Source: an uncultured Armatimonadota bacterium (lineage in GTDB: Bacteria > Armatimonadota > Fimbriimonadia > Fimbriimonadales > Fimbriimonadaceae). Taken from it: a stretch of DNA of 53,587 bases. Below, piece after piece: positions 1 through 53,587 of this stretch. The position numbers were made by a program, and so were the translations under genes. Under the pieces are notes generated by a model. It had not been told where the DNA came from, searched no databases, and saw nothing but the letters and a program-made list of their open reading frames with translations. The stretch is taken from NCBI GenBank assembly GCA_903833215.1, contig CAILEM010000102.1, positions 1-53,587 on the forward strand. The letters run 5' to 3'. Numbering within the stretch: the first letter of the stretch is position 1; the number at the start of each line of letters is the position of its first letter.

Positions 1-210
1 CAGCAAGCCCTTCACCGACCCGATCTCAATTCGACGCCACGTCCAATTCTCACGCCGCCTAGCCCAACATATTCCGCGAAATTCAAGCCGAAGATGTCGG
101 GAGCCTTGACAAAGTCAAATACTATCTGGGCTTTGGGGACAAAACACCTTCGGCGTTTGTGGATGGGTGTGTTCGCCCAAATCTGGGCAACTTCGGCCAA
201 GACGATCAAT

Positions 211-1113
211 TCAATCCCTCGGATGGGCTTTCGTGTACTTCGCTCGGACCTCGTCTAGGTCGAGTTGGGTGTAGATCTGAGTTGTCGAGATGCTTTCGTG
301 GCCCAGGAGTTCCTGCACGGCTCGGAGATCAGCTCCGCCTTTCAGCAGATGCACGGCGTAGGTGTGGCGGAGGGTGTGGGGGCTGACGCCATCGGGGAGA
401 CCGGCGCGTTTGGCGTACTTTTCGAGAATGTCATAGGCTGTTTGGCGAAGGAGGTTGAGGCCTCGGTCGCTTAGGAAGACACGTGCATTGGCTCGTTTAG
501 CCAACTGAGGTCGGCCGCTTTGCAGGTACCGCTCCAGCCAAACGACCGTACCCTCTGGCAAAGGGACGCGGCGGACCTTGCCTCGCTTACCAAGCACTTG
601 GACGTTTCGACTCTCCAACTCCAGATTGCTCATCTCAAGCTCTACGGCCTCCGACACGCGTAGCCCAGCCCCATAAATCAACTCCATGAGTGCCCGATCA
701 CGAAGCCCTGGAGCCGTGGTCAGGTCGGGGATACCCAACAGAGCCACCATTTGGTCCATCGGTAGCGCCTTGGGCAAGGTCTTCGGCTTCTTGAATCCGC
801 CTGTACTTGGCAAATCTGCCGCCGGTCCTTCGTTGTTCTTCTTGAGGAACTTCAGAAAGGAACGCAGGCCGCTAATGCGGCGTTGAGCCGTCGTGCGAGC
901 AATCTTGGGGCCAAGTGACGATTCGTAGCGAAGCATATGGTTTGCTTCGATGGATCGCCAGCTCGTGATGCCCACACGATGAAAAAACTGAGCGGCGTTT
1001 TCGAGATCGGTATGGTAGGCCAGGATGGTGTGCTCACTCGCACCCTTCTCCACCCGTAAATGGTCCAAGAACCACTCAATCTCCTCTCCTAATGCGTGGC
1101 TTTGCGCTTCCAT
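211..1113 (-). CDS. xerD: Tyrosine recombinase XerC/XerD
   Basis: A site-specific tyrosine recombinase of the XerC/XerD type, which resolves chromosome dimers at dif during division. The 300-residue length is typical. The N-terminal SAM-like core-binding domain spans about residues 10-95 and the catalytic domain about 115-295. The full catalytic set is visible: R152 in the GAGLRVSE motif, K176 in LGKRGK, H246 and R249 in SPHTLRH, H272 in LGHES, and nucleophile Y281. The ATG at 1113 lies inside the 3' end of the upstream glycosyltransferase gene (25-base overlap), so the two are probably co-transcribed. It is kept because the first family helix begins at about residue 10. XerD is slightly preferred over XerC because no second copy is in view; this choice is inference. 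Confidence 0.9.
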   Translation of the reverse strand: MEAQSHALGEEIEWFLDHLRVEKGASEHTILAYHTDLENAAQFFHRVGITSWRSIEANHMLRYESSLGPKIARTTAQRRISGLRSFLKFLKKNNEGPAADLPSTGGFKKPKTLPKALPMDQMVALLGIPDLTTAPGLRDRALMELIYGAGLRVSEAVELEMSNLELESRNVQVLGKRGKVRRVPLPEGTVVWLERYLQSGRPQLAKRANARVFLSDRGLNLLRQTAYDILEKYAKRAGLPDGVSPHTLRHTYAVHLLKGGADLRAVQELLGHESISTTQIYTQLDLDEVRAKYTKAHPRD

Positions 1114-2804
1114 ATCAACACGCGAGGTTGAACGTACGCCATATCCTGCACCAGGTTAGCCTCGTCGCCGTAGAACCGGTCCGCTTCATAGTCCTTGTCG
1201 AGTGCAGCCTGAAACTCGGTGTACTGCGTCGCCAAAGCTTTTCCAGTGTCAGAAATATCTGTACGGCCCTTCAATCGAATAGGGTCGGCATACTCCAGAC
1301 TCGTGTAGGTGACGATGTCCGGCTTGAGGTCAGTGACAAGACGCTTGTCGAACTGGGTCGGGTTTCCTTCCGGTGTCATGAAGTACGTCTCTTTGGGTGC
1401 GGTTGCCGCCTCCATCGCCGCCACACGCTTCTTGGGTGTCATCGAGCGGCGGGCGATCGTGCTATCTGGGAACAACGGAGGAGACCAGAACCACGGGTCT
1501 TCGGGAAGGCCAACAACCAATCCAGGTTTCGACTTCGCTTGGTCTTTCAAGTAGCGAGCGGCGGAATCGCGCGGATCCTCCGCCGTCATGTATTGCGTAA
1601 ACCGAACGGTTCCGATGAGCCCCCCGTAATCGATACCACCGACGGCGAGAATCCCAGCACCGACGACAAATCGGCCAAGCTGCTTCTGCTCTTGGCCTTT
1701 CGCAATAGCGTATCCAAACCCGATCGCGAGGCCGGTGTAGAGCGGGAAGGTGTACCGCATGAACTTCACTTCCGCCCGTCCGATGAGAACGTAGTACGGC
1801 AGCATAAACGCCAACAAGGCGATGGCCCAAACCTTCTTCTGATACGCAAAGTAGGCTAGCGTGATGAATCCGGTGACGGTTGCGATCGTCCCAAGCCCCT
1901 GCAGCATGTTCCCCAAATGGTAAATAAAGCCGTTAGCGGTCCCCTCAAATACCAGCCCATGCCCGGTTGACGTGTGCAGCATCTCGTACTTGAAGTCGCG
2001 CATGAACGCGGAGTTGTCGAGAAGAATGCCGGGGCAAGACAAGATAAACGCGCCAAGCGTCGCCCCGAGGCTGATGAGCGACTCTTTCACCGCCGTTTCT
2101 TTGCGGGTCGCAAAGAGTACGACGATCAGCGTGACCAACGCGAGAATGCCGGTGTACTTCGTGCCTGCGCTCAGGCCGGCAAACACGCCAGAGAGAATCA
2201 CCCACTTGAGGATACTTTTCGCTGCTGGAGGCTCTTCACCGTCTTTGGGCAGCAACTTGAGCGCGAAGAGGGTGCTTGCCGTGAGCAGGAACACCGCCAT
2301 CACGTCGACGGTTTGGAACCGAGAATGCACGACATGGGCAGGCGCCACCGCAAGTATCGCTGCCCCACTACACGCCCCAAGCAGGTTGCTTAGCCTTAGC
2401 AGGATGAGAAATGCAAGGAGGACGGTGCCTGCCCCTGCGAGTGCACTAATGATCCGGCCCGCCATGTTGCACCGCGCGATGTACGACCACGTGGCATCCT
2501 GGTTCTTGGGATCAGGCCCGCCCGTGTACGCCGCCGTCATATCGCTTGCGATACGCAACGTGGTCAAGTAAAAAGTGCCGTAGTTGTAGAAGCCCGGCGT
2601 GAACTTGAATTGGGCTGGCTCAATCGCTTGGCTGAACCGAAAGATGTCCTCTTCGTCAGGGTGATAGCTCTGGTTATGTAGGTCGTTCTTCAACCCCCAA
2701 CTGATTCCAACGAGACGAATCGCGAGAGCGATCACGAAAACGGCCAGTTGCAAAAGCAGGCGCAACCGTTCCGGGGACAAAAGACGCTGAGAGGGCTCCG
2801 GCAC
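1089..2804 (-). CDS. PMT/ArnT-like (GT39-type) membrane glycosyltransferase
   Basis: A 571-residue integral membrane protein with about ten hydrophobic segments. Its N-terminal pattern is that of the dolichyl-phosphate-mannose protein mannosyltransferase superfamily: TM1 at about residues 14-32, then an acidic loop, SYHPDEED at about 46-53, where the family keeps its catalytic Asp/Glu. The C-terminal third is a soluble periplasmic-type domain. Such enzymes transfer sugars from polyprenyl-phosphate donors to proteins or lipids at the membrane; the acceptor here cannot be told. The GTG start has no Shine-Dalgarno; a TANNNT-type hexamer (TATCCT, 2811-2816) sits 6 nt upstream. It follows the 337-residue exported protein by 19 bases and overlaps xerD. 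Confidence 0.75.
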   Translation of the reverse strand: MPEPSQRLLSPERLRLLLQLAVFVIALAIRLVGISWGLKNDLHNQSYHPDEEDIFRFSQAIEPAQFKFTPGFYNYGTFYLTTLRIASDMTAAYTGGPDPKNQDATWSYIARCNMAGRIISALAGAGTVLLAFLILLRLSNLLGACSGAAILAVAPAHVVHSRFQTVDVMAVFLLTASTLFALKLLPKDGEEPPAAKSILKWVILSGVFAGLSAGTKYTGILALVTLIVVLFATRKETAVKESLISLGATLGAFILSCPGILLDNSAFMRDFKYEMLHTSTGHGLVFEGTANGFIYHLGNMLQGLGTIATVTGFITLAYFAYQKKVWAIALLAFMLPYYVLIGRAEVKFMRYTFPLYTGLAIGFGYAIAKGQEQKQLGRFVVGAGILAVGGIDYGGLIGTVRFTQYMTAEDPRDSAARYLKDQAKSKPGLVVGLPEDPWFWSPPLFPDSTIARRSMTPKKRVAAMEAATAPKETYFMTPEGNPTQFDKRLVTDLKPDIVTYTSLEYADPIRLKGRTDISDTGKALATQYTEFQAALDKDYEADRFYGDEANLVQDMAYVQPRVLIWKRKATH

Positions 2805-2823
2805 CCGACTAGGATATCACTCC

Positions 2824-3837
2824 TCAGCCCTTCTTCGCCGGAGGAGTGAGGATCTTTTGTCCAACGAGTCGCATCGTTGTGTGAGCCTTGATTTTGTCTT
2901 CCTGCACGGCATCATCCGGATAGGCAGTGATAAACACCCCAAAGCCCGATTCCGTGGTCGCCTGCGCCAAGATTGTGTGGCGCGTCTTCATGTCGAGATC
3001 GAAGAGAATCCTCGACTTCATGGTGAGCGGCACTTTCTTGAGCCCCGTATCATCCGGCTTCATGCCGACAAGTTGGTTGACGAAGTCGCCGAGGTCGGTC
3101 TTCAGGTCAAGGCTTCCCTCCACGCGGTAAACCTTCTTCCCCTCACTCTCAACGATGCCCTTGTAGGTGAAGGTGTAGTCCAAGCGCTGAACGGCTTGTT
3201 TGTTCCCTTTGCCTTTCAGCTTCTGGGGCTGATATCCGACGGTGTGTTTCCAGGTCTCACCGACCTTTACCGATTCAAACGGGGTCTTCGGGGCAAAGTC
3301 GAGTGAAGCTTCGAAGGAGCCCGCAAAAAGCGACAGCCGATACATCTCGCTCACAAACTGGCTGAGAATTCCAGACATGCTTCCCTGTCGGCGGCTACCG
3401 GCAAAAGCCAACAATTCCGAAGTGTCTTTCTTGGCTGGCTTACTCGCCTTGTCCGAGAGATCTTTCATCTCAAGAATTTCGTTGATTGGGCTTACCGTCA
3501 ACCGCAAATTGAGGTTGGAGTTGATCACGTGATCCTGTGGCTGCGAGGTGAAGGTCTCCCCCTCAATCTCGTGCATGATGGGCCGCTGATAGTGAATCAC
3601 CGCGATACCATCCGGCTTCATTTCCTCAACAATCGTCGTGAAGCCGTAATTGAGGTCGAGGTCTTCGGGGATCCAAGTATCGAGTCCCCGAAGGCGATGT
3701 TCTGAGTGAAGACTTGACTGTACATCGTAAGCGAGTTTCAGATTTTTGGTAAACACCCTGCCCAAAGACACCGGCGCCTCCTGCGGGTTGGATCCCAAAA
3801 CTCCAGCAAACACAATCATCGAGTACAGAAACGTCAA
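2824..3837 (-). CDS. Exported protein of unknown function
   Basis: A 337-residue protein that I do not recognise. A short hydrophobic N-terminus (residues 2-15) suggests a signal peptide, and the rest is soluble, beta-rich and of even composition with no transmembrane segment. Residues 170-290 carry blocks resembling an extracytoplasmic beta-barrel or lipocalin-like fold, but no catalytic motif stands out. The chosen start is TTG at 3837, supported by a GAGGTGA Shine-Dalgarno just upstream; the only ATG nearby would start mid-signal. It is first in a minus-strand run with the glycosyltransferase and xerD. Confidence 0.65.
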   Translation of the reverse strand: MTFLYSMIVFAGVLGSNPQEAPVSLGRVFTKNLKLAYDVQSSLHSEHRLRGLDTWIPEDLDLNYGFTTIVEEMKPDGIAVIHYQRPIMHEIEGETFTSQPQDHVINSNLNLRLTVSPINEILEMKDLSDKASKPAKKDTSELLAFAGSRRQGSMSGILSQFVSEMYRLSLFAGSFEASLDFAPKTPFESVKVGETWKHTVGYQPQKLKGKGNKQAVQRLDYTFTYKGIVESEGKKVYRVEGSLDLKTDLGDFVNQLVGMKPDDTGLKKVPLTMKSRILFDLDMKTRHTILAQATTESGFGVFITAYPDDAVQEDKIKAHTTMRLVGQKILTPPAKKG

Positions 3838-3901
3838 ATCATCACCTCAGAATTAAAGAACGCTTTTCGAGTCCATTGTGTTCGTCAAGAACGGATCGAA
3901 C

Positions 3902-5020
3902 TTACCGAAGCACCTGCTTAGCTATCACAAGGCGCTGAATTTCCGAACATCCTTCACCAATCTCCGTCAGTTTTGCGTCTCGCCACAGTTTTTCAACCAA
4001 GAATTCCTGAGTCATTCCACGGCCACCGTGAATTTGAATGGCTCGATTTGTGACCCTATTAGCGGTTTCGCTCGCGTAGAGCTTGGCGAATGAGGACTCC
4101 TTGATCGCGGGAAAGCCCATGTCGTACAGCTTTGCTCCGTTCGAGAGCAGCAAGTTGGCGGCCTCAATCTCCACCGCGCTATCCGCAATCATGTTTTGGA
4201 CCGACTGCATATCGGCGAGCCGACGATTGAACTGCTCACGTTGCTTTGCATAGTCAAGTGTGAGTTCAAACGCTTTCTCAGCGATACCAACCGCCATCCC
4301 AGCGATACCGAGGCGACCACGATAGAGGAGCCCAATCGCCTCCTCAAATTTGCATGGCGTGTGCCAAGCAACCGCGTTCTTCAGTCGAAACTGCACGGTG
4401 TTAGAAGCGCTTACACCAACCGTGTTAATTCTCTTTTCGATGGTGAAGCCCTCTTGATTGGTTTCAAGGAAGAACGCCGTCAATTCTGTGTCGGAGACTC
4501 GGGCTACGATCACGATCAAATCCGCTTTTCCACCGTTCGTGATGAACATCTTTTGCCCATTCAGGTGGTAGTAGCCAGGTCGTCCCTCAATTGGAGTGGC
4601 CATCGTCTTCACGCGACGCGCATCGGAACCAGCATCCGGCTCGGTAAGACCCCAGGCCATCTTGATTTCTCCCTTGATAACGCCAGGCAAGTACTTTGCA
4701 CACTGCTCTGGCGTCGCAAAGTGGTCGAAATGGGCGAGACACAGGGCGTTGATCGCGGACAAGTTCATTGCTAGCGCCGGATCCCCTTTCGCGACCTCTT
4801 TGATGACTTGGCAGTATGCGTTGCACGAGGCACCGAGGCCCCCATTTTCCTTCGAAAGGCATATCGAAAGAAGTCCCAACTCGCCAAGTCGGGGCCAGAT
4901 TTCATCGGGAAACGCGGCATTGCGTTCCCACTCTCGGGTATTCGGAAGCACTTCCTCGGATACAAACTTACGAACGGTATTGAGGAATTGCGCTTCGTCT
5001 GGATGAATTTCTAAAAACAT
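3902..5020 (-). CDS. Acyl-CoA dehydrogenase
   Basis: An FAD-dependent acyl-CoA dehydrogenase (372 residues, normal length) that makes the trans-2 double bond of an acyl-CoA and passes electrons to ETF. The three-part family order is visible: N-terminal helical domain, middle beta domain with the WGLTEPDAGSDA and KMFITNGG signatures (about residues 137-180), and C-terminal helical domain ending IQIHGGRGMTQEF...EIGEGCSEIQR. The Glu in GEGCSEIQ is at the usual catalytic-base position. Start ATG at 5020 follows a GAGAGG Shine-Dalgarno. It is divergent from the cobalamin-domain regulator at 5174. The ETF and FadN-like genes at 7.9-11.7 kb would take its electrons and product. Chain-length specificity cannot be read. 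Confidence 0.93.
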   Translation of the reverse strand: MFLEIHPDEAQFLNTVRKFVSEEVLPNTREWERNAAFPDEIWPRLGELGLLSICLSKENGGLGASCNAYCQVIKEVAKGDPALAMNLSAINALCLAHFDHFATPEQCAKYLPGVIKGEIKMAWGLTEPDAGSDARRVKTMATPIEGRPGYYHLNGQKMFITNGGKADLIVIVARVSDTELTAFFLETNQEGFTIEKRINTVGVSASNTVQFRLKNAVAWHTPCKFEEAIGLLYRGRLGIAGMAVGIAEKAFELTLDYAKQREQFNRRLADMQSVQNMIADSAVEIEAANLLLSNGAKLYDMGFPAIKESSFAKLYASETANRVTNRAIQIHGGRGMTQEFLVEKLWRDAKLTEIGEGCSEIQRLVIAKQVLR

Positions 5021-5153
5021 ATTTGATAAACCTCTCAGCCATTGAGAACTGTCAGCTTCGTTGCTGGCCGATTTTACTTGCTTTGGATTGCGATCCTTTA
5101 GCCTGATTTCAGGACATGGTGAATGCCTGCCAACAGATTGTAGGAGCCCCTCG

Positions 5154-5159
5154 TATTAT
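5154..5159 (+). promoter_or_regulatory. Possible -10 box of the cobalamin-domain regulator
   Basis: TATTAT lies 14 nt before the ATG at 5174. No -35 consensus is seen 17 nt upstream, and no Shine-Dalgarno lies between the box and the start, so the transcript would have a very short leader. The 153-bp divergent region must also hold the acyl-CoA dehydrogenase promoter and is the natural place for the regulator's operator. Confidence 0.3.
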
Positions 5160-5173
5160 ATTTGGGCTGACTG

Positions 5174-6112
5174 ATGATACATGTCTACGAAGAATTAGGT
5201 GACACGTCGCGTCGGCGATTGCTTGGAGAACTATGCACGGGACCCAAGACCGTAACGGATTTGGTCTCCGCCACGTGCATGAAGCAGCCTAACGTTTCAA
5301 CCCATCTTGCTCGCATGAAGGTCAAGGGGATTGTTCGCGCTGAAAAGGTTGGGCGACAGGTGTTCTATTCCCTAATGTCCGCCGAGGTAGAGGCGATTGT
5401 CAAGAGCGCCCTCACCAAACGAGATATGCATGTCACATGCTGCCTCAAGGAAGCCTCTGCCAATTATGCGACCGCCGCAACCAACGGAGACGAATCCAGT
5501 TGCGCAGAAATTGTCGACCTCGCCATTCGGGCGAAAATGCCTCTCCTAGATATCTATCAGGAGCTCCTTGGCCCCGCGATGATCTTGGTTGGAGCGTGGT
5601 ACCGAGCAGAAAAGATCGGGACGGCTCAGGAGCACATGGCAAGTGCCATTACGGAACGCATGATGGCGCGGGTCATGCAGAGCGTGATGCCGGCAAAGAA
5701 TGTAGAGCGAACAGCTCTATTAGGTTGCGGCCCCAATTCATGGCATGTCATCGGTCTGCGGATGCTCGGCGACTACCTCACTGTTTCGGGATGGCGCACC
5801 CTTTTCTTGGGTGCTAATGTTCCCCACAATTGTTTCTTGAAGGCAGTCGATCAGAATCAGCCAGATTTAGTTCTGGTAAGTTGTGTCGCCCAAGATGGCT
5901 TTGACGGCGGCTTATCGCTGATTCGGGAGTTGAGTGGGCGTCGCAGCAGCACCTATCGCTTCACTATCGGCGTTGGTGGCCCGTGCGTGTGTATGAACCG
6001 CGAAGCTTTTCTTGAGGCCGGCGCAGATTTCACCTGTTCCAGCCTGAAACTGTTCGCCGAAGAGTATCTCCCAAGCATCGAGCGAACCGGCAAAGTTCCT
6101 GCCGTCGCCTAA
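5174..6112 (+). CDS. ArsR-type HTH regulator fused to a cobalamin-binding domain
   Basis: A 312-residue regulator with an unusual fusion. Residues 1-75 form an ArsR-like winged helix (recognition helix near KQPNVSTHLARM, wing near VGRQVFYSL). Residues 105-175 form the helical cap found in methionine synthase and CarH. Residues 180-300 are the B12-binding Rossmann domain, with an SWHVIG block in place of DxHxxG; H191 would be the lower axial ligand. The CarH cap signature W-x9-EH is shifted: W142 is ten residues from E153-H154, and Y143 sits at the nine-residue position. The His that follows Trp in CarH is absent. Known CarH/LitR proteins use a MerR HTH, so this is a different architecture. 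It probably senses adenosylcobalamin and perhaps light, controlling itself or the divergent acyl-CoA dehydrogenase; that role is inference. Confidence 0.8.
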   Translation: MIHVYEELGDTSRRRLLGELCTGPKTVTDLVSATCMKQPNVSTHLARMKVKGIVRAEKVGRQVFYSLMSAEVEAIVKSALTKRDMHVTCCLKEASANYATAATNGDESSCAEIVDLAIRAKMPLLDIYQELLGPAMILVGAWYRAEKIGTAQEHMASAITERMMARVMQSVMPAKNVERTALLGCGPNSWHVIGLRMLGDYLTVSGWRTLFLGANVPHNCFLKAVDQNQPDLVLVSCVAQDGFDGGLSLIRELSGRRSSTYRFTIGVGGPCVCMNREAFLEAGADFTCSSLKLFAEEYLPSIERTGKVPAVA

Positions 6113-6120
6113 AGGCAACC

Positions 6121-6288
6121 AAACCCGTAAACGGCGGTGATCGTACCGACGCAGCAGCCAAAGGAATTCAAACACACGCCCAATTTTTCATCACCGAATC
6201 GCATGCGGTTGATGGGATGCGGTGAGGTCATCAACGGGGTGAAACCCAACGATTCCGGACGACGGTACGATCACCGTCGGCTACGAGG
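6121..6288. repeat. Imperfect inverted repeat of the window's palindromic repeat family
   Basis: The left arm (6124-6152) and the right arm (6254-6288) are diverged reverse complements. Both contain the family core GGTACGATCACCG followed by a CGNCTACG block. About 100 nt separate the arms. The element lies between the convergent ends of the cobalamin-domain regulator and rplT, and there is no gene in 6113-6475. The same core recurs at 6384-6410 and in a cluster at 52.1-52.7 kb. Confidence 0.75.
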
Positions 6289-6306
6289 GCCATTGAAAAT
6301 GGAAAG

Positions 6307-6337
6307 GATGATGTCCCCAGTTATGGGGGACATCATC
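6307..6337. terminator. Duplicated terminator-like hairpin
   Basis: A 12-bp perfect stem, GATGATGTCCCC with GGGGACATCATC, around a 7-nt loop. On the minus strand it is followed by CTTTCCATTTTC, a weak T-rich tail. It is the diverged copy of the rplT terminator within the 121-bp tandem repeat. It could act as a backup for rplT or as the terminator of the plus-strand regulator. Confidence 0.55.
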
Positions 6338-6423
6338 ATTTAACACTAAATCTCTTAGAGTGAAATCCAACGATTCCGGACGACGGTACGATCACCGTCG
6401 ACTACGGGGGGCGTTAAAAATGG

Positions 6424-6462
6424 AAAAGAGGATGTCACCCGTTCTGGGCAACATCCTCTTTT
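6424..6462 (-). terminator. Rho-independent terminator of infC-rpmI-rplT
   Basis: A perfect 12-bp stem, AAAAGAGGATGT with ACATCCTCTTTT, around a 15-nt loop. On the minus strand it lies 13 nt after the rplT stop and is followed by TTTTCCATTTTT. Confidence 0.8.
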
Positions 6463-6475
6463 GAAGCTAAATCTC

Positions 6476-6829
6476 TTAGAGACCGGCTTTGGCTTGGGCT
6501 ACGATTGACAGGAATGCTGGCATATCGGCGATAGCCAGTTCGCTAAGCATCTTTCGGTTGACCTGGATGCCCTGAGTGTTCAGGCCATGGATCAACTGGG
6601 AGTACTTGATGTCGCTTGTGGTGCAAGCAGCAGTGATACGGGCAATCCACAGACGACGGAAGTCTCGCTTCTTGGCTCGTCGGTCGCGGAAGGCATACTG
6701 CCCCGACTTCATTACCTGCTCGTGAGCACGGCTGAAGACGTTCTTCTTACGGCCCCAATAGCCGCTCGCCTTGTCGATAATCTTTTTGTGGCGCTTGTGG
6801 CGCATTAAGCCACGTTTTATACGTGCCAT
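6476..6829 (-). CDS. rplT: 50S ribosomal protein L20
   Basis: Ribosomal protein L20, 117 residues (usual length), a 23S rRNA-binding assembly protein. It is highly basic at the N-terminus (ARIKRGLMRHKRHKKI) with the family block GYWGRKKNVFSRAHEQVMKSGQYAFRDRRAKKRDFRRLWIARI split over residues 22-66, followed by the LIHGLNTQGIQVNRKMLSELA core. The ATG follows GAGGAG at normal spacing. It is last in the conserved IF3-L35-L20 operon and is followed by a clear terminator. L20 represses this operon in several bacteria; the hairpin in the rpmI-rplT gap may take part. Confidence 0.98.
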   Translation of the reverse strand: MARIKRGLMRHKRHKKIIDKASGYWGRKKNVFSRAHEQVMKSGQYAFRDRRAKKRDFRRLWIARITAACTTSDIKYSQLIHGLNTQGIQVNRKMLSELAIADMPAFLSIVAQAKAGL

Positions 6830-6900
6830 ATTCGAATCTCCTCGTTTATCTTGTGACCGGGTCCCAGCCTCGAAGGGCGGTAGCGGTAGAGTTTGTCAGG

Positions 6901-6931
6901 GATTCAGCGACAGGGTTCCCATCGCTGAATC
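6901..6931 (-). promoter_or_regulatory. Hairpin in the rpmI-rplT gap
   Basis: A perfect 10-bp stem, GATTCAGCGA with TCGCTGAATC, around an 11-nt loop in the 109-bp spacer between rpmI and rplT. No T-run follows on the minus strand, so it is not a standard terminator. It may be an mRNA processing site or an L20-binding element; which of these is unknown. Confidence 0.5.
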
Positions 6932-6938
6932 GCGGTTC

Positions 6939-7133
6939 CTAGAGTACTAGCAGTCGCTTAACGCGCTTCTGCTCGCCTCGGAACACTTCCGGTTCTTGCT
7001 CAAGCCTCCGCTTCCGCGACGCTTTCTTGTGCAGGAACTGGTGGTTGTTGTGCGACTTCCGGCGAGTGATCTTTCCCGTTCCGGTGATCTTGAACCGCTT
7101 TGCCGCCGTCTTGCATGTTTTGATTTTTGGCAT
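6939..7133 (-). CDS. rpmI: 50S ribosomal protein L35
   Basis: Ribosomal protein L35, 64 residues (normal). The family pattern is clear: [20 protein letters not shown] at the start, then [23 protein letters not shown]. The ATG at 7133 lies inside infC in another frame, preceded by a purine-rich AAGAAAAAAG stretch as its ribosome site. About two thirds of rpmI (7000-7133) therefore also encodes the infC C-terminal tail. Confidence 0.97.
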
Positions 7134-7683
7134 CTTTTTTCTTGCCGGTATTCGGCTTCGGCACGAGCACCATGATCATCATGCGCCCGTCCAATGTCGG
7201 TGTCCGCTCAACTGTTGCGAGCTCGACCAGATGTTCAGCAAAAATTTCTAGTTTCTTTTTGCCAAGCTCAGGGTGAGTAATCTCACGAGCCTTAAACATA
7301 CAGGTCACTTTAACCTTGTGCCCCTCTTCCAAGAAACGCGCTGCGTTCCGGACGAGAAATGCAAGGTCATGCTCTGCAATGCGCGGACTGATCTTTATAC
7401 CCTTTACTTCTTGCTGTTTGCCCTTCTTATCCTTTCCGAGCTTCCCTTCGAGGTACTTATGCTTGCCGTAGTCGATAATTCGGCAAACGGGAGGCTGCGC
7501 GGTCGGGGACACCATTACCAAGTCCAAACCGTCTTCTTTGGCGAGTGTCAACGCTTGTCGGCTTTGCATAATGCCGAGCTGATCGCCCTCAGGGCCGATG
7601 ACGCGAATGTCTCGATATTTCAGCACGCGCTGATTGATTTCGGGGCCTGGCTCAGGCCGGGGCGGTCTTCTAAATCCTGCTAT
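7000..7683 (-). CDS. infC: Translation initiation factor IF-3 (AUA start)
   Basis: Initiation factor IF-3, which binds the 30S subunit and checks start codon and initiator tRNA. The N-domain contains [24 protein letters not shown] and the C-domain [18 protein letters not shown] and MIMVLVPKP. The frame stays open upstream of the first GTG (7626) through conserved EINQRV to an ATA at 7681-7683, seven nt after an AGAGGTG Shine-Dalgarno. I take AUA as the start, giving 227 residues. Rare starts (AUU, AUC, AUA) in infC are known and give self-repression. The tail after KPNTGKKK, about 45 residues rich in Q, A, E and P, lies out of frame over rpmI and is longer than usual IF-3. Confidence 0.93.
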
Positions 7684-7697
7684 GTTCGTTCACCTCT
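7681..7697 (-). promoter_or_regulatory. infC ribosome-binding site and AUA start codon
   Basis: AGAGGTG (7691-7697 on the plus strand, read on minus) is followed by seven bases and then ATA (7683-7681). This is the best Shine-Dalgarno upstream of infC. The next in-frame NTG, a GTG at 7626, would remove the conserved EINQRV segment, so the ribosome site decides the start. Confidence 0.75.
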
Positions 7698-7725
7698 GTT
7701 GCCAATATTCCGACAACTTGCCTTC

Positions 7726-7754
7726 AGTATATCTTGGCTTCAAATCTGAGTCAA
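7726..7754 (-). promoter_or_regulatory. Sigma-70-type promoter of infC-rpmI-rplT
   Basis: TTGACT (-35, 7749-7754) and TATACT (-10, 7726-7731) are separated by exactly 17 bp on the minus strand, a near-consensus promoter. Transcription would begin near 7719, giving a leader of about 36 nt before the AUA start. The divergent fadN-like gene begins at 7892. Confidence 0.8.
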
Positions 7755-7891
7755 AGAAGAGTTTTATCGAAACGCAAAAGATTCGGCATATCCGAGGCCA
7801 TCTGGGTTCCATATTCAAGAAAAGTAACGTCACAAGAAGTGTCTCGAACGTCTCACTATGAAGCAGACTTGAGGCTGTAACGGGGAAAAGG

Positions 7892-10066
7892 ATGTCTGAG
7901 TTGAGATCAGTAAAGAAGGTCTGTGTCATCGGGGCGGGAACGATGGGAAGCGGAATCGCTGCCCATTTGGCGAATTTGGGCTTTCAGGTGACCCTGCTCG
8001 ATGTCACACCGCAATCCGTCACAGAAGCCTTTGAGAAGGCAAAGGCAGCAAAACCACCTCTATTCGTTACTCCAGACCGCGCGATGGATGTGCGCCTCGG
8101 AAATACTTCAGATAATCTCAATTGGGTTTCTGAGGCCGATTGGGTTGTGGAAGCTGTTTTTGAGCGTCAAGGCGTCAAGCGATCGATCTACAACCGAATT
8201 CAGGACCTCGTTCAACCCGACGCCTTTATTTCTACAAATACGAGCGGTTTGGAAATCGAGTTACTCGCTGAAGGGCTATCTGAGAGTTTTCAGCGACGAT
8301 TTATTGGAACCCATTTTTTTAACCCTCCCCGCTACCTCAAGCTCCTTGAATTAATCCCAACAACAAAGACCGATCCCGAGATCGTTGCCACGATGAGTGA
8401 CTTTTTGGAGGACCGCGTCGCTCGACGCATCATCGTCGCGAAGGACACCCCCGGATTTATTGCCAACCGGTACGGCATGTGGTGCATGTATCACGCCGTC
8501 CATGTCGCGGAAAAGCTCCGGCTGACCATTGAGCAAGTCGATGCAATCACGGGAGTGTTCCTTGGCCGACCGAAAAGCGCAAGCTTCCGACTCAACGACA
8601 TCGTTGGTCTAGATGTCATGAACGACATCGCCAGCAATCTTCTGGAAAGATGCCCGAACGATCCATTTATCCAAACCTATCGTTCGACCAAATCGATTGC
8701 AGCCCTCCTTGAGCGAAAGTGGATTGGTGAAAAGACGCGCCAGGGCTACTACCGAAAGGAAGGCAAAGAACTCCTGGTCTTGGATCTGGGCACACTTGCC
8801 TACCGACAGATGGCGGAAGTGGACCTCCCATCCCTCAAAGAGCTTGCCCCGCTGCACCTTAACGAGAGAATCAGCAGAGCCCTCGAGCTAAAAGACGAAA
8901 CGGGCGAATTCTTGCGGCACTATCTTCCTCCCGCGCTTAAATACGCGGATTATCTCAAGGAAGAAATCAGCCACAGCGTGATCGACATCGATCGTGTGAT
9001 GGAATGGGGATTTGGTTGGCAGCAAGGTCCGTTTGCGACAATCGATGCCCTCGGCCCCGTGAAATCAGGAGTAACGACAGGACCTTTCTACGAAGGTGAG
9101 TCCGTCCGATCTCATAACGGGAATTTCGTGCACATCCCCAGCAACCCGAAGTACAAGCCCCTTCAGGAGTATCAGGAAGTCGGGAACGGCGAGACCTACC
9201 GGCTTCGCGACCTTGGCGATGGCGTGACCGCAGTCTGCCTCACGACAAAGATGGGAACGATTAGCCCAACTTTTGTCAAAGAACTCACTGACCTGATCGA
9301 ATCAGACCGTTTGGATCGATTCGTTTTGACAGGGGATTCACGAACTTACTCGGCTGGCTTCGACCTTCGATTCTTTGCCCAGGCGATTATCGATGAGCGC
9401 TGGATTGAAATTGACCACGAGCTTTTGCGTCTTCAGAAGCTTGGGGAGATGCTTGAAGCCTCGAAAGTCGTAACTGCTGTGTACGGACACGCACTGGGTG
9501 CTGGCCTCGAATTGGCTCTTTCGACTTCGAAAATCGTCGCGCAGCTCGAGTCAAAAATTGGTCTGCCGGAGGCTAAGGTTGGATTGTTCCCAGGCGGCAG
9601 GGGAACGACCTTGATGCGGCTTTACAATCAGCACACGGCAAAGCGACTCTCCGAAGTCGCATTCAATTTGGCGACAGGAACGATCGCGAATAATTCCGAG
9701 GAAGCACGTCAACTCGGTTATCTCCGCCCAACAGACCAGACAGAATTTCATCCCGATCGCCTGATCTACACGGCGAAGCTGGCCGCTCTCGAAGTCAAAC
9801 CAGTCACCCGACCCGAGATTTCGACCGCAACTGGCCCCTTGAGTGGAATGATTGATCGTCTTCTGGAAGTTGCTAGGGCCAAGGGTGATATGTCAAAGCA
9901 CGACGAACTTGTCGGGCAGAAGATAAAGATCATCATGTCGAAAGCGACGAGCTATGAGGACTGTTTGACGAAGGAAAGAACCGAGTTTCTTGACTTGTGT
10001 ACGAAGGCACTGACCACCGCGCGTATTCAACACATGCTGGCGAACGGAACTGCCCTTCGAAACTAG
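7892..10066 (+). CDS. 3-hydroxyacyl-CoA dehydrogenase / enoyl-CoA hydratase (FadN-like)
   Basis: A bifunctional beta-oxidation enzyme with the dehydrogenase first, as in Bacillus FadN, and a crotonase domain last. The NAD-binding GAGTMGSG is at residues 14-21, and the HAD catalytic pair is likely H141 (GTHFFNPP) and E153. A duplicated HAD C-terminal helical region follows at about residues 185-400. The hydratase domain occupies about 430-620, with the oxyanion/active-site block GHALGAGLELAL. At 724 residues it is near FadN size. An AAAAGG Shine-Dalgarno abuts the ATG. It lies upstream of etfBA, forming a fatty-acid oxidation unit with the acyl-CoA dehydrogenase at 3.9 kb. No thiolase (fadA) is next to it, which is unusual because fadN normally pairs with one. 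Confidence 0.9.
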   Translation: MSELRSVKKVCVIGAGTMGSGIAAHLANLGFQVTLLDVTPQSVTEAFEKAKAAKPPLFVTPDRAMDVRLGNTSDNLNWVSEADWVVEAVFERQGVKRSIYNRIQDLVQPDAFISTNTSGLEIELLAEGLSESFQRRFIGTHFFNPPRYLKLLELIPTTKTDPEIVATMSDFLEDRVARRIIVAKDTPGFIANRYGMWCMYHAVHVAEKLRLTIEQVDAITGVFLGRPKSASFRLNDIVGLDVMNDIASNLLERCPNDPFIQTYRSTKSIAALLERKWIGEKTRQGYYRKEGKELLVLDLGTLAYRQMAEVDLPSLKELAPLHLNERISRALELKDETGEFLRHYLPPALKYADYLKEEISHSVIDIDRVMEWGFGWQQGPFATIDALGPVKSGVTTGPFYEGESVRSHNGNFVHIPSNPKYKPLQEYQEVGNGETYRLRDLGDGVTAVCLTTKMGTISPTFVKELTDLIESDRLDRFVLTGDSRTYSAGFDLRFFAQAIIDERWIEIDHELLRLQKLGEMLEASKVVTAVYGHALGAGLELALSTSKIVAQLESKIGLPEAKVGLFPGGRGTTLMRLYNQHTAKRLSEVAFNLATGTIANNSEEARQLGYLRPTDQTEFHPDRLIYTAKLAALEVKPVTRPEISTATGPLSGMIDRLLEVARAKGDMSKHDELVGQKIKIIMSKATSYEDCLTKERTEFLDLCTKALTTARIQHMLANGTALRN

Positions 10067-10107
10067 CCTTAAACCGGGCGGTAAACTCACCCGACAACGA
10101 AGTGCCT

Positions 10108-10845
10108 ATGAAAGTCCTTGTCCCAATTAAGCGCGTCGTCGACCCCTACACCAAAGTTCGTCCGTTAGCAGACGGCAGTGGGGTCGATACATCCGGTGCC
10201 AAATTCGAAATCAATCCTTTTGACGAGATCGCCGTCGAGGAAGCCGTACGTATCCGTGAAAAGATCGGAGACGTGGAGATTACGGTTGTCAGCATCGGAA
10301 AATCAGAATGCGAAGAACAACTACGCAAAGCCCTTGCCATGGGTGCCGATAAAGCGATTTTGATCGAATCCGATGCCGAATTCGATTCGCTAAGCATTGC
10401 CAAGGAACTGGCAGCCCTCGCAACAGAACTCCAACCTGAATTGATCCTGATGGGCAAACAAGCCACCGACGACGACTGCAATCAAGTGGGTCAGATGTTG
10501 GCCGCGAAGCTGAATCGGCCACAGGCAACCTTTGCCTCAAAAGTCGAAGTAAGCACGAGTGGTGTCACGGTTACTCGTGAAACGGACGATGGAGACGAAA
10601 CTCTCAGCCTTCCCTTTCCTTGCTTGGTAACGGCAGATTTGCGATTAAATGAGCCCAGATACATCGGACTTCCAGGCATCATCAAAGCGCGTAGCAAGCC
10701 TCTGGAACGAAGAACTCCAGCCACCACACCCGTGGTTAAAGTTCGCGTCGTTCGCGTTGAAGCTCCACCTGCAAGAGAAGCAGGCAGAAAAGTAAGCAGT
10801 GTGTCTGAATTGGTCAGCATCCTAAAAGATCGAGGTGCCCTGTAA
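10108..10845 (+). CDS. etfB: Electron transfer flavoprotein subunit beta
   Basis: ETF-beta, 245 residues, AMP-binding partner of EtfA, which accepts electrons from acyl-CoA dehydrogenases. MKVLVPIKRVVDPYTKVRP is the typical start, followed by EINPFDEIAVEEAVRI and the beta-subunit signature QATDDDCNQVGQMLAAKL. An open frame extends further upstream, but the family N-terminus fixes the ATG at 10108. The stop overlaps the etfA start (TAATG), implying coupled translation. It lies 41 nt after the FadN-like gene. Confidence 0.95.
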   Translation: MKVLVPIKRVVDPYTKVRPLADGSGVDTSGAKFEINPFDEIAVEEAVRIREKIGDVEITVVSIGKSECEEQLRKALAMGADKAILIESDAEFDSLSIAKELAALATELQPELILMGKQATDDDCNQVGQMLAAKLNRPQATFASKVEVSTSGVTVTRETDDGDETLSLPFPCLVTADLRLNEPRYIGLPGIIKARSKPLERRTPATTPVVKVRVVRVEAPPAREAGRKVSSVSELVSILKDRGAL

Positions 10846-11735
10846 TGTCTCGACTTCTTGTCATCGCATTTCAACCTTCCGACGCAGTTGCGAGTGCTGG
10901 TTTTGCTGCCTCTCTTGGCCTCCCCTGGGATCTGCTCTGCCTTACCGGAGCCTCCGACCTAGATCTTGGTAACGAGAAAATCATCTCTGCAAACCTTGAT
11001 CTGATTCCACCCGCCGATGGTTTGGCGACAGGACTCGCAAAGGCAATCGACGGTTACAGCCATATCGCCTGTGTTTCGTCGATGCAATCCAAGGATTTCT
11101 TGGCAAGACTTGCAGGCACTTCTGATCTGGCGATGGTCACCGACGTCGTCGGCATTGACTCCCCAACCACCTTTAAGCGACCTATCGTGGCTGGCTCAAT
11201 CATCGCCACTGTTGAAGTTCTAAGTTCACCCGTCGCCATGACGTTCCGCCCCGCAGGCTTTCCTAAGCCAGCTCGCAGTGGCGTATCGGTTCAAGAGTCC
11301 ATCACGCTGGAAACACCCTCCAAGGCGACTATCGTGAGCCGATCGGTTCGCGGTGGAGCGAGGCCCGACTTATCGCAAGCCAAAGTGATTGTCAGCGGCG
11401 GACGTCCTCTAAAAGATGCCGAAACATTCGAGCGCGTAATTGGTGGTCTCGCTGATAAATTGGGCGGAGCCATTGGTGCGACTCGTGCAGCCGTAGACTC
11501 GGGAATCGCTCCCAATGAAATTCAAGTGGGTCAAACCGGAAAGATCGTCGCCCCCGATTTGTATATCGCAGCAGGTATTTCTGGCTCAACCCAACACATG
11601 GCTGGAATCAAGGACAGCAAAATCATCGTAGCAATCAACAAAGATCCCGATGCCCCGATCTTTGAACTTGCCGACTATGGTCTCGTCGCAGACCTTTACG
11701 ATGCAATTCCTGCCATTCAGAACGAAATAGCTTAA
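10845..11735 (+). CDS. etfA: Electron transfer flavoprotein subunit alpha
   Basis: ETF-alpha, 296 residues, the FAD-binding subunit. The C-terminal FAD domain is complete: VIVSGGRPLKDAETF, then ATRAAVDSGIAPNEIQVGQTGKIV, LYIAAGISGSTQHMAG and IVAINKDPDAPIFELADYG. The N-terminal domain is more diverged, as usual. It works with EtfB to pass electrons on to ETF-quinone oxidoreductase, which is not in this window. The foldase gene starts 3 nt after its stop. Confidence 0.95.
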   Translation: MSRLLVIAFQPSDAVASAGFAASLGLPWDLLCLTGASDLDLGNEKIISANLDLIPPADGLATGLAKAIDGYSHIACVSSMQSKDFLARLAGTSDLAMVTDVVGIDSPTTFKRPIVAGSIIATVEVLSSPVAMTFRPAGFPKPARSGVSVQESITLETPSKATIVSRSVRGGARPDLSQAKVIVSGGRPLKDAETFERVIGGLADKLGGAIGATRAAVDSGIAPNEIQVGQTGKIVAPDLYIAAGISGSTQHMAGIKDSKIIVAINKDPDAPIFELADYGLVADLYDAIPAIQNEIA

Positions 11736-11737
11736 TC

Positions 11738-12748
11738 ATGAAAATCCAAACCGTCTTACCCATCCTCCTTGGTCTTCAACTGTGCGCGCTCACTACGCGT
11801 GCAATCGCCCAAGAGCAACCCAAGGAAATGGTTGATCCAAGTCGGATCGTCTTGGTCGTCAATGGGGAGGAGATCAAAGGAAGCGAATACTACCGGCGGA
11901 TGGAGTATCTCCAGGGTGTCGGTTTTCGCACGGGCAACAGCTTCTCCGAGTACCCACCAGGATTTATTACAATCCAGCAGATCATCAACGAAAGGCTGAT
12001 TTTTGCGCTCGCAAAAGATAAAGGAGCCTATCCAAGTGATGCTGAAGTCGATGGTGAAATCAAGATCCGACTTGCTGAGAATCCAAAGATGCTTGAGAAT
12101 TGGATTGCCGGTGGCGGAAACATGGACGAACTGAAGTACCAACTCCGCGTTCAGATCGCACAATTCAAGATTTCAACCTTCGGAATTACGGTTACGGATA
12201 CCGAGGTTGAAGACCACTACAAGAGTCACCCCGACCTTTTCACAGCGCCAAAGTCACTCAAACTCCGGCTCATCGCGGTTGCCACGGCTGACGAAACAAA
12301 GATCGTCGATAACGATCTCGCGGGAGGCAAAGATTTCGCTTCTGAGGCAAAGGAAAAGAGTGTCGACATTAGCAAATCGATCGGCGGGGAATTCGGAACG
12401 ATTCCTGAATTCAAGCTAGAAGCAACCGCACGTGAAGCACTCGCTGCTACGAAAATCGGTCAAACCACCAAATGGCTCACTACCGCCAAAGATGGCGGAT
12501 CCGGTACCTACCTGAAGTTTCTTCTTGAAGACATCATCCCAGCGAAACTGCATGAGCTTGATCCGACGCTCAGACGTGTCATTCGCCGCCAACTTATGCT
12601 TGACAAGGGGCATGTGAAGAACCCGGATGTCGCGAAGGAGCTTGACCAACAAAGGGTGAAGGCAAAAATCGATATTAAGCAGGCTGAGTTCGCCGATGCT
12701 TATCAGAAATTCTTAGGCGCTTATCTCAAGCAGAAAGGGATCAACTAG
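11738..12748 (+). CDS. SurA/PrsA-like exported foldase
   Basis: A 336-residue exported protein with a signal peptide (residues 1-24, cleavage near AIAQ/EQ). A SurA-N-like chaperone region follows: VLVVNGEEIKGSEYYRRME, QQIINERLIFALAKDKG and SDAEVDGEIK. A parvulin-like middle (TDTEVEDHYKSHPDLFTAPKSLKLR) and a helical C-terminus complete it. The parvulin core is short and the usual QFS/GGxxG motifs are weak (only GGEFGTIPEF is visible), so isomerase activity may be lost while chaperone function stays. Probably assists folding of secreted or outer-membrane proteins. Spacing suggests transcription with etfBA, although the functions differ. Confidence 0.75.
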   Translation: MKIQTVLPILLGLQLCALTTRAIAQEQPKEMVDPSRIVLVVNGEEIKGSEYYRRMEYLQGVGFRTGNSFSEYPPGFITIQQIINERLIFALAKDKGAYPSDAEVDGEIKIRLAENPKMLENWIAGGGNMDELKYQLRVQIAQFKISTFGITVTDTEVEDHYKSHPDLFTAPKSLKLRLIAVATADETKIVDNDLAGGKDFASEAKEKSVDISKSIGGEFGTIPEFKLEATAREALAATKIGQTTKWLTTAKDGGSGTYLKFLLEDIIPAKLHELDPTLRRVIRRQLMLDKGHVKNPDVAKELDQQRVKAKIDIKQAEFADAYQKFLGAYLKQKGIN

Positions 12749-12752
12749 GCAA

Positions 12753-13703
12753 TTGGCAACCGTTCTGAGGGTCGAGCCAGGGCCATTGTCCGATGCATTG
12801 GTCCAACAGCTTTTGAGTGCTGAGGTCTTCCTGTCAACCCACAACGTCGATGCCGAACGGCGGTTAAAGGATCGCGGGATTTCGTTCCGCGTCCTAGAGA
12901 TCGCATCCTTGCCCGATTCGGCGACGCTCTTGATTCCGTATTCGCCCTTCGATGAACTCGTTCAGGTGGTCGATCGGCTCCTTGGTCCCGGCGGATGTCC
13001 GTGGGACCAAGCTCAAACTCACGAATCACTCAAGAAGTACCTGCTGGAAGAAGCCTACGAGGTCATAGATGCGATTGATGCGAATGATGACCACATGCTC
13101 CAAGAAGAGCTAGGGGATCTCCTGCTGCAGCCAGTTATGCACGGGCAAATCAAAAAGGCGGCAGGCGGATTTGACACTCACGCTGCGGCTCGGTCGATCG
13201 TTGAGAAGCTGATTCGACGACATCCTCACGTGTTCGGCGATGTTACGGTAGCCGACGCCGACGAGGTTCTGAAGAACTGGGACGCAATCAAGAAGACCGA
13301 AAAAGGTGAAGTGCCGAGATCAACTCTTGCGGGAGTGCCCAAGGGTATGGCTTCCCTACTTCGAGCCCATGAAGTTAGCAAACGAGCGGCCCGCATCGGT
13401 TTCGAGTGGCCAAATATCGAATCGGTGTTTGACAAACTTCACGAAGAAGAGCTGGAACTTCGTCAAGCCATTGAATCCGGCTCGACTGCCGAAATTCAAT
13501 CCGAATTGGGCGACTTATTGTTTACCGTCGTGAACCTTGCTCGCTGGGCCAAGGTTGAACCTGAAGAGGCGCTGAGAACGATGGTGAATCGCTTTACTGC
13601 TCGGTTCATGCGAATGGAGCAACTCACCACGAAAGATTTGAAAGCTCTAACCATGGAAGAGTGGGATGAATTGTGGCTCCAAGCCAAGTCCGACGTCGGC
13701 TAG
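12753..13703 (+). CDS. mazG: Nucleoside triphosphate pyrophosphohydrolase MazG
   Basis: MazG-type NTP pyrophosphohydrolase with two tandem MazG domains. The first (about residues 70-150) has CPWDQAQTHESLKKYLLEEA and ELGDLLLQ; the second (about 225-285) has EEELELRQAI and ELGDLLFTVVNLARW. Both keep the EExxE/ExxD magnesium sites. It hydrolyses NTPs to NMPs and pyrophosphate, a house-cleaning or stress role. The first 65 residues are an extra segment not found in stand-alone MazG; it may be a remnant of the tetrapyrrole-methylase-like domain of YabN-type fusions, which is inference. Start is TTG at 12753; no ATG gives the same frame. The S1/P1 nuclease follows 20 nt later. Confidence 0.88.
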   Translation: MATVLRVEPGPLSDALVQQLLSAEVFLSTHNVDAERRLKDRGISFRVLEIASLPDSATLLIPYSPFDELVQVVDRLLGPGGCPWDQAQTHESLKKYLLEEAYEVIDAIDANDDHMLQEELGDLLLQPVMHGQIKKAAGGFDTHAAARSIVEKLIRRHPHVFGDVTVADADEVLKNWDAIKKTEKGEVPRSTLAGVPKGMASLLRAHEVSKRAARIGFEWPNIESVFDKLHEEELELRQAIESGSTAEIQSELGDLLFTVVNLARWAKVEPEEALRTMVNRFTARFMRMEQLTTKDLKALTMEEWDELWLQAKSDVG

Positions 13704-13723
13704 ACCGGGGTAACTTCCCTTCT

Positions 13724-14590
13724 ATGCTCCGAATAAAGCGGCCCGCACTTCTCATCGCACTGATGACCGTTTCAGCCTTAAGCCAGGCATGGATCGATAC
13801 CGGACACATGCTCGTTGCAGCCATTGCTGAAGCGAAGCTAACTCCAAAGGCAAAGACTGAAGCAGACCGGTTACTGAGAACCGGAGCGGATGCGCGCAAC
13901 GCGGATTTCGTGACGACATCTCCGTGGGCGGATGACGTTCGTCGTAATCGACCGGAAACCGGCCCGTGGCACTACATTGACTACCACTTCCGAACCGACG
14001 GCAAATTTACGGCCAACAAACCCGACGCAGAAAACGCTGTCTGGGCAATCAACAAATTCTCGCTGATCCTCAAGGATAAGTCCAAATCCGATCTTGAGCG
14101 GTCCGAAGCGCTTCGGTATTTGATTCACTTTGTCGGCGATGTTCATCAGCCTCTACATGCAACCGCACGAGATTCAGACGAGCATCCTAAGGGAGACAAG
14201 GGTGGCAATGACTTCAAAATTACCGCTCCCGCCGTGTTCGGTAGCATAAGCCGACCTCCCCGCAACTTACATTCCTTCTGGGATTTTGGTGGCGGTCTAT
14301 TTATGGGTGAAACCCGCCCACTTTCGCCCGCATCTCGGTCTCGTATTGAGACTCAAGCCAAGTCTCTCATGTCCACAAACCCCGAAAGATCCTTTAAGAG
14401 CGCCAAGGACATGAATCCCGAGCACTGGGCACAAGAAAGCTTCGGCTACGACAAAGAGTTTGTGTACACAACCCAAGATGGCGGCACACCATCTGATGCC
14501 TATGTTAAGGGGACCCAAGATATTTGCGCCCATCGCATCAGCCTTGCCGGATATCGTCTTGCTCGACTGCTAAACGAACTTCTCAAGTAA
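13724..14590 (+). CDS. Secreted S1/P1-type nuclease
   Basis: A zinc-dependent single-strand nuclease of the S1/P1 family, 288 residues. The signal peptide (1-19, ending ALSQA) leaves a mature N-terminus WIDTGHM, where the terminal Trp amine and carbonyl bind zinc in this family. Other zinc ligands are visible as SPWADDVR, HYIDYH, YLIHFVGDVHQPLH and NLHSFWD. All three zinc sites look filled. Start ATG at 13724 fits the signal peptide; an earlier in-frame start at 13673 would overlap mazG. It likely degrades extracellular DNA/RNA for nutrients. No Shine-Dalgarno is obvious. Confidence 0.9.
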   Translation: MLRIKRPALLIALMTVSALSQAWIDTGHMLVAAIAEAKLTPKAKTEADRLLRTGADARNADFVTTSPWADDVRRNRPETGPWHYIDYHFRTDGKFTANKPDAENAVWAINKFSLILKDKSKSDLERSEALRYLIHFVGDVHQPLHATARDSDEHPKGDKGGNDFKITAPAVFGSISRPPRNLHSFWDFGGGLFMGETRPLSPASRSRIETQAKSLMSTNPERSFKSAKDMNPEHWAQESFGYDKEFVYTTQDGGTPSDAYVKGTQDICAHRISLAGYRLARLLNELLK

Positions 14591-14631
14591 GCCGCAACAA
14601 GAACGCCCCAAACGGCACGCGCTAGAACAAC

Positions 14632-15438
14632 GTGTCGCGCCATAATCTGCGTGTGCCGATTTGGGGTGTGGTTAATCAGAAGGGTGGGGTCGGAAAGACC
14701 ACCACAGCAGTGAACTTAGCGGCAGGCTTGGCGTTGAAGGGGCATAAGACCCTGCTCATCGACTGCGACCCGCAGGGAAATGCAACCACTGGCCTTGGCC
14801 TTGACAAAGCTAAGGCGGAAAGCACGCTCTACGAAGTTTTCGTCGATGCGGTAGAGAATCCCGAGAATCCGACTGTCATCCGGGAGGCGATCTCAACGGT
14901 TGCTCCTAACCTCGATCTGGTCCCCGCAACGCTGGACTTAGCCGGAGCTGAACCCATCTTGCTTAATGCGGTGGGTAAAGAAATGATCCTACGAGATGCA
15001 TTGGCACCCGTCGTTCGCGATTACGAGTGGATCATCTTGGACGCCCCACCAAGCCTAGGGCTGCTGACGATCAACATCTTGTCGGCGGCAGACGCTGTCC
15101 TTGTCCCGATGCAGTGCGAGTTCTACGCGCTGGAGGGCCTGAGTCAGTTGCTCAAGACGATTGACATCGTCCGTAGAAGGATTAACCCCAAGATCCACGT
15201 TGCCAAAGTTTTGCTCACCATGTACGACACCCGAAACCGCCTTACCTTTCAAGTCACCGAGGAAGTGCGTTCTTACTTTGGAGAAAAGGTCGCCAAGACC
15301 GTCATCCCACGCAATATCCGCCTCAGCGAGTCTCCCAGTTTTGGCGAGGCGGCGGTAAAGTGCTTCCCGACTTCCAAAGGCTCCGAGGCCTATATGACAT
15401 TTGTAGATGAGGTGTTGGCAGAATGCGTCGTGCACTAG
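14632..15438 (+). CDS. parA: Chromosome partitioning ATPase ParA/Soj
   Basis: ParA/Soj ATPase, 268 residues, for chromosome segregation with ParB. The deviant Walker A KGGVGKTT is at residues 17-24, then LLIDCDPQGNATTGLG (Walker A'/switch), and WIILDAPPSLGLLTINIL (Walker B). The C-terminal SPSFGEAAVKC...GSEAY segment is typical of Soj. It starts with GTG at 14632. It overlaps parB by 16 nt, so the pair is a standard operon. No parS palindrome was noticed in the window by eye, and no gid/dnaA origin genes are present. Confidence 0.96.
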   Translation: MSRHNLRVPIWGVVNQKGGVGKTTTAVNLAAGLALKGHKTLLIDCDPQGNATTGLGLDKAKAESTLYEVFVDAVENPENPTVIREAISTVAPNLDLVPATLDLAGAEPILLNAVGKEMILRDALAPVVRDYEWIILDAPPSLGLLTINILSAADAVLVPMQCEFYALEGLSQLLKTIDIVRRRINPKIHVAKVLLTMYDTRNRLTFQVTEEVRSYFGEKVAKTVIPRNIRLSESPSFGEAAVKCFPTSKGSEAYMTFVDEVLAECVVH

Positions 15439-16265
15439 GAAAAGGTCTCTCGCAACTGATTGCGGAGCAATACGATGCTTCTTCGAATGAACTCGAAGTC
15501 GGCGATATCGTGCCCAATAGCCGACAACCGCGAACGGTTTTCGATGACGATGCACTTCAAGAACTGGCTTCATCCATTCGCGAATATGGAATTCTTCAGC
15601 CGCTCATCGTCCGTCCGATTGCAGAAGGGAAACACGAGCTTATCGCTGGAGAAAGGCGACTCCGCGCCGCGAAGATCGCTGGTCTCAAAACTGTTCCCGT
15701 CATTGTCCGATCTGCTGGCAATCAGTCCTCGCTTGAATTGGCCCTGATCGAGAACATTCAGCGTGAGGACATCAACGCGCTGGAATCTGCTCGGGCTTAC
15801 CGAAAGCTCATCGACGAGTTTGGCTTGACCCAGGAGCAGGTGGCCGAGCGGGTTGGCAAGAGCCGAACCGTGATTGCCAACACGGTTCGACTGTTGAGGC
15901 TTCCCAGGCGAATTACTGAAGGCCTTGAAGGCGGACTTATTTCCGAGGGGCATGCACGAGCTCTGCTTGGTTTCGAGAGTGAAGCCCAACAACTAGCGGT
16001 TTACGACCAGATTCTCCAGCGTGGGATGACAGTTCGCGATGTTGAGGGTCTATCGAAGCCAAAGAGCGCGCCACCATCCAGCAAGAAGCCGAAAGAACTG
16101 CCTTCAAGTGAGACGAATGACCAAGCACTTCAAGAAGCCCTGAGTGCTTTCCTAGGCTCACCCGTAAAGATCTACCGCAACGATCCCAACGGCAAGTTGA
16201 CGATCGATTTCTATTCTGACGACGACCTGGATCGAATTCTTGAGACCATCGGCTTCCGTCTGTGA
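15423..16265 (+). CDS. parB: Chromosome partitioning protein ParB/Spo0J
   Basis: ParB/Spo0J, 280 residues, the CTPase clamp that loads at parS and spreads. The N-terminal RRALGKGLSQLI is the ParA-contact peptide. The CTP-binding core follows: NSRQPRTVFDD, EYGILQPLIVRP, AGERRLRAAK and LIENIQREDINALE. The HTH KSRTVIANTVRLLRLP binds parS, and the C-terminal dimer domain ends at DRILETIGFRL. All motif blocks are intact. It overlaps parA by 16 nt, and its stop overlaps the GNAT gene start by 4 nt. Confidence 0.96.
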   Translation: MRRALGKGLSQLIAEQYDASSNELEVGDIVPNSRQPRTVFDDDALQELASSIREYGILQPLIVRPIAEGKHELIAGERRLRAAKIAGLKTVPVIVRSAGNQSSLELALIENIQREDINALESARAYRKLIDEFGLTQEQVAERVGKSRTVIANTVRLLRLPRRITEGLEGGLISEGHARALLGFESEAQQLAVYDQILQRGMTVRDVEGLSKPKSAPPSSKKPKELPSSETNDQALQEALSAFLGSPVKIYRNDPNGKLTIDFYSDDDLDRILETIGFRL

Positions 16266-16894
16266 CACCGACTCCTGCATTTTCCATCCGTCTCATGACT
16301 GGAGCCGACATCGATGGCGTTGTCGGTCTCCAAAAGCTTGCCTTCCCTCCTCCGTTTTCGGAGGATCTCCACTGGGATCCCGAACACATCGCAGCGCACC
16401 TAAGCCTCTTTTCTGAAGCTCAGTGGGTGGCCACGATCGATGGCCACATTATCGGGAGTTGTAGCAATGCCCGGATCTCGGAAGCAAGTTGGCAAGCCCA
16501 CGGTTCGTGGGGCGCGACGATGGGCGGGCCGATGCTGCGAAATTTTGATCCGACAGGTTCAACTCTTTATGGCCTAGACATCACCGTGCACCCAGACGCA
16601 CGCAAACAAGGGGTCGGACGAGCGTTCTATCAAGCCCGATATCAGTTCGTTCAGGATTGGAAACTGACCCGATACGGAACGGGCTGTCGACTTCCCGATT
16701 TCCGCCAATTTGCGACGAGTAACCCTCGCGTATCCGTCGAAGAATATGCCAAAAGAGTTGTGGAAGGCGAAGTGGTGGATCGAACTCTAACTCCCCTTCT
16801 CACGTATAAACTCAAGTTTCTGGGCGTTATTGAGAATTACATGGAAGATATCGAATCAGCCAATGCCGCCGCGTTGTTGGAGTGGAATCCATGA
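16262..16894 (+). CDS. GNAT-family N-acetyltransferase
   Basis: A 210-residue GNAT acetyltransferase. The acetyl-CoA-binding motif A is GLDITVHPDARKQGVGRAFYQ at about residues 103-123. The region after it (TGCRLPDFRQF...VSVEEYAKRVVEGEVVDRTLTPLLTYKLKFLGVIENYM) matches the N-terminal half of the known GNAT-nitrilase fusion proteins. Here the nitrilase half is a separate gene overlapping by ATGA, so the two probably act as a complex. Substrate unknown. Confidence 0.85.
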   Translation: MTPTPAFSIRLMTGADIDGVVGLQKLAFPPPFSEDLHWDPEHIAAHLSLFSEAQWVATIDGHIIGSCSNARISEASWQAHGSWGATMGGPMLRNFDPTGSTLYGLDITVHPDARKQGVGRAFYQARYQFVQDWKLTRYGTGCRLPDFRQFATSNPRVSVEEYAKRVVEGEVVDRTLTPLLTYKLKFLGVIENYMEDIESANAAALLEWNP

Positions 16895-17757
16895 CCCTTC
16901 GGGTAGCAAGTTGTGCGTGGAAGCTGCGCCTTATTCGAGGGGATAGTGGCTATTTCAGCCACTTCTATGATCTCGTAAGCCATGCCCACGACGAAGGTGC
17001 CCAAGTCGTCGTCGTGCCGGAACTGCACTGCCTCGAGCTACTTCCTTTGGCCCGAGACTTGGACACTTGGAAGGCGGCACGGTATTTAGCCCAATATGCC
17101 GAAGCCATCGAGGGATGGATCAAGCGGATCAGTGACTCAAGCGGCATGATTATCGTCGGAGGATCACACTTCAAGCTGGCGGACGATGGAATCAAGAACG
17201 TTTGCGCCATTGGAATTCCTGGGCAGGAACTTGTCTTCAATGACAAGAACAAGCCCACCCAATACGAACGGCAAATGTGGCAAATCTCGGAGGGTCAGGG
17301 CCTAGCGAAACTTCCGTTTGGGCTCGGTGTGACAGTTTGCTATGATTCGGAATTTCCGGAGGCAGGTCGGGCCCTGGCCGAGAGCGGAACGATGGTGCAC
17401 TGCGTTCCCTCTTGGACCGATGACCAACGCGGCTTCCAGCGCGTGAGATGGAGTTGCCTCAGCCGCGCAATCGAGAACCAGTATTACGTCGTACAGTCGG
17501 CACTCGTTGGAGAGTTGGGTTATGAGCCGGTGCCAAGCACCTACGGATCAAGCGCAATTATCGCTCCAAGCCTCGAGCCTTTTCCGGTCAACGCCATCAT
17601 CCGGGAGACGGAGCTAAACGAAGAAGGGGTCATTCTCGCCGATCTCGACTTTGACTTGCTCCTGGAAAGCCGTAAGAACGGTGAGGTGACCAATTGGCAA
17701 GACCGCGAGGCAAGCAATTGGACGGTCAAGGAATTACCTATAGCCGCGGATGAATGA
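16891..17757 (+). CDS. Carbon-nitrogen hydrolase (nitrilase superfamily)
   Basis: A 288-residue nitrilase-superfamily amidohydrolase. The Glu-Lys-Cys triad is visible: E44 in VVPELHC, a Lys at 119-121 in NDKNKPTQYER, and C150 in GVTVCYDSEFPE. A further block, SWTDDQRGFQRVRWSCLSRA, covers residues 175-200. The ATG at 16891 overlaps the GNAT stop (ATGA); an in-frame GTG lies 9 nt upstream. In many bacteria the same two domains form one polypeptide, GNAT first, so this is a split version in the same order. Likely an amidase or N-acyl hydrolase; substrate unknown. Confidence 0.9.
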   Translation: MTLRVASCAWKLRLIRGDSGYFSHFYDLVSHAHDEGAQVVVVPELHCLELLPLARDLDTWKAARYLAQYAEAIEGWIKRISDSSGMIIVGGSHFKLADDGIKNVCAIGIPGQELVFNDKNKPTQYERQMWQISEGQGLAKLPFGLGVTVCYDSEFPEAGRALAESGTMVHCVPSWTDDQRGFQRVRWSCLSRAIENQYYVVQSALVGELGYEPVPSTYGSSAIIAPSLEPFPVNAIIRETELNEEGVILADLDFDLLLESRKNGEVTNWQDREASNWTVKELPIAADE

Positions 17758-17862
17758 CGCATTATGTGCTCAGAATGAGTCTTAAAGACGTACAGTGAGC
17801 TTGCTGCTCGGATTACCACGTGGCAAGAGCTTACGTAGCAGTTGCGAAGTGTGCGCTAAACC

Positions 17863-20800
17863 ATGAATCGATCCAGACACGCTCCTTTTTACTTATTGCT
17901 CCTCACGATGGGGATGATGGTCGCTGCATTTGGTGCAGAGCGATCCCATGTATTTGGCGCTCCCCGAGTTGAGCATGAGAAGCGCGCCCCGTCGAGTGCG
18001 GTGCATCCTTACGAAAACTGGCGACATCTTGCCGACAAAGATGAATTCGGTCTCATGCCTGATCAGGCGCTAAATAAGGCGATCTCACAAAAACAAACCC
18101 TCGCCGCCCGAACTCCCACAAGCAGCTTTCAGTGGGTCGAGCAAGGGCCATCCAACCTCTCCGGGCGTGCTTGCAGTTTGGTAATCAGCCCCATCAGCCC
18201 GCTCGCGATGTGGATGGGTGCCGCAGGTGGTGGTGTCTGGCGCAGTTACGACGGAGGCACAACATGGTTCCCCGTGGGTGACCAACTGAAATCGCTTTCC
18301 GTAAATGCGTTGGCTCTTGATCCCAACGACCCGAATACGCTCTTCGCAGGGACGGGTGAGGGGTTCTTCAACAACGACGCTATCTCTGGGTTTGGAATCT
18401 TTCGAAGCACAGATGGCGGCACGACCTGGACCCAACCTCCCGCGACCAGTGGCTTTACCCATGTAAATCGTATCGCTGTCGATCCAGCAAACTCCCAGAT
18501 TATCTTGGCTACCGTCCAGCCAGGTGGGATCTACCGGTCGCAAGACGGAGGGACGACATGGGCCTCAGTTGTGTCGGCTCAATGCGGCGAAAGCCTCTCA
18601 TTCTGCCCATCCAATCCAAGCCGCGTGGTTGCATCCATCACCGATTTTAACGACATTTCGAACCAATGGGTCACCAGTGCATTGGTTTCGAACGACACTG
18701 GAAAGACTTGGACAAAGGCCACTGGCGGACTGAACGCTCTTGCTGCAAAAGGGCGAATCGAACTCGCAACCCTGCCCAAAGATGCTAGCACGATCTTCGC
18801 CTCGGTATCGGATGGCAAGGTCTGGAAGTCCACAAATGGTGGCGCAAGCTATACCGCAATCACCACCTCAGGCGCCTCCGGTGCCTCGCTGAATGCCAAC
18901 GCAATATGGGTCGATCCGATGAATGCTTCCCACCTTATCGTTGGTGGACAAGATGTATTCAGCAGCACCGATGGCGGAGTCACTCTCGCACTGATCGCTC
19001 AAGGAAAGATTCAGACTTCGCAACCGCACCCAGGGGTCCATTCGATCGTTGCGTCCACAGCCTTTGACGGTTCAACGAACAAATCTGTGTACGTGTGCAC
19101 GGACGGCGGCGTGTTTCAGGCTCCCGACATCACCATCGCGACCACCGGTCTCGGTTGGATTCCCCGCTACCAAGGCGCTCGAACGAGTCAATTCAATTCG
19201 GTTGCTGGCGACGGGATTACCGGCCGCATCGTCGGCGGACTCGCTGATAACGGCACCCAGTCGATGCTGATGGGTCTATTCCAGTCGAACGTGATCGGAA
19301 CTTCAGAGGCCAATGATGGTGGATATGTCGCCATCGACCCCACCGATGCTCAGAAGGTCTACGGTGAAACCGGCTATCTCCAAGTCTTTCAAACGACAAA
19401 TGGAGGGCTCGACGTTCAGCCGATTGTTACTGGATTGACCGACGCTACCAATAGACTGTGCAACTACATCGCCCCCTTGGTGATCGACCCAAATCGGCCT
19501 AGCGTTCTCCTTGCTGGAGGAGCCTCCCTTTGGCGATGTGCTAACGCCGGCACCAGCACTCCGACCTGGAATCCGATTCGACCTGCCGACAGCGATTACA
19601 TATCGGCAATTGCCATCGCCCCTGGCAACAGCGATATCATTTGGGTGGGTCAGAACGACGGCACGATCGCTGTCACCTCGAACGGTACCGCCGCCCAACC
19701 CACCTGGAAGCTTGTATCAGGCCCCAAAACGGCCAGCTCGGTTCCGAACCGGTTCGTCACGCGCATCCTGGCCGATCCAAGCAACCTCAATGTCGCCTAC
19801 GTCACCCTTGGCGGTTTCACAAATAACAACGTGTGGGAGACGATTGACTCTGGGACCACATGGTTCCCGATCTCTGGAACCGGCAATGGCGTGCTGCCTC
19901 AGGTTCCAGTGCGTGCGATAGCTCGCAAACCGGGTTCTCCAAATTCCCTGTATGTTGGGACCGAGATCGGGGTGTTTTCCTCGATTGACGGTGGTCAAAC
20001 CTGGACGACAACGAGCGACCTGAAAGCCAATGTATCCGTCGACGAGTTGGTCTATATGAGCCACTCCAGCACCCTGCTCGCTGCGACACACGGCCGCGGC
20101 ATCTGGCTTCTCCCAGCAAGTTCACCAACCATCTCCAGCCTTCAATTCAATCCTTCTTCCGTTTTGGGTGGGAATACTTGCACCGGCACAGTGACCTTGT
20201 CGCAAGTTGCGGAAGCGCCTGGTGCGGTGGTTACCCTGTCCTCGAACTCTACCGACGTTGTGGTACCTGCGAACGTGACGGTTCCACCGGGTGCCACAAG
20301 CGTGGCCTTCCCTGTCACAACCAAAGGCGTTTCGGGAACCGAAACCCTAACCGTATCGGCGACGATGGGCGCAAGTCAAAAGAGCGCCACCCTTACGATT
20401 ACTCCGTCCATTCTGACGAGCTTAAAGATTCAACCCACAACTTTGATCGGGGGTAACAACGCCACTGGCACCATCACCCTCAACGGGTTGGCACCCACCG
20501 GCGGTACCCTTGTCGACCTCAGTGTTAACCTTCCTCAGGCCCAAACACCAGCCAAGGTGACGGTTCCCGCTGGTGCCACAACTGTCGATTTCACGATTAC
20601 CACCACCGGAGTTGCCGCGTCGGAAACGGTTACGGTCACGGCTCAACAAGCTTTTAATACTGCTTCCGCGCAACTTACGATTCAGGCGTCCACCCTCCAA
20701 TCCGTCTCGGTGAATCCAGGCTCTGTTGCTGGCGGGAATCCGTCTATTGGGACCGTCACTCTCGATGGAAAGGCACCTTTCGGTGGCGCCATCGTGAAGC

Positions 20801-21840
20801 TCAGCTCGAATCTTCCGATCGCGACGGTGCCGAAGAACGTCACGATTCCATATGGCTCCACCTCCGCAACGTTCGCGATTGGAACGAGCGTCGTCACCAA
20901 GCCAACGACGGTGACAATCACTTCGGTATTAGGCAACGTCAATCACAGCACGACCTTCCAGGTGGTGCCAACGGCACTACAGAGCGTTTCCTTCCTGCCC
21001 AGTACGGTCATCGGTGGATCTACCACGAGTGTGGTGGGAACCGTCACCTTCACTGGCCCCACGCCAACTGCGGGAATCACGGTTCTCCTAAGCAGTTCAA
21101 CCGCCAAGCTTGGTGTCATCGGCTCGGTGAAAGTCCCTGGAGGGAAATCGAGCGCAACCTTCGTGGCGAATCACAGCCGTGTGACATCACTTCAATCGGC
21201 AACGGTTACCGCCAAAGCAGGTGGGGTCACTCAAACAGGAACGCTGAAGCTAGCTCCGTTCCAAGTCTCTTCGCTTACATTTACCCCTTCAACTGTTGTT
21301 GGCGGGACTTCAAGTTCAGGAGTCGTGATCCTCAACGCTTCTCCGGCTCCCAAAACAGGCGCTGTCCAGGTCAAACTTTCTTCGAATTCGGAATCCGTGA
21401 AGCCAGCCGTCTCGGTGAATGTTTTGCCAAACGCGACATCGGGCAAGACCACCCTCCTCACCCGTCCGGTCTCGACAGTAGTTACCCCAACCGTTACGGC
21501 AAGCCTTGACGGAAGCACGCAAACCGCATCGCTGACCGTCAATCCGCCGACCCTCCTTTCCGTCTCGGTGAAGCCGAGCACGGTCAAAGGTTCGGCATCA
21601 ACCGTGGTCACCGGCACCGTCACCCTCAGCAGCCCAGCGCCAGCGGGAGGCTTGTCTGTGAGCCTCACAATCTCCAACCAAGCCGCAGCAACTGTTCCAT
21701 TCACCGTGGTTGTGCCAGCGGGAAGGCTGACCGGGTCGTTTGTGGTGACACACGTGAAAGTGACTACCAGTTCCACCGTGACGATTACGGCGAAGCTGAA
21801 CAGTACAAACAAGACTGCCACGTTAACCGTGACACCGTAG
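17863..21840 (+). CDS. Giant secreted BNR beta-propeller protein with six Ig-like repeats
   Basis: A 1325-residue secreted protein. The signal peptide spans about residues 1-24. Residues 70-755 are a VPS10/sortilin-like beta-propeller region with many BNR/Asp-box motifs (SYDGGTTW, STDGGTTW, SQDGGTTW, STNGGASY, SIDGGQTW). Residues 760-1325 consist of six repeats of about 93-97 residues, each opening with a block like LQSVSVNPGSVAGG and ending in a Thr/Ala-rich strand, an Ig-like fold. It ends directly after repeat six: no LPXTG, PEP-CTERM or Por sorting tail. Function unknown; propellers of this kind can be sialidase-like or purely binding, and no sialidase Arg triad (FRIP) is seen. A cell-surface or matrix role is inference. 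A strong intergenic repeat follows. Confidence 0.8.
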   Translation: MNRSRHAPFYLLLLTMGMMVAAFGAERSHVFGAPRVEHEKRAPSSAVHPYENWRHLADKDEFGLMPDQALNKAISQKQTLAARTPTSSFQWVEQGPSNLSGRACSLVISPISPLAMWMGAAGGGVWRSYDGGTTWFPVGDQLKSLSVNALALDPNDPNTLFAGTGEGFFNNDAISGFGIFRSTDGGTTWTQPPATSGFTHVNRIAVDPANSQIILATVQPGGIYRSQDGGTTWASVVSAQCGESLSFCPSNPSRVVASITDFNDISNQWVTSALVSNDTGKTWTKATGGLNALAAKGRIELATLPKDASTIFASVSDGKVWKSTNGGASYTAITTSGASGASLNANAIWVDPMNASHLIVGGQDVFSSTDGGVTLALIAQGKIQTSQPHPGVHSIVASTAFDGSTNKSVYVCTDGGVFQAPDITIATTGLGWIPRYQGARTSQFNSVAGDGITGRIVGGLADNGTQSMLMGLFQSNVIGTSEANDGGYVAIDPTDAQKVYGETGYLQVFQTTNGGLDVQPIVTGLTDATNRLCNYIAPLVIDPNRPSVLLAGGASLWRCANAGTSTPTWNPIRPADSDYISAIAIAPGNSDIIWVGQNDGTIAVTSNGTAAQPTWKLVSGPKTASSVPNRFVTRILADPSNLNVAYVTLGGFTNNNVWETIDSGTTWFPISGTGNGVLPQVPVRAIARKPGSPNSLYVGTEIGVFSSIDGGQTWTTTSDLKANVSVDELVYMSHSSTLLAATHGRGIWLLPASSPTISSLQFNPSSVLGGNTCTGTVTLSQVAEAPGAVVTLSSNSTDVVVPANVTVPPGATSVAFPVTTKGVSGTETLTVSATMGASQKSATLTITPSILTSLKIQPTTLIGGNNATGTITLNGLAPTGGTLVDLSVNLPQAQTPAKVTVPAGATTVDFTITTTGVAASETVTVTAQQAFNTASAQLTIQASTLQSVSVNPGSVAGGNPSIGTVTLDGKAPFGGAIVKLSSNLPIATVPKNVTIPYGSTSATFAIGTSVVTKPTTVTITSVLGNVNHSTTFQVVPTALQSVSFLPSTVIGGSTTSVVGTVTFTGPTPTAGITVLLSSSTAKLGVIGSVKVPGGKSSATFVANHSRVTSLQSATVTAKAGGVTQTGTLKLAPFQVSSLTFTPSTVVGGTSSSGVVILNASPAPKTGAVQVKLSSNSESVKPAVSVNVLPNATSGKTTLLTRPVSTVVTPTVTASLDGSTQTASLTVNPPTLLSVSVKPSTVKGSASTVVTGTVTLSSPAPAGGLSVSLTISNQAAATVPFTVVVPAGRLTGSFVVTHVKVTTSSTVTITAKLNSTNKTATLTVTP

Positions 21841-21900
21841 CAACTCAACCTGTCGAAGTGGCCACCATGATCACTTTCCCAGAAGCCGTTGGCAGAAGCA

Positions 21901-22216
21901 AACAGACCCTCGAATTAGCCCCTCTCTTTCCATATTGTGGAAGGAGAGGGTAGGGTGAGGATGGCCTCCGCACTGCGTGCCCCTGGCGCGATTCTCTCCG
22001 GAATTAACGATTATCGACTGATTCCAAGCCTATGACCACGACTCTCGCTGGGCCAACTCTATTAATGAATCAGCGGTTTTCCTCTCCCCAATAGTTCAGG
22101 AACAGATTCGAAAGCCGAATGCAACAAGGTGTGCCCCGACTCCGTCGGGACCGATTGGATGGCTTGACCCCTCATCCTGACCTTCTCCCCTGAGGCAGGG
22201 TAGAAGGAACCTCATT
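21901..22216. repeat. Long direct repeat, copy 1
   Basis: The first of two direct copies about 315 nt long and exactly 400 bp apart (second at 22301-22613). Internal parts are a hairpin around CTTTCCATATTGTGGAAGG, a short palindrome CCCGACTCCGTCGGG (22136-22150), and a distal hairpin-like block CTTCTCCCCTGAGGCAGGG. The ends are best conserved and the middle is diverged. No gene is seen in 21841-22699. Confidence 0.85.
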
Positions 22217-22300
22217 TGCCAGTTCGACGATCAAATCCGAAGTTGCGACGGCTGAATCTACTTAACCAAACTTCGCAATCATTCGAACATAGGCGAAGCA

Positions 22301-22613
22301 AACAGCCTCTCGAATTGGCCCCTCTCTTTCCATATTATGGAAGGAGAGGGTAGGGTGAGGATGGCCCCTTTCAAAGCGTGCCCCTGGCGCGATTGTTTCC
22401 GAAACTAGCGAATACCGACTGATTCCGAAGCTATGACCACGACATTCGCGTGGCGAAAGAACAAATCAATCGCCGGTGAAAATCTCCGCAATAGTTCAGG
22501 AGTAGATTCCAAAGCCGAATCCAAAAAGGAATGTCCCGACTCCGTCGGGACCGATTGGATGGCTTGACCCCTCATCCTGACCTTCTCCCCTGAGGCAGGG
22601 TAGAAGGAACCTT
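22301..22613. repeat. Long direct repeat, copy 2
   Basis: The second copy of the element at 21901-22216, with no net insertion or deletion between matching landmarks. The terminal hairpin has changed to CTTTCCATATTATGGAAGG, which keeps pairing. A third, partial copy of its last 80 nt is at 31561-31640. The family is therefore dispersed and not only a local duplication. Confidence 0.85.
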
Positions 22614-22699
22614 ATCCGCAGCAGATCTTCAGGGCAACAGTCTGGTGCGTCGCCGATCCGTTTGAGGAGACGCTCCCATCTGACCCACAGATCTCGAAG

Positions 22700-24931
22700 T
22701 TACGGCCGGAAAACCAAATTCCCAGCCGTTTTCGGCTCAGTTACCCCTCGCAAGAACCGCCCGAGATCATCGGTAAGGGCTAAGCGGGCACGCGCCGTCC
22801 CTGGTGAGACCCGTGTCTTCCCTAACCCGATCAGGCATCGCTTGCCACCGCCAAGGTCGACAACGGCAAGTGCGGCTCCATGATTGAGGTCTATCGTCGT
22901 TCCGTCATAAGTGAGCTTGTTGCCAGACACTTTGAACCCGACCTTCTCACACAACTTTGCGAGAAGCGGCATCGTGGACGGATGTCCGACAATGAACTTC
23001 CCGGCTGGGTCTGTTGTTCCCACTCCATCTTTACCTTGACGCCCCTGACCCGCCAGGTAGTCAGGATGTTTGGCATCGTTGATTCTCGGCATAGTGCGCA
23101 TCAGGCGGCTGATGCTCACGGGAGATTCATCAGGAGCGATCTTTCGCAGAACGCGCCGCCATGGGTCGACCGACACCAGAACTGGACGTGCGCCACATTG
23201 AATCGTGACCTTCCCCGGCTTCTTAAGGTCAATCATCGCAAACCTGCGCTTTCCATCAGCGAATTGGAGCATCACCTCAAGCGGAATGCGGAAGGTGGGG
23301 CCATTGAATCCAACATTCATCATGACCTGGTTCGATTGAATCTGAACGTCGGTGACTTTCAAATCCGCGTATCCCGGTTTACGAATCCAGTCATCAAAAA
23401 AGGATTTCAATTTGAGATTCGGGTTCAGGTCGCTTACGACCTTTTCGAAGTCGGCCCAATCGCTGGCCTTGCCGTGAAACTTCTTAGCCCAGGCTTGCAT
23501 CGCTGCGGTGATCCGCTCGGTGCCCAAAAGAACTTCCAACATCTGAAGCACCTGAGCGCCCTTGCCATAGCCCAGTGCACTGCCAAGTCCCCCGACCTCT
23601 GCCCCGCTCTCAGCGATGGGGATGATGCTGTAAGCCGGGTTGCCGTTGCCGTCATTGATAAATGCAAGCTTCCTCTCTTCGGCTCTTCCGATGGCAGCAC
23701 CGCGATGAAACATCCCATCGGCAAATACTGCAAAGCTCTCGTTCCAGAAGCTGCTGAGGTATGTATTGTTGACCACGCCACCCCACCAACTGTGAGCGGG
23801 CTCGTGGGCATCTTCTCCTGGCAGCGCGCCGTGTCCCCACGTCGTAAAGGAATACGCCTCCAGTGCTCCGCCGCCATAAACGGCGCTGTCGATCGCGCCA
23901 TAGCCTTTGAACGGGAATGGGTAAAAGCGATTGTAGAACTCGATGATTGGCGCGTAGAACTCGGTTTGCGCCTTCATCTGGTCTTCAGTCATTACCGCGC
24001 TCCAGCAGCTATAGGTGCGGCCGTTGATCTTCTGGCTGAACTTCTTGAAGGGACCGGCGGATACGCTGTAGAACACGCATGGCATGTCCATCTTGTAGCG
24101 CGAGATCTTCTCGGTCCCTTTCACCGATTCCTCGATGAGGTCTCCTTGACCGACCGCAACCCACTTCGCAGGGCATCGGATTGTGATGTCGTATGGCACC
24201 GGTTGTCGGGCAACCATGGGGTACCAGTAGTCATTGCTGAGCGTGGCCTCTGTCTCGCTAATGCTGCCTGAGTAGTCGGGTTGGTTGACCAAAGCTCCGT
24301 ACTTGATCGTGTACGTGTCTTCCCTGTCGGGTTTGATCGTGCTAACGACTCCGCCTGCCTCCTGAAATGCAACCGGCTGATTCTTGCTGTTTGTGATCGA
24401 CGACACGATGTACTGCGGGCACATGCGGAACAGGAACGTGCCAGCAAGCCCTTGCGAGTTACTCAATCGGAGTTTGTCGACCAGCTTTGCCCTTTTGGTG
24501 GGGACATCGAAAATGAGGTCGAAGTCGTGGCGGATGAGCTTGATACCAAAGTCGTTTGCTTCCGGCACAAATCGCAGCTTCTCTCCCACACGCTGGAAAA
24601 CCAGTTCGCCGGTGTCTTCACTCGTCAAAGCAGTGCTGATGACAACATACTCTTCTGGCCCAGGCCCTTTTAGAGGAAGCGCATGCCACCCATTCCTGCC
24701 GACACCGTAAGCCCCGCCGGTTTGAATAATCGAAAACGGGTTGTGCCCCTTTCTCGGTTGGACGTCAAGCAGCTTGGTGAGTTCGGCGACGTTTTTCGCC
24801 TGAGCCAATTGGTCCAGCGATGATATAGAAGGAGGCCCTTGGTGAAAAGCCATGAACAGCACTGCCGCAAACATGCACGTAAGTATGGCCAAGAACACCA
24901 TCCACCATCGAAGTCTTCGCACGCGCTCCAT
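22700..24931 (-). CDS. Membrane-anchored M1-family metallopeptidase-like protein
   Basis: A 743-residue protein with one N-terminal transmembrane anchor (residues 9-28) and the rest outside. The gluzincin site is HEPAH at 376-380 with the distal zinc Glu at E398 (WNESFAVF). The substrate-binding GAMEN loop is replaced by GGGALEA (353-359). The spacing HExxH-x17-E is one residue shorter than the usual x18 of M1. N-terminal beta-sandwich and C-terminal armadillo-like regions look present; the last 120 residues are an extra beta-rich domain. Probably an aminopeptidase for extracytoplasmic peptides. The start ATG at 24931 is 63 nt from the divergent tRNA. Confidence 0.82.
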   Translation of the reverse strand: MERVRRLRWWMVFLAILTCMFAAVLFMAFHQGPPSISSLDQLAQAKNVAELTKLLDVQPRKGHNPFSIIQTGGAYGVGRNGWHALPLKGPGPEEYVVISTALTSEDTGELVFQRVGEKLRFVPEANDFGIKLIRHDFDLIFDVPTKRAKLVDKLRLSNSQGLAGTFLFRMCPQYIVSSITNSKNQPVAFQEAGGVVSTIKPDREDTYTIKYGALVNQPDYSGSISETEATLSNDYWYPMVARQPVPYDITIRCPAKWVAVGQGDLIEESVKGTEKISRYKMDMPCVFYSVSAGPFKKFSQKINGRTYSCWSAVMTEDQMKAQTEFYAPIIEFYNRFYPFPFKGYGAIDSAVYGGGALEAYSFTTWGHGALPGEDAHEPAHSWWGGVVNNTYLSSFWNESFAVFADGMFHRGAAIGRAEERKLAFINDGNGNPAYSIIPIAESGAEVGGLGSALGYGKGAQVLQMLEVLLGTERITAAMQAWAKKFHGKASDWADFEKVVSDLNPNLKLKSFFDDWIRKPGYADLKVTDVQIQSNQVMMNVGFNGPTFRIPLEVMLQFADGKRRFAMIDLKKPGKVTIQCGARPVLVSVDPWRRVLRKIAPDESPVSISRLMRTMPRINDAKHPDYLAGQGRQGKDGVGTTDPAGKFIVGHPSTMPLLAKLCEKVGFKVSGNKLTYDGTTIDLNHGAALAVVDLGGGKRCLIGLGKTRVSPGTARARLALTDDLGRFLRGVTEPKTAGNLVFRP

Positions 24932-24936
24932 AATCC

Positions 24937-24966
24937 TTGACTCTGAGACCCAAATTCTGCCTTAAT
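24937..24966 (+). promoter_or_regulatory. Possible tRNA promoter
   Basis: TTGACT (24937-24942) and CTTAAT (24961-24966) with an 18-bp spacer, about 28 nt before the mature tRNA. The -10 is poor. A GCCCC/GGGGC hairpin (24973-24987) sits in the short leader. Confidence 0.35.
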
Positions 24967-24994
24967 CCTCATGCCCCCTGTCGGGGCAGCCTGT

Positions 24995-25071
24995 GGCGGC
25001 GTAGCTCAGTTGGTTAGAGCGAACGGTTCATACCCGTTAGGTCACCTGTTCAAATCAGGTCGCCGCTACCA
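24995..25071 (+). tRNA. tRNA-Met (CAT)
   Basis: A complete 77-nt cloverleaf with encoded CCA. The acceptor GGCGGCG (24995-25001) pairs with CGCCGCT, with a G1-U72 wobble; D-arm GCTC/GAGC; anticodon stem AACGG/CCGTT around TTCATAC; T-arm ACCTG-TTCAAAT-CAGGT. The anticodon is CAT. It lacks the initiator marks (1-72 mismatch with a GGG/CCC anticodon stem), so elongator Met is preferred. A lysidine-type tRNA-Ile(CAU) is the alternative and is less likely. Confidence 0.93.
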
Positions 25072-25390
25072 TTCTCCTCAGATTTCCAGTCAGGGCCTAG
25101 CTCTGTTTGATGGATGACCGCCCAACAGGTAGCCCCAGAGGGGCGTTCTCATACCAGCCCAAGCAGAATGCCTGGGAACGCGATCCACCCAATCCCGAAA
25201 CCAACGGGGCGCTCCTAGCCGACCAGGGGCATCGCCCAGACCGTTCCAATTCCAAGGGTGTCAACCCACTCACACAAGCTCGGGTCAAGCGTCTATTCAG
25301 GATTTACCGCGGATGACTGCGGCTAACCAAACGCAACGACGACACGGCCCCGACGCTCTTCGCTGTCAGGCTTCGGATGAACGATGATCA
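25072..25390. repeat. Non-coding stretch with degenerate hairpin repeats after the tRNA
   Basis: No convincing gene. The stretch holds scraps of the dispersed hairpin repeats seen elsewhere in 25-32 kb: AGCCCCAGAGGGGCG near 25133, a CCAGGGGCATCGCCC-type block near 25222, and a region of similar base style up to about 25320. It looks like eroded repeat insertions directly 3' of the tRNA. No copy of the tRNA 3' end was found by eye. Confidence 0.4.
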
Positions 25391-25681
25391 TCACGTCTTC
25401 CCCAATGCGATCAGCATATCAAAGAGTTTGTCAAAAGTGACACTTCGAAACTGACCGCCCAGAATCTTGGAAAGGTCAGACTGATCGACGCCCATCTTTT
25501 GAGCCGCCAGCGTCTGCGACATTGCGCATCCTCGGATGATCTTGTCAATGCGATGGACAAGATCACTCTTTCGGCCCATTTCGTCTGGGTTGGGGAGCCC
25601 TAGATCCCGAAACACGTTGCCAGACCCTTTTTCGAAGGTCACCTCTTTTTTCTCGATAGTTTTAGTTGCCTTTCCAGCCAT
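25391..25681 (-). CDS. XRE-family HTH protein (HigA-like antitoxin type)
   Basis: A 96-residue small DNA-binding protein. The arrangement FRDLGLPNPDEMGRKSDLVHRIDKIIRG followed by an HTH (SQTLAAQKMGVDQSDLSKILGGQF) and SVTFDKLFDMLIALGKT is that of the HigA2-like antitoxin group (COG5606). Those normally follow a small RelE/Gp49-like toxin gene; here the upstream gene is a larger, unrecognised ORF. ATG at 25681 was chosen over an upstream in-frame start (25732) because MAGKATKT fits the family start. Confidence 0.75.
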   Translation of the reverse strand: MAGKATKTIEKKEVTFEKGSGNVFRDLGLPNPDEMGRKSDLVHRIDKIIRGCAMSQTLAAQKMGVDQSDLSKILGGQFRSVTFDKLFDMLIALGKT

Positions 25682-25746
25682 TTTTAGTCGCTGCCTACCT
25701 TGGTTCAACATCATTCTAGGGCCAATCGCCAAATTTCACCGTCGCC

Positions 25747-26604
25747 TCAGTAGGAAGTCGACCCAGCTGGATTCAACGGCGGTTGCCCTGGAAGTTCGTA
25801 CCGGGCGTCTTTGGCATTCCACTTCAACCCCTTCGCCTTGAGCCCTCGGAGAAACTTCTCGGTGACGTGCGAACTCCTGGGCCAATCTTCAAAGATCATG
25901 AGTTCAACTGGCGTAACCGTCCTCACCAAGAGAACCAATTGTTTGAGGACTTCCCATCTTGCGGCAACGGGTTGTGGCCCTCCAAAGCGCCTCATGAAGT
26001 CGTCAATCACCTTGCCTAAATCCGTTGTTGGCTCCTCTACACTTGCTCGCAGAACGCCTTTCGCCTCAAGATACGCCAACTGGCCCGAGACACGGTTGGG
26101 CTGATATGCACCCCCCAACCGACCATACACAAGCGGGACACCGTCCACTACTGCCAAATCGAAGGTTCGATTCGTGATCAAACCACTGGGTGACTTCTTT
26201 TTGAACTTGAACCCCTGATCACCGAATAGGAAAAGGAGAATTTGTATTAGCCGATCTTCGTTCGCGGACCACTCTTGCACTCTTGCGACTTCGCGAACAA
26301 CGGCGAGCGCTCTTTCCTTTCCTAGCGGAAGCAGAGCCATAGAAGCGCGCAATATCGCTAGCGGATCGCCGCCGCCAGGGCCCTCCGGAGCGTAAAACGA
26401 CCAATCAACTTGGCTATCAAAATGCCAAGGCGTGGCCGGGCCCAGACCATCAAATCTGACACTTGGGTCGGACGCCTGCCGGTTGACCCTGTCCCCTAAT
26501 CTATGAAGACCCTCTGCGGTCTTGTGATCATGCTTGCGAGGATTGCCCTCGTATAACTCATCCCTAAAGAATTCAGAATGGAAATTTACTTCCTCACACT
26601 CGAC
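25747..26604 (-). CDS. Unrecognised protein; open frame lacks a normal start
   Basis: I do not recognise this protein. The frame is open from after a stop at 26605-26607 to 25747 (286 codons). It reads as real protein throughout, for example EFFRDELYEGNPRKHDHKT and QVDWSFYAPEGPGGGDPLAI. The first NTG start usable in the upper part is CTG near 26445; a TTG (26352) and ATG (26340) come only after 85 apparently coding codons. So the gene either uses a rare start, has lost its 5' end by frameshift, or is a decaying remnant. The C-terminal half has helical blocks (VREVARVQEWSANEDRLIQ, EVLKQLVLLVRTVTPVELM). It lies 65 nt upstream of the HTH gene in the same direction, at the place a toxin would hold; that role is speculative. 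Confidence 0.5.
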   Translation of the reverse strand, partial: VECEEVNFHSEFFRDELYEGNPRKHDHKTAEGLHRLGDRVNRQASDPSVRFDGLGPATPWHFDSQVDWSFYAPEGPGGGDPLAILRASMALLPLGKERALAVVREVARVQEWSANEDRLIQILLFLFGDQGFKFKKKSPSGLITNRTFDLAVVDGVPLVYGRLGGAYQPNRVSGQLAYLEAKGVLRASVEEPTTDLGKVIDDFMRRFGGPQPVAARWEVLKQLVLLVRTVTPVELMIFEDWPRSSHVTEKFLRGLKAKGLKWNAKDARYELPGQPPLNPAGSTSY

Positions 26605-26637
26605 TCAGATTGATTCCTGACGGCGTCAGTGCCAAAT

Positions 26638-27261
26638 CTAGGGTAGCGATGAAGTAACGCCAGCGGGCAGAACCTGCTTCAGATATTCCTTGATATCAAA
26701 GAAATATGCGATGTCCTGTCGGAGTTCGAATGAGATCGACCCCGCATAGATCGTCCATCGTGATGTCCTGTCGCCTTGGACCCACACCACATTTTCAATT
26801 CTTCGAATGTCCTTGCCATTGAAATCGATGTGGATGAGGAATGGCGGGTCGACAATCACCTTCTCGTTTCGAACTCTCAGAACACAGTTCGTATATGAGT
26901 TCTTGTATTGAATCATTCCCATCACGACAGGCATCGCCATGAACGGCAAAAAGAACGGGATTACATCGTATTGGCGATCCTTTACCATAGTCACGAGCAC
27001 GAACAGCATTGGAATCAGGAACAAGCTGGGCAGAGCGATGCTCATCCAAACGATAAGCTTGGGGTTAGCACAGCTAAACCCAAATTCCCTGCGTTCGTGA
27101 CCTTCATCTTGCTGCATGGCTTGAGATAACTGACGACAGATATAATCCCCATGATGCAAACCGAGGCGTCCAATCAAATTTGGAAGGACGTACTGGCAGA
27201 ATGACCAGAGGACATGCTTTACAAGGTCAGTTGGAAGCGCATTGGAGTCCACTTGCCGCAT
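26638..27261 (-). CDS. Two-helix membrane protein, possible bacterial PH-like domain
   Basis: Unrecognised 207-residue protein. Two adjacent transmembrane helices (about residues 71-92 and 98-116) are followed by a beta-rich cytoplasmic-type segment, CVLRVRNEKVIVDPPFLIHIDFNGKDIRRIENVVWV, and SISFELRQDIAYFFDIKEYLKQ. That pattern is like bacterial PH-like membrane proteins. The ATG at 27261 overlaps the upstream small exported protein by 43 nt; ATG at 27120 is the alternative and would remove only a weakly coding-looking N-terminus. Neither has a good Shine-Dalgarno. Confidence 0.55.
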   Translation of the reverse strand: MRQVDSNALPTDLVKHVLWSFCQYVLPNLIGRLGLHHGDYICRQLSQAMQQDEGHERREFGFSCANPKLIVWMSIALPSLFLIPMLFVLVTMVKDRQYDVIPFFLPFMAMPVVMGMIQYKNSYTNCVLRVRNEKVIVDPPFLIHIDFNGKDIRRIENVVWVQGDRTSRWTIYAGSISFELRQDIAYFFDIKEYLKQVLPAGVTSSLP

Positions 27262-27605
27262 TTGGAACCAGCATAGGCAGAGACGATGGCGGTGCGATGT
27301 TTGTCGGTGACGGTCAAGCCATATCCTGTCCGGGTTCCGGTGCAGGGATTGATGGGCACGTGACCACCCATTTCTCGGGCGTAGTCGGCTAACACGGGAT
27401 TGTAAGATCCGGTTTCGATCGCGTGGGCTTGAACAGCAGTTGCGAGCGCTCGGGCGTTGGTATCGGCCAGATTACGCAATTCTAGAATCGCAACGGAGAC
27501 AGGTGCTACCTTGGATTTGGTTCCTTTGACTTGTCCTGTTGCCAGCAAACAGAGGCATGGCAAAACCACAATCATCGCACCTACTCCAGCTATTGAAACT
27601 CTCAT
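27219..27605 (-). CDS. Small exported protein, pseudopilin-like C-terminus
   Basis: A 128-residue secreted protein. The signal peptide is about residues 1-22 (MRVSIAGVGAMIVVLPCLCL). The body carries TNARALATAVQAHAIETGSYN...GGHVPINPCTGTRTGYGLTV, which resembles the helix-loop-strand layout of type IV pseudopilins (residue counter, then a small beta-sheet), but the usual processing motif GFTLIE is missing. Two C-terminal cysteines could pair. The start ATG at 27605 has a GAGGGAG Shine-Dalgarno five nt upstream. Function unknown; the resemblance is weak. Confidence 0.55.
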   Translation of the reverse strand: MRVSIAGVGAMIVVLPCLCLLATGQVKGTKSKVAPVSVAILELRNLADTNARALATAVQAHAIETGSYNPVLADYAREMGGHVPINPCTGTRTGYGLTVTDKHRTAIVSAYAGSKCGKWTPMRFQLTL

Positions 27606-27739
27606 ATTCACTCCCTCAGCTTTTTTGAAAACGCTGTTGCCTTTTGAGATTATCCATCGGATGGTGTTGAAAGTGCAATATAGATTTTATAAATCGATGG
27701 GTATGGACGAACCAGTTCGCACCGGAGGTCCTGGGGCGA

Positions 27740-27868
27740 TGCCCCCGAACGTATATGTCGCCCCGTTGGGGCTTGGATCGTTGGGTCGCCTTCGCCCAGG
27801 CTTGGCAGCCTGGGCTGATATAGGTCCGCCCCTCTGGGACTCCAATTTGGTGGGCTCCCGGTATCCGA
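27740..27868. repeat. Dispersed hairpin repeat cluster
   Basis: Several adjacent palindromes with no gene: TCGCCCCGTTGGGGC (27759-27773), GCCCAGGCTTGGCAGCCTGGGC (a 7-bp stem, 27795-27816 approximately) and a block ending TGGTGGGCTCCCGG. The style matches 25.1-25.3, 30.0-30.2 and 31.3-31.5 kb. The cluster runs to the 3' end of the next gene. Confidence 0.6.
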
Positions 27869-28369
27869 CTAGCCACCGCCGCGTCTCTGATCGTTCTTGC
27901 CTCGACCATCATCTCGTCGGTTCTTCAGGGGGCGGACGGCTTTGGACATGAAGTGGCCATCTTCGGATCGGATATTGACGGTCTGGGTGGTGTCGTTCCA
28001 ATCAACTTGCGATCCTAGAGCTTCACTGACAAAACGGAGAGGCACCATTATGCTGCCGCCGATGATTCGGGCTCTTCCATCGAGACGGACGGCTCGGTTG
28101 TCGACCATGGCGGAATGACCTTCTGCACGCATTGTCATGTGATGACTTCCCCGGTGTCCAGTGACCATACGCTGATCGCTGTCCCAATCGATCGTTGCGC
28201 CCATCTGCTCGAAGACGCCACGGATGGGTACGTATACCATTCCGCCGATCATCTGAGGCTGGGCATCGTTGAAGTTTGCCCTCTGACCGTCTAGCTCCAC
28301 TCGAATCCCTTGGGCTAAGCACAGGCAGGCAAATACGCTAGTGGAAAGGACGAGTGCCGCACGCGGCAT
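27869..28369 (-). CDS. Exported protein with copper-amine-oxidase N-terminal (stalk) repeats
   Basis: A 166-residue exported protein. The signal peptide spans residues 1-20 (ending CLCLAQG). Two copper amine oxidase N-domain-like motifs follow: MIGGMVYVPIRGVFEQMGATIDWD and IIGGSIMVPLRFVSEALGSQVDWN. This domain is a cell-wall or surface binding stalk in many secreted proteins. The last 25 residues are basic and glycine-rich and run into repeat DNA (ending RRDDGRGKNDQRRGGG), so the true C-terminus may have been extended by a repeat insertion. ATG at 28369 was chosen because the signal peptide begins there; an upstream start at 28438 adds 23 unlikely residues. Confidence 0.75.
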   Translation of the reverse strand: MPRAALVLSTSVFACLCLAQGIRVELDGQRANFNDAQPQMIGGMVYVPIRGVFEQMGATIDWDSDQRMVTGHRGSHHMTMRAEGHSAMVDNRAVRLDGRARIIGGSIMVPLRFVSEALGSQVDWNDTTQTVNIRSEDGHFMSKAVRPLKNRRDDGRGKNDQRRGGG

Positions 28370-28448
28370 AAGGCTTCTATAGTTCACGCCTCTTCCGACG
28401 ACGTAGAGCCCAATATGATCCGGATTCGCCAATAACAAAGATCAATCG

Positions 28449-29555
28449 TCAGCGCTTGCGCTTCAAAAACCAAGGATCGCAATCGTATCGGTCGGTGACC
28501 GTACCGTGAGCGTGATTGACGGTGATGACGACAAAGGAAAGGTCGCCGTCTTTGGTCAACGTGGGTTCCCCGACTGCTGCCGACGTGCCCGCACCCACGA
28601 CCAATTCGCGTTCGACCCAGCTATCCCAATCGCCCGTGTGCGCCTGTCGGTACCGGAATATGCCAAGCTTGCCGTCCTGTGGATTGGAGGCAGTAAGGTA
28701 GAGCCACCATTGCCCTTTCTCGCGGAAGAGATGGGGTTGCTGCTCGTCGGCTTTCGAGTTGATCGATGAAACAGGGCGCGGATCAGCCCAGGCGATTCCT
28801 GCATCGGGGCTTGTCGAGTAGAAGATATCGTGTTGGCCAAGACCGGGCCGTTCGTCGCTATCCCAAAACAGGACCAACTCTTTTGGGTGCTTGGGATCGG
28901 GACACTCGAGGTGAGGGTTGTCGGCGTGATACTTGGCGTTAATATTGTCGGGCAACATGATTCCCTTCTCATCACCTTCCAGGTCCTGGCCAACGATCCG
29001 CATCATCTTGATCTTCACGCCAGACTTCAAGTCGCCGGTGTACACCGCATAGTCGAAGGAATTGGATCGACCTGACTTCCCGAACCCGGCCATGCCACCA
29101 AAGTTGCCAAACTTCCCCTTCAGCTTGGTGAGTCGCCACGGACCGAACGGCTTATCTCGTCCGGTGCGCGTACTCACAACGATGTCGCTGTGAATCCAGG
29201 GATGACCAGTATTGAGAGGATTCGAGAAGTCTTGTCCGATGTCTGGCCCACGTTGATAGCGCCAAACTTCGCGCATATCCGGTTTCGAAAGCACGAATGA
29301 GAACAGGTCGCACTGAAAGTAGTCGGAATAAAGCGATAGCCCATCGCGAGAGACGCAAACCCCGTCTTCCCACGCCAGCGAAGCCATCGGTTGCCGTGTC
29401 GGTGCCTCGTATTGCGATTTGAGGGCACAGACCGGAATCTGGGTCCGCTTGACCTCATCCCACCCCGTCGCCGCCGACGGTGTCGGTCCACCTTGGCAAC
29501 CGGCGAGGCCGATTCCGATGAGGCCGATCAGGTGAAGAATGCAGATATCGTTCAT
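28449..29555 (-). CDS. Lipoprotein with beta-propeller-like body
   Basis: A 368-residue lipoprotein. The N-terminal signal ends in a lipobox (GIGLAGC, Cys about residue 20), so it is lipidated. The body has repeated strand-turn blocks with paired Trp and Asp-box-like segments (DSDERPGLGQHDIFYSTSPDAGIAWAD, REKGQWWLYLTASNPQDGKLGIFRYR) typical of a five- or six-bladed sialidase/glycosidase-like propeller. No catalytic site was identified. The ATG at 29555 fits the lipoprotein signal. Followed on its 5' side by a long non-coding, hairpin-rich stretch. Confidence 0.7.
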   Translation of the reverse strand: MNDICILHLIGLIGIGLAGCQGGPTPSAATGWDEVKRTQIPVCALKSQYEAPTRQPMASLAWEDGVCVSRDGLSLYSDYFQCDLFSFVLSKPDMREVWRYQRGPDIGQDFSNPLNTGHPWIHSDIVVSTRTGRDKPFGPWRLTKLKGKFGNFGGMAGFGKSGRSNSFDYAVYTGDLKSGVKIKMMRIVGQDLEGDEKGIMLPDNINAKYHADNPHLECPDPKHPKELVLFWDSDERPGLGQHDIFYSTSPDAGIAWADPRPVSSINSKADEQQPHLFREKGQWWLYLTASNPQDGKLGIFRYRQAHTGDWDSWVERELVVGAGTSAAVGEPTLTKDGDLSFVVITVNHAHGTVTDRYDCDPWFLKRKR

Positions 29556-29769
29556 CTTGGTGCCACCACTAAGACGAAAACAGATCACGAAGTTCACGCG
29601 AAGAGATGGCTCTAGCCTCTAAGACGTCTTCCAAACCGTGGTCTGACGTCGGATGCACGTCCCTTGGTTTCGTCCACCTTCAAACTCACCCTACGAACAG
29701 CCCACGTCTTGTTCGTTCGCTTAGTTCTAGTCGGAGTCTGGTATGGTCGCTCTCACCGCTTGGTGCTGT

Positions 29770-29909
29770 CTCTCCTCCACGTCCCGAACCGTCGCTTAAT
29801 CGTTCGTCATCGCTGGGCGCGCGCCAAACTCGGCCCTTCGGCCTCAAACAGTGGCGCGCTGACTGCCCAGCGACGAGCGAACGGCGACGGTTATGGACGT
29901 TGAGGAGAG
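29770..29909. repeat. 140-nt imperfect palindrome (large hairpin)
   Basis: The left arm begins CTCTCCTCCACGTCCCGAAC (29770) and the right arm ends TATGGACGTTGAGGAGAG (29909). The arms pair imperfectly over about 56 nt, including CATCGCTGGGCGCGC with the right-arm GCGC...CCCAGCGACG. The tip contains GGCCCTTCGGCC-like sequence. It lies in the 646-bp gap 29556-30201, which has no gene I can support. It could be a MITE-like element or a structured RNA. The arms do not extend outward into clear flanking duplications. Confidence 0.7.
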
Positions 29910-29984
29910 ACGAGTTGAACTTTCCCTTTCCGGACCCTGCGGGCGATCCTTTTCCGGGTGCTGAAATATCCTGCCGATCCATCC

Positions 29985-30195
29985 GAAAGCACCAACGGTG
30001 CGCCCAATTATAGCGAAGGGTGCAACCCTGGAAACCTCAGTGGCACCAACCCTGAGCCCTGTCAGGGCGACCAATCTGGTCGGTGGGCCTAGCCCGCCGA
30101 CTCTTCCAGGACGCCAAAATTCCAAATTTGGGACACCCTGTTGCGCTCATCACTCCAGGTTGTTCTAGCCTCCAGGCTCCACTTCGCTTCGGCTG
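29985..30195. repeat. Dispersed repeat cluster upstream of the acyltransferase
   Basis: Contains GCACCAACGGTGC (29991-30003), GGTGCAACCCTGG, ACCAACCCTGAGCCCTGTC, CAGGGCGACCAATC and CTCCAGGCTCC...GGCTGGAG-type inverted blocks. These match repeats at 25.2, 27.8 and 31.4 kb in style and share the ACCAACGGTG core with 31.38-31.46 kb. Confidence 0.6.
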
Positions 30196-30201
30196 GAGGC
30201 A

Positions 30202-31245
30202 TCAATTGGCTGCAGCTGTGCGTACCTTTGGCTTTTTGCCTTGGTTGAGGATTGGGCTCTCGACGAGGTACCACATGGCGGCGGAATAAGCGACAGTTAG
30301 GATGAAGCCCAGGATGCCGTTGTTCTTCGGCACGAGGTACAGCGCGGTTAGGTGGAATAAGTAGAACGAATAGCTGATTCGGCCCAGAAAGACCAACGGC
30401 TTGGAGCTGTATCCCTTTCGACCGATGCCAATTAACGCTAGGCCGAACATTCCGGTGGCGATCATCAGAGTCGCTTCCATCAACGTGGTGCTGCCGATTC
30501 GATTGCCGTTTGCAGGAAGGAACCCGAGGCTGTTAAGTGCGATGGCGGAGACAAGGCCGCAGCCGAGCAAGATCCATCCGCCTCGAACTAGCTTCTTTTT
30601 GGCAATGGGATCCGATTTGAGTTGCGTCTGGATTTGCGGCCACAGAATCGCGATCAGTGCTCCTGAAGCAAGGGTGTCCATGCGGAATGGCAGCAGCATG
30701 TAGATCGAATAGCCGTTCTTCATCAAGGGCGTGAAGATGAACCGCAACACCGGCGCTGCAACCAGAAGGACGATGGCTAGCTGCATCAGGTGCTTTCGAC
30801 TCAGGAAGAACACGGCAAGGGGCCAAAGCAGATAGAACTGCTCCTCGACCGCCAACGACCACAGCGGCAAGGTCTTCAGGTACGGCAGATCGAGCGGAAT
30901 GAGGAAGTTCATCCCGCCGATGTACAGGTACCAGTAGTGCAGGAATCCGGTGCCGAAGATCACCGCGGTTACGACAAGCACGACCAGATACGCCGGGGCG
31001 ATTCGCCGGACACGACGGGCATAGAACCGACCAATGTAGTTCCCAAAGGGTCGATCCTTCTCGTTAAGTAGGATTCCCGTGATCAGGAATCCCGACAAGA
31101 CGAAGAACAGGTCGACACCCATCCAAAACAGATTCGCCTTGAAGGCATGAAACACGAACACCATCAAGATCGCGATGCCGCGTAAGCCATCAAGCTGGGC
31201 GATATGCGGACGGGCTTGCGGCGTCGGTTCGGGCGAGGTAGACAT
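30202..31245 (-). CDS. Acyltransferase-3 family membrane protein
   Basis: A 347-residue integral membrane O-acyltransferase (OafA/YrhL-like) with about ten TM helices. The family start LDGLRGIAILMVFVFHAF carries the conserved His at the end of TM1, followed by DLFFVLSGFLITGILL, RFYARRVRRIAPAY and a WSLAVEEQFYLLWPL motif. It transfers acyl groups to cell-surface sugars or lipids. ATG at 31245 gives the usual short cytoplasmic N-terminus; an upstream start would add an unlikely 35 residues. Stands alone between two repeat clusters. Confidence 0.88.
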   Translation of the reverse strand: MSTSPEPTPQARPHIAQLDGLRGIAILMVFVFHAFKANLFWMGVDLFFVLSGFLITGILLNEKDRPFGNYIGRFYARRVRRIAPAYLVVLVVTAVIFGTGFLHYWYLYIGGMNFLIPLDLPYLKTLPLWSLAVEEQFYLLWPLAVFFLSRKHLMQLAIVLLVAAPVLRFIFTPLMKNGYSIYMLLPFRMDTLASGALIAILWPQIQTQLKSDPIAKKKLVRGGWILLGCGLVSAIALNSLGFLPANGNRIGSTTLMEATLMIATGMFGLALIGIGRKGYSSKPLVFLGRISYSFYLFHLTALYLVPKNNGILGFILTVAYSAAMWYLVESPILNQGKKPKVRTAAAN

Positions 31246-31374
31246 GGTCGTTGGGTTTGTGCCGAACCGAAAGATGAAGACAATCTGAGAAAGATTTGTC
31301 TCCGGACCGAATAGTACACAAATTTGCCCGACATGTGTGGACGGATTCACCGTTCAGGGGGCGGATGTTCGGCG

Positions 31375-31466
31375 AACACCAACGGTGTTCGGTCCGATAC
31401 CCAGGGATGCGCCCAAGAGGCGCTTCCCTGGGTATCGGACGTCGTTGCACAGTCAACGCCAACGGT
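31375..31466. repeat. REP-like palindromes, including a 16-bp perfect stem
   Basis: GAACACCAACGGTGTTC (31375-31391) is followed immediately by GTCCGATACCCAGGGA (31392-31407), which pairs perfectly with TCCCTGGGTATCGGAC (31425-31440) and has a GCGCC/GGCGC stem at the tip. Then CAACGCCAACGGTGTTG (31454-31470). The gap 31246-31677 has no gene. Confidence 0.8.
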
Positions 31467-31560
31467 GTTGCGTCTGGGAACGATCAAATAGATCGTAAGC
31501 GAGAACGCACCTTGACCCTATTAATGAAGTGACATCCCCAACGAGGAATTTTATAAGGTT

Positions 31561-31640
31561 GTCCCGACGGCGTCGGGACTGTTTGGATGGCTGACCCCTC
31601 ATCCTGCCCTTCTGCCCCTGAGACAGGGGAGAAGGAACCG
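31561..31640. repeat. Partial third copy of the 400-bp-spaced repeat
   Basis: GTCCCGACGGCGTCGGGAC (31561-31579, 8-bp perfect stem) is followed by TGGATGGCTGACCCCTCATC and CTTCTGCCCCTGAGACAGGG, matching the last 80 nt of the repeats at 22.1 and 22.5 kb. It sits 3' of meaB on the minus strand; the stem could help termination, though no T-run follows. Confidence 0.75.
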
Positions 31641-31677
31641 TTTCGACGGTTTCGCCCTTCCTATCCAAAGATTGATG

Positions 31678-32769
31678 TCACTCGAAGCGTATCGACTTGC
31701 TGCGTAAATCGGTCTGCACGATTCCAAGCAGATGGTTCGCGGCGCTTCGGGGGGTGGTTCTTAGTTCTCGGACGGCGTCGGCTAGCGACTCGGTGGCTTG
31801 CTTGATGTCTTCCCTTCGCAGCCAGGCGGCGAGGAGGGATTGATGGACGAGTTCTTCCATCCAGGTGACGGCTTGATTGCCACGTCGCCAGTCGAAGCGA
31901 CCGTTGGCTTTGTCTTCTTCGACGAACTGAGAAATGGATTCCCAAATCGTGTCGATCCCGGTGCGATCTTTGGCAGAGCAAAGCTGGACTTTGGCCCTGC
32001 GACCCATTGGGTCGGGGGGCAGGAGCATCAGAGCACGCTCAATCTGACCAGCGGCGACTTCGGCGCGTAGTCGATTATCCCCATCAGCCTTGGTCAAGCC
32101 AATGACATCGGCCATCTCCATGATGCCGCGTTTGATACCTTGAAGTTCATCCCCTGCTCCAGAGAGAGCCAGAAGCAGGAAGCAATCCACCATATTGCGG
32201 ACTTCGATCTCGCTTTGACCAACACCGACAGTTTCGATGAACACGACATCGAACCGCGCGGCTTCGCACATCTGAATCGCTTCGCGGGTCTGGTTGGCAA
32301 CGCCACCTAAGCGACAACCACTCGGCGAGGGGCGGATATAGGCGTTGGGATGAGCGCTCAGCTCCGCCATGCGGCTCTTGTCGCCAAGGATGCTGCCATG
32401 GGTCGACGGGCTCGACGGGTCGACAGTCAGCACGGCGAGCTTCTTCCCTTGCCCAACGATGTGCATTCCCAAGGCTTCGATTAGGGTGCTTTTGCCGACT
32501 CCTGGCGAACCAGTAATGCCTACGCGGACGGACAGCCCCGTCAACGGGAGGGCTCGATCCAACAATTCTGACGCCAAAACTTGATCAGATTCGCGTGCAC
32601 TTTCAACGAGGGTAATTGCCCGGCTTAATGCTCCTCGGTCGCCCTGTCGCAGGCGTGAGAAGATGTCGTCTACTGAGTCAACGCGCCTTCGTGCGGGCGG
32701 CCTCGTCGGGCCGAGGGGAGTTGTGAACCCCTCGGCCGACAAGATCGAAAGCGCGTCAGTCGACTCCAT
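31678..32769 (-). CDS. meaB: Methylmalonyl-CoA mutase GTPase chaperone MeaB/ArgK
   Basis: MeaB/ArgK-type G3E GTPase, 363 residues, which gates loading and repair of the B12 cofactor on methylmalonyl-CoA mutase. The P-loop is GSPGVGKS (87-94), then LAVLTVDPSSPSTHGSILGDKSRM (switch region), ETVGVGQSEIEV (Walker B/switch) and GLTKADGDN (base recognition). All motifs are intact. It starts 7 nt after mutB, at the end of the nine-gene operon. Confidence 0.95.
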   Translation of the reverse strand: MESTDALSILSAEGFTTPLGPTRPPARRRVDSVDDIFSRLRQGDRGALSRAITLVESARESDQVLASELLDRALPLTGLSVRVGITGSPGVGKSTLIEALGMHIVGQGKKLAVLTVDPSSPSTHGSILGDKSRMAELSAHPNAYIRPSPSGCRLGGVANQTREAIQMCEAARFDVVFIETVGVGQSEIEVRNMVDCFLLLALSGAGDELQGIKRGIMEMADVIGLTKADGDNRLRAEVAAGQIERALMLLPPDPMGRRAKVQLCSAKDRTGIDTIWESISQFVEEDKANGRFDWRRGNQAVTWMEELVHQSLLAAWLRREDIKQATESLADAVRELRTTPRSAANHLLGIVQTDLRSKSIRFE

Positions 32770-32776
32770 TGTCCTA

Positions 32777-34902
<2,126 letters not shown>

Positions 34903-34906
<4 letters not shown>

Positions 34907-36831
34907 TTCGCCTCCAGTGAATACGGCTGATCCAAGGGGAGCTCAGGGATGCCGAACTTCTCATGGAACTGCTGTAGTGTTTCGAGTTGATCGAGTCGAA
35001 TATGGATGAAGTCGACAACACCGGCGGCCTTCAAATCATCGATAACGTCGACAGGATTTCCGGCAACGATGACCGGGATATCTGTCTTAAGGGCTTGGGC
35101 AAACTCAAGGTACGCGGGGTCTTCGCTACAAAGCACCACCGTCGCGACTGGCTCCGCTTTTAGCAATTCTGCCAATTCGTCGGCATTCGTCACGACGGCT
35201 TCTCGCATGTCGTAACCGCCCGCACCCAAAAAGCCTTGGACGAACATGCTTCGTGCCCGTCGCATCTTCCGATCACCAAACTCAGCCAGCAGAATCGTAG
35301 GCGATTTGCCGCCCGTGGTCACAAATCGCTCAACCCTTAACCGGAGGTGCTCAAAGGGCCAGCTTGGCCGGAACGGGTCCAGCGCTGTGCTCGGAACCGG
35401 TTGGTCGATTAGGAAATCGTCCAACTCACCGACTGCCAGCTTGTCGAGCCCAATCGAAGGGATCAAAACCTGACGTGCAGAGGGCCGATTCTTCACGTCG
35501 CCTAGGCGATGCTCTTTTGGATTTGGGTAGACCGTGGTTCCCACAATTGTCCGCTTCCGTGAGCCAACTTGCTTAGACCGCTTCGCCTGGACCTTTCGAA
35601 TGAGGTCACCCACGAATCCGCTCTCCCAACTGGTAACGAAGCCACCTTGGGACTCAATCTGTTTGAACAATGCCCATGCCGTCTCGGCGTATTCATGGGT
35701 CAATTGCTCAACTGCATAACTACCGCCCAGAGGATCGACAACTTTGCCGACATAGGCTTCTTCAAGAAGCAGTGCTTCGGTGTTTCGGGTTAAGTGCTCG
35801 CTAAATTCATCCGGTGCGCCATAGCCTTGGTCGTATGCAGCGACGGATACGGAATCAACCCCACCGATCGTGGATGCCATGGCTTCAATCGTCGCTCGCA
35901 GCAAGTTGTTGAACGGATCGTACAACGTCTTGTTGGTGCTGGTCGTGATCGCATGCAGCTTCGGCCAAACCCCGTGAATTCCGAAGGCATCGAGGACGTT
36001 CTGAATGAGGAGCTTGATGGCCCTGAGCTTTGCGATCTCAAGGAAATAGTTGGTTCCCACTCCAAGTCGAAATTCCGCCCTTCGGACGAAGTCTTCAAGC
36101 TGAGTCCTGTCACAGCGCTCACTGGCAACTGTGAGATATTCGGTGAAGAGCCCGAGCGAGAATGCCAGCTCTTGGGCAAGGCTTGCCCCTGCCTTCTCAA
36201 TAATCGAACCACGGATCGTAACGGTATTGAACTGGGGGACGGCACCGAGAAGGTCCATCGTGGCGTTGAACTCACCTTTCCAATCGGAAAGGTCGCCTGA
36301 GGTCCAACCGGCACAGCGGTCCATGATCGGGTCGAACTCGACAGAGCCTTGAAGTGAAGCAGAATCCATTCCGCGCCGCTTGGCTTCGTTCGTGATCAAC
36401 CCGATCATGGGTCGCGTAAAGGGCCCGGCCAACCAGTGGATAGGTACGGAGTCAATCCAAATTCCTTCGGTGAAAGCGGCCATATCGGCAGCATTCTGGA
36501 TCGGAACACCCATGGGGTAGGTCAAGACCGATAGCTCGAACGCACCACGTTCCAAGCTTCGCATGGCGTGCCGATTGGCAGCACCAACATTCAGTTCCCG
36601 AATCTCCTCGCGGAAGGCGGGGCGCATGGCTGTGCGAACATGCCCGCGAACGACGCTTTCTGTTGTATTGGGGAGATTCTCAGATCGATAGAACGGACGG
36701 ATCTTAATCCCGTCCAAAGTTTCTGTTACCAGACGTTTGTCGAAATCCGCGCCTTTGAGGTCTTTCTGAACAACTTCGAGCCACTTGTCTGTGGATGTGG
36801 CTTCGAACTCTTCAAACAATCGCTCGCTCAT
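34903..36831 (-). CDS. mutA: Methylmalonyl-CoA mutase small subunit
   Basis: The non-catalytic partner subunit, 642 residues. The barrel part is recognisable ([32 protein letters not shown]) but the C-terminal domain lacks the DxHxxG cobalamin motif, as in the Propionibacterium small subunit. It supports dimer stability. It overlaps the epimerase gene by 4 nt at its start and mutB by 4 nt at its end. Confidence 0.95.
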
Positions 36832-37289
36832 ATTGCGCCTTCTTGAACGAACTCAAAGAGCACGCCCAAGCTTCCCTCCGTTGTATGGCTTTTTGGATGC
36901 ATAAAGAAAACTTTCGTGCCTCGCGACCCATTGCGGGGTGCAGGATCGATGATGTTAAAGCCCTTGGCCTTGAGATCATCGAAGGCAACCTGAATGTCGT
37001 CGACGCGATATGCGACGTGGGCCAATCCACCACGGCCGCCTTGCTTCTCAATCTGCTTGGCAACCGGCGATTCGGCATTGAGCGGTTGGAGCAGTTGAAT
37101 GAGGTTGTCGCTGTCGCCGACGCGAAGCAGAACTTCCTTGACTTGGTCACCGCCATACACTTCTTCTTCGTGTACGACGGCGAATCCTATTTGTTGATAG
37201 AGAGCGACCTGTGCATCCATCTGTCCCAACGGAACCGCGATGGCGACATGGTCGATATGTTTAATGTATTCGGATGCTTCTAGACTCAT
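36828..37289 (-). CDS. mce: Methylmalonyl-CoA epimerase
   Basis: A vicinal-oxygen-chelate epimerase, 153 residues, interconverting (S)- and (R)-methylmalonyl-CoA. The metal ligands are in HIDHVAIAV (first His), GLAHVAYRVDD (second His) and LFEFVQ (Glu). ATG at 37289 is preferred because MSLEASEYIKHIDHVAIAV is the family start; an upstream in-frame ATG at 37352 would lie inside the 1.3S gene. Confidence 0.93.
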   Translation of the reverse strand: MSLEASEYIKHIDHVAIAVPLGQMDAQVALYQQIGFAVVHEEEVYGGDQVKEVLLRVGDSDNLIQLLQPLNAESPVAKQIEKQGGRGGLAHVAYRVDDIQVAFDDLKAKGFNIIDPAPRNGSRGTKVFFMHPKSHTTEGSLGVLFEFVQEGAI

Positions 37290-37299
37290 CTCAGCTTCC

Positions 37300-37686
37300 T
37301 TACTCGAACTCAACGAGTACTTGACCTTGCTTGACCGAATTTGTTTTTTCAACGCGGATCGACTTGATCTTGCCCGCGACTGGTGAAGTGATCGTGGTGA
37401 ACATCTTCATCGCCTCCAGCACGAGCAGTTGCTGCTCGGCAGTGACTTCTTGGCCGACTTCGATATTGACCTCAGAGACCACGCCAGCAAGCGGGCTGCG
37501 GCAGACCTTCGATTCATCAGCGACAGCTTCGCCACCCGCCATCGGGGCGGGTGCCATGATGATCGGAGCGGCGGAGCCTCCGGTTGCACCGGTTTGAATA
37601 TAGCGAACACCAGAGGTCGGTTCGGATTCCGCGACCTCTACGTCAACCTCGTAGACTTTTCCTTCGACGGTGATTTTGAGTTTCAT
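37300..37686 (-). CDS. Biotin carrier (transcarboxylase 1.3S-like) subunit
   Basis: A 128-residue biotin carrier. The C-terminal biotinyl domain (60-128) has EAMKM at 91-95 with the biotin Lys at 94. The N-terminus (KITVEGKVYEVDVEV) and an Ala/Pro/Gly linker match the 1.3S subunit of transcarboxylase and carboxylase carriers. It shuttles carboxyl groups between the 5S and 12S sites. It sits between the 12S and epimerase genes. Confidence 0.9.
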   Translation of the reverse strand: MKLKITVEGKVYEVDVEVAESEPTSGVRYIQTGATGGSAAPIIMAPAPMAGGEAVADESKVCRSPLAGVVSEVNIEVGQEVTAEQQLLVLEAMKMFTTITSPVAGKIKSIRVEKTNSVKQGQVLVEFE

Positions 37687-37696
37687 GTGATCGTCC

Positions 37697-39253
37697 TTAC
37701 AGCGGGATCAGCCCGTGCTTCTTCGCCGGGCGAAGGGTTCGCTTGGTTACCAGGCCTTCGAGGGTCTTGGCAATCTCAACTCGGGTTTGATTCGGTTCGA
37801 TAATGTCGTCAACCACTCTTGCGGCAGCGGCAGTGTACGGAGTGCTGAATCGCTCTCGGTATGTTTCTGCCAAAGCCTTTCTCGTGGCGGGTTTATCCTC
37901 GGCGGAGTCGATCTCGCGTCGGAACACGATCTCAGCGGCGCCTTCGGCACCCATGACCGCAACTTCAGCACTTGGCCATGCATAGACGCGGTCAGCAGCC
38001 AGATCCTTGCAGCACATGGCAACATACGCGCCACCATACGCTTTGCGAAGAATGACTGTGATCTTGGGCACGGTGGCTGCCGAGTAAGCGAAGAGGAGCT
38101 TAGCGCCGTGGCGGATGATTCCACGATGCTCTTGATCGATACCGGGCAAGTAGCCAGGAGTGTCGACGAGCGTTACTATCGGGATGTTGAATGCGTTGCA
38201 GAAGCGAACGAATCCAGCTGCCTTGTCGCTGGCATCGATGTCGATGACACCTGCCATGTGCTTCGGCTGGTTGGCGATGATTCCTACCGGCATGCCCGTA
38301 ATTCTCGCAAACCCCACTACTATATTCATCGCGTAGGTCTCTTGCGACTCCATAAAGTCGTTGAAGTCCACGATCTTTCGGATGACGTCGCGCACATCGT
38401 ATGGATGCTTTGCATCATCGGGGATAACTTCGTCGAGACTGTAGTCTGGTTCCAGACTGTAGCTGCCCCCAAGAACCGGAGGATCCTGGGTGTTGTTGTT
38501 CGGCAAGAAGCTCAATAGTCGCTTGCAGATGCCAACCGCATGTTCATCATTCTCGGCGACGAAGTGAACCACGCCCGATCGATCAATCTGCGCACTTGGT
38601 CCACCAAGAGCTTCTGCCGTGATATCCTCACCGGTTACCTGCTTGATAACTTGTGGCCCTGTGATAAACATCTGAGCCTGTCGCGTTTGGATGATGAAGT
38701 CAGTAAGAGCCGGCGAATAGGCTGCGCCACCCGCACAAGGACCACAGATCAAAGAAATCTGGGGAACCACGCCGCTGAGTTGGGTATTGGTGTAGAAGAC
38801 CTTGCCGTAGCCTGCAAGTGAGTAAGTTCCTTCTTGGATTCTCGCGCCACCGGAATCGTTGAAGAATACGAATGGTACGCCTGTTCGAAGCGACGCCTCC
38901 ATCGATTCGACGATTTTCGCACAGTGGACTTCACCGGCGGATCCACCGAAAACGGTGAAGTCTTGGCTGGCGGTATTCACGTAGCGACCATCAACCGTAC
39001 CGACACCAGTGACGACTCCATCAGAAGGAGATTCTTTGCCTGCCATTCCAAAGTCGACACATCGTTGGTTAGCGAACAAGCCGCTTTCTTGGAATGTGTT
39101 TGGGTCAAAGAACAGCCCAATTCTCTCTCTCGCAGAGAGCTTGCCGCCTTTGTGCTGCTTATCGAGCTTATCTTGCCCGCCGCCCAGCGCAAGCTTTGCC
39201 TTGCGTTCTCGGAGTTCCGTTATCTGAGCTTGAATTTTCGATACCTTTTCCAT
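37697..39253 (-). CDS. Acyl-CoA carboxyltransferase (transcarboxylase 12S-like) subunit
   Basis: A 518-residue carboxyltransferase beta-type subunit with two crotonase-fold halves. The N-half has FFNDSGGARIQEGTYSLAGYGKVF and the C-half TLVDTPGYLPGIDQEHRGIIRHGAKLL and GGAYVAMCCKDLAADRVYAWPSAEVAVMGAEGA. It moves the carboxyl between biotin and propionyl-CoA/methylmalonyl-CoA. The same fold serves propionyl-CoA carboxylase beta; the 5S gene and the absence of a biotin carboxylase point to a transcarboxylase 12S role. The 1.3S gene starts 10 nt downstream. Confidence 0.92.
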   Translation of the reverse strand: MEKVSKIQAQITELRERKAKLALGGGQDKLDKQHKGGKLSARERIGLFFDPNTFQESGLFANQRCVDFGMAGKESPSDGVVTGVGTVDGRYVNTASQDFTVFGGSAGEVHCAKIVESMEASLRTGVPFVFFNDSGGARIQEGTYSLAGYGKVFYTNTQLSGVVPQISLICGPCAGGAAYSPALTDFIIQTRQAQMFITGPQVIKQVTGEDITAEALGGPSAQIDRSGVVHFVAENDEHAVGICKRLLSFLPNNNTQDPPVLGGSYSLEPDYSLDEVIPDDAKHPYDVRDVIRKIVDFNDFMESQETYAMNIVVGFARITGMPVGIIANQPKHMAGVIDIDASDKAAGFVRFCNAFNIPIVTLVDTPGYLPGIDQEHRGIIRHGAKLLFAYSAATVPKITVILRKAYGGAYVAMCCKDLAADRVYAWPSAEVAVMGAEGAAEIVFRREIDSAEDKPATRKALAETYRERFSTPYTAAAARVVDDIIEPNQTRVEIAKTLEGLVTKRTLRPAKKHGLIPL

Positions 39254-39269
39254 GAGTTCTTCTTGCGTG

Positions 39270-40556
39270 TTATGCGCGGATATGCTGGTACGCGGATTTC
39301 TCTAGTTCTTCTCGGTGATCTGGATGAGCAATGGCGATCAGTTCCTTGGCTCGCTGAGCAAGGTTCTTTCCATAAAGATCGGCAATGCCAAATTCGGTAA
39401 CAACGTAGTGGACGTGAGCTCGGGTTGTGACAACACCGGCACCAGGCTTGAGCATAGCGACGATTCTCGATTCTCCCCGTCGGGTAGCGCTTGGAATCGC
39501 AAAGATAGGCTTTCCACCTTCGCTTAGGGATGCGCCACGGACGAAGTCCATCTGGCCACCCACACCACTGTAAATGCGCCGTCCAATCGAGTCAGCACAA
39601 ACTTGACCCGTGAGGTCAATCTCAACCGCGCTGTTGATGGCGATCATCTTCGGAAGCCGTCGAATAACCGACGTGTCGTTCACGTAGCTGATATCCATCA
39701 TTTCGACGCCAGGATTGTCATCGACGAAGTCGTAAAGCCTTCTCGATCCGCTGACAAAACCAGAGACACAGCGTCCTTTCTGGAAAGGTTTGCATTCGTT
39801 TGTGATGATGCCTTTCTCAACGAGGTCAATAACTCCATCGCTGAACATCTCTGTATGCAGACCAAGCCGTCGGTGATTCGTTAAGGCCGCAAGGACGGCG
39901 TTTGGAATGGCACCGATGCCGGTTTGAAGTGTCGAACCATCTTCGATCAAACTCGCGATGCGCTCACCGATAATCGTCTCAATTCTTCCGGGAGGCTCGG
40001 CGACGTGCTCAACGAGAGGAGCGTTCCCTTCCACCATGTAGTTGAACTTCGACATGTGGATATTGCCTTCACCGCGCGTTCGCGGCATGAACTCGTTGAC
40101 CTGCGCGATCACGATCTTGGCTGTTTCAACGGCGGAGACGGCGATATCAACAGAAACGCCCAATGAACAGTATCCATGGGCGTCTGGAGGAGTTACGCTG
40201 ACAAGCGCCACATCGAGTGGCAGCTTGCCTCGACGAAAAAGTGCCGGAATTTCGCTAAGGAAGATCGGGATATAGTCGGCTCTTCCCTGGTCGACAGCTT
40301 GACGGACGTTAGCACCGATGAAGAAGTTGTTGAGTTTGAAGGAGTCTTTGACCTCTACATTTGTGTAGGATGCGTTTCCTTCGGTGTGGAGATGGACGAT
40401 TTCCACATCTCGAATCTCGGAAGCTCGGGCTACCATGGCATCGACGAGCAATTGAGGGAACGCGCCCATCCCGTGGATGTAAACGCGGTCACCTGATTTG
40501 ATTGCTTCGAGCGCTTTGGCGGCAGAAGTGTAGGGTTTCTGGGCGCTGTAAGTCAT
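39270..40556 (-). CDS. Acetyl-CoA hydrolase / CoA-transferase family protein
   Basis: A family I-like CoA-transferase (428 residues) of the 4-hydroxybutyrate CoA-transferase/acetyl-CoA hydrolase (Ach1) group. The two-domain layout is complete; the catalytic Glu is probably E236 in GLHTEMFSDG, and GIGAIPNAV and SGVGGQMDFVRGA are the CoA-site loops. In this operon it most likely moves CoA between succinyl-CoA and propionate or acetate, closing a Wood-Werkman-type cycle; the exact acids cannot be read from sequence. It is 45 nt from the small subunit gene and 16 nt from the 12S gene. Confidence 0.88.
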   Translation of the reverse strand: MTYSAQKPYTSAAKALEAIKSGDRVYIHGMGAFPQLLVDAMVARASEIRDVEIVHLHTEGNASYTNVEVKDSFKLNNFFIGANVRQAVDQGRADYIPIFLSEIPALFRRGKLPLDVALVSVTPPDAHGYCSLGVSVDIAVSAVETAKIVIAQVNEFMPRTRGEGNIHMSKFNYMVEGNAPLVEHVAEPPGRIETIIGERIASLIEDGSTLQTGIGAIPNAVLAALTNHRRLGLHTEMFSDGVIDLVEKGIITNECKPFQKGRCVSGFVSGSRRLYDFVDDNPGVEMMDISYVNDTSVIRRLPKMIAINSAVEIDLTGQVCADSIGRRIYSGVGGQMDFVRGASLSEGGKPIFAIPSATRRGESRIVAMLKPGAGVVTTRAHVHYVVTEFGIADLYGKNLAQRAKELIAIAHPDHREELEKSAYQHIRA

Positions 40557-40601
40557 ATGATTCTTGGATCCTTGGAATCGCCTTTCGCGAATTCCTACCT
40601 T

Positions 40602-40886
40602 TTACCGATTGATCGCGCGGGTTCTTGGCATGGTGTGCGACCCTTGCAAGGCTGCCCTGCCTTGATGGCTCCATTGGTCAGGGTCGCTAACTCTTCGAAT
40701 GACTCGAATCGTCGCTTTCTTACCAAGGTATGCCGCAACTGCTGCCGCAATAACTTGCGCGGTCTCTTCTGAGAGGCCGTCATTGGCCCCTAACTTCGTC
40801 TCAAATTCACTTAGGCGCTTCTTTACGTCTTGCAATTCGCGCATCAATGCGTCGAATTCCGATCGTGTCACAGTGTTTTCGCTCAT
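40602..40886 (-). CDS. Putative small accessory subunit of the transcarboxylase
   Basis: A 94-residue protein. The N-terminus is a short coiled coil (RSEFDALMRELQDVKKRLSEFETKL). The C-half is EETAQVIAAAVAAYLGKKATIRVIRRV then WSHQGRAALQGSH. The conserved-looking block IAAAVAAYLG...W...GR...SH is of the kind found in small proteins next to biotin-dependent decarboxylase/transcarboxylase genes, but I cannot name the family with certainty. It overlaps the 5S stop by ATGA. A role as structural or assembly subunit is inferred from location only. Confidence 0.65.
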   Translation of the reverse strand: MSENTVTRSEFDALMRELQDVKKRLSEFETKLGANDGLSEETAQVIAAAVAAYLGKKATIRVIRRVSDPDQWSHQGRAALQGSHTMPRTRAINR

Positions 40887-42364
40887 ACAGGAGCCACCGT
40901 CACCTTCTGCTTCTTGCCGTTGATCGTGACTTCATAGTTGATCGGGGCCTTCAGCATGCCAGGGTGGTTTGGATCCACCGCAGCAACCGGGTCGGAGGCA
41001 AGGTTCTTGGGTCCGTCTGCTCGCTCTTTGAAGAACTTTGGCGCAACCTGTGGGAACATCGCGTAGGTCAGAACGTCCTCGTCCGTACCGTTATTCCCCT
41101 CAAGCTTCCCAGCCTCTGCCTGCAGGTGCTCCCATTCGGGTTGCAGCAGGTCAGCCGGTCGGCAAGTGATGAGTTCCTTCTTCGAAAATTCTTTCGCCTT
41201 GGCGATCACTTCTGGGTCTTTCTCAGCAATCGTCTTGCCGTAGTAGCCCAACATCAGGTCACTGAATTCGCCCGTCATCACCTTGTACTGGCCCATCATT
41301 ACGTTGAAGACGGCCTGGGTACCGACGATTTGACTGGAAGGTGTTACCAGCGGCGGGAAGCCAGCGGCGGCGCGAACCTTCGGAACTTCTTCCAGAACTT
41401 CCTTCATCTTGTCCCCTTGGCCCTGCTGCTTCAACTGGCCTTCCATGTTGCTCAGCATTCCGCCGGGGATTTGACTCTTGAAAATCTCAGTTTCGACGCC
41501 CGTGATATCGCTCAAAAAGGCGTGGTAGCGAGGTCGGACTTTGGCGAAGTGATCTCGGGCCTTGTAAACCAAGTCAAGATTGATCTTGGTTTCATATCCG
41601 GTGCCCTCAAGCATCTCGACAAGGCTCTCGGTGGGATTGTGTCCTGGGCCGAGGCTCAGCGAACTCACCGAAGCGTCAACAATGTCAGCACCTGCTTCAA
41701 TCGCCTTCATCAAGCTGACCATGGTCACGCCGGTCGTCGCGTGGCAGTGAACGTGAACGAGCACATCCTTTCCGCATCGATCCTTGATACCCTTGGTTAG
41801 GTCGTAGGCTGGCTGTGGCTTGAGCAAAGCGGCCATGTCTTTAATGCAGATCGAATCGACCCCCATTTCGACAAGCTGTTCGGCCATATCTACGAATTTC
41901 TCAATCGTGTGAATGGGTGAGGTTGTGTAGCAAATCGTGCCCTGGGCATGCTTGCCAGTACGCTTGACGGCTTTGATTGCCGTCTCAAGATTTCTTGGGT
42001 CGTTGAGTGCGTCGAACACTCGGAAGACATCCATACCATTAAGCGCCGCCTTCTCGACGAATCGGGAAACGACGGAGTCTTCGTAGTGGCGATAGCCCAG
42101 AAGGTTCTGCCCTCGGAGCAGCATCTGAGTTCGCGTATTAGGAAGCAATTTCCTAAAGGTTCGCAGTCGCTCCCATGGATCTTCGTTTAGGAATCGGATG
42201 CAGGAGTCGTATGTCGCTCCGCCCCAACACTCTAACGACCAGTAACCAGCTTTATCGAGCCACTCGCAGGCAGGAATCATGTCCTCCATTGCCATTCGAG
42301 TGGCCATCAAGCTCTGGTGAGAATCCCGCAGGATTACATCGGTAATTTCTATAGTTCGGCTCAA
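40883..42364 (-). CDS. Methylmalonyl-CoA:pyruvate carboxyltransferase 5S subunit
   Basis: The 5S (pyruvate/oxaloacetate) carboxyltransferase subunit of transcarboxylase, an HMGL-like TIM barrel. Motifs: ITDVILRDSHQSLMATRMAME, ECWGGATYDSCIRFLNEDPW, LRGQNLLGYRHY, IKDMAALLKPQ (active-site Lys region), VHVHCHATTG (metal His pair), IPGGMLSNMEGQL and VTPSSQIVGTQAVFNVM. Similarity to the Propionibacterium 5S protein extends to the C-terminal strand IT-rich tail. It transfers a carboxyl between oxaloacetate and biotin. The start is uncertain: TTG at 42364 has a GGGGTAAG ribosome site; TTG at 42466 extends the frame by 34 poorly family-like residues but has a TATTTA box 7 nt upstream. First gene of the operon. 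Confidence 0.92.
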   Translation of the reverse strand: MSRTIEITDVILRDSHQSLMATRMAMEDMIPACEWLDKAGYWSLECWGGATYDSCIRFLNEDPWERLRTFRKLLPNTRTQMLLRGQNLLGYRHYEDSVVSRFVEKAALNGMDVFRVFDALNDPRNLETAIKAVKRTGKHAQGTICYTTSPIHTIEKFVDMAEQLVEMGVDSICIKDMAALLKPQPAYDLTKGIKDRCGKDVLVHVHCHATTGVTMVSLMKAIEAGADIVDASVSSLSLGPGHNPTESLVEMLEGTGYETKINLDLVYKARDHFAKVRPRYHAFLSDITGVETEIFKSQIPGGMLSNMEGQLKQQGQGDKMKEVLEEVPKVRAAAGFPPLVTPSSQIVGTQAVFNVMMGQYKVMTGEFSDLMLGYYGKTIAEKDPEVIAKAKEFSKKELITCRPADLLQPEWEHLQAEAGKLEGNNGTDEDVLTYAMFPQVAPKFFKERADGPKNLASDPVAAVDPNHPGMLKAPINYEVTINGKKQKVTVAPV

Positions 42365-42744
42365 TTTCTTACCCCGGTTTCCTTCGCTTTCGGGACAGAG
42401 TTTTGCACATTTGAACCTGATGGAGCCCGTCGGCAATTCCTTGTCATAGTAATTCCCCACAGACAAAACTAGTTAAATAGGTCATGCTTTTTCTGTCTAT
42501 TCCCTCAGGGTCCCTACAGGATTCAGGCGCAACATCTAACGAACGCCTTGAACCTGTTTTGGAGGTATTTGAGTCTGGAAGGAGACCACTCCAAGCCTAC
42601 CAACATTGAATTCGGGCTTTATCTGCCTGGAGTTTTTCAATCATCGATCTTTACAGAATCATCAGATTCGACAAACGATCATCGTTAATCAAAAGCCAGG
42701 AATTTCACACAACTCCTTATGGCTTATCCTTCCACCTAGGCCAA

Positions 42745-44160
42745 TCAGTAGTGCAGTTCGTAGACCCGATCTGCGTGGACGTGTCGCACGATCTGGACGC
42801 GTGTGTCCGGCCAGAAAACCTCAATGTGCATGGTGCCGCCAATCTCACCAAGGCCAAAGTGAAGCACGAGATCATTCTGGTTTCCTTCTCCAGTTCCGGC
42901 TTCCACCTGGCGTGTCAACGTCTTCCCTTTTAGCAGCACGCGCACCTGGGCACCGATGGCGGACCTATTCACATGTTTGCCATCTCCGCGCAATTTCACC
43001 TCAAGCCAGTGGTGCGGTGGAGACTGATTCATGAAGACTTTTCCGGCGCTCACCAAGTCCATGCGACCATCATGGTCAAAATCTGCCCAGGCCGCCTGGT
43101 AAGTGGCAGGCAACTTCTCAAGTCCGGACCCAGCGGTGACATCCGCAAAATCAAAGTGGCCTTTGTTGCGGAAGAGGACTGGATAATTGGGCGTGTTGAA
43201 CGAAGCCATTCCATACACAGTCGTGAAAAACAGGTCCAGGGTTCCGTCGTTATCAAAATCAGCAGCAGCGGGCGACGCGTAAGACTCTTGGTAGAACACG
43301 CCGCAGGTTCCCTTATCTTCAAAATGGTAGCGCTTCGTCGGGCCCAGATTTCTTAGGAATCGTGATTTAGGTTGATCACCCCTTGAGTCCCGGTGAGCAA
43401 AGTTTCCGGAGAATAGGTCCATAAAACCGTCGTTATCGAAATCACCCCAAGCAGCCCCTATGGAGTGGCCCCCATCAAACCCAGGCGAGGTTGCGATGGC
43501 ATTGTATTCGGCTGCGGCATCGAAGAATTTCGCATTTCCGAGATTCAGCCAGAGCTGATTCGGTTGAAGCCGATAGTTGGACGCATACACATCCAGCAGA
43601 CCGTTACGGTTGAAGTCACAGGCGGTCACTCCTCGTGTTCGGTACTTGGCTTCAGTCCACACAAGCTTGAATGATTTCCCGCCCTGGTTCATCAGGATCA
43701 TGCTCGGATACGTGATGTCCTTGTCCCAATCTTCAAAACCCCCAATATAGAGGTCAACGAATCCGTCCCCATCGAAGTCACCCCAGCAGGCTCCTCGCGA
43801 CGATGTTGGAGCGAGTTTTGGTAGGGGGACCTCCGTAAAGCCCTTCCCCTGATCGTTGTGCAGCAGTCGCATTCGCGAATAGTCAAAGAGGTCGACAAAC
43901 CCATCATTATCAAAGTCTGCCGCCACAAAGCTGCCACCGTCGGCAATCCGTGTGAAGTGCTTGCCATGGTCATTCCGCCAGATCCCCGACGAATTACAAA
44001 TGTCGGTCCATCCATCATTGTCAATATCGACCAAGCACACCGCATCCCCACCCAGGCTGAGGCCGACTGCGGCCGTTCGATCCACAAACGTCGGGGCAAC
44101 TTTGGGCTGAGATTGGGACGTCAGGAACGCACTTAGAAAGCAGGCAGAAAAAAGGAACAC
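42745..44160 (-). CDS. Secreted VCBS/FG-GAP protein with ASPIC/UnbV domain (CRTAC1-like)
   Basis: A 471-residue exported protein. The signal peptide is about residues 1-17. Seven or so FG-GAP/VCBS blades contain calcium-binding DxDNDGxxD loops (DIDNDGWTD, DFDNDGFVD, DFDGDGFVD, DFNRNGLLD, DFDNDGTLD, DFDHDGRMD). The C-terminal ASPIC/UnbV domain has RSAIGAQVRVLLKGKTLTRQVEAGTGEGNQND. Integrin-like propeller, surface binding; substrate unknown. GTG start, 18 nt after holA, with no Shine-Dalgarno. Confidence 0.9.
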   Translation of the reverse strand: MFLFSACFLSAFLTSQSQPKVAPTFVDRTAAVGLSLGGDAVCLVDIDNDGWTDICNSSGIWRNDHGKHFTRIADGGSFVAADFDNDGFVDLFDYSRMRLLHNDQGKGFTEVPLPKLAPTSSRGACWGDFDGDGFVDLYIGGFEDWDKDITYPSMILMNQGGKSFKLVWTEAKYRTRGVTACDFNRNGLLDVYASNYRLQPNQLWLNLGNAKFFDAAAEYNAIATSPGFDGGHSIGAAWGDFDNDGFMDLFSGNFAHRDSRGDQPKSRFLRNLGPTKRYHFEDKGTCGVFYQESYASPAAADFDNDGTLDLFFTTVYGMASFNTPNYPVLFRNKGHFDFADVTAGSGLEKLPATYQAAWADFDHDGRMDLVSAGKVFMNQSPPHHWLEVKLRGDGKHVNRSAIGAQVRVLLKGKTLTRQVEAGTGEGNQNDLVLHFGLGEIGGTMHIEVFWPDTRVQIVRHVHADRVYELHY

Positions 44161-44178
44161 AGGCGTTAAGTTACCTGC

Positions 44179-45246
44179 CTACCGAGCAACCGCGGCGGAC
44201 ATCTCGAGCAGCATTCGTTCAAGGGTATCGACGCCACTGAAAGAACTCAGACTTCCCTTCAATCGAGCGTCGGTATCCGCGACGATGGCAAAGCACTTCA
44301 CGAGTTGGGGGAAGCTGAGCCGCTTGGCGGTGGTCATCAAGGGATTCAATCGATAGGGAGCTTCCTTTGCGATCGAGTTCTTATCCGGAAACATCTTGGA
44401 CACCGGCTCGGGGGCGAAGCTTGGACTATTGCAATTCGACTCGACGCAAATCCGGGCTTGCCACAACAACCGTAAATGTCTGGAAACCGTCGGAAGGATT
44501 CGTGAAAATGCGGCTTCTTCGGCTTTCGTCTGAGAACCCACCAAGATGCGCAGTTGCCTCAGAGCCTCCGGCATCTGGCTCGCGAAAACGGCATCGACCA
44601 TCTTGTACACATTCCATTCTCGGGATGGCATCACCACCTCCCGAACGTCGCTTTCGCGAATTTGCGTTTGGTTACCTATGAAGAATTCCAGCTTCCAAAT
44701 TTCATCCACGGCGCGACTGAAGCTGCCACCTGTCATTTCAATAAGAGTCACTGCCGCTTGTTCCGTGATCGTTTTGCCGGACTTAGCGACTTCTTTCTTG
44801 ATGGCCTCGCGAACAGTATTCGCGTCGGGATCAAATATCCACGGGCTTCCATCTTTAGCCTTGACGATTTTCTCCCAGTTCTTTCGAACCGTCTTCAATC
44901 GCGATTGTTTGTTATCGTCACCGGTTTCGTCATCAGCCACCAAAATGAGGAGCGCAGATTCTGGAAGCAGCTTGAAATCAACGTTGCCAATCTTCGCCGG
45001 ATCAAAACGAAGTAAGTGACGAACGATGACGGTTCGTCGCTCGCCTAAAAATGGCGAAGTACCGGCCGCCGCAACCCAATCCATCGGAGTCGATTCGTCC
45101 GCAGCGAAGACCTGCATGTCGAAGTCATCTTTCTGGATTTCTGCCGCTTCCAAAAGATCATGAAGTGCGTTCTGGCGCAACACCTCTTCGTCGCCGCCGA
45201 GCATCACCACTCGATGGGCCAACGCTTTTTCAGGCTGAAATGTCAC
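44179..45246 (-). CDS. holA: DNA polymerase III subunit delta
   Basis: DNA polymerase III delta, 355 residues, the clamp-opening subunit of the clamp loader. The three-domain layout fits: domain I about 1-140 (MLGGDEEVLRQNALHDLL; SALLILVADDETGD), domain II 140-215 (REAIKKEVAKSGKTITEQAAVTLIEMTGGSFSRAVDEIWKL) and the C-terminal collar domain from about 220 on. No active ATP site, as expected. ATG overlaps the transglutaminase stop by 4 nt. It is in an operon with genes unrelated to replication. Confidence 0.88.
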   Translation of the reverse strand: MTFQPEKALAHRVVMLGGDEEVLRQNALHDLLEAAEIQKDDFDMQVFAADESTPMDWVAAAGTSPFLGERRTVIVRHLLRFDPAKIGNVDFKLLPESALLILVADDETGDDNKQSRLKTVRKNWEKIVKAKDGSPWIFDPDANTVREAIKKEVAKSGKTITEQAAVTLIEMTGGSFSRAVDEIWKLEFFIGNQTQIRESDVREVVMPSREWNVYKMVDAVFASQMPEALRQLRILVGSQTKAEEAAFSRILPTVSRHLRLLWQARICVESNCNSPSFAPEPVSKMFPDKNSIAKEAPYRLNPLMTTAKRLSFPQLVKCFAIVADTDARLKGSLSSFSGVDTLERMLLEMSAAVAR

Positions 45247-47351
45247 GAGTCCGACTTCTCCACTTTTCGAGCGTCAATTTTTAGGCTTCGGCAAAATGGC
45301 TTGAGGTCTAGCTTCAGTTGCTCGACGGTTTCGGGCTTGACCACATCGGCTGAGTACATTTCTTTGACAAAGCGTGCCGTCAGTGCCTTCGCGGGAAGGT
45401 ACGACGCCCCTAATTCAGCCTGAATCGAGTCGACAAACTCATTCGCCGTCTGTCCAACACTCCTTCGCCGCCCCACCGCGCGTTCCATCGCTCTATTAAA
45501 CACGACAAACGTCTTATCTAGCTCGGATCGGAAGTTCCCAGTGCGCTTGACATTTCGCGTGGAACGAACTACCGAAGCAATCAGGCCAACAATTGTCAGC
45601 ACGATGAGCGCGTCAATCGCGATGGGCAGGAAGCCTTTTTGGTACCACGGGCGATTGTCACCCATTTCCCCGATACCCTCGCCAGGAACTGCCGCAGCAT
45701 TGAGCGTCGGGTCGAAAACCACCCACCCGACGTTATCGAAGTAGAGTTCCGCCCAGGCATGGTAGTCCGCATCCGTAACGATGTATCCGCCGTCAGGTTG
45801 ACGTTCGCGATCGCCCGTCATGTAACCCTGAACGTATCTTGCCGGCAGCCCGACCGTTCTTGCCATCACAACCATTGCGCTCGCGAACGCGGTGCAATAG
45901 CCCTGCTTCAGGTCGAAAAGCGAGTACTCAACCGGATCACGCTCGCCGGGTGTCTCTGCTGCATCCAGGTTATAAACAATTCGCTTCTCAATCGCGGTCC
46001 GAATCGCAACTGCCTTTTCAAAATCAGTGGCCTTGTCACTCGTTACTTGTTGAGCAAGTTGCTGAACTCTCTCCGGGACAAGGCTCCTGTCAATGAACGT
46101 GCCCCATTGAATCTCATGCGTTACAGAGGTGGGACGGGCGGTGTTTTTGGGAGCGATGGCATAGCCGGTTAGGACGTTGTCACTCGTTGTGGAATTTGCT
46201 TGTTCCCAAGTCCCATCCACCTTCAAGTCCAGGCTACCGTTGTTGGTTGAAACCTGCTGCGTATTTGCCGGTAACGGCAAAAGCCTTAAGGTCCGGAGCA
46301 TATGGATTTTGAAGTCCAGTTTTTCCGGATCCTTGACCTTCCACTGTCCCATGTTATTAAGGGGAGATTCAATCGGTAGGTTGCTGTCCGTGGTGGTAAT
46401 GGTGTTTTGCCAGCCGTGACCGGTGTATTTATCGTATTGCTCGGTTTTTAGATAAGCAATACCGCTGGCGTTCAGCTTAAGAATTGGCCGAGAAACGGTC
46501 CTCGAGAATGGTCGCCCGATTCTGACTGACTGTCCGCCAACATCCGCGGTCCCCGCTTGTGCAGCCGCCGTAGCAGCAGCACGCACGGGTGGGGGCGTAA
46601 GTTTGACGAACCCGGCAACACTGGAAACCGACTCGCGAATAACCGGAGCACCCAAGAGGCTGACGAGCACCACTGCCATGGCGGAAGCAAGGGCCCATTC
46701 GGGACCAGCAATCCATCTCCACGGACCCTTCTTGAGCTTTAATGCAAGACCTGGTGTGGTCTCGACGCTGGGAATCGGAGCACCGGGTGCGAGCCCTCTC
46801 GTGAAGTACCCCGACTCAGCCGCCTTTTGCAGCATTTCTCGGCCGTGGGCTCGCGCAAAAAGTGTGGCGAGGCAAATGAGAAATGCGAAGAACGCTAAAG
46901 TCACCGCGCGAAACGTATCGTAACAACCGATAAGGCCAAAAAGGGCCAAAGCAGGAATGGCTTGAAAGAGCAGCGTAGAGTCTTGCCAAGTGGCAAAGCT
47001 CCCAAGCATCAGCATCCAGGAGAGCCAACCAGCCGCAGCAATTTCACGCGGAAATCCCCCTTCTGGCATGATGCCCCGTAGTTCGCCTGAGAAAAAGATG
47101 GCACCGATGACGGCAAGTGAATAGAAGAGGGCGTCAAATTTGATGAAGACCGAGTTGATGGTTAACCCGCGGATGAGGTAGCTGATACCCGCCCCGACAA
47201 TAACCGTGAGCACGCAGAAATAGCTAATGGAGGGCTGCTGGATACTCATGCCGGCTGAGTAAACGGCCAGACAGCTTCCAATGGACATCAGGACATAGTC
47301 CAACAACCCAATTCGAGTCAGGTCTCTCTCAGCTTTGGCTGGCACTGACAT
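45243..47351 (-). CDS. TgpA-like membrane transglutaminase
   Basis: A 702-residue membrane protein. Six or seven N-terminal TM helices (about 10-230) precede a periplasmic-type domain with the transglutaminase core: C486 in YCTAFASAMV, H531 in YHAWAEL and D547 in FDPT, a complete catalytic triad. One more TM (about 575-595) precedes a cytoplasmic C-tail of about 100 residues with a DUF4129-like helical end. Such proteins sit with MoxR and DUF58 in many bacteria and may modify or assemble periplasmic proteins. It overlaps the DUF58 gene by 23 nt. Confidence 0.9.
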   Translation of the reverse strand: MSVPAKAERDLTRIGLLDYVLMSIGSCLAVYSAGMSIQQPSISYFCVLTVIVGAGISYLIRGLTINSVFIKFDALFYSLAVIGAIFFSGELRGIMPEGGFPREIAAAGWLSWMLMLGSFATWQDSTLLFQAIPALALFGLIGCYDTFRAVTLAFFAFLICLATLFARAHGREMLQKAAESGYFTRGLAPGAPIPSVETTPGLALKLKKGPWRWIAGPEWALASAMAVVLVSLLGAPVIRESVSSVAGFVKLTPPPVRAAATAAAQAGTADVGGQSVRIGRPFSRTVSRPILKLNASGIAYLKTEQYDKYTGHGWQNTITTTDSNLPIESPLNNMGQWKVKDPEKLDFKIHMLRTLRLLPLPANTQQVSTNNGSLDLKVDGTWEQANSTTSDNVLTGYAIAPKNTARPTSVTHEIQWGTFIDRSLVPERVQQLAQQVTSDKATDFEKAVAIRTAIEKRIVYNLDAAETPGERDPVEYSLFDLKQGYCTAFASAMVVMARTVGLPARYVQGYMTGDRERQPDGGYIVTDADYHAWAELYFDNVGWVVFDPTLNAAAVPGEGIGEMGDNRPWYQKGFLPIAIDALIVLTIVGLIASVVRSTRNVKRTGNFRSELDKTFVVFNRAMERAVGRRRSVGQTANEFVDSIQAELGASYLPAKALTARFVKEMYSADVVKPETVEQLKLDLKPFCRSLKIDARKVEKSDS

Positions 47352-48531
47352 CCTCCTTGGGCATTAAAATGGGAGATCCACCGGCATCACGCAACGCACC
47401 CATGTAGCCGTGGTCCGCTGCAGAAAGAACTCCCCGTTTGCCACCGAAAGCATCGGCATCGTAGACTAGAGGCACGACACTAGTGCCTTTATTGGTCAAC
47501 TGGCTTACGGCATCGACAAACGTCGGGTCGGCAACTCCGATCATAACGAAGAGCACACTTCCAAGGGGAAGCAATCCCGCAAGAGCGGATGCCTGTTGGC
47601 CAAGAGTGTCTTTAGAGTCTGCTTGAAGGCCAGCCAAGTCTTCGTAGATTTCGTGAGTTCTCTCATGAACAGAACCGTGTGATGTTGTTGAGTCGATTCC
47701 CGGAAACACAACTCTGGCACCCTGCCTTAAGAATGCTTCGGCAAGGAAAACAGCGTGTCCACACATCAATTCAAGGGTTGTGTCGGCCCCCGACCCGATC
47801 TCGGTACCTTCCGTGTGCTGAATCAAGAATGCCGCCGCCGCGTGGGTTCCCGCCTCAAACTCTTTCACGAGCAGTTGCCCGGTTTTCGCAGTTGAACGCC
47901 AATGAACGTGCCTTAGCGAGTCGCCATGGACGAAATTCCGAACTCCGCGCGGTTCCAGGCCAGCACCACGCGTTTGGCCACTTTCTGCTTCGCTAATTCC
48001 CCAACCAGCCGCAGCCGGGAGTTCGATGGAAACGGGAATGGGTCGTGGCAACACCGTCATCTCTGCCGGGGTCGTTTCATATTGTCGCCGCTGCGTGACC
48101 AGACCCAATGCGTCGGTACCTTCCACTCTGAGTCCGCTCCACCGATACCTTCCGCGCTTTAGCGGGCGGAATTGGTATTGCGTCTGAATGGGGATATCGT
48201 AGGCGGCCGCTATCGGCAAGCTCGGCGTGAGATCGGCAATCAACAGACGGGGCGGGCGATTGTCTCGAACTTCAATGAGCGGGCGTCGTATTTTCCGCTC
48301 ACTCCAAACCGTAATCTGGACGGTGACCAAGTCGGCCACGCGAACACTCGCGGGCGCGATCCGCTCGAAGCGTAATCCCTTCACCGATAGCCACGCCTGA
48401 AATCGACACGCACCAATTGTGGCAACCAACGCGGTACCCATGTAGAAAAGCGCTGGAGAACCCAGCATGATAGCCACCACCGCCAAAAAGGCGGAGGCAA
48501 GCGTCAAAGTGAAGCCCGCTACGTTTCTCAA
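47329..48531 (-). CDS. DUF58 domain protein
   Basis: A 400-residue protein with two N-terminal TM helices (about residues 5-45) then a periplasm- or cytoplasm-facing beta region. The DUF58 signature is clear: GAGLEPRGVRNFVHGDSLRHVHWRSTAKTGQLLVKEFE. A vWA-like fold follows. It acts with MoxR and the transglutaminase; the mechanism is not established. Confidence 0.9.
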   Translation of the reverse strand: MRNVAGFTLTLASAFLAVVAIMLGSPALFYMGTALVATIGACRFQAWLSVKGLRFERIAPASVRVADLVTVQITVWSERKIRRPLIEVRDNRPPRLLIADLTPSLPIAAAYDIPIQTQYQFRPLKRGRYRWSGLRVEGTDALGLVTQRRQYETTPAEMTVLPRPIPVSIELPAAAGWGISEAESGQTRGAGLEPRGVRNFVHGDSLRHVHWRSTAKTGQLLVKEFEAGTHAAAAFLIQHTEGTEIGSGADTTLELMCGHAVFLAEAFLRQGARVVFPGIDSTTSHGSVHERTHEIYEDLAGLQADSKDTLGQQASALAGLLPLGSVLFVMIGVADPTFVDAVSQLTNKGTSVVPLVYDADAFGGKRGVLSAADHGYMGALRDAGGSPILMPKEDVSASQS

Positions 48532-48537
48532 ATTCGA

Positions 48538-49488
48538 TTAACCAACTGGGACGGGAGTTGGAACTGATTCTAGAGTTCGATTGATGACATCTTCGGGTGT
48601 CTGGCCCTTAGCTCGCATTTCTGCGCGAGGCATGACTCGGTGCGCCAAGATGGGTGCAGCCATCTCCTTAACATCGTCTGGCCTCACAAAGTCCATACCA
48701 TTCACGGCAGCCGCTGCCTGAGCCGCTCGCATCAAGTGCAACGATCCTCTCGGCGAAGCGCCAACGAGGAATTGGTTGCTTTCGCGAGTTGCACGGACCA
48801 CGTCGACAATATATCCACGGATGGATTCATGGACGAACACATCTCTCACCGCCGCTTGCATCTCAAGCAACGCATCAAGGCCAATGATGTTCTTAACCAA
48901 TTCAAGCGGGTGGGCAACTTGCTGTTGGCTCAAAATGTTCGATTCACTTTCTCGATCCGGATATCCGAGCGAAATTCTCGCAAAAAATCGGTCGAGTTGA
49001 GCTTCTGGAAGCGGGTAGGTACCCGTCATTTCGACGGCGTTTTGAGTGGCGATGACAAAGAACGGCTTCGGCAAAGCGCGTGTCTCACCGTCGGTCGTTG
49101 TCTGACTCTCTTCCATCGCTTCGAGCAAAGCCGACTGCGTTTTTGGTGTCGCGCGGTTGATTTCATCCGCCAAAACGACATTTCCAAAAATGGGACCGGG
49201 ACGAAACTCGAATTCGGACTGCTTCTGGTTAAAGATCGAACTGCCCGTGATATCTGACGGAAGAAGATCAGGCGTGAACTGGATGCGTCTGAATTCTCCA
49301 CCAATGGCCTTTGCGAGCGATTTTGCGAGCGTCGTCTTTCCAACACCGGGAATATCCTCGATCAATAGGTGCCCTCGGCAAAGCAACGTAATAACCGCCT
49401 TCCTAACTGTGTCGGGCTTACCTACGATTACCCGCTCGACTTCATTGATAATGTTCTGTGCGTTTCCCGCGATACTCGATGTGACCAA
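48538..49488 (-). CDS. MoxR-family AAA+ ATPase
   Basis: A 316-residue AAA+ ATPase of the MoxR group. Walker A is EDIPGVGKTTLAK, Walker B is VVLADEINRATPK, sensor 1 region FFVIATQNAVE and the Arg finger segment GTYPLPEAQLDRF. It is thought to act as a chaperone with DUF58/vWA partners. I set the start at TTG 49488 because a GGGGAGGA ribosome site lies 8 nt before it; a longer frame reaching ATG 49554 has no such site and adds 22 residues not typical of MoxR. First gene of the operon. Confidence 0.93.
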   Translation of the reverse strand: MVTSSIAGNAQNIINEVERVIVGKPDTVRKAVITLLCRGHLLIEDIPGVGKTTLAKSLAKAIGGEFRRIQFTPDLLPSDITGSSIFNQKQSEFEFRPGPIFGNVVLADEINRATPKTQSALLEAMEESQTTTDGETRALPKPFFVIATQNAVEMTGTYPLPEAQLDRFFARISLGYPDRESESNILSQQQVAHPLELVKNIIGLDALLEMQAAVRDVFVHESIRGYIVDVVRATRESNQFLVGASPRGSLHLMRAAQAAAAVNGMDFVRPDDVKEMAAPILAHRVMPRAEMRAKGQTPEDVINRTLESVPTPVPVG

Positions 49489-49610
49489 AAAAGCAGTCCT
49501 CCCCTCAAACGACGAAGCCAATCCCAAGATCGCGCCCTCTACATCTTTGTACAAGACAAGAGAAGCGTTCGTTTTATTCCTATACGTTAAAGCGACGTTT
49601 TATCACACCC

Positions 49611-49619
49611 TGCTACAAT
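49611..49619 (+). promoter_or_regulatory. Extended -10 promoter of the ROK kinase, leaderless start
   Basis: TGCTACAAT has the extended -10 TGn and TACAAT (49614-49619), exactly 7 nt before the GTG at 49627. No Shine-Dalgarno lies between, so transcription would begin at the start codon. Confidence 0.6.
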
Positions 49620-49626
49620 TCCGCCC

Positions 49627-50640
49627 GTGAGCATGAAGTGTGTCATTGGCGTTGATTTGGGCGGAACAAACGTTCGCGCTGGTTCGTTCTACGAAGACGG
49701 CTCAGAAGCGGGTCAAAGTTTCAGCAATTCATCAAATGCCCAACACGGTGTCCAAGCCGTCATGGAGGCAATTGCCAAAACGGTGGCCGAAGCAGAAGCA
49801 GCGTCGGCAGCAAAACCGGAGTCGATTGGCATGGCAATTCCTGGCCACATCGACGATACGGCCGGAACGGTTGTTTGGGCACCCAATTTCGGAGAAGTCA
49901 TCAACGGCGTATTTCAGAGCTGGCGAGATGTGCCCATTCGTGAACCTCTCTCTAAACTGCTTTCCCTACCCATCCACATGGGGAACGATGCGAATTTGGC
50001 CGCGTTAGGCGAGTATCGATTCGGAAGCGGTAAAAACTCGGCGCGCTGCCTTGTCATGTACACGCTTGGAACCGGTGTGGGGGGTGGCGTCGTCATGGGC
50101 CCTGAATCTGTTCAAGGTCCTGCAAGTGGCCCGTTGGTTCTGCTCGGGGGAAACAAGGGTGGTGCGGAACTCGGACATACCGTCGTCAACTACATGGGTG
50201 CCGATTGCAGTGCGGGGGAATATGGATCCCTTGAGAGTTATGTTGGCCGTGACGCCATCATGAAGCGCACTTTGCTTCGCCTCGGACGAGGAAGACAAAG
50301 CCTGTTGCCTGAAATGGTTAACGGCGACCTGGTAAAGCTCACACCCTTGCACCTTTCCCAAGCCGCGGATCTCGGCGACGAGGTAGCCATCGAGATTTTT
50401 GAAGAAGTCGGCACAATGCTTGGGGTTGGAATCGCAAACAGCATCACTGTTTTCGCGCCAGATGTAGTCGCGGTTGGGGGACAAATCGCCAAAGCTGGCG
50501 AATGGATTCTTGGTCCAGCACGAAAGACGGCGCGTAACACCGCCATTCCATCTCTCTACCGGGATGCAAAGATTGTGGTTGCCGAGCAGATTACAGAAGC
50601 GGGAATGTTAGGTGCTGCCGCCCTAGCGCTACAAGGTTAA
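49627..50640 (+). CDS. ROK-family sugar kinase (glucokinase-like)
   Basis: A 337-residue ROK kinase. The phosphate-binding DLGGTNVRAG is at 10-19; the catalytic Asp is in GNDANLAALGEY; TLGTGVGGGVV is the second phosphate loop; GGAELGHT carries the sugar-contacting Glu and the conserved zinc His. The zinc motif, normally CxCGxxGCxE, reads CSAGEYGSLE, so two of three cysteines are lost. Glucose or a related hexose is the probable substrate. GTG start, no Shine-Dalgarno; see the promoter entry. E2 gene follows 61 nt later. Confidence 0.9.
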   Translation: MSMKCVIGVDLGGTNVRAGSFYEDGSEAGQSFSNSSNAQHGVQAVMEAIAKTVAEAEAASAAKPESIGMAIPGHIDDTAGTVVWAPNFGEVINGVFQSWRDVPIREPLSKLLSLPIHMGNDANLAALGEYRFGSGKNSARCLVMYTLGTGVGGGVVMGPESVQGPASGPLVLLGGNKGGAELGHTVVNYMGADCSAGEYGSLESYVGRDAIMKRTLLRLGRGRQSLLPEMVNGDLVKLTPLHLSQAADLGDEVAIEIFEEVGTMLGVGIANSITVFAPDVVAVGGQIAKAGEWILGPARKTARNTAIPSLYRDAKIVVAEQITEAGMLGAAALALQG

Positions 50641-50701
50641 AGTACGAAAAGACAATGGCGGGTAATCTGTGGCCCGTTTGTATCGGAGGATCGAATAACG
50701 G

Positions 50702-51961
50702 ATGACCGAAGTGATCATGCCCAAAATGGGCGACGGAATGGAGGAGGGCACGCTCCTCGAATGGTTGAAGAAAGACGGCGAGAAGGTTAAGACCGGCGAA
50801 GTCATCGGGACCATTCAAACAGACAAGGCCACACTGGAGCTTGAGTCTCCGGGGACCGGTATTCTCACCGGAATCCTGCTCAGCGCCGGAGAGACCGTGC
50901 CTGTTGGGAAGGCGATCGCGGCCATTCTTAAAGCTGGCGAAACACTACCGGCTGGCTGGGGTGGAAGCGATTACAAATCCGCTTCTTCGGCTGTGGCCGC
51001 ACCAGAAGCAGCACCAGCTGCCTTAGAAGCTGCTCCATCGGTTCAATCTGCACCCGAAGTCGTTGCAGAACCCGCCACCGATATCCGGCTCAAGGTCAGT
51101 CCACTCGCACGGAAGATTGCAGCCGAGAAAGGCATTGATCTCAGCACGATTCAGGGTAGTGGGCCGGGTGGTCGCATTGTCGAGAAAGACGTCCAGAGTG
51201 CCGAGCCAATCGCTAAGGCAGCTCCCGTTGCGACGCCGTCGCCGGTTGTCATCGCTCCAACACCGGTCGTGGCGACGGAATCCGACACCGTAGTGCCTCT
51301 CAGCAGACTTCGCCAGATCACGGCCAAGCGTACGACCGAGAGCAAACAACAGGTTCCCCACTTCTACGTCACTGTGGAAGTCGACGTCGAGAAGATCCTC
51401 GCCCTGCGTAGCATGTTTGAGGAAGAGGAAAGCGGCAAGGTCAGCATCAACGACTTCGTCGTTAAGGCAAGCGTGCATGCCCTCAAAGACATGCCGGAAA
51501 TCAACGCGATTTTCCAAGGCACCAGCCTCCTCGTTCAGGGATCTGTAAATATTGGCATCGCAGTCGCGATTGCAGATGGCCTCACCGTTCCCGTCATCAA
51601 GAACGCTCAAGCCCTCAGCCTGCGACAACTGTCGGTGAAGGCAAAAGAACTCGCGAAGAAGGCAAAAGACAACAAGCTCAGCATGGACGAGCTAACGGGA
51701 TCAACGTTCTCGATCTCGAACATGGGAATGCTCGACGTGGATAACTTCCTCGCGATCGTGAACCAGCCCAACAGCGCCATCCTCGCTATCGCCTCCGTGC
51801 GAAAGAAGGTTGTCGCCACCGACGATGATCAAGTCGAAATTCGCAGCCGAATGAACATCACATGCTCCTTCGACCACCGAGTCGTCGACGGGGCCATCGG
51901 AGCCAAGTTCATCAACGTCATCAAGTCCTACCTAGAAAACCCAACCCGCTTGATTTCGTAA
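50702..51961 (+). CDS. 2-oxoacid dehydrogenase E2 (dihydrolipoamide acyltransferase)
   Basis: A 419-residue E2 component. One lipoyl domain (1-80; lipoyl Lys in QTDKATLELES), an Ala/Pro linker, a peripheral subunit-binding domain (VSPLARKIAAEKGIDLSTIQG at about 122-143) and the catalytic domain ending in SFDHRVVDGAIGAKFI (catalytic His, Asp). The single lipoyl domain and TEVIMPKMGDGMEEG start resemble pyruvate dehydrogenase E2 (acetyltransferase). No E1 or E3 gene is next to it. A GGAGG ribosome site precedes the ATG, and a strong terminator follows. Confidence 0.93.
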   Translation: MTEVIMPKMGDGMEEGTLLEWLKKDGEKVKTGEVIGTIQTDKATLELESPGTGILTGILLSAGETVPVGKAIAAILKAGETLPAGWGGSDYKSASSAVAAPEAAPAALEAAPSVQSAPEVVAEPATDIRLKVSPLARKIAAEKGIDLSTIQGSGPGGRIVEKDVQSAEPIAKAAPVATPSPVVIAPTPVVATESDTVVPLSRLRQITAKRTTESKQQVPHFYVTVEVDVEKILALRSMFEEEESGKVSINDFVVKASVHALKDMPEINAIFQGTSLLVQGSVNIGIAVAIADGLTVPVIKNAQALSLRQLSVKAKELAKKAKDNKLSMDELTGSTFSISNMGMLDVDNFLAIVNQPNSAILAIASVRKKVVATDDDQVEIRSRMNITCSFDHRVVDGAIGAKFINVIKSYLENPTRLIS

Positions 51962-51965
51962 GCGA

Positions 51966-52007
51966 GCGAAAAGCCCTCATTCGATCCTTCGAACGAGGGC
52001 TTTTTCG
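51966..52007 (+). terminator. Rho-independent terminator after E2
   Basis: Stem AAAAGCCCTC (51969-51978) pairs with GAGGGCTTTT (51995-52004), with extra pairing TTCGA/TTCGAA in the loop, then TTCG. A strong, nearly symmetric terminator 8 nt after the E2 stop. Confidence 0.9.
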
Positions 52008-52099
52008 TGCCTTCTGAATCAAAAACGATCAGGACCAACAACATTCAGCTCGAACCCCGCCGGACCTCCCAGCCAAGCAACCTCCTCTCAACCAACACG

Positions 52100-52403
52100 C
52101 CCCCCGTAATCGACGTCTCCGTGGCGTCGCCCCGAAACGCTGGAAAATCAAGCCGCTCGGCACAATAATTTCATCGGCAGCTGCGTCGGTACAATCACCG
52201 CCGACTACGGCGGCTTAAGTTGCCGAATTTGGGTAGTGGCTCCGACAGCTCAATTCCACCCTCAGCCCCCGTAGTCGCCGGAGATCGTACCGGCGTCCGG
52301 AAACGCTGGAAAGACGTCCTCCGACGGCACGTGCCAAAGCCGCTCGGCATAAGAAATTCCATAGGCAGCTGCGTCGGTACAATCACCGCCGACTACGGCG
52401 GCT
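52100..52403. repeat. Palindromic repeat units A and B
   Basis: Unit B (52264-52403) opens AGCCCCCGTAGTCGCCGGAG and closes CACCGCCGACTACGGCGGCT. The two arms are imperfect reverse complements around an internal spacer with AAACGCTGGAAAGACGTCC and CATAGGCAGCTGCGTCGG. Unit A (52100-52215) has a degenerate left arm and an intact right arm. Both carry the core GGTACAATCACCGCCGACTA found at 6.1-6.5 kb. Confidence 0.85.
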
Positions 52404-52452
52404 CATATGGTCGAAGTAATATGGTGGCTCCCTTAGTCCCAAATCCCCCCAC

Positions 52453-52588
52453 AGCCCCCGTAGTCGCCGGAGATCGTACCGACGTCCGGAAACGCTGGAA
52501 AAACATCCTCCGACGGCACGTACTGAAGCCGACCGGCAAACGAATCCCTCGAGCTGCTGCGACGGTACGATCACCGCCGACTACGGGT
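52453..52588. repeat. Palindromic repeat unit C
   Basis: Same layout as unit B: left arm AGCCCCCGTAGTCGCCGGAG at 52453, internal AAACGCTGGAAAAACATCC, right arm GGTACGATCACCGCCGACTA ending about 52588. There is no gene in 52008-52779. Open frames here are translations of the repeat. Confidence 0.85.
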
Positions 52589-52758
52589 CTGGCAGGTCAA
52601 CGCAAGGTTCACGATTCCCTTCCAGATACGAAGGGCGATCCCGATCGGCAAACGAATCCCTCGAGTTGCTGCGACGCTACGATCACCGTCGACTACGACG
52701 GCTGGTAGGTCAACGCAGGGTTCACGATTCCCCTCCAGATACGAAGCGCGTCGGTAGG
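52535..52758. repeat. 112-bp tandem duplication joining repeat units C and D
   Basis: GGCAAACGAATCCCTCGAG occurs at 52535 and 52647, and AGGTCAACGCARGGTTCACG at 52594 and 52706. The whole 112-bp unit is duplicated, giving a right-half-only copy D of the palindromic repeat (core GCTACGATCACCGTCGACTA). Confidence 0.85.
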
Positions 52759-52779
52759 CTCGCCGACAATTGCCTTGAC

Positions 52780-53442
52780 CTATCGCTTGCGGGCGATCGT
52801 GAGGCCATCACCAATTGGAATCAGGCAGCTTTCCATGCGCTCGTCAAGGTGGATCGTCGCGTTCAGGTCGCGAAGGATCGTGGTGTCAAGATCTGTGGCT
52901 TCGGGGTCGGCGACTTTGCCGTTCCAGAGCACGTTATCGATGAGCAACAAGCCGTTTGGACGCAGTAGCTTGACGACTCGCTCGTAGTAGTGCGGATAGT
53001 TCGGCTTGTCGGCGTCGATGAAGGCCATGTCGAATGTGCCGGCGTGGCCGTCGGCAAGCAGAGCGTCGAGGGTTTCGACTGCCGGTCCGAGGCGCAACGA
53101 TACTTTATGGGCGATCCCGGTCTCTGCCCAGTAGCGCCTCGCCATCGAAGTGAACTCCTCGCTGACATCGCATGCAATCACTGTCCCATCGTCAGGCAGG
53201 GCGAGCGCAACCGAGGTTGAGCTGTAGCCGGTGAAAACGCCAATCTCAAGGTAGTTCTTGGCTCCGATCAACCGTGCGAGCAATCCCATCAAGACACCTT
53301 GATCAGGACCGATCTGCATGCCGGCATTCGGCATTTCGGCGGTTTCCTTCCTCAGTCTCGCAAGTGCGTCCGGTTCATGAACCCAGTTGGCGGCAATGTA
53401 GTGCTGGAGAGTTTCAGGAATCAGGAACGACTTGACTAGCAT
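52780..53442 (-). CDS. Class I SAM-dependent O-methyltransferase
   Basis: A 220-residue O-methyltransferase of the caffeoyl-CoA/catechol OMT (COG4122) family. SAM motif YLEIGVFTGYSSTSVALAL, divalent-metal residues DMAFIDADKPNYPHYYE (Asp) and LLLIDNVLWNGKVADPEA (Asp, Asn). It methylates hydroxyls of aromatic or similar small molecules; substrate unknown. ATG at 53442 was chosen over an in-frame start at 53493 because MLVKSFLIPETLQHYI fits the family and a -10 box lies 7 nt before it. Confidence 0.9.
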   Translation of the reverse strand: MLVKSFLIPETLQHYIAANWVHEPDALARLRKETAEMPNAGMQIGPDQGVLMGLLARLIGAKNYLEIGVFTGYSSTSVALALPDDGTVIACDVSEEFTSMARRYWAETGIAHKVSLRLGPAVETLDALLADGHAGTFDMAFIDADKPNYPHYYERVVKLLRPNGLLLIDNVLWNGKVADPEATDLDTTILRDLNATIHLDERMESCLIPIGDGLTIARKR

Positions 53443-53449
53443 GAAAGCT

Positions 53450-53455
53450 AGTATA
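53450..53455 (-). promoter_or_regulatory. -10 box of the O-methyltransferase, leaderless start
   Basis: TATACT on the minus strand ends 7 nt before the ATG at 53442, with no Shine-Dalgarno between. No good -35 at 16-18 bp. Same geometry as the ROK kinase promoter. Confidence 0.5.
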
Positions 53456-53506
53456 TCGTTCCAATAAAACATAGTCCCAACTGAGGTTCTCATTCGTCTT
53501 AAATAT

Positions 53507-53587
53507 ATGGCAAGTAAGACATCTCGTGCACCTTTGGTTTTGACTGAGAAGGAGTCTCAATTCCTCGTCGAGTTGAGCCAAAGTAGA
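53507..53587 (+). mobile_element. IS630-like transposase, N-terminal fragment (runs off window)
   Basis: The first 27 codons of a gene leaving the right edge. MASKTSRAPLVLTEKESQF followed by LVELSQSR fits the IS630 transposase N-terminus (RAPLVLTEEE...L..LARSR pattern). No Shine-Dalgarno is visible before the ATG and the left terminal inverted repeat cannot be delimited. The element would lie upstream of the divergent O-methyltransferase. Confidence 0.6.

Follow-up and report, generated by a model that had tools for sequence, protein, structure and literature searches.

The window, by which we mean the whole stretch of 53,587 nucleotides that was analysed, carries at 5174–6112 (+) a gene for a 312-residue regulator joining an ArsR-type winged helix to a B12 photoreceptor-type sensor, as judged from the open reading frame, its translation, Pfam and NCBIfam matches and a family of 52 members. 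We think it likely that this protein is an ArsR repressor that depends on adenosylcobalamin (AdoCbl), is released by light and drives a circuit with an ECF sigma factor, in the manner of LitR and LitS in Streptomyces. The wider picture, in which Armatimonadota-specific ArsR-type B12 light receptors of a single fusion origin keep an ECF sigma stress circuit closed in darkness and have a fasciclin output in common with MerR-type CarH, is one that we favour slightly.

Results

An ArsR-type winged helix in front of a B12 sensor

The open reading frame is intact and opens with ATG. The winged helix-turn-helix (HTH) at residues 4–77 (5183–5404 (+)) is matched by the NCBIfam model HTH_metalloreg with 61.8 bits against a cut-off of 55, and residues 11–55 by the Pfam model HTH_5/ArsR (PF01022) with 36.2 bits (cut-off 22). 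No MerR-type HTH was matched in the protein by Pfam or NCBIfam profiles, the ArsR models scoring over their cut-offs instead, and the replacement of a MerR HTH by an ArsR-type winged helix, as put forward in the preliminary description, is thereby borne out. This assignment comes from profile matches rather than a fold search, the query of the structure search being residues 88–312. Behind the winged helix lie a four-helix cap module (B12-binding_2, PF02607; residues 98–166, 5465–5671 (+); 51.1 bits) and a Rossmann B12-binding domain (PF02310; residues 181–286, 5714–6031 (+); 53.6 bits), both above the Pfam cut-off, the latter also with a structural match to B12 photoreceptors. The NCBIfam equivalog model for CarH scores 25.3 bits against a cut-off of 400. 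Pfam reveals no further domain, such as a biliverdin-binding globin, in the protein, which ends at residue 312.

Structure prediction, one of the checks that the preliminary description had suggested, gave an AlphaFold2 model with a mean pLDDT of 90.2 and values above 90 over most of the four-helix cap module; the C-terminal helix of the ArsR domain spans residues 70–80. Its B12 part most resembles light-responsive domains, with VIA-align Z scores of 26.0 and 25.6 for the photocobilin structures 8j2x and 8j2w and 24.8 for CtMerR (8jbt), followed by MetH (1bmt, 22.7) and TtCarH (~19). By sequence and by Foldseek, the closest solved structure is CtMerR. The Z score to TtCarH, together with the two Pfam matches, agrees with the earlier reading of a CarH-like B12 module. 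This closeness to light-responsive B12 domains in the model reflects a common fold and does not show function.

Cap and cobalamin-contact residues

W142, Y143, R144, E153, H154 and H191 were all verified by position in the window protein. The preliminary description had taken the cap signature W-x9-EH to be off by one; its residue positions (W142, Y143, E153-H154) stand, while the shift does not. The alignment with photocobilin 8j2w/8j2x runs from the W position to EH without gaps and sets the capping Trp of 8j2w/8j2x on Y143, not W142, so that the cap is better described as a Trp-to-Tyr change with an extra preceding Trp. From the same alignment and the family columns, W142-Y143-R144 (5597–5605 (+)) has Y143 at the place of the CarH capping residue Trp131 and R144 at that of CarH His132. 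Across the family, position 143 is Tyr in 35 members, Trp in 12, Phe in two and another residue in three (aromatic in 49/52), and position 144 is His in 0/52, in agreement with the earlier remark that the His next to Trp is missing. The EH motif E153-H154 (5630–5635 (+)), which contacts the adenosyl group in CarH-type proteins and has a described role in CtMerR (PMC11796333) and SasPcob (PMC10979010), is kept in 51/52 members.

The lower axial ligand H191, correctly recognised before, is present in 50/52 members. It belongs to S189-W190-H191 (5738–5746 (+)), where the family columns place Ser at the CarH-type Glu/Asp. Position 189 is Asn in 37 members, Ser in 11, Glu in three and Gly in one; in 48/52 members, Asn or Ser thus stands in for the acidic residue of the E/D-x-H lower-ligand motif, a point absent from the preliminary description. 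Of the SignatureFinder signature (GxxW, EH, GxxH, GxxxP), the window protein has EH and G213-x3-P217, and departs from GxxW (G140-A-W-Y) and GxxH (N188-S-W-H). The GxxH-type Gly occurs in 35/52 members and the Trp in 12/52, and a subset, for example L045, fits the full signature.

The lack of a His132 equivalent is not new, the experimentally light-responsive CtMerR having Arg at that position, SasPcob Gln and AbDPcob Tyr (PMC11796333). The altered cap is therefore no sufficient reason to postulate a different light response, as the preliminary description had suggested. Given Tyr for Trp and the changed E/D-x-H, the AdoCbl pocket could nevertheless behave differently. From the residues retained, the window protein is likely to bind AdoCbl, and it would be expected to sense light.

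A family within Armatimonadota

The domain search that had been proposed for counting other members yielded, after duplicates were taken out, an alignment of 52 distinct full-length proteins, all from Armatimonadota and far beyond chance, with strong profile matches in 60 of the 291 Armatimonadota genomes searched. The family is common across this little-studied phylum. A pattern scan of GTDB contigs returned named Fimbriimonadaceae, Chthonomonadaceae and related metagenome-assembled genomes (MAGs), its full-length matches falling only in Armatimonadota or in unnamed MAGs of that kind. The recognition helix, Q38-P39-N40-x-S42-x-H44, is invariant in 52/52 members. In a B12-domain tree, 50/52 members form one clade (UFBoot 100, SH-aLRT 97), outside which the phylum's MerR CarH-like proteins fall; L141 and L142 are long branches outside the clade, of unsettled placement. 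No ArsR–B12 fusion was found in 151 Chloroflexota, 149 Acidobacteriota and 198 Actinomycetota genomes, where matches at the E-value used cover the B12 part only and rare or diverged fusions could escape.

One member (L021/L066, genome G011) has a destroyed B12 pocket, with no cap aromatic, EH lost and Cys in place of the lower His; it is the sole EH exception and one of the two H191 exceptions among the 52. G011 is also without the neighbouring acyl-CoA dehydrogenase orthologue, and its member offers a natural negative control.

The searches also brought up B12 domains in other settings. In the same order of Armatimonadota, L024:1099–2007 (−) of genome G034 encodes a CarH-like B12 domain followed by a Cro/XRE-type HTH at the C terminus, so that the same sensor is joined to yet another class of DNA-binding domain. 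In the actinobacterial genome G717 (L129), a 355-aa frame has its B12 domain after an apparent excisionase-type HTH (HEVAELLGVHYMTAYRYVRHGQL). The window's own genome encodes on contig C54 (L002) a B12 domain protein in which the Trp cap is exact and EH is present; no DNA-binding part is recognised in it, and a PAS-like gene follows.

A predicted palindromic operator at an ECF sigma-factor gene

The predicted operator, learned from regulator promoters alone, is the 24-bp palindrome ATATATCA-N8-TGATATAT. In 29 dehydrogenase/regulator intergenic regions this de novo motif reached a log-likelihood of 104.4, whereas none of 12 dinucleotide shuffles exceeded 51.1, and it lies ~40 bp 5' of the regulator start; a palindromic motif of width 20 gave nothing notable above shuffles in the same search. 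A pattern search in 11 genomes located this palindrome in the interval that separates an ECF sigma-factor gene from a gene for a 121-aa protein, the site at the ECF promoter being TTATATCAGTGAAGACTGATATAA. The strong palindrome of the window's genome has this position too, on another contig (G000:C77:13700–13723). The conserved 121-aa protein (L187:1653–2015 (+) on contig C77) has no Pfam match and looks receiver-like by eye; its gene is divergent from the ECF gene across the operator in several genomes.

An orthologue of the ECF gene is present in 66/85 genomes of the bacterial family. We scanned 65 ECF upstream regions with a matrix trained on regulator promoters only, taking the 95th percentile of shuffles as threshold. 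A site above threshold was found in 42/43 genomes with the regulator versus 2/22 without it (Fisher p 1.6e-13). The two genomes with a site and no regulator, G149 and G006, are assemblies 89% and 77% complete whose congeners carry both. The species are related, yet the contrast in site and regulator recurs inside the genera g1, g22, g31, g45 and g47. In the reverse test, 29/52 of the regulators' promoters score p <= 0.05 with the ECF-site matrix, their sites clustered near −40; this test is weaker for part of the family, the window included. Here a weak operator-like palindrome, TTATATTTGGGCTGACTGATGATA, spans the start codon (5156–5179; 7.8 bits, shuffle p ~0.05), and the window gene's own autoregulatory site appears to be degraded or absent. 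The palindrome of most ECF promoters shares bases with a putative −10 box, a placement that suits repression. At the sequence level, DNA binding and the regulon of the ArsR–B12 family are well supported, and the regulator most likely controls the ECF sigma-factor gene.

Fasciclin genes and other predicted targets

Further targets were sought by pattern only, not by a genome-wide matrix scan, and assigned by the gene adjoining the site. In 44 regulator-bearing genomes the near-exact operator pattern occurs in 37 places and the reversed one in two. Of the 37, 17 lie at the ECF gene, seven at genes for fasciclin-domain secreted proteins and two at the regulator's own promoter. In G138 the fasciclin target is the gene immediately 3' of the regulator itself. 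Among the genes hit in single cases, which may be chance occurrences, are two in G138, for an amine oxidase and for an oxidoreductase of the Old Yellow Enzyme type, and one in G122 for a sigma factor of the primary type. Fasciclin genes also adjoin MerR CarH-like regulators in four Armatimonadota genomes, the window's own included, divergently in L003, L031 and L027 and ~0.6 kb apart in L025. The pair in the window's genome lies on contig C87 (L003), the fasciclin gene at 454–966 (−) and the divergent regulator gene at 1114–2052 (+). If the canonical CarH-like proteins of these genomes act in light, as would be expected of them, a regulon that joins an ECF sigma factor to fasciclin genes resembles what B12 light receptors control.

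The window also holds two methylmalonyl-CoA mutase subunit-type genes (PF01642) at 33299–36720 (−), and such a gene occurs in 21/85 family genomes. A propionyl/methylmalonyl link for the regulator was considered and dropped, the mutase being absent in 28/44 genomes with the regulator.

Discussion

Alternative readings of the circuit

The gene upstream of the regulator, a divergent acyl-CoA dehydrogenase gene at 3902–5020 (−) recognised by Pfam, is a conserved neighbour and suggests a specific local regulator of this gene and of beta-oxidation genes, which lie downstream at several regulator loci. It is upstream and divergent in 33/52 loci, no more than ~300 bp away in 31 of these, and keeps this position even where downstream synteny is lost. 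Yet the dehydrogenase occurs in 77 of the 85 genomes of the bacterial family, whether or not the regulator is there; its promoters carry no convincing operator in the seven regulator-bearing genomes where the two genes are unlinked (best p 0.03, with a negative score); and members outside Fimbriimonadaceae have other neighbours. Because the gene is near-universal regardless of the regulator and has no operator when unlinked, we read it as a neighbour rather than the main target, despite its conserved position; it is probably a bystander and not a regulon member, and we hold strictly local control to be quite improbable. An ordinary metal-sensing ArsR repressor with a passenger B12 domain would agree with an ArsR fold above the family cut-off, but it is very hard to reconcile with the rest: no ELCxCDL-type site was seen in the ArsR domain of the window protein, both Cys of that domain are unconserved in an alignment of 18 orthologues, and B12 ligand residues are retained in 50–51 of the 52 members.

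The preliminary description's alternative of a redox or B12-level sensor is made less likely by a regulon that resembles that of B12 light receptors and has no consistent B12 gene. The main rival to a light-released repressor is a sensor of AdoCbl levels in the dark, which would bind the palindrome only with (or only without) AdoCbl and report B12 status, light being physiologically irrelevant. The Trp-to-Tyr cap and the Asn or Ser in the lower-ligand motif would fit it, as would L065, which is divergent from nrdR and an apparent B12-dependent ribonucleotide reductase gene (nrdJ), the sole such case seen. The mutase is weakly associated with the regulator (16/44 versus 5/41 genomes, p 0.012, uncorrected for phylogeny), but the 28 regulator-bearing genomes without it speak against this reading. 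So do the recurrent operator targets of the 44-genome pattern search, among which there is no cobalamin gene, and the window, within which no riboswitch was found. The operator sites are instead at an ECF sigma-factor gene and at fasciclin genes, these last being common to CarH-like regulators, and we consider such a sensor unlikely. The direction of control bears on another reading, a light- or oxygen-responsive activator, in which the AdoCbl-bound or photolysed protein would recruit RNA polymerase at the ECF promoter. Operator-to-start-codon distances vary, as it would allow, and LitR has been described as promoting litS transcription (PMC12705666). Against it, the palindrome at most ECF promoters overlaps the putative −10, where repressors classically act. 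Members of the ArsR family, moreover, are mostly repressors, and activation seems improbable to us.

A proposed light-released repressor

For the light-released repressor, we infer AdoCbl binding, release by light, repression over activation and the role of the ECF sigma factor from the features described above. We postulate that this ArsR-fold repressor, with a CarH/photocobilin-type AdoCbl sensor, would be AdoCbl-bound in the dark. Light would cleave the Co–C bond and adenosine would depart; with no His to cap the cobalt, the cobalamin would become water- or hydroxide-ligated. The cap and dimer interface would then rearrange, the repressor would leave the DNA, and the ECF sigma factor would switch on a photo-oxidative stress response. 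An aquo/hydroxo light state is predicted from the missing His, and a water/hydroxide-ligated cobalamin is the end state of SasPcob photolysis (PMC10979010). CtMerR is green-light responsive and goes from tetramer to monomer (PMC11796333). TtCarH H132A, on the other hand, mostly remains a tetramer under light, mostly with no dissociation (PMC10442372); loss of the His can thus impair release, which is the least certain step of the scheme. The circuit has a precedent in Streptomyces, where LitR controls the LitS sigma factor (PMC12705666), and the linkage of a B12-domain regulator with a sigma-factor gene is found here as well, on sequence grounds only.

Comparison with known systems

Among known proteins, CtMerR of Chloracidobacterium thermophilum (8JBS/8JBT) has the same four-helix and Rossmann B12 domains, EH, the lower His and Arg at the His132 position, but differs from the window protein in its MerR-type DNA-binding domain and in Trp as the capping residue. 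CarH and LitR of Thermus, Myxococcus and Streptomyces are likewise one-component DNA-binding regulators with this sensor fold, but have a MerR HTH, the Trp131 and His132 cap and E/D-x-H; the operator of the window family, in contrast to theirs, is an ArsR-like palindrome. LitR controls LitS (PMC12705666); the sigma factor apparently under control of the ArsR–B12 family is an ECF one. The photocobilins SasPcob and AbPcob (8J2W/8J2X/8J2Y) give the top structural Z (26.0), lack a His cap and have an aquo/hydroxo light state; their biliverdin-binding globin domain is absent from the window protein, and some have a diguanylate cyclase output. With ArsR/SmtB repressors the window protein has in common the winged helix, the recognition helix and a C-terminal dimerisation-type helix, and its family an AT-rich inverted-repeat operator overlapping the promoter. 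It differs from them in having no conserved metal site and in the 210-residue B12 sensor fused behind.

We found no description of the ArsR–B12 architecture in the literature searched, a negative that is weak evidence because subscription journals lay outside the search. Fusions of light-responsive domains to HTH domains are reported in general terms by SignatureFinder (PMC11796333), whose network may contain the ArsR–B12 family unnamed. The kind of sensor and the circuit logic were already known; as far as tested, what is new is the class of DNA-binding domain, the operator and a regulon specific to the phylum.

Significance

The DNA-binding B12 photoreceptor regulators named in the literature that we examined are all MerR-type. 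A natural ArsR version would mean that a second DNA-binding fold, unrelated to the first, can be driven by the B12 sensor, which would be useful for optogenetics, and a cap without Trp or His is maintained across the whole family. The system offers an operator, a likely ECF target and natural controls, namely the genomes that are jointly without regulator and site and the member with the destroyed pocket. It makes a light-stress circuit testable in Armatimonadota, a phylum on whose light biology we found no studies. If the proposed reading is true, two unrelated DNA-binding folds would use the same light chemistry to control the same kind of genes.
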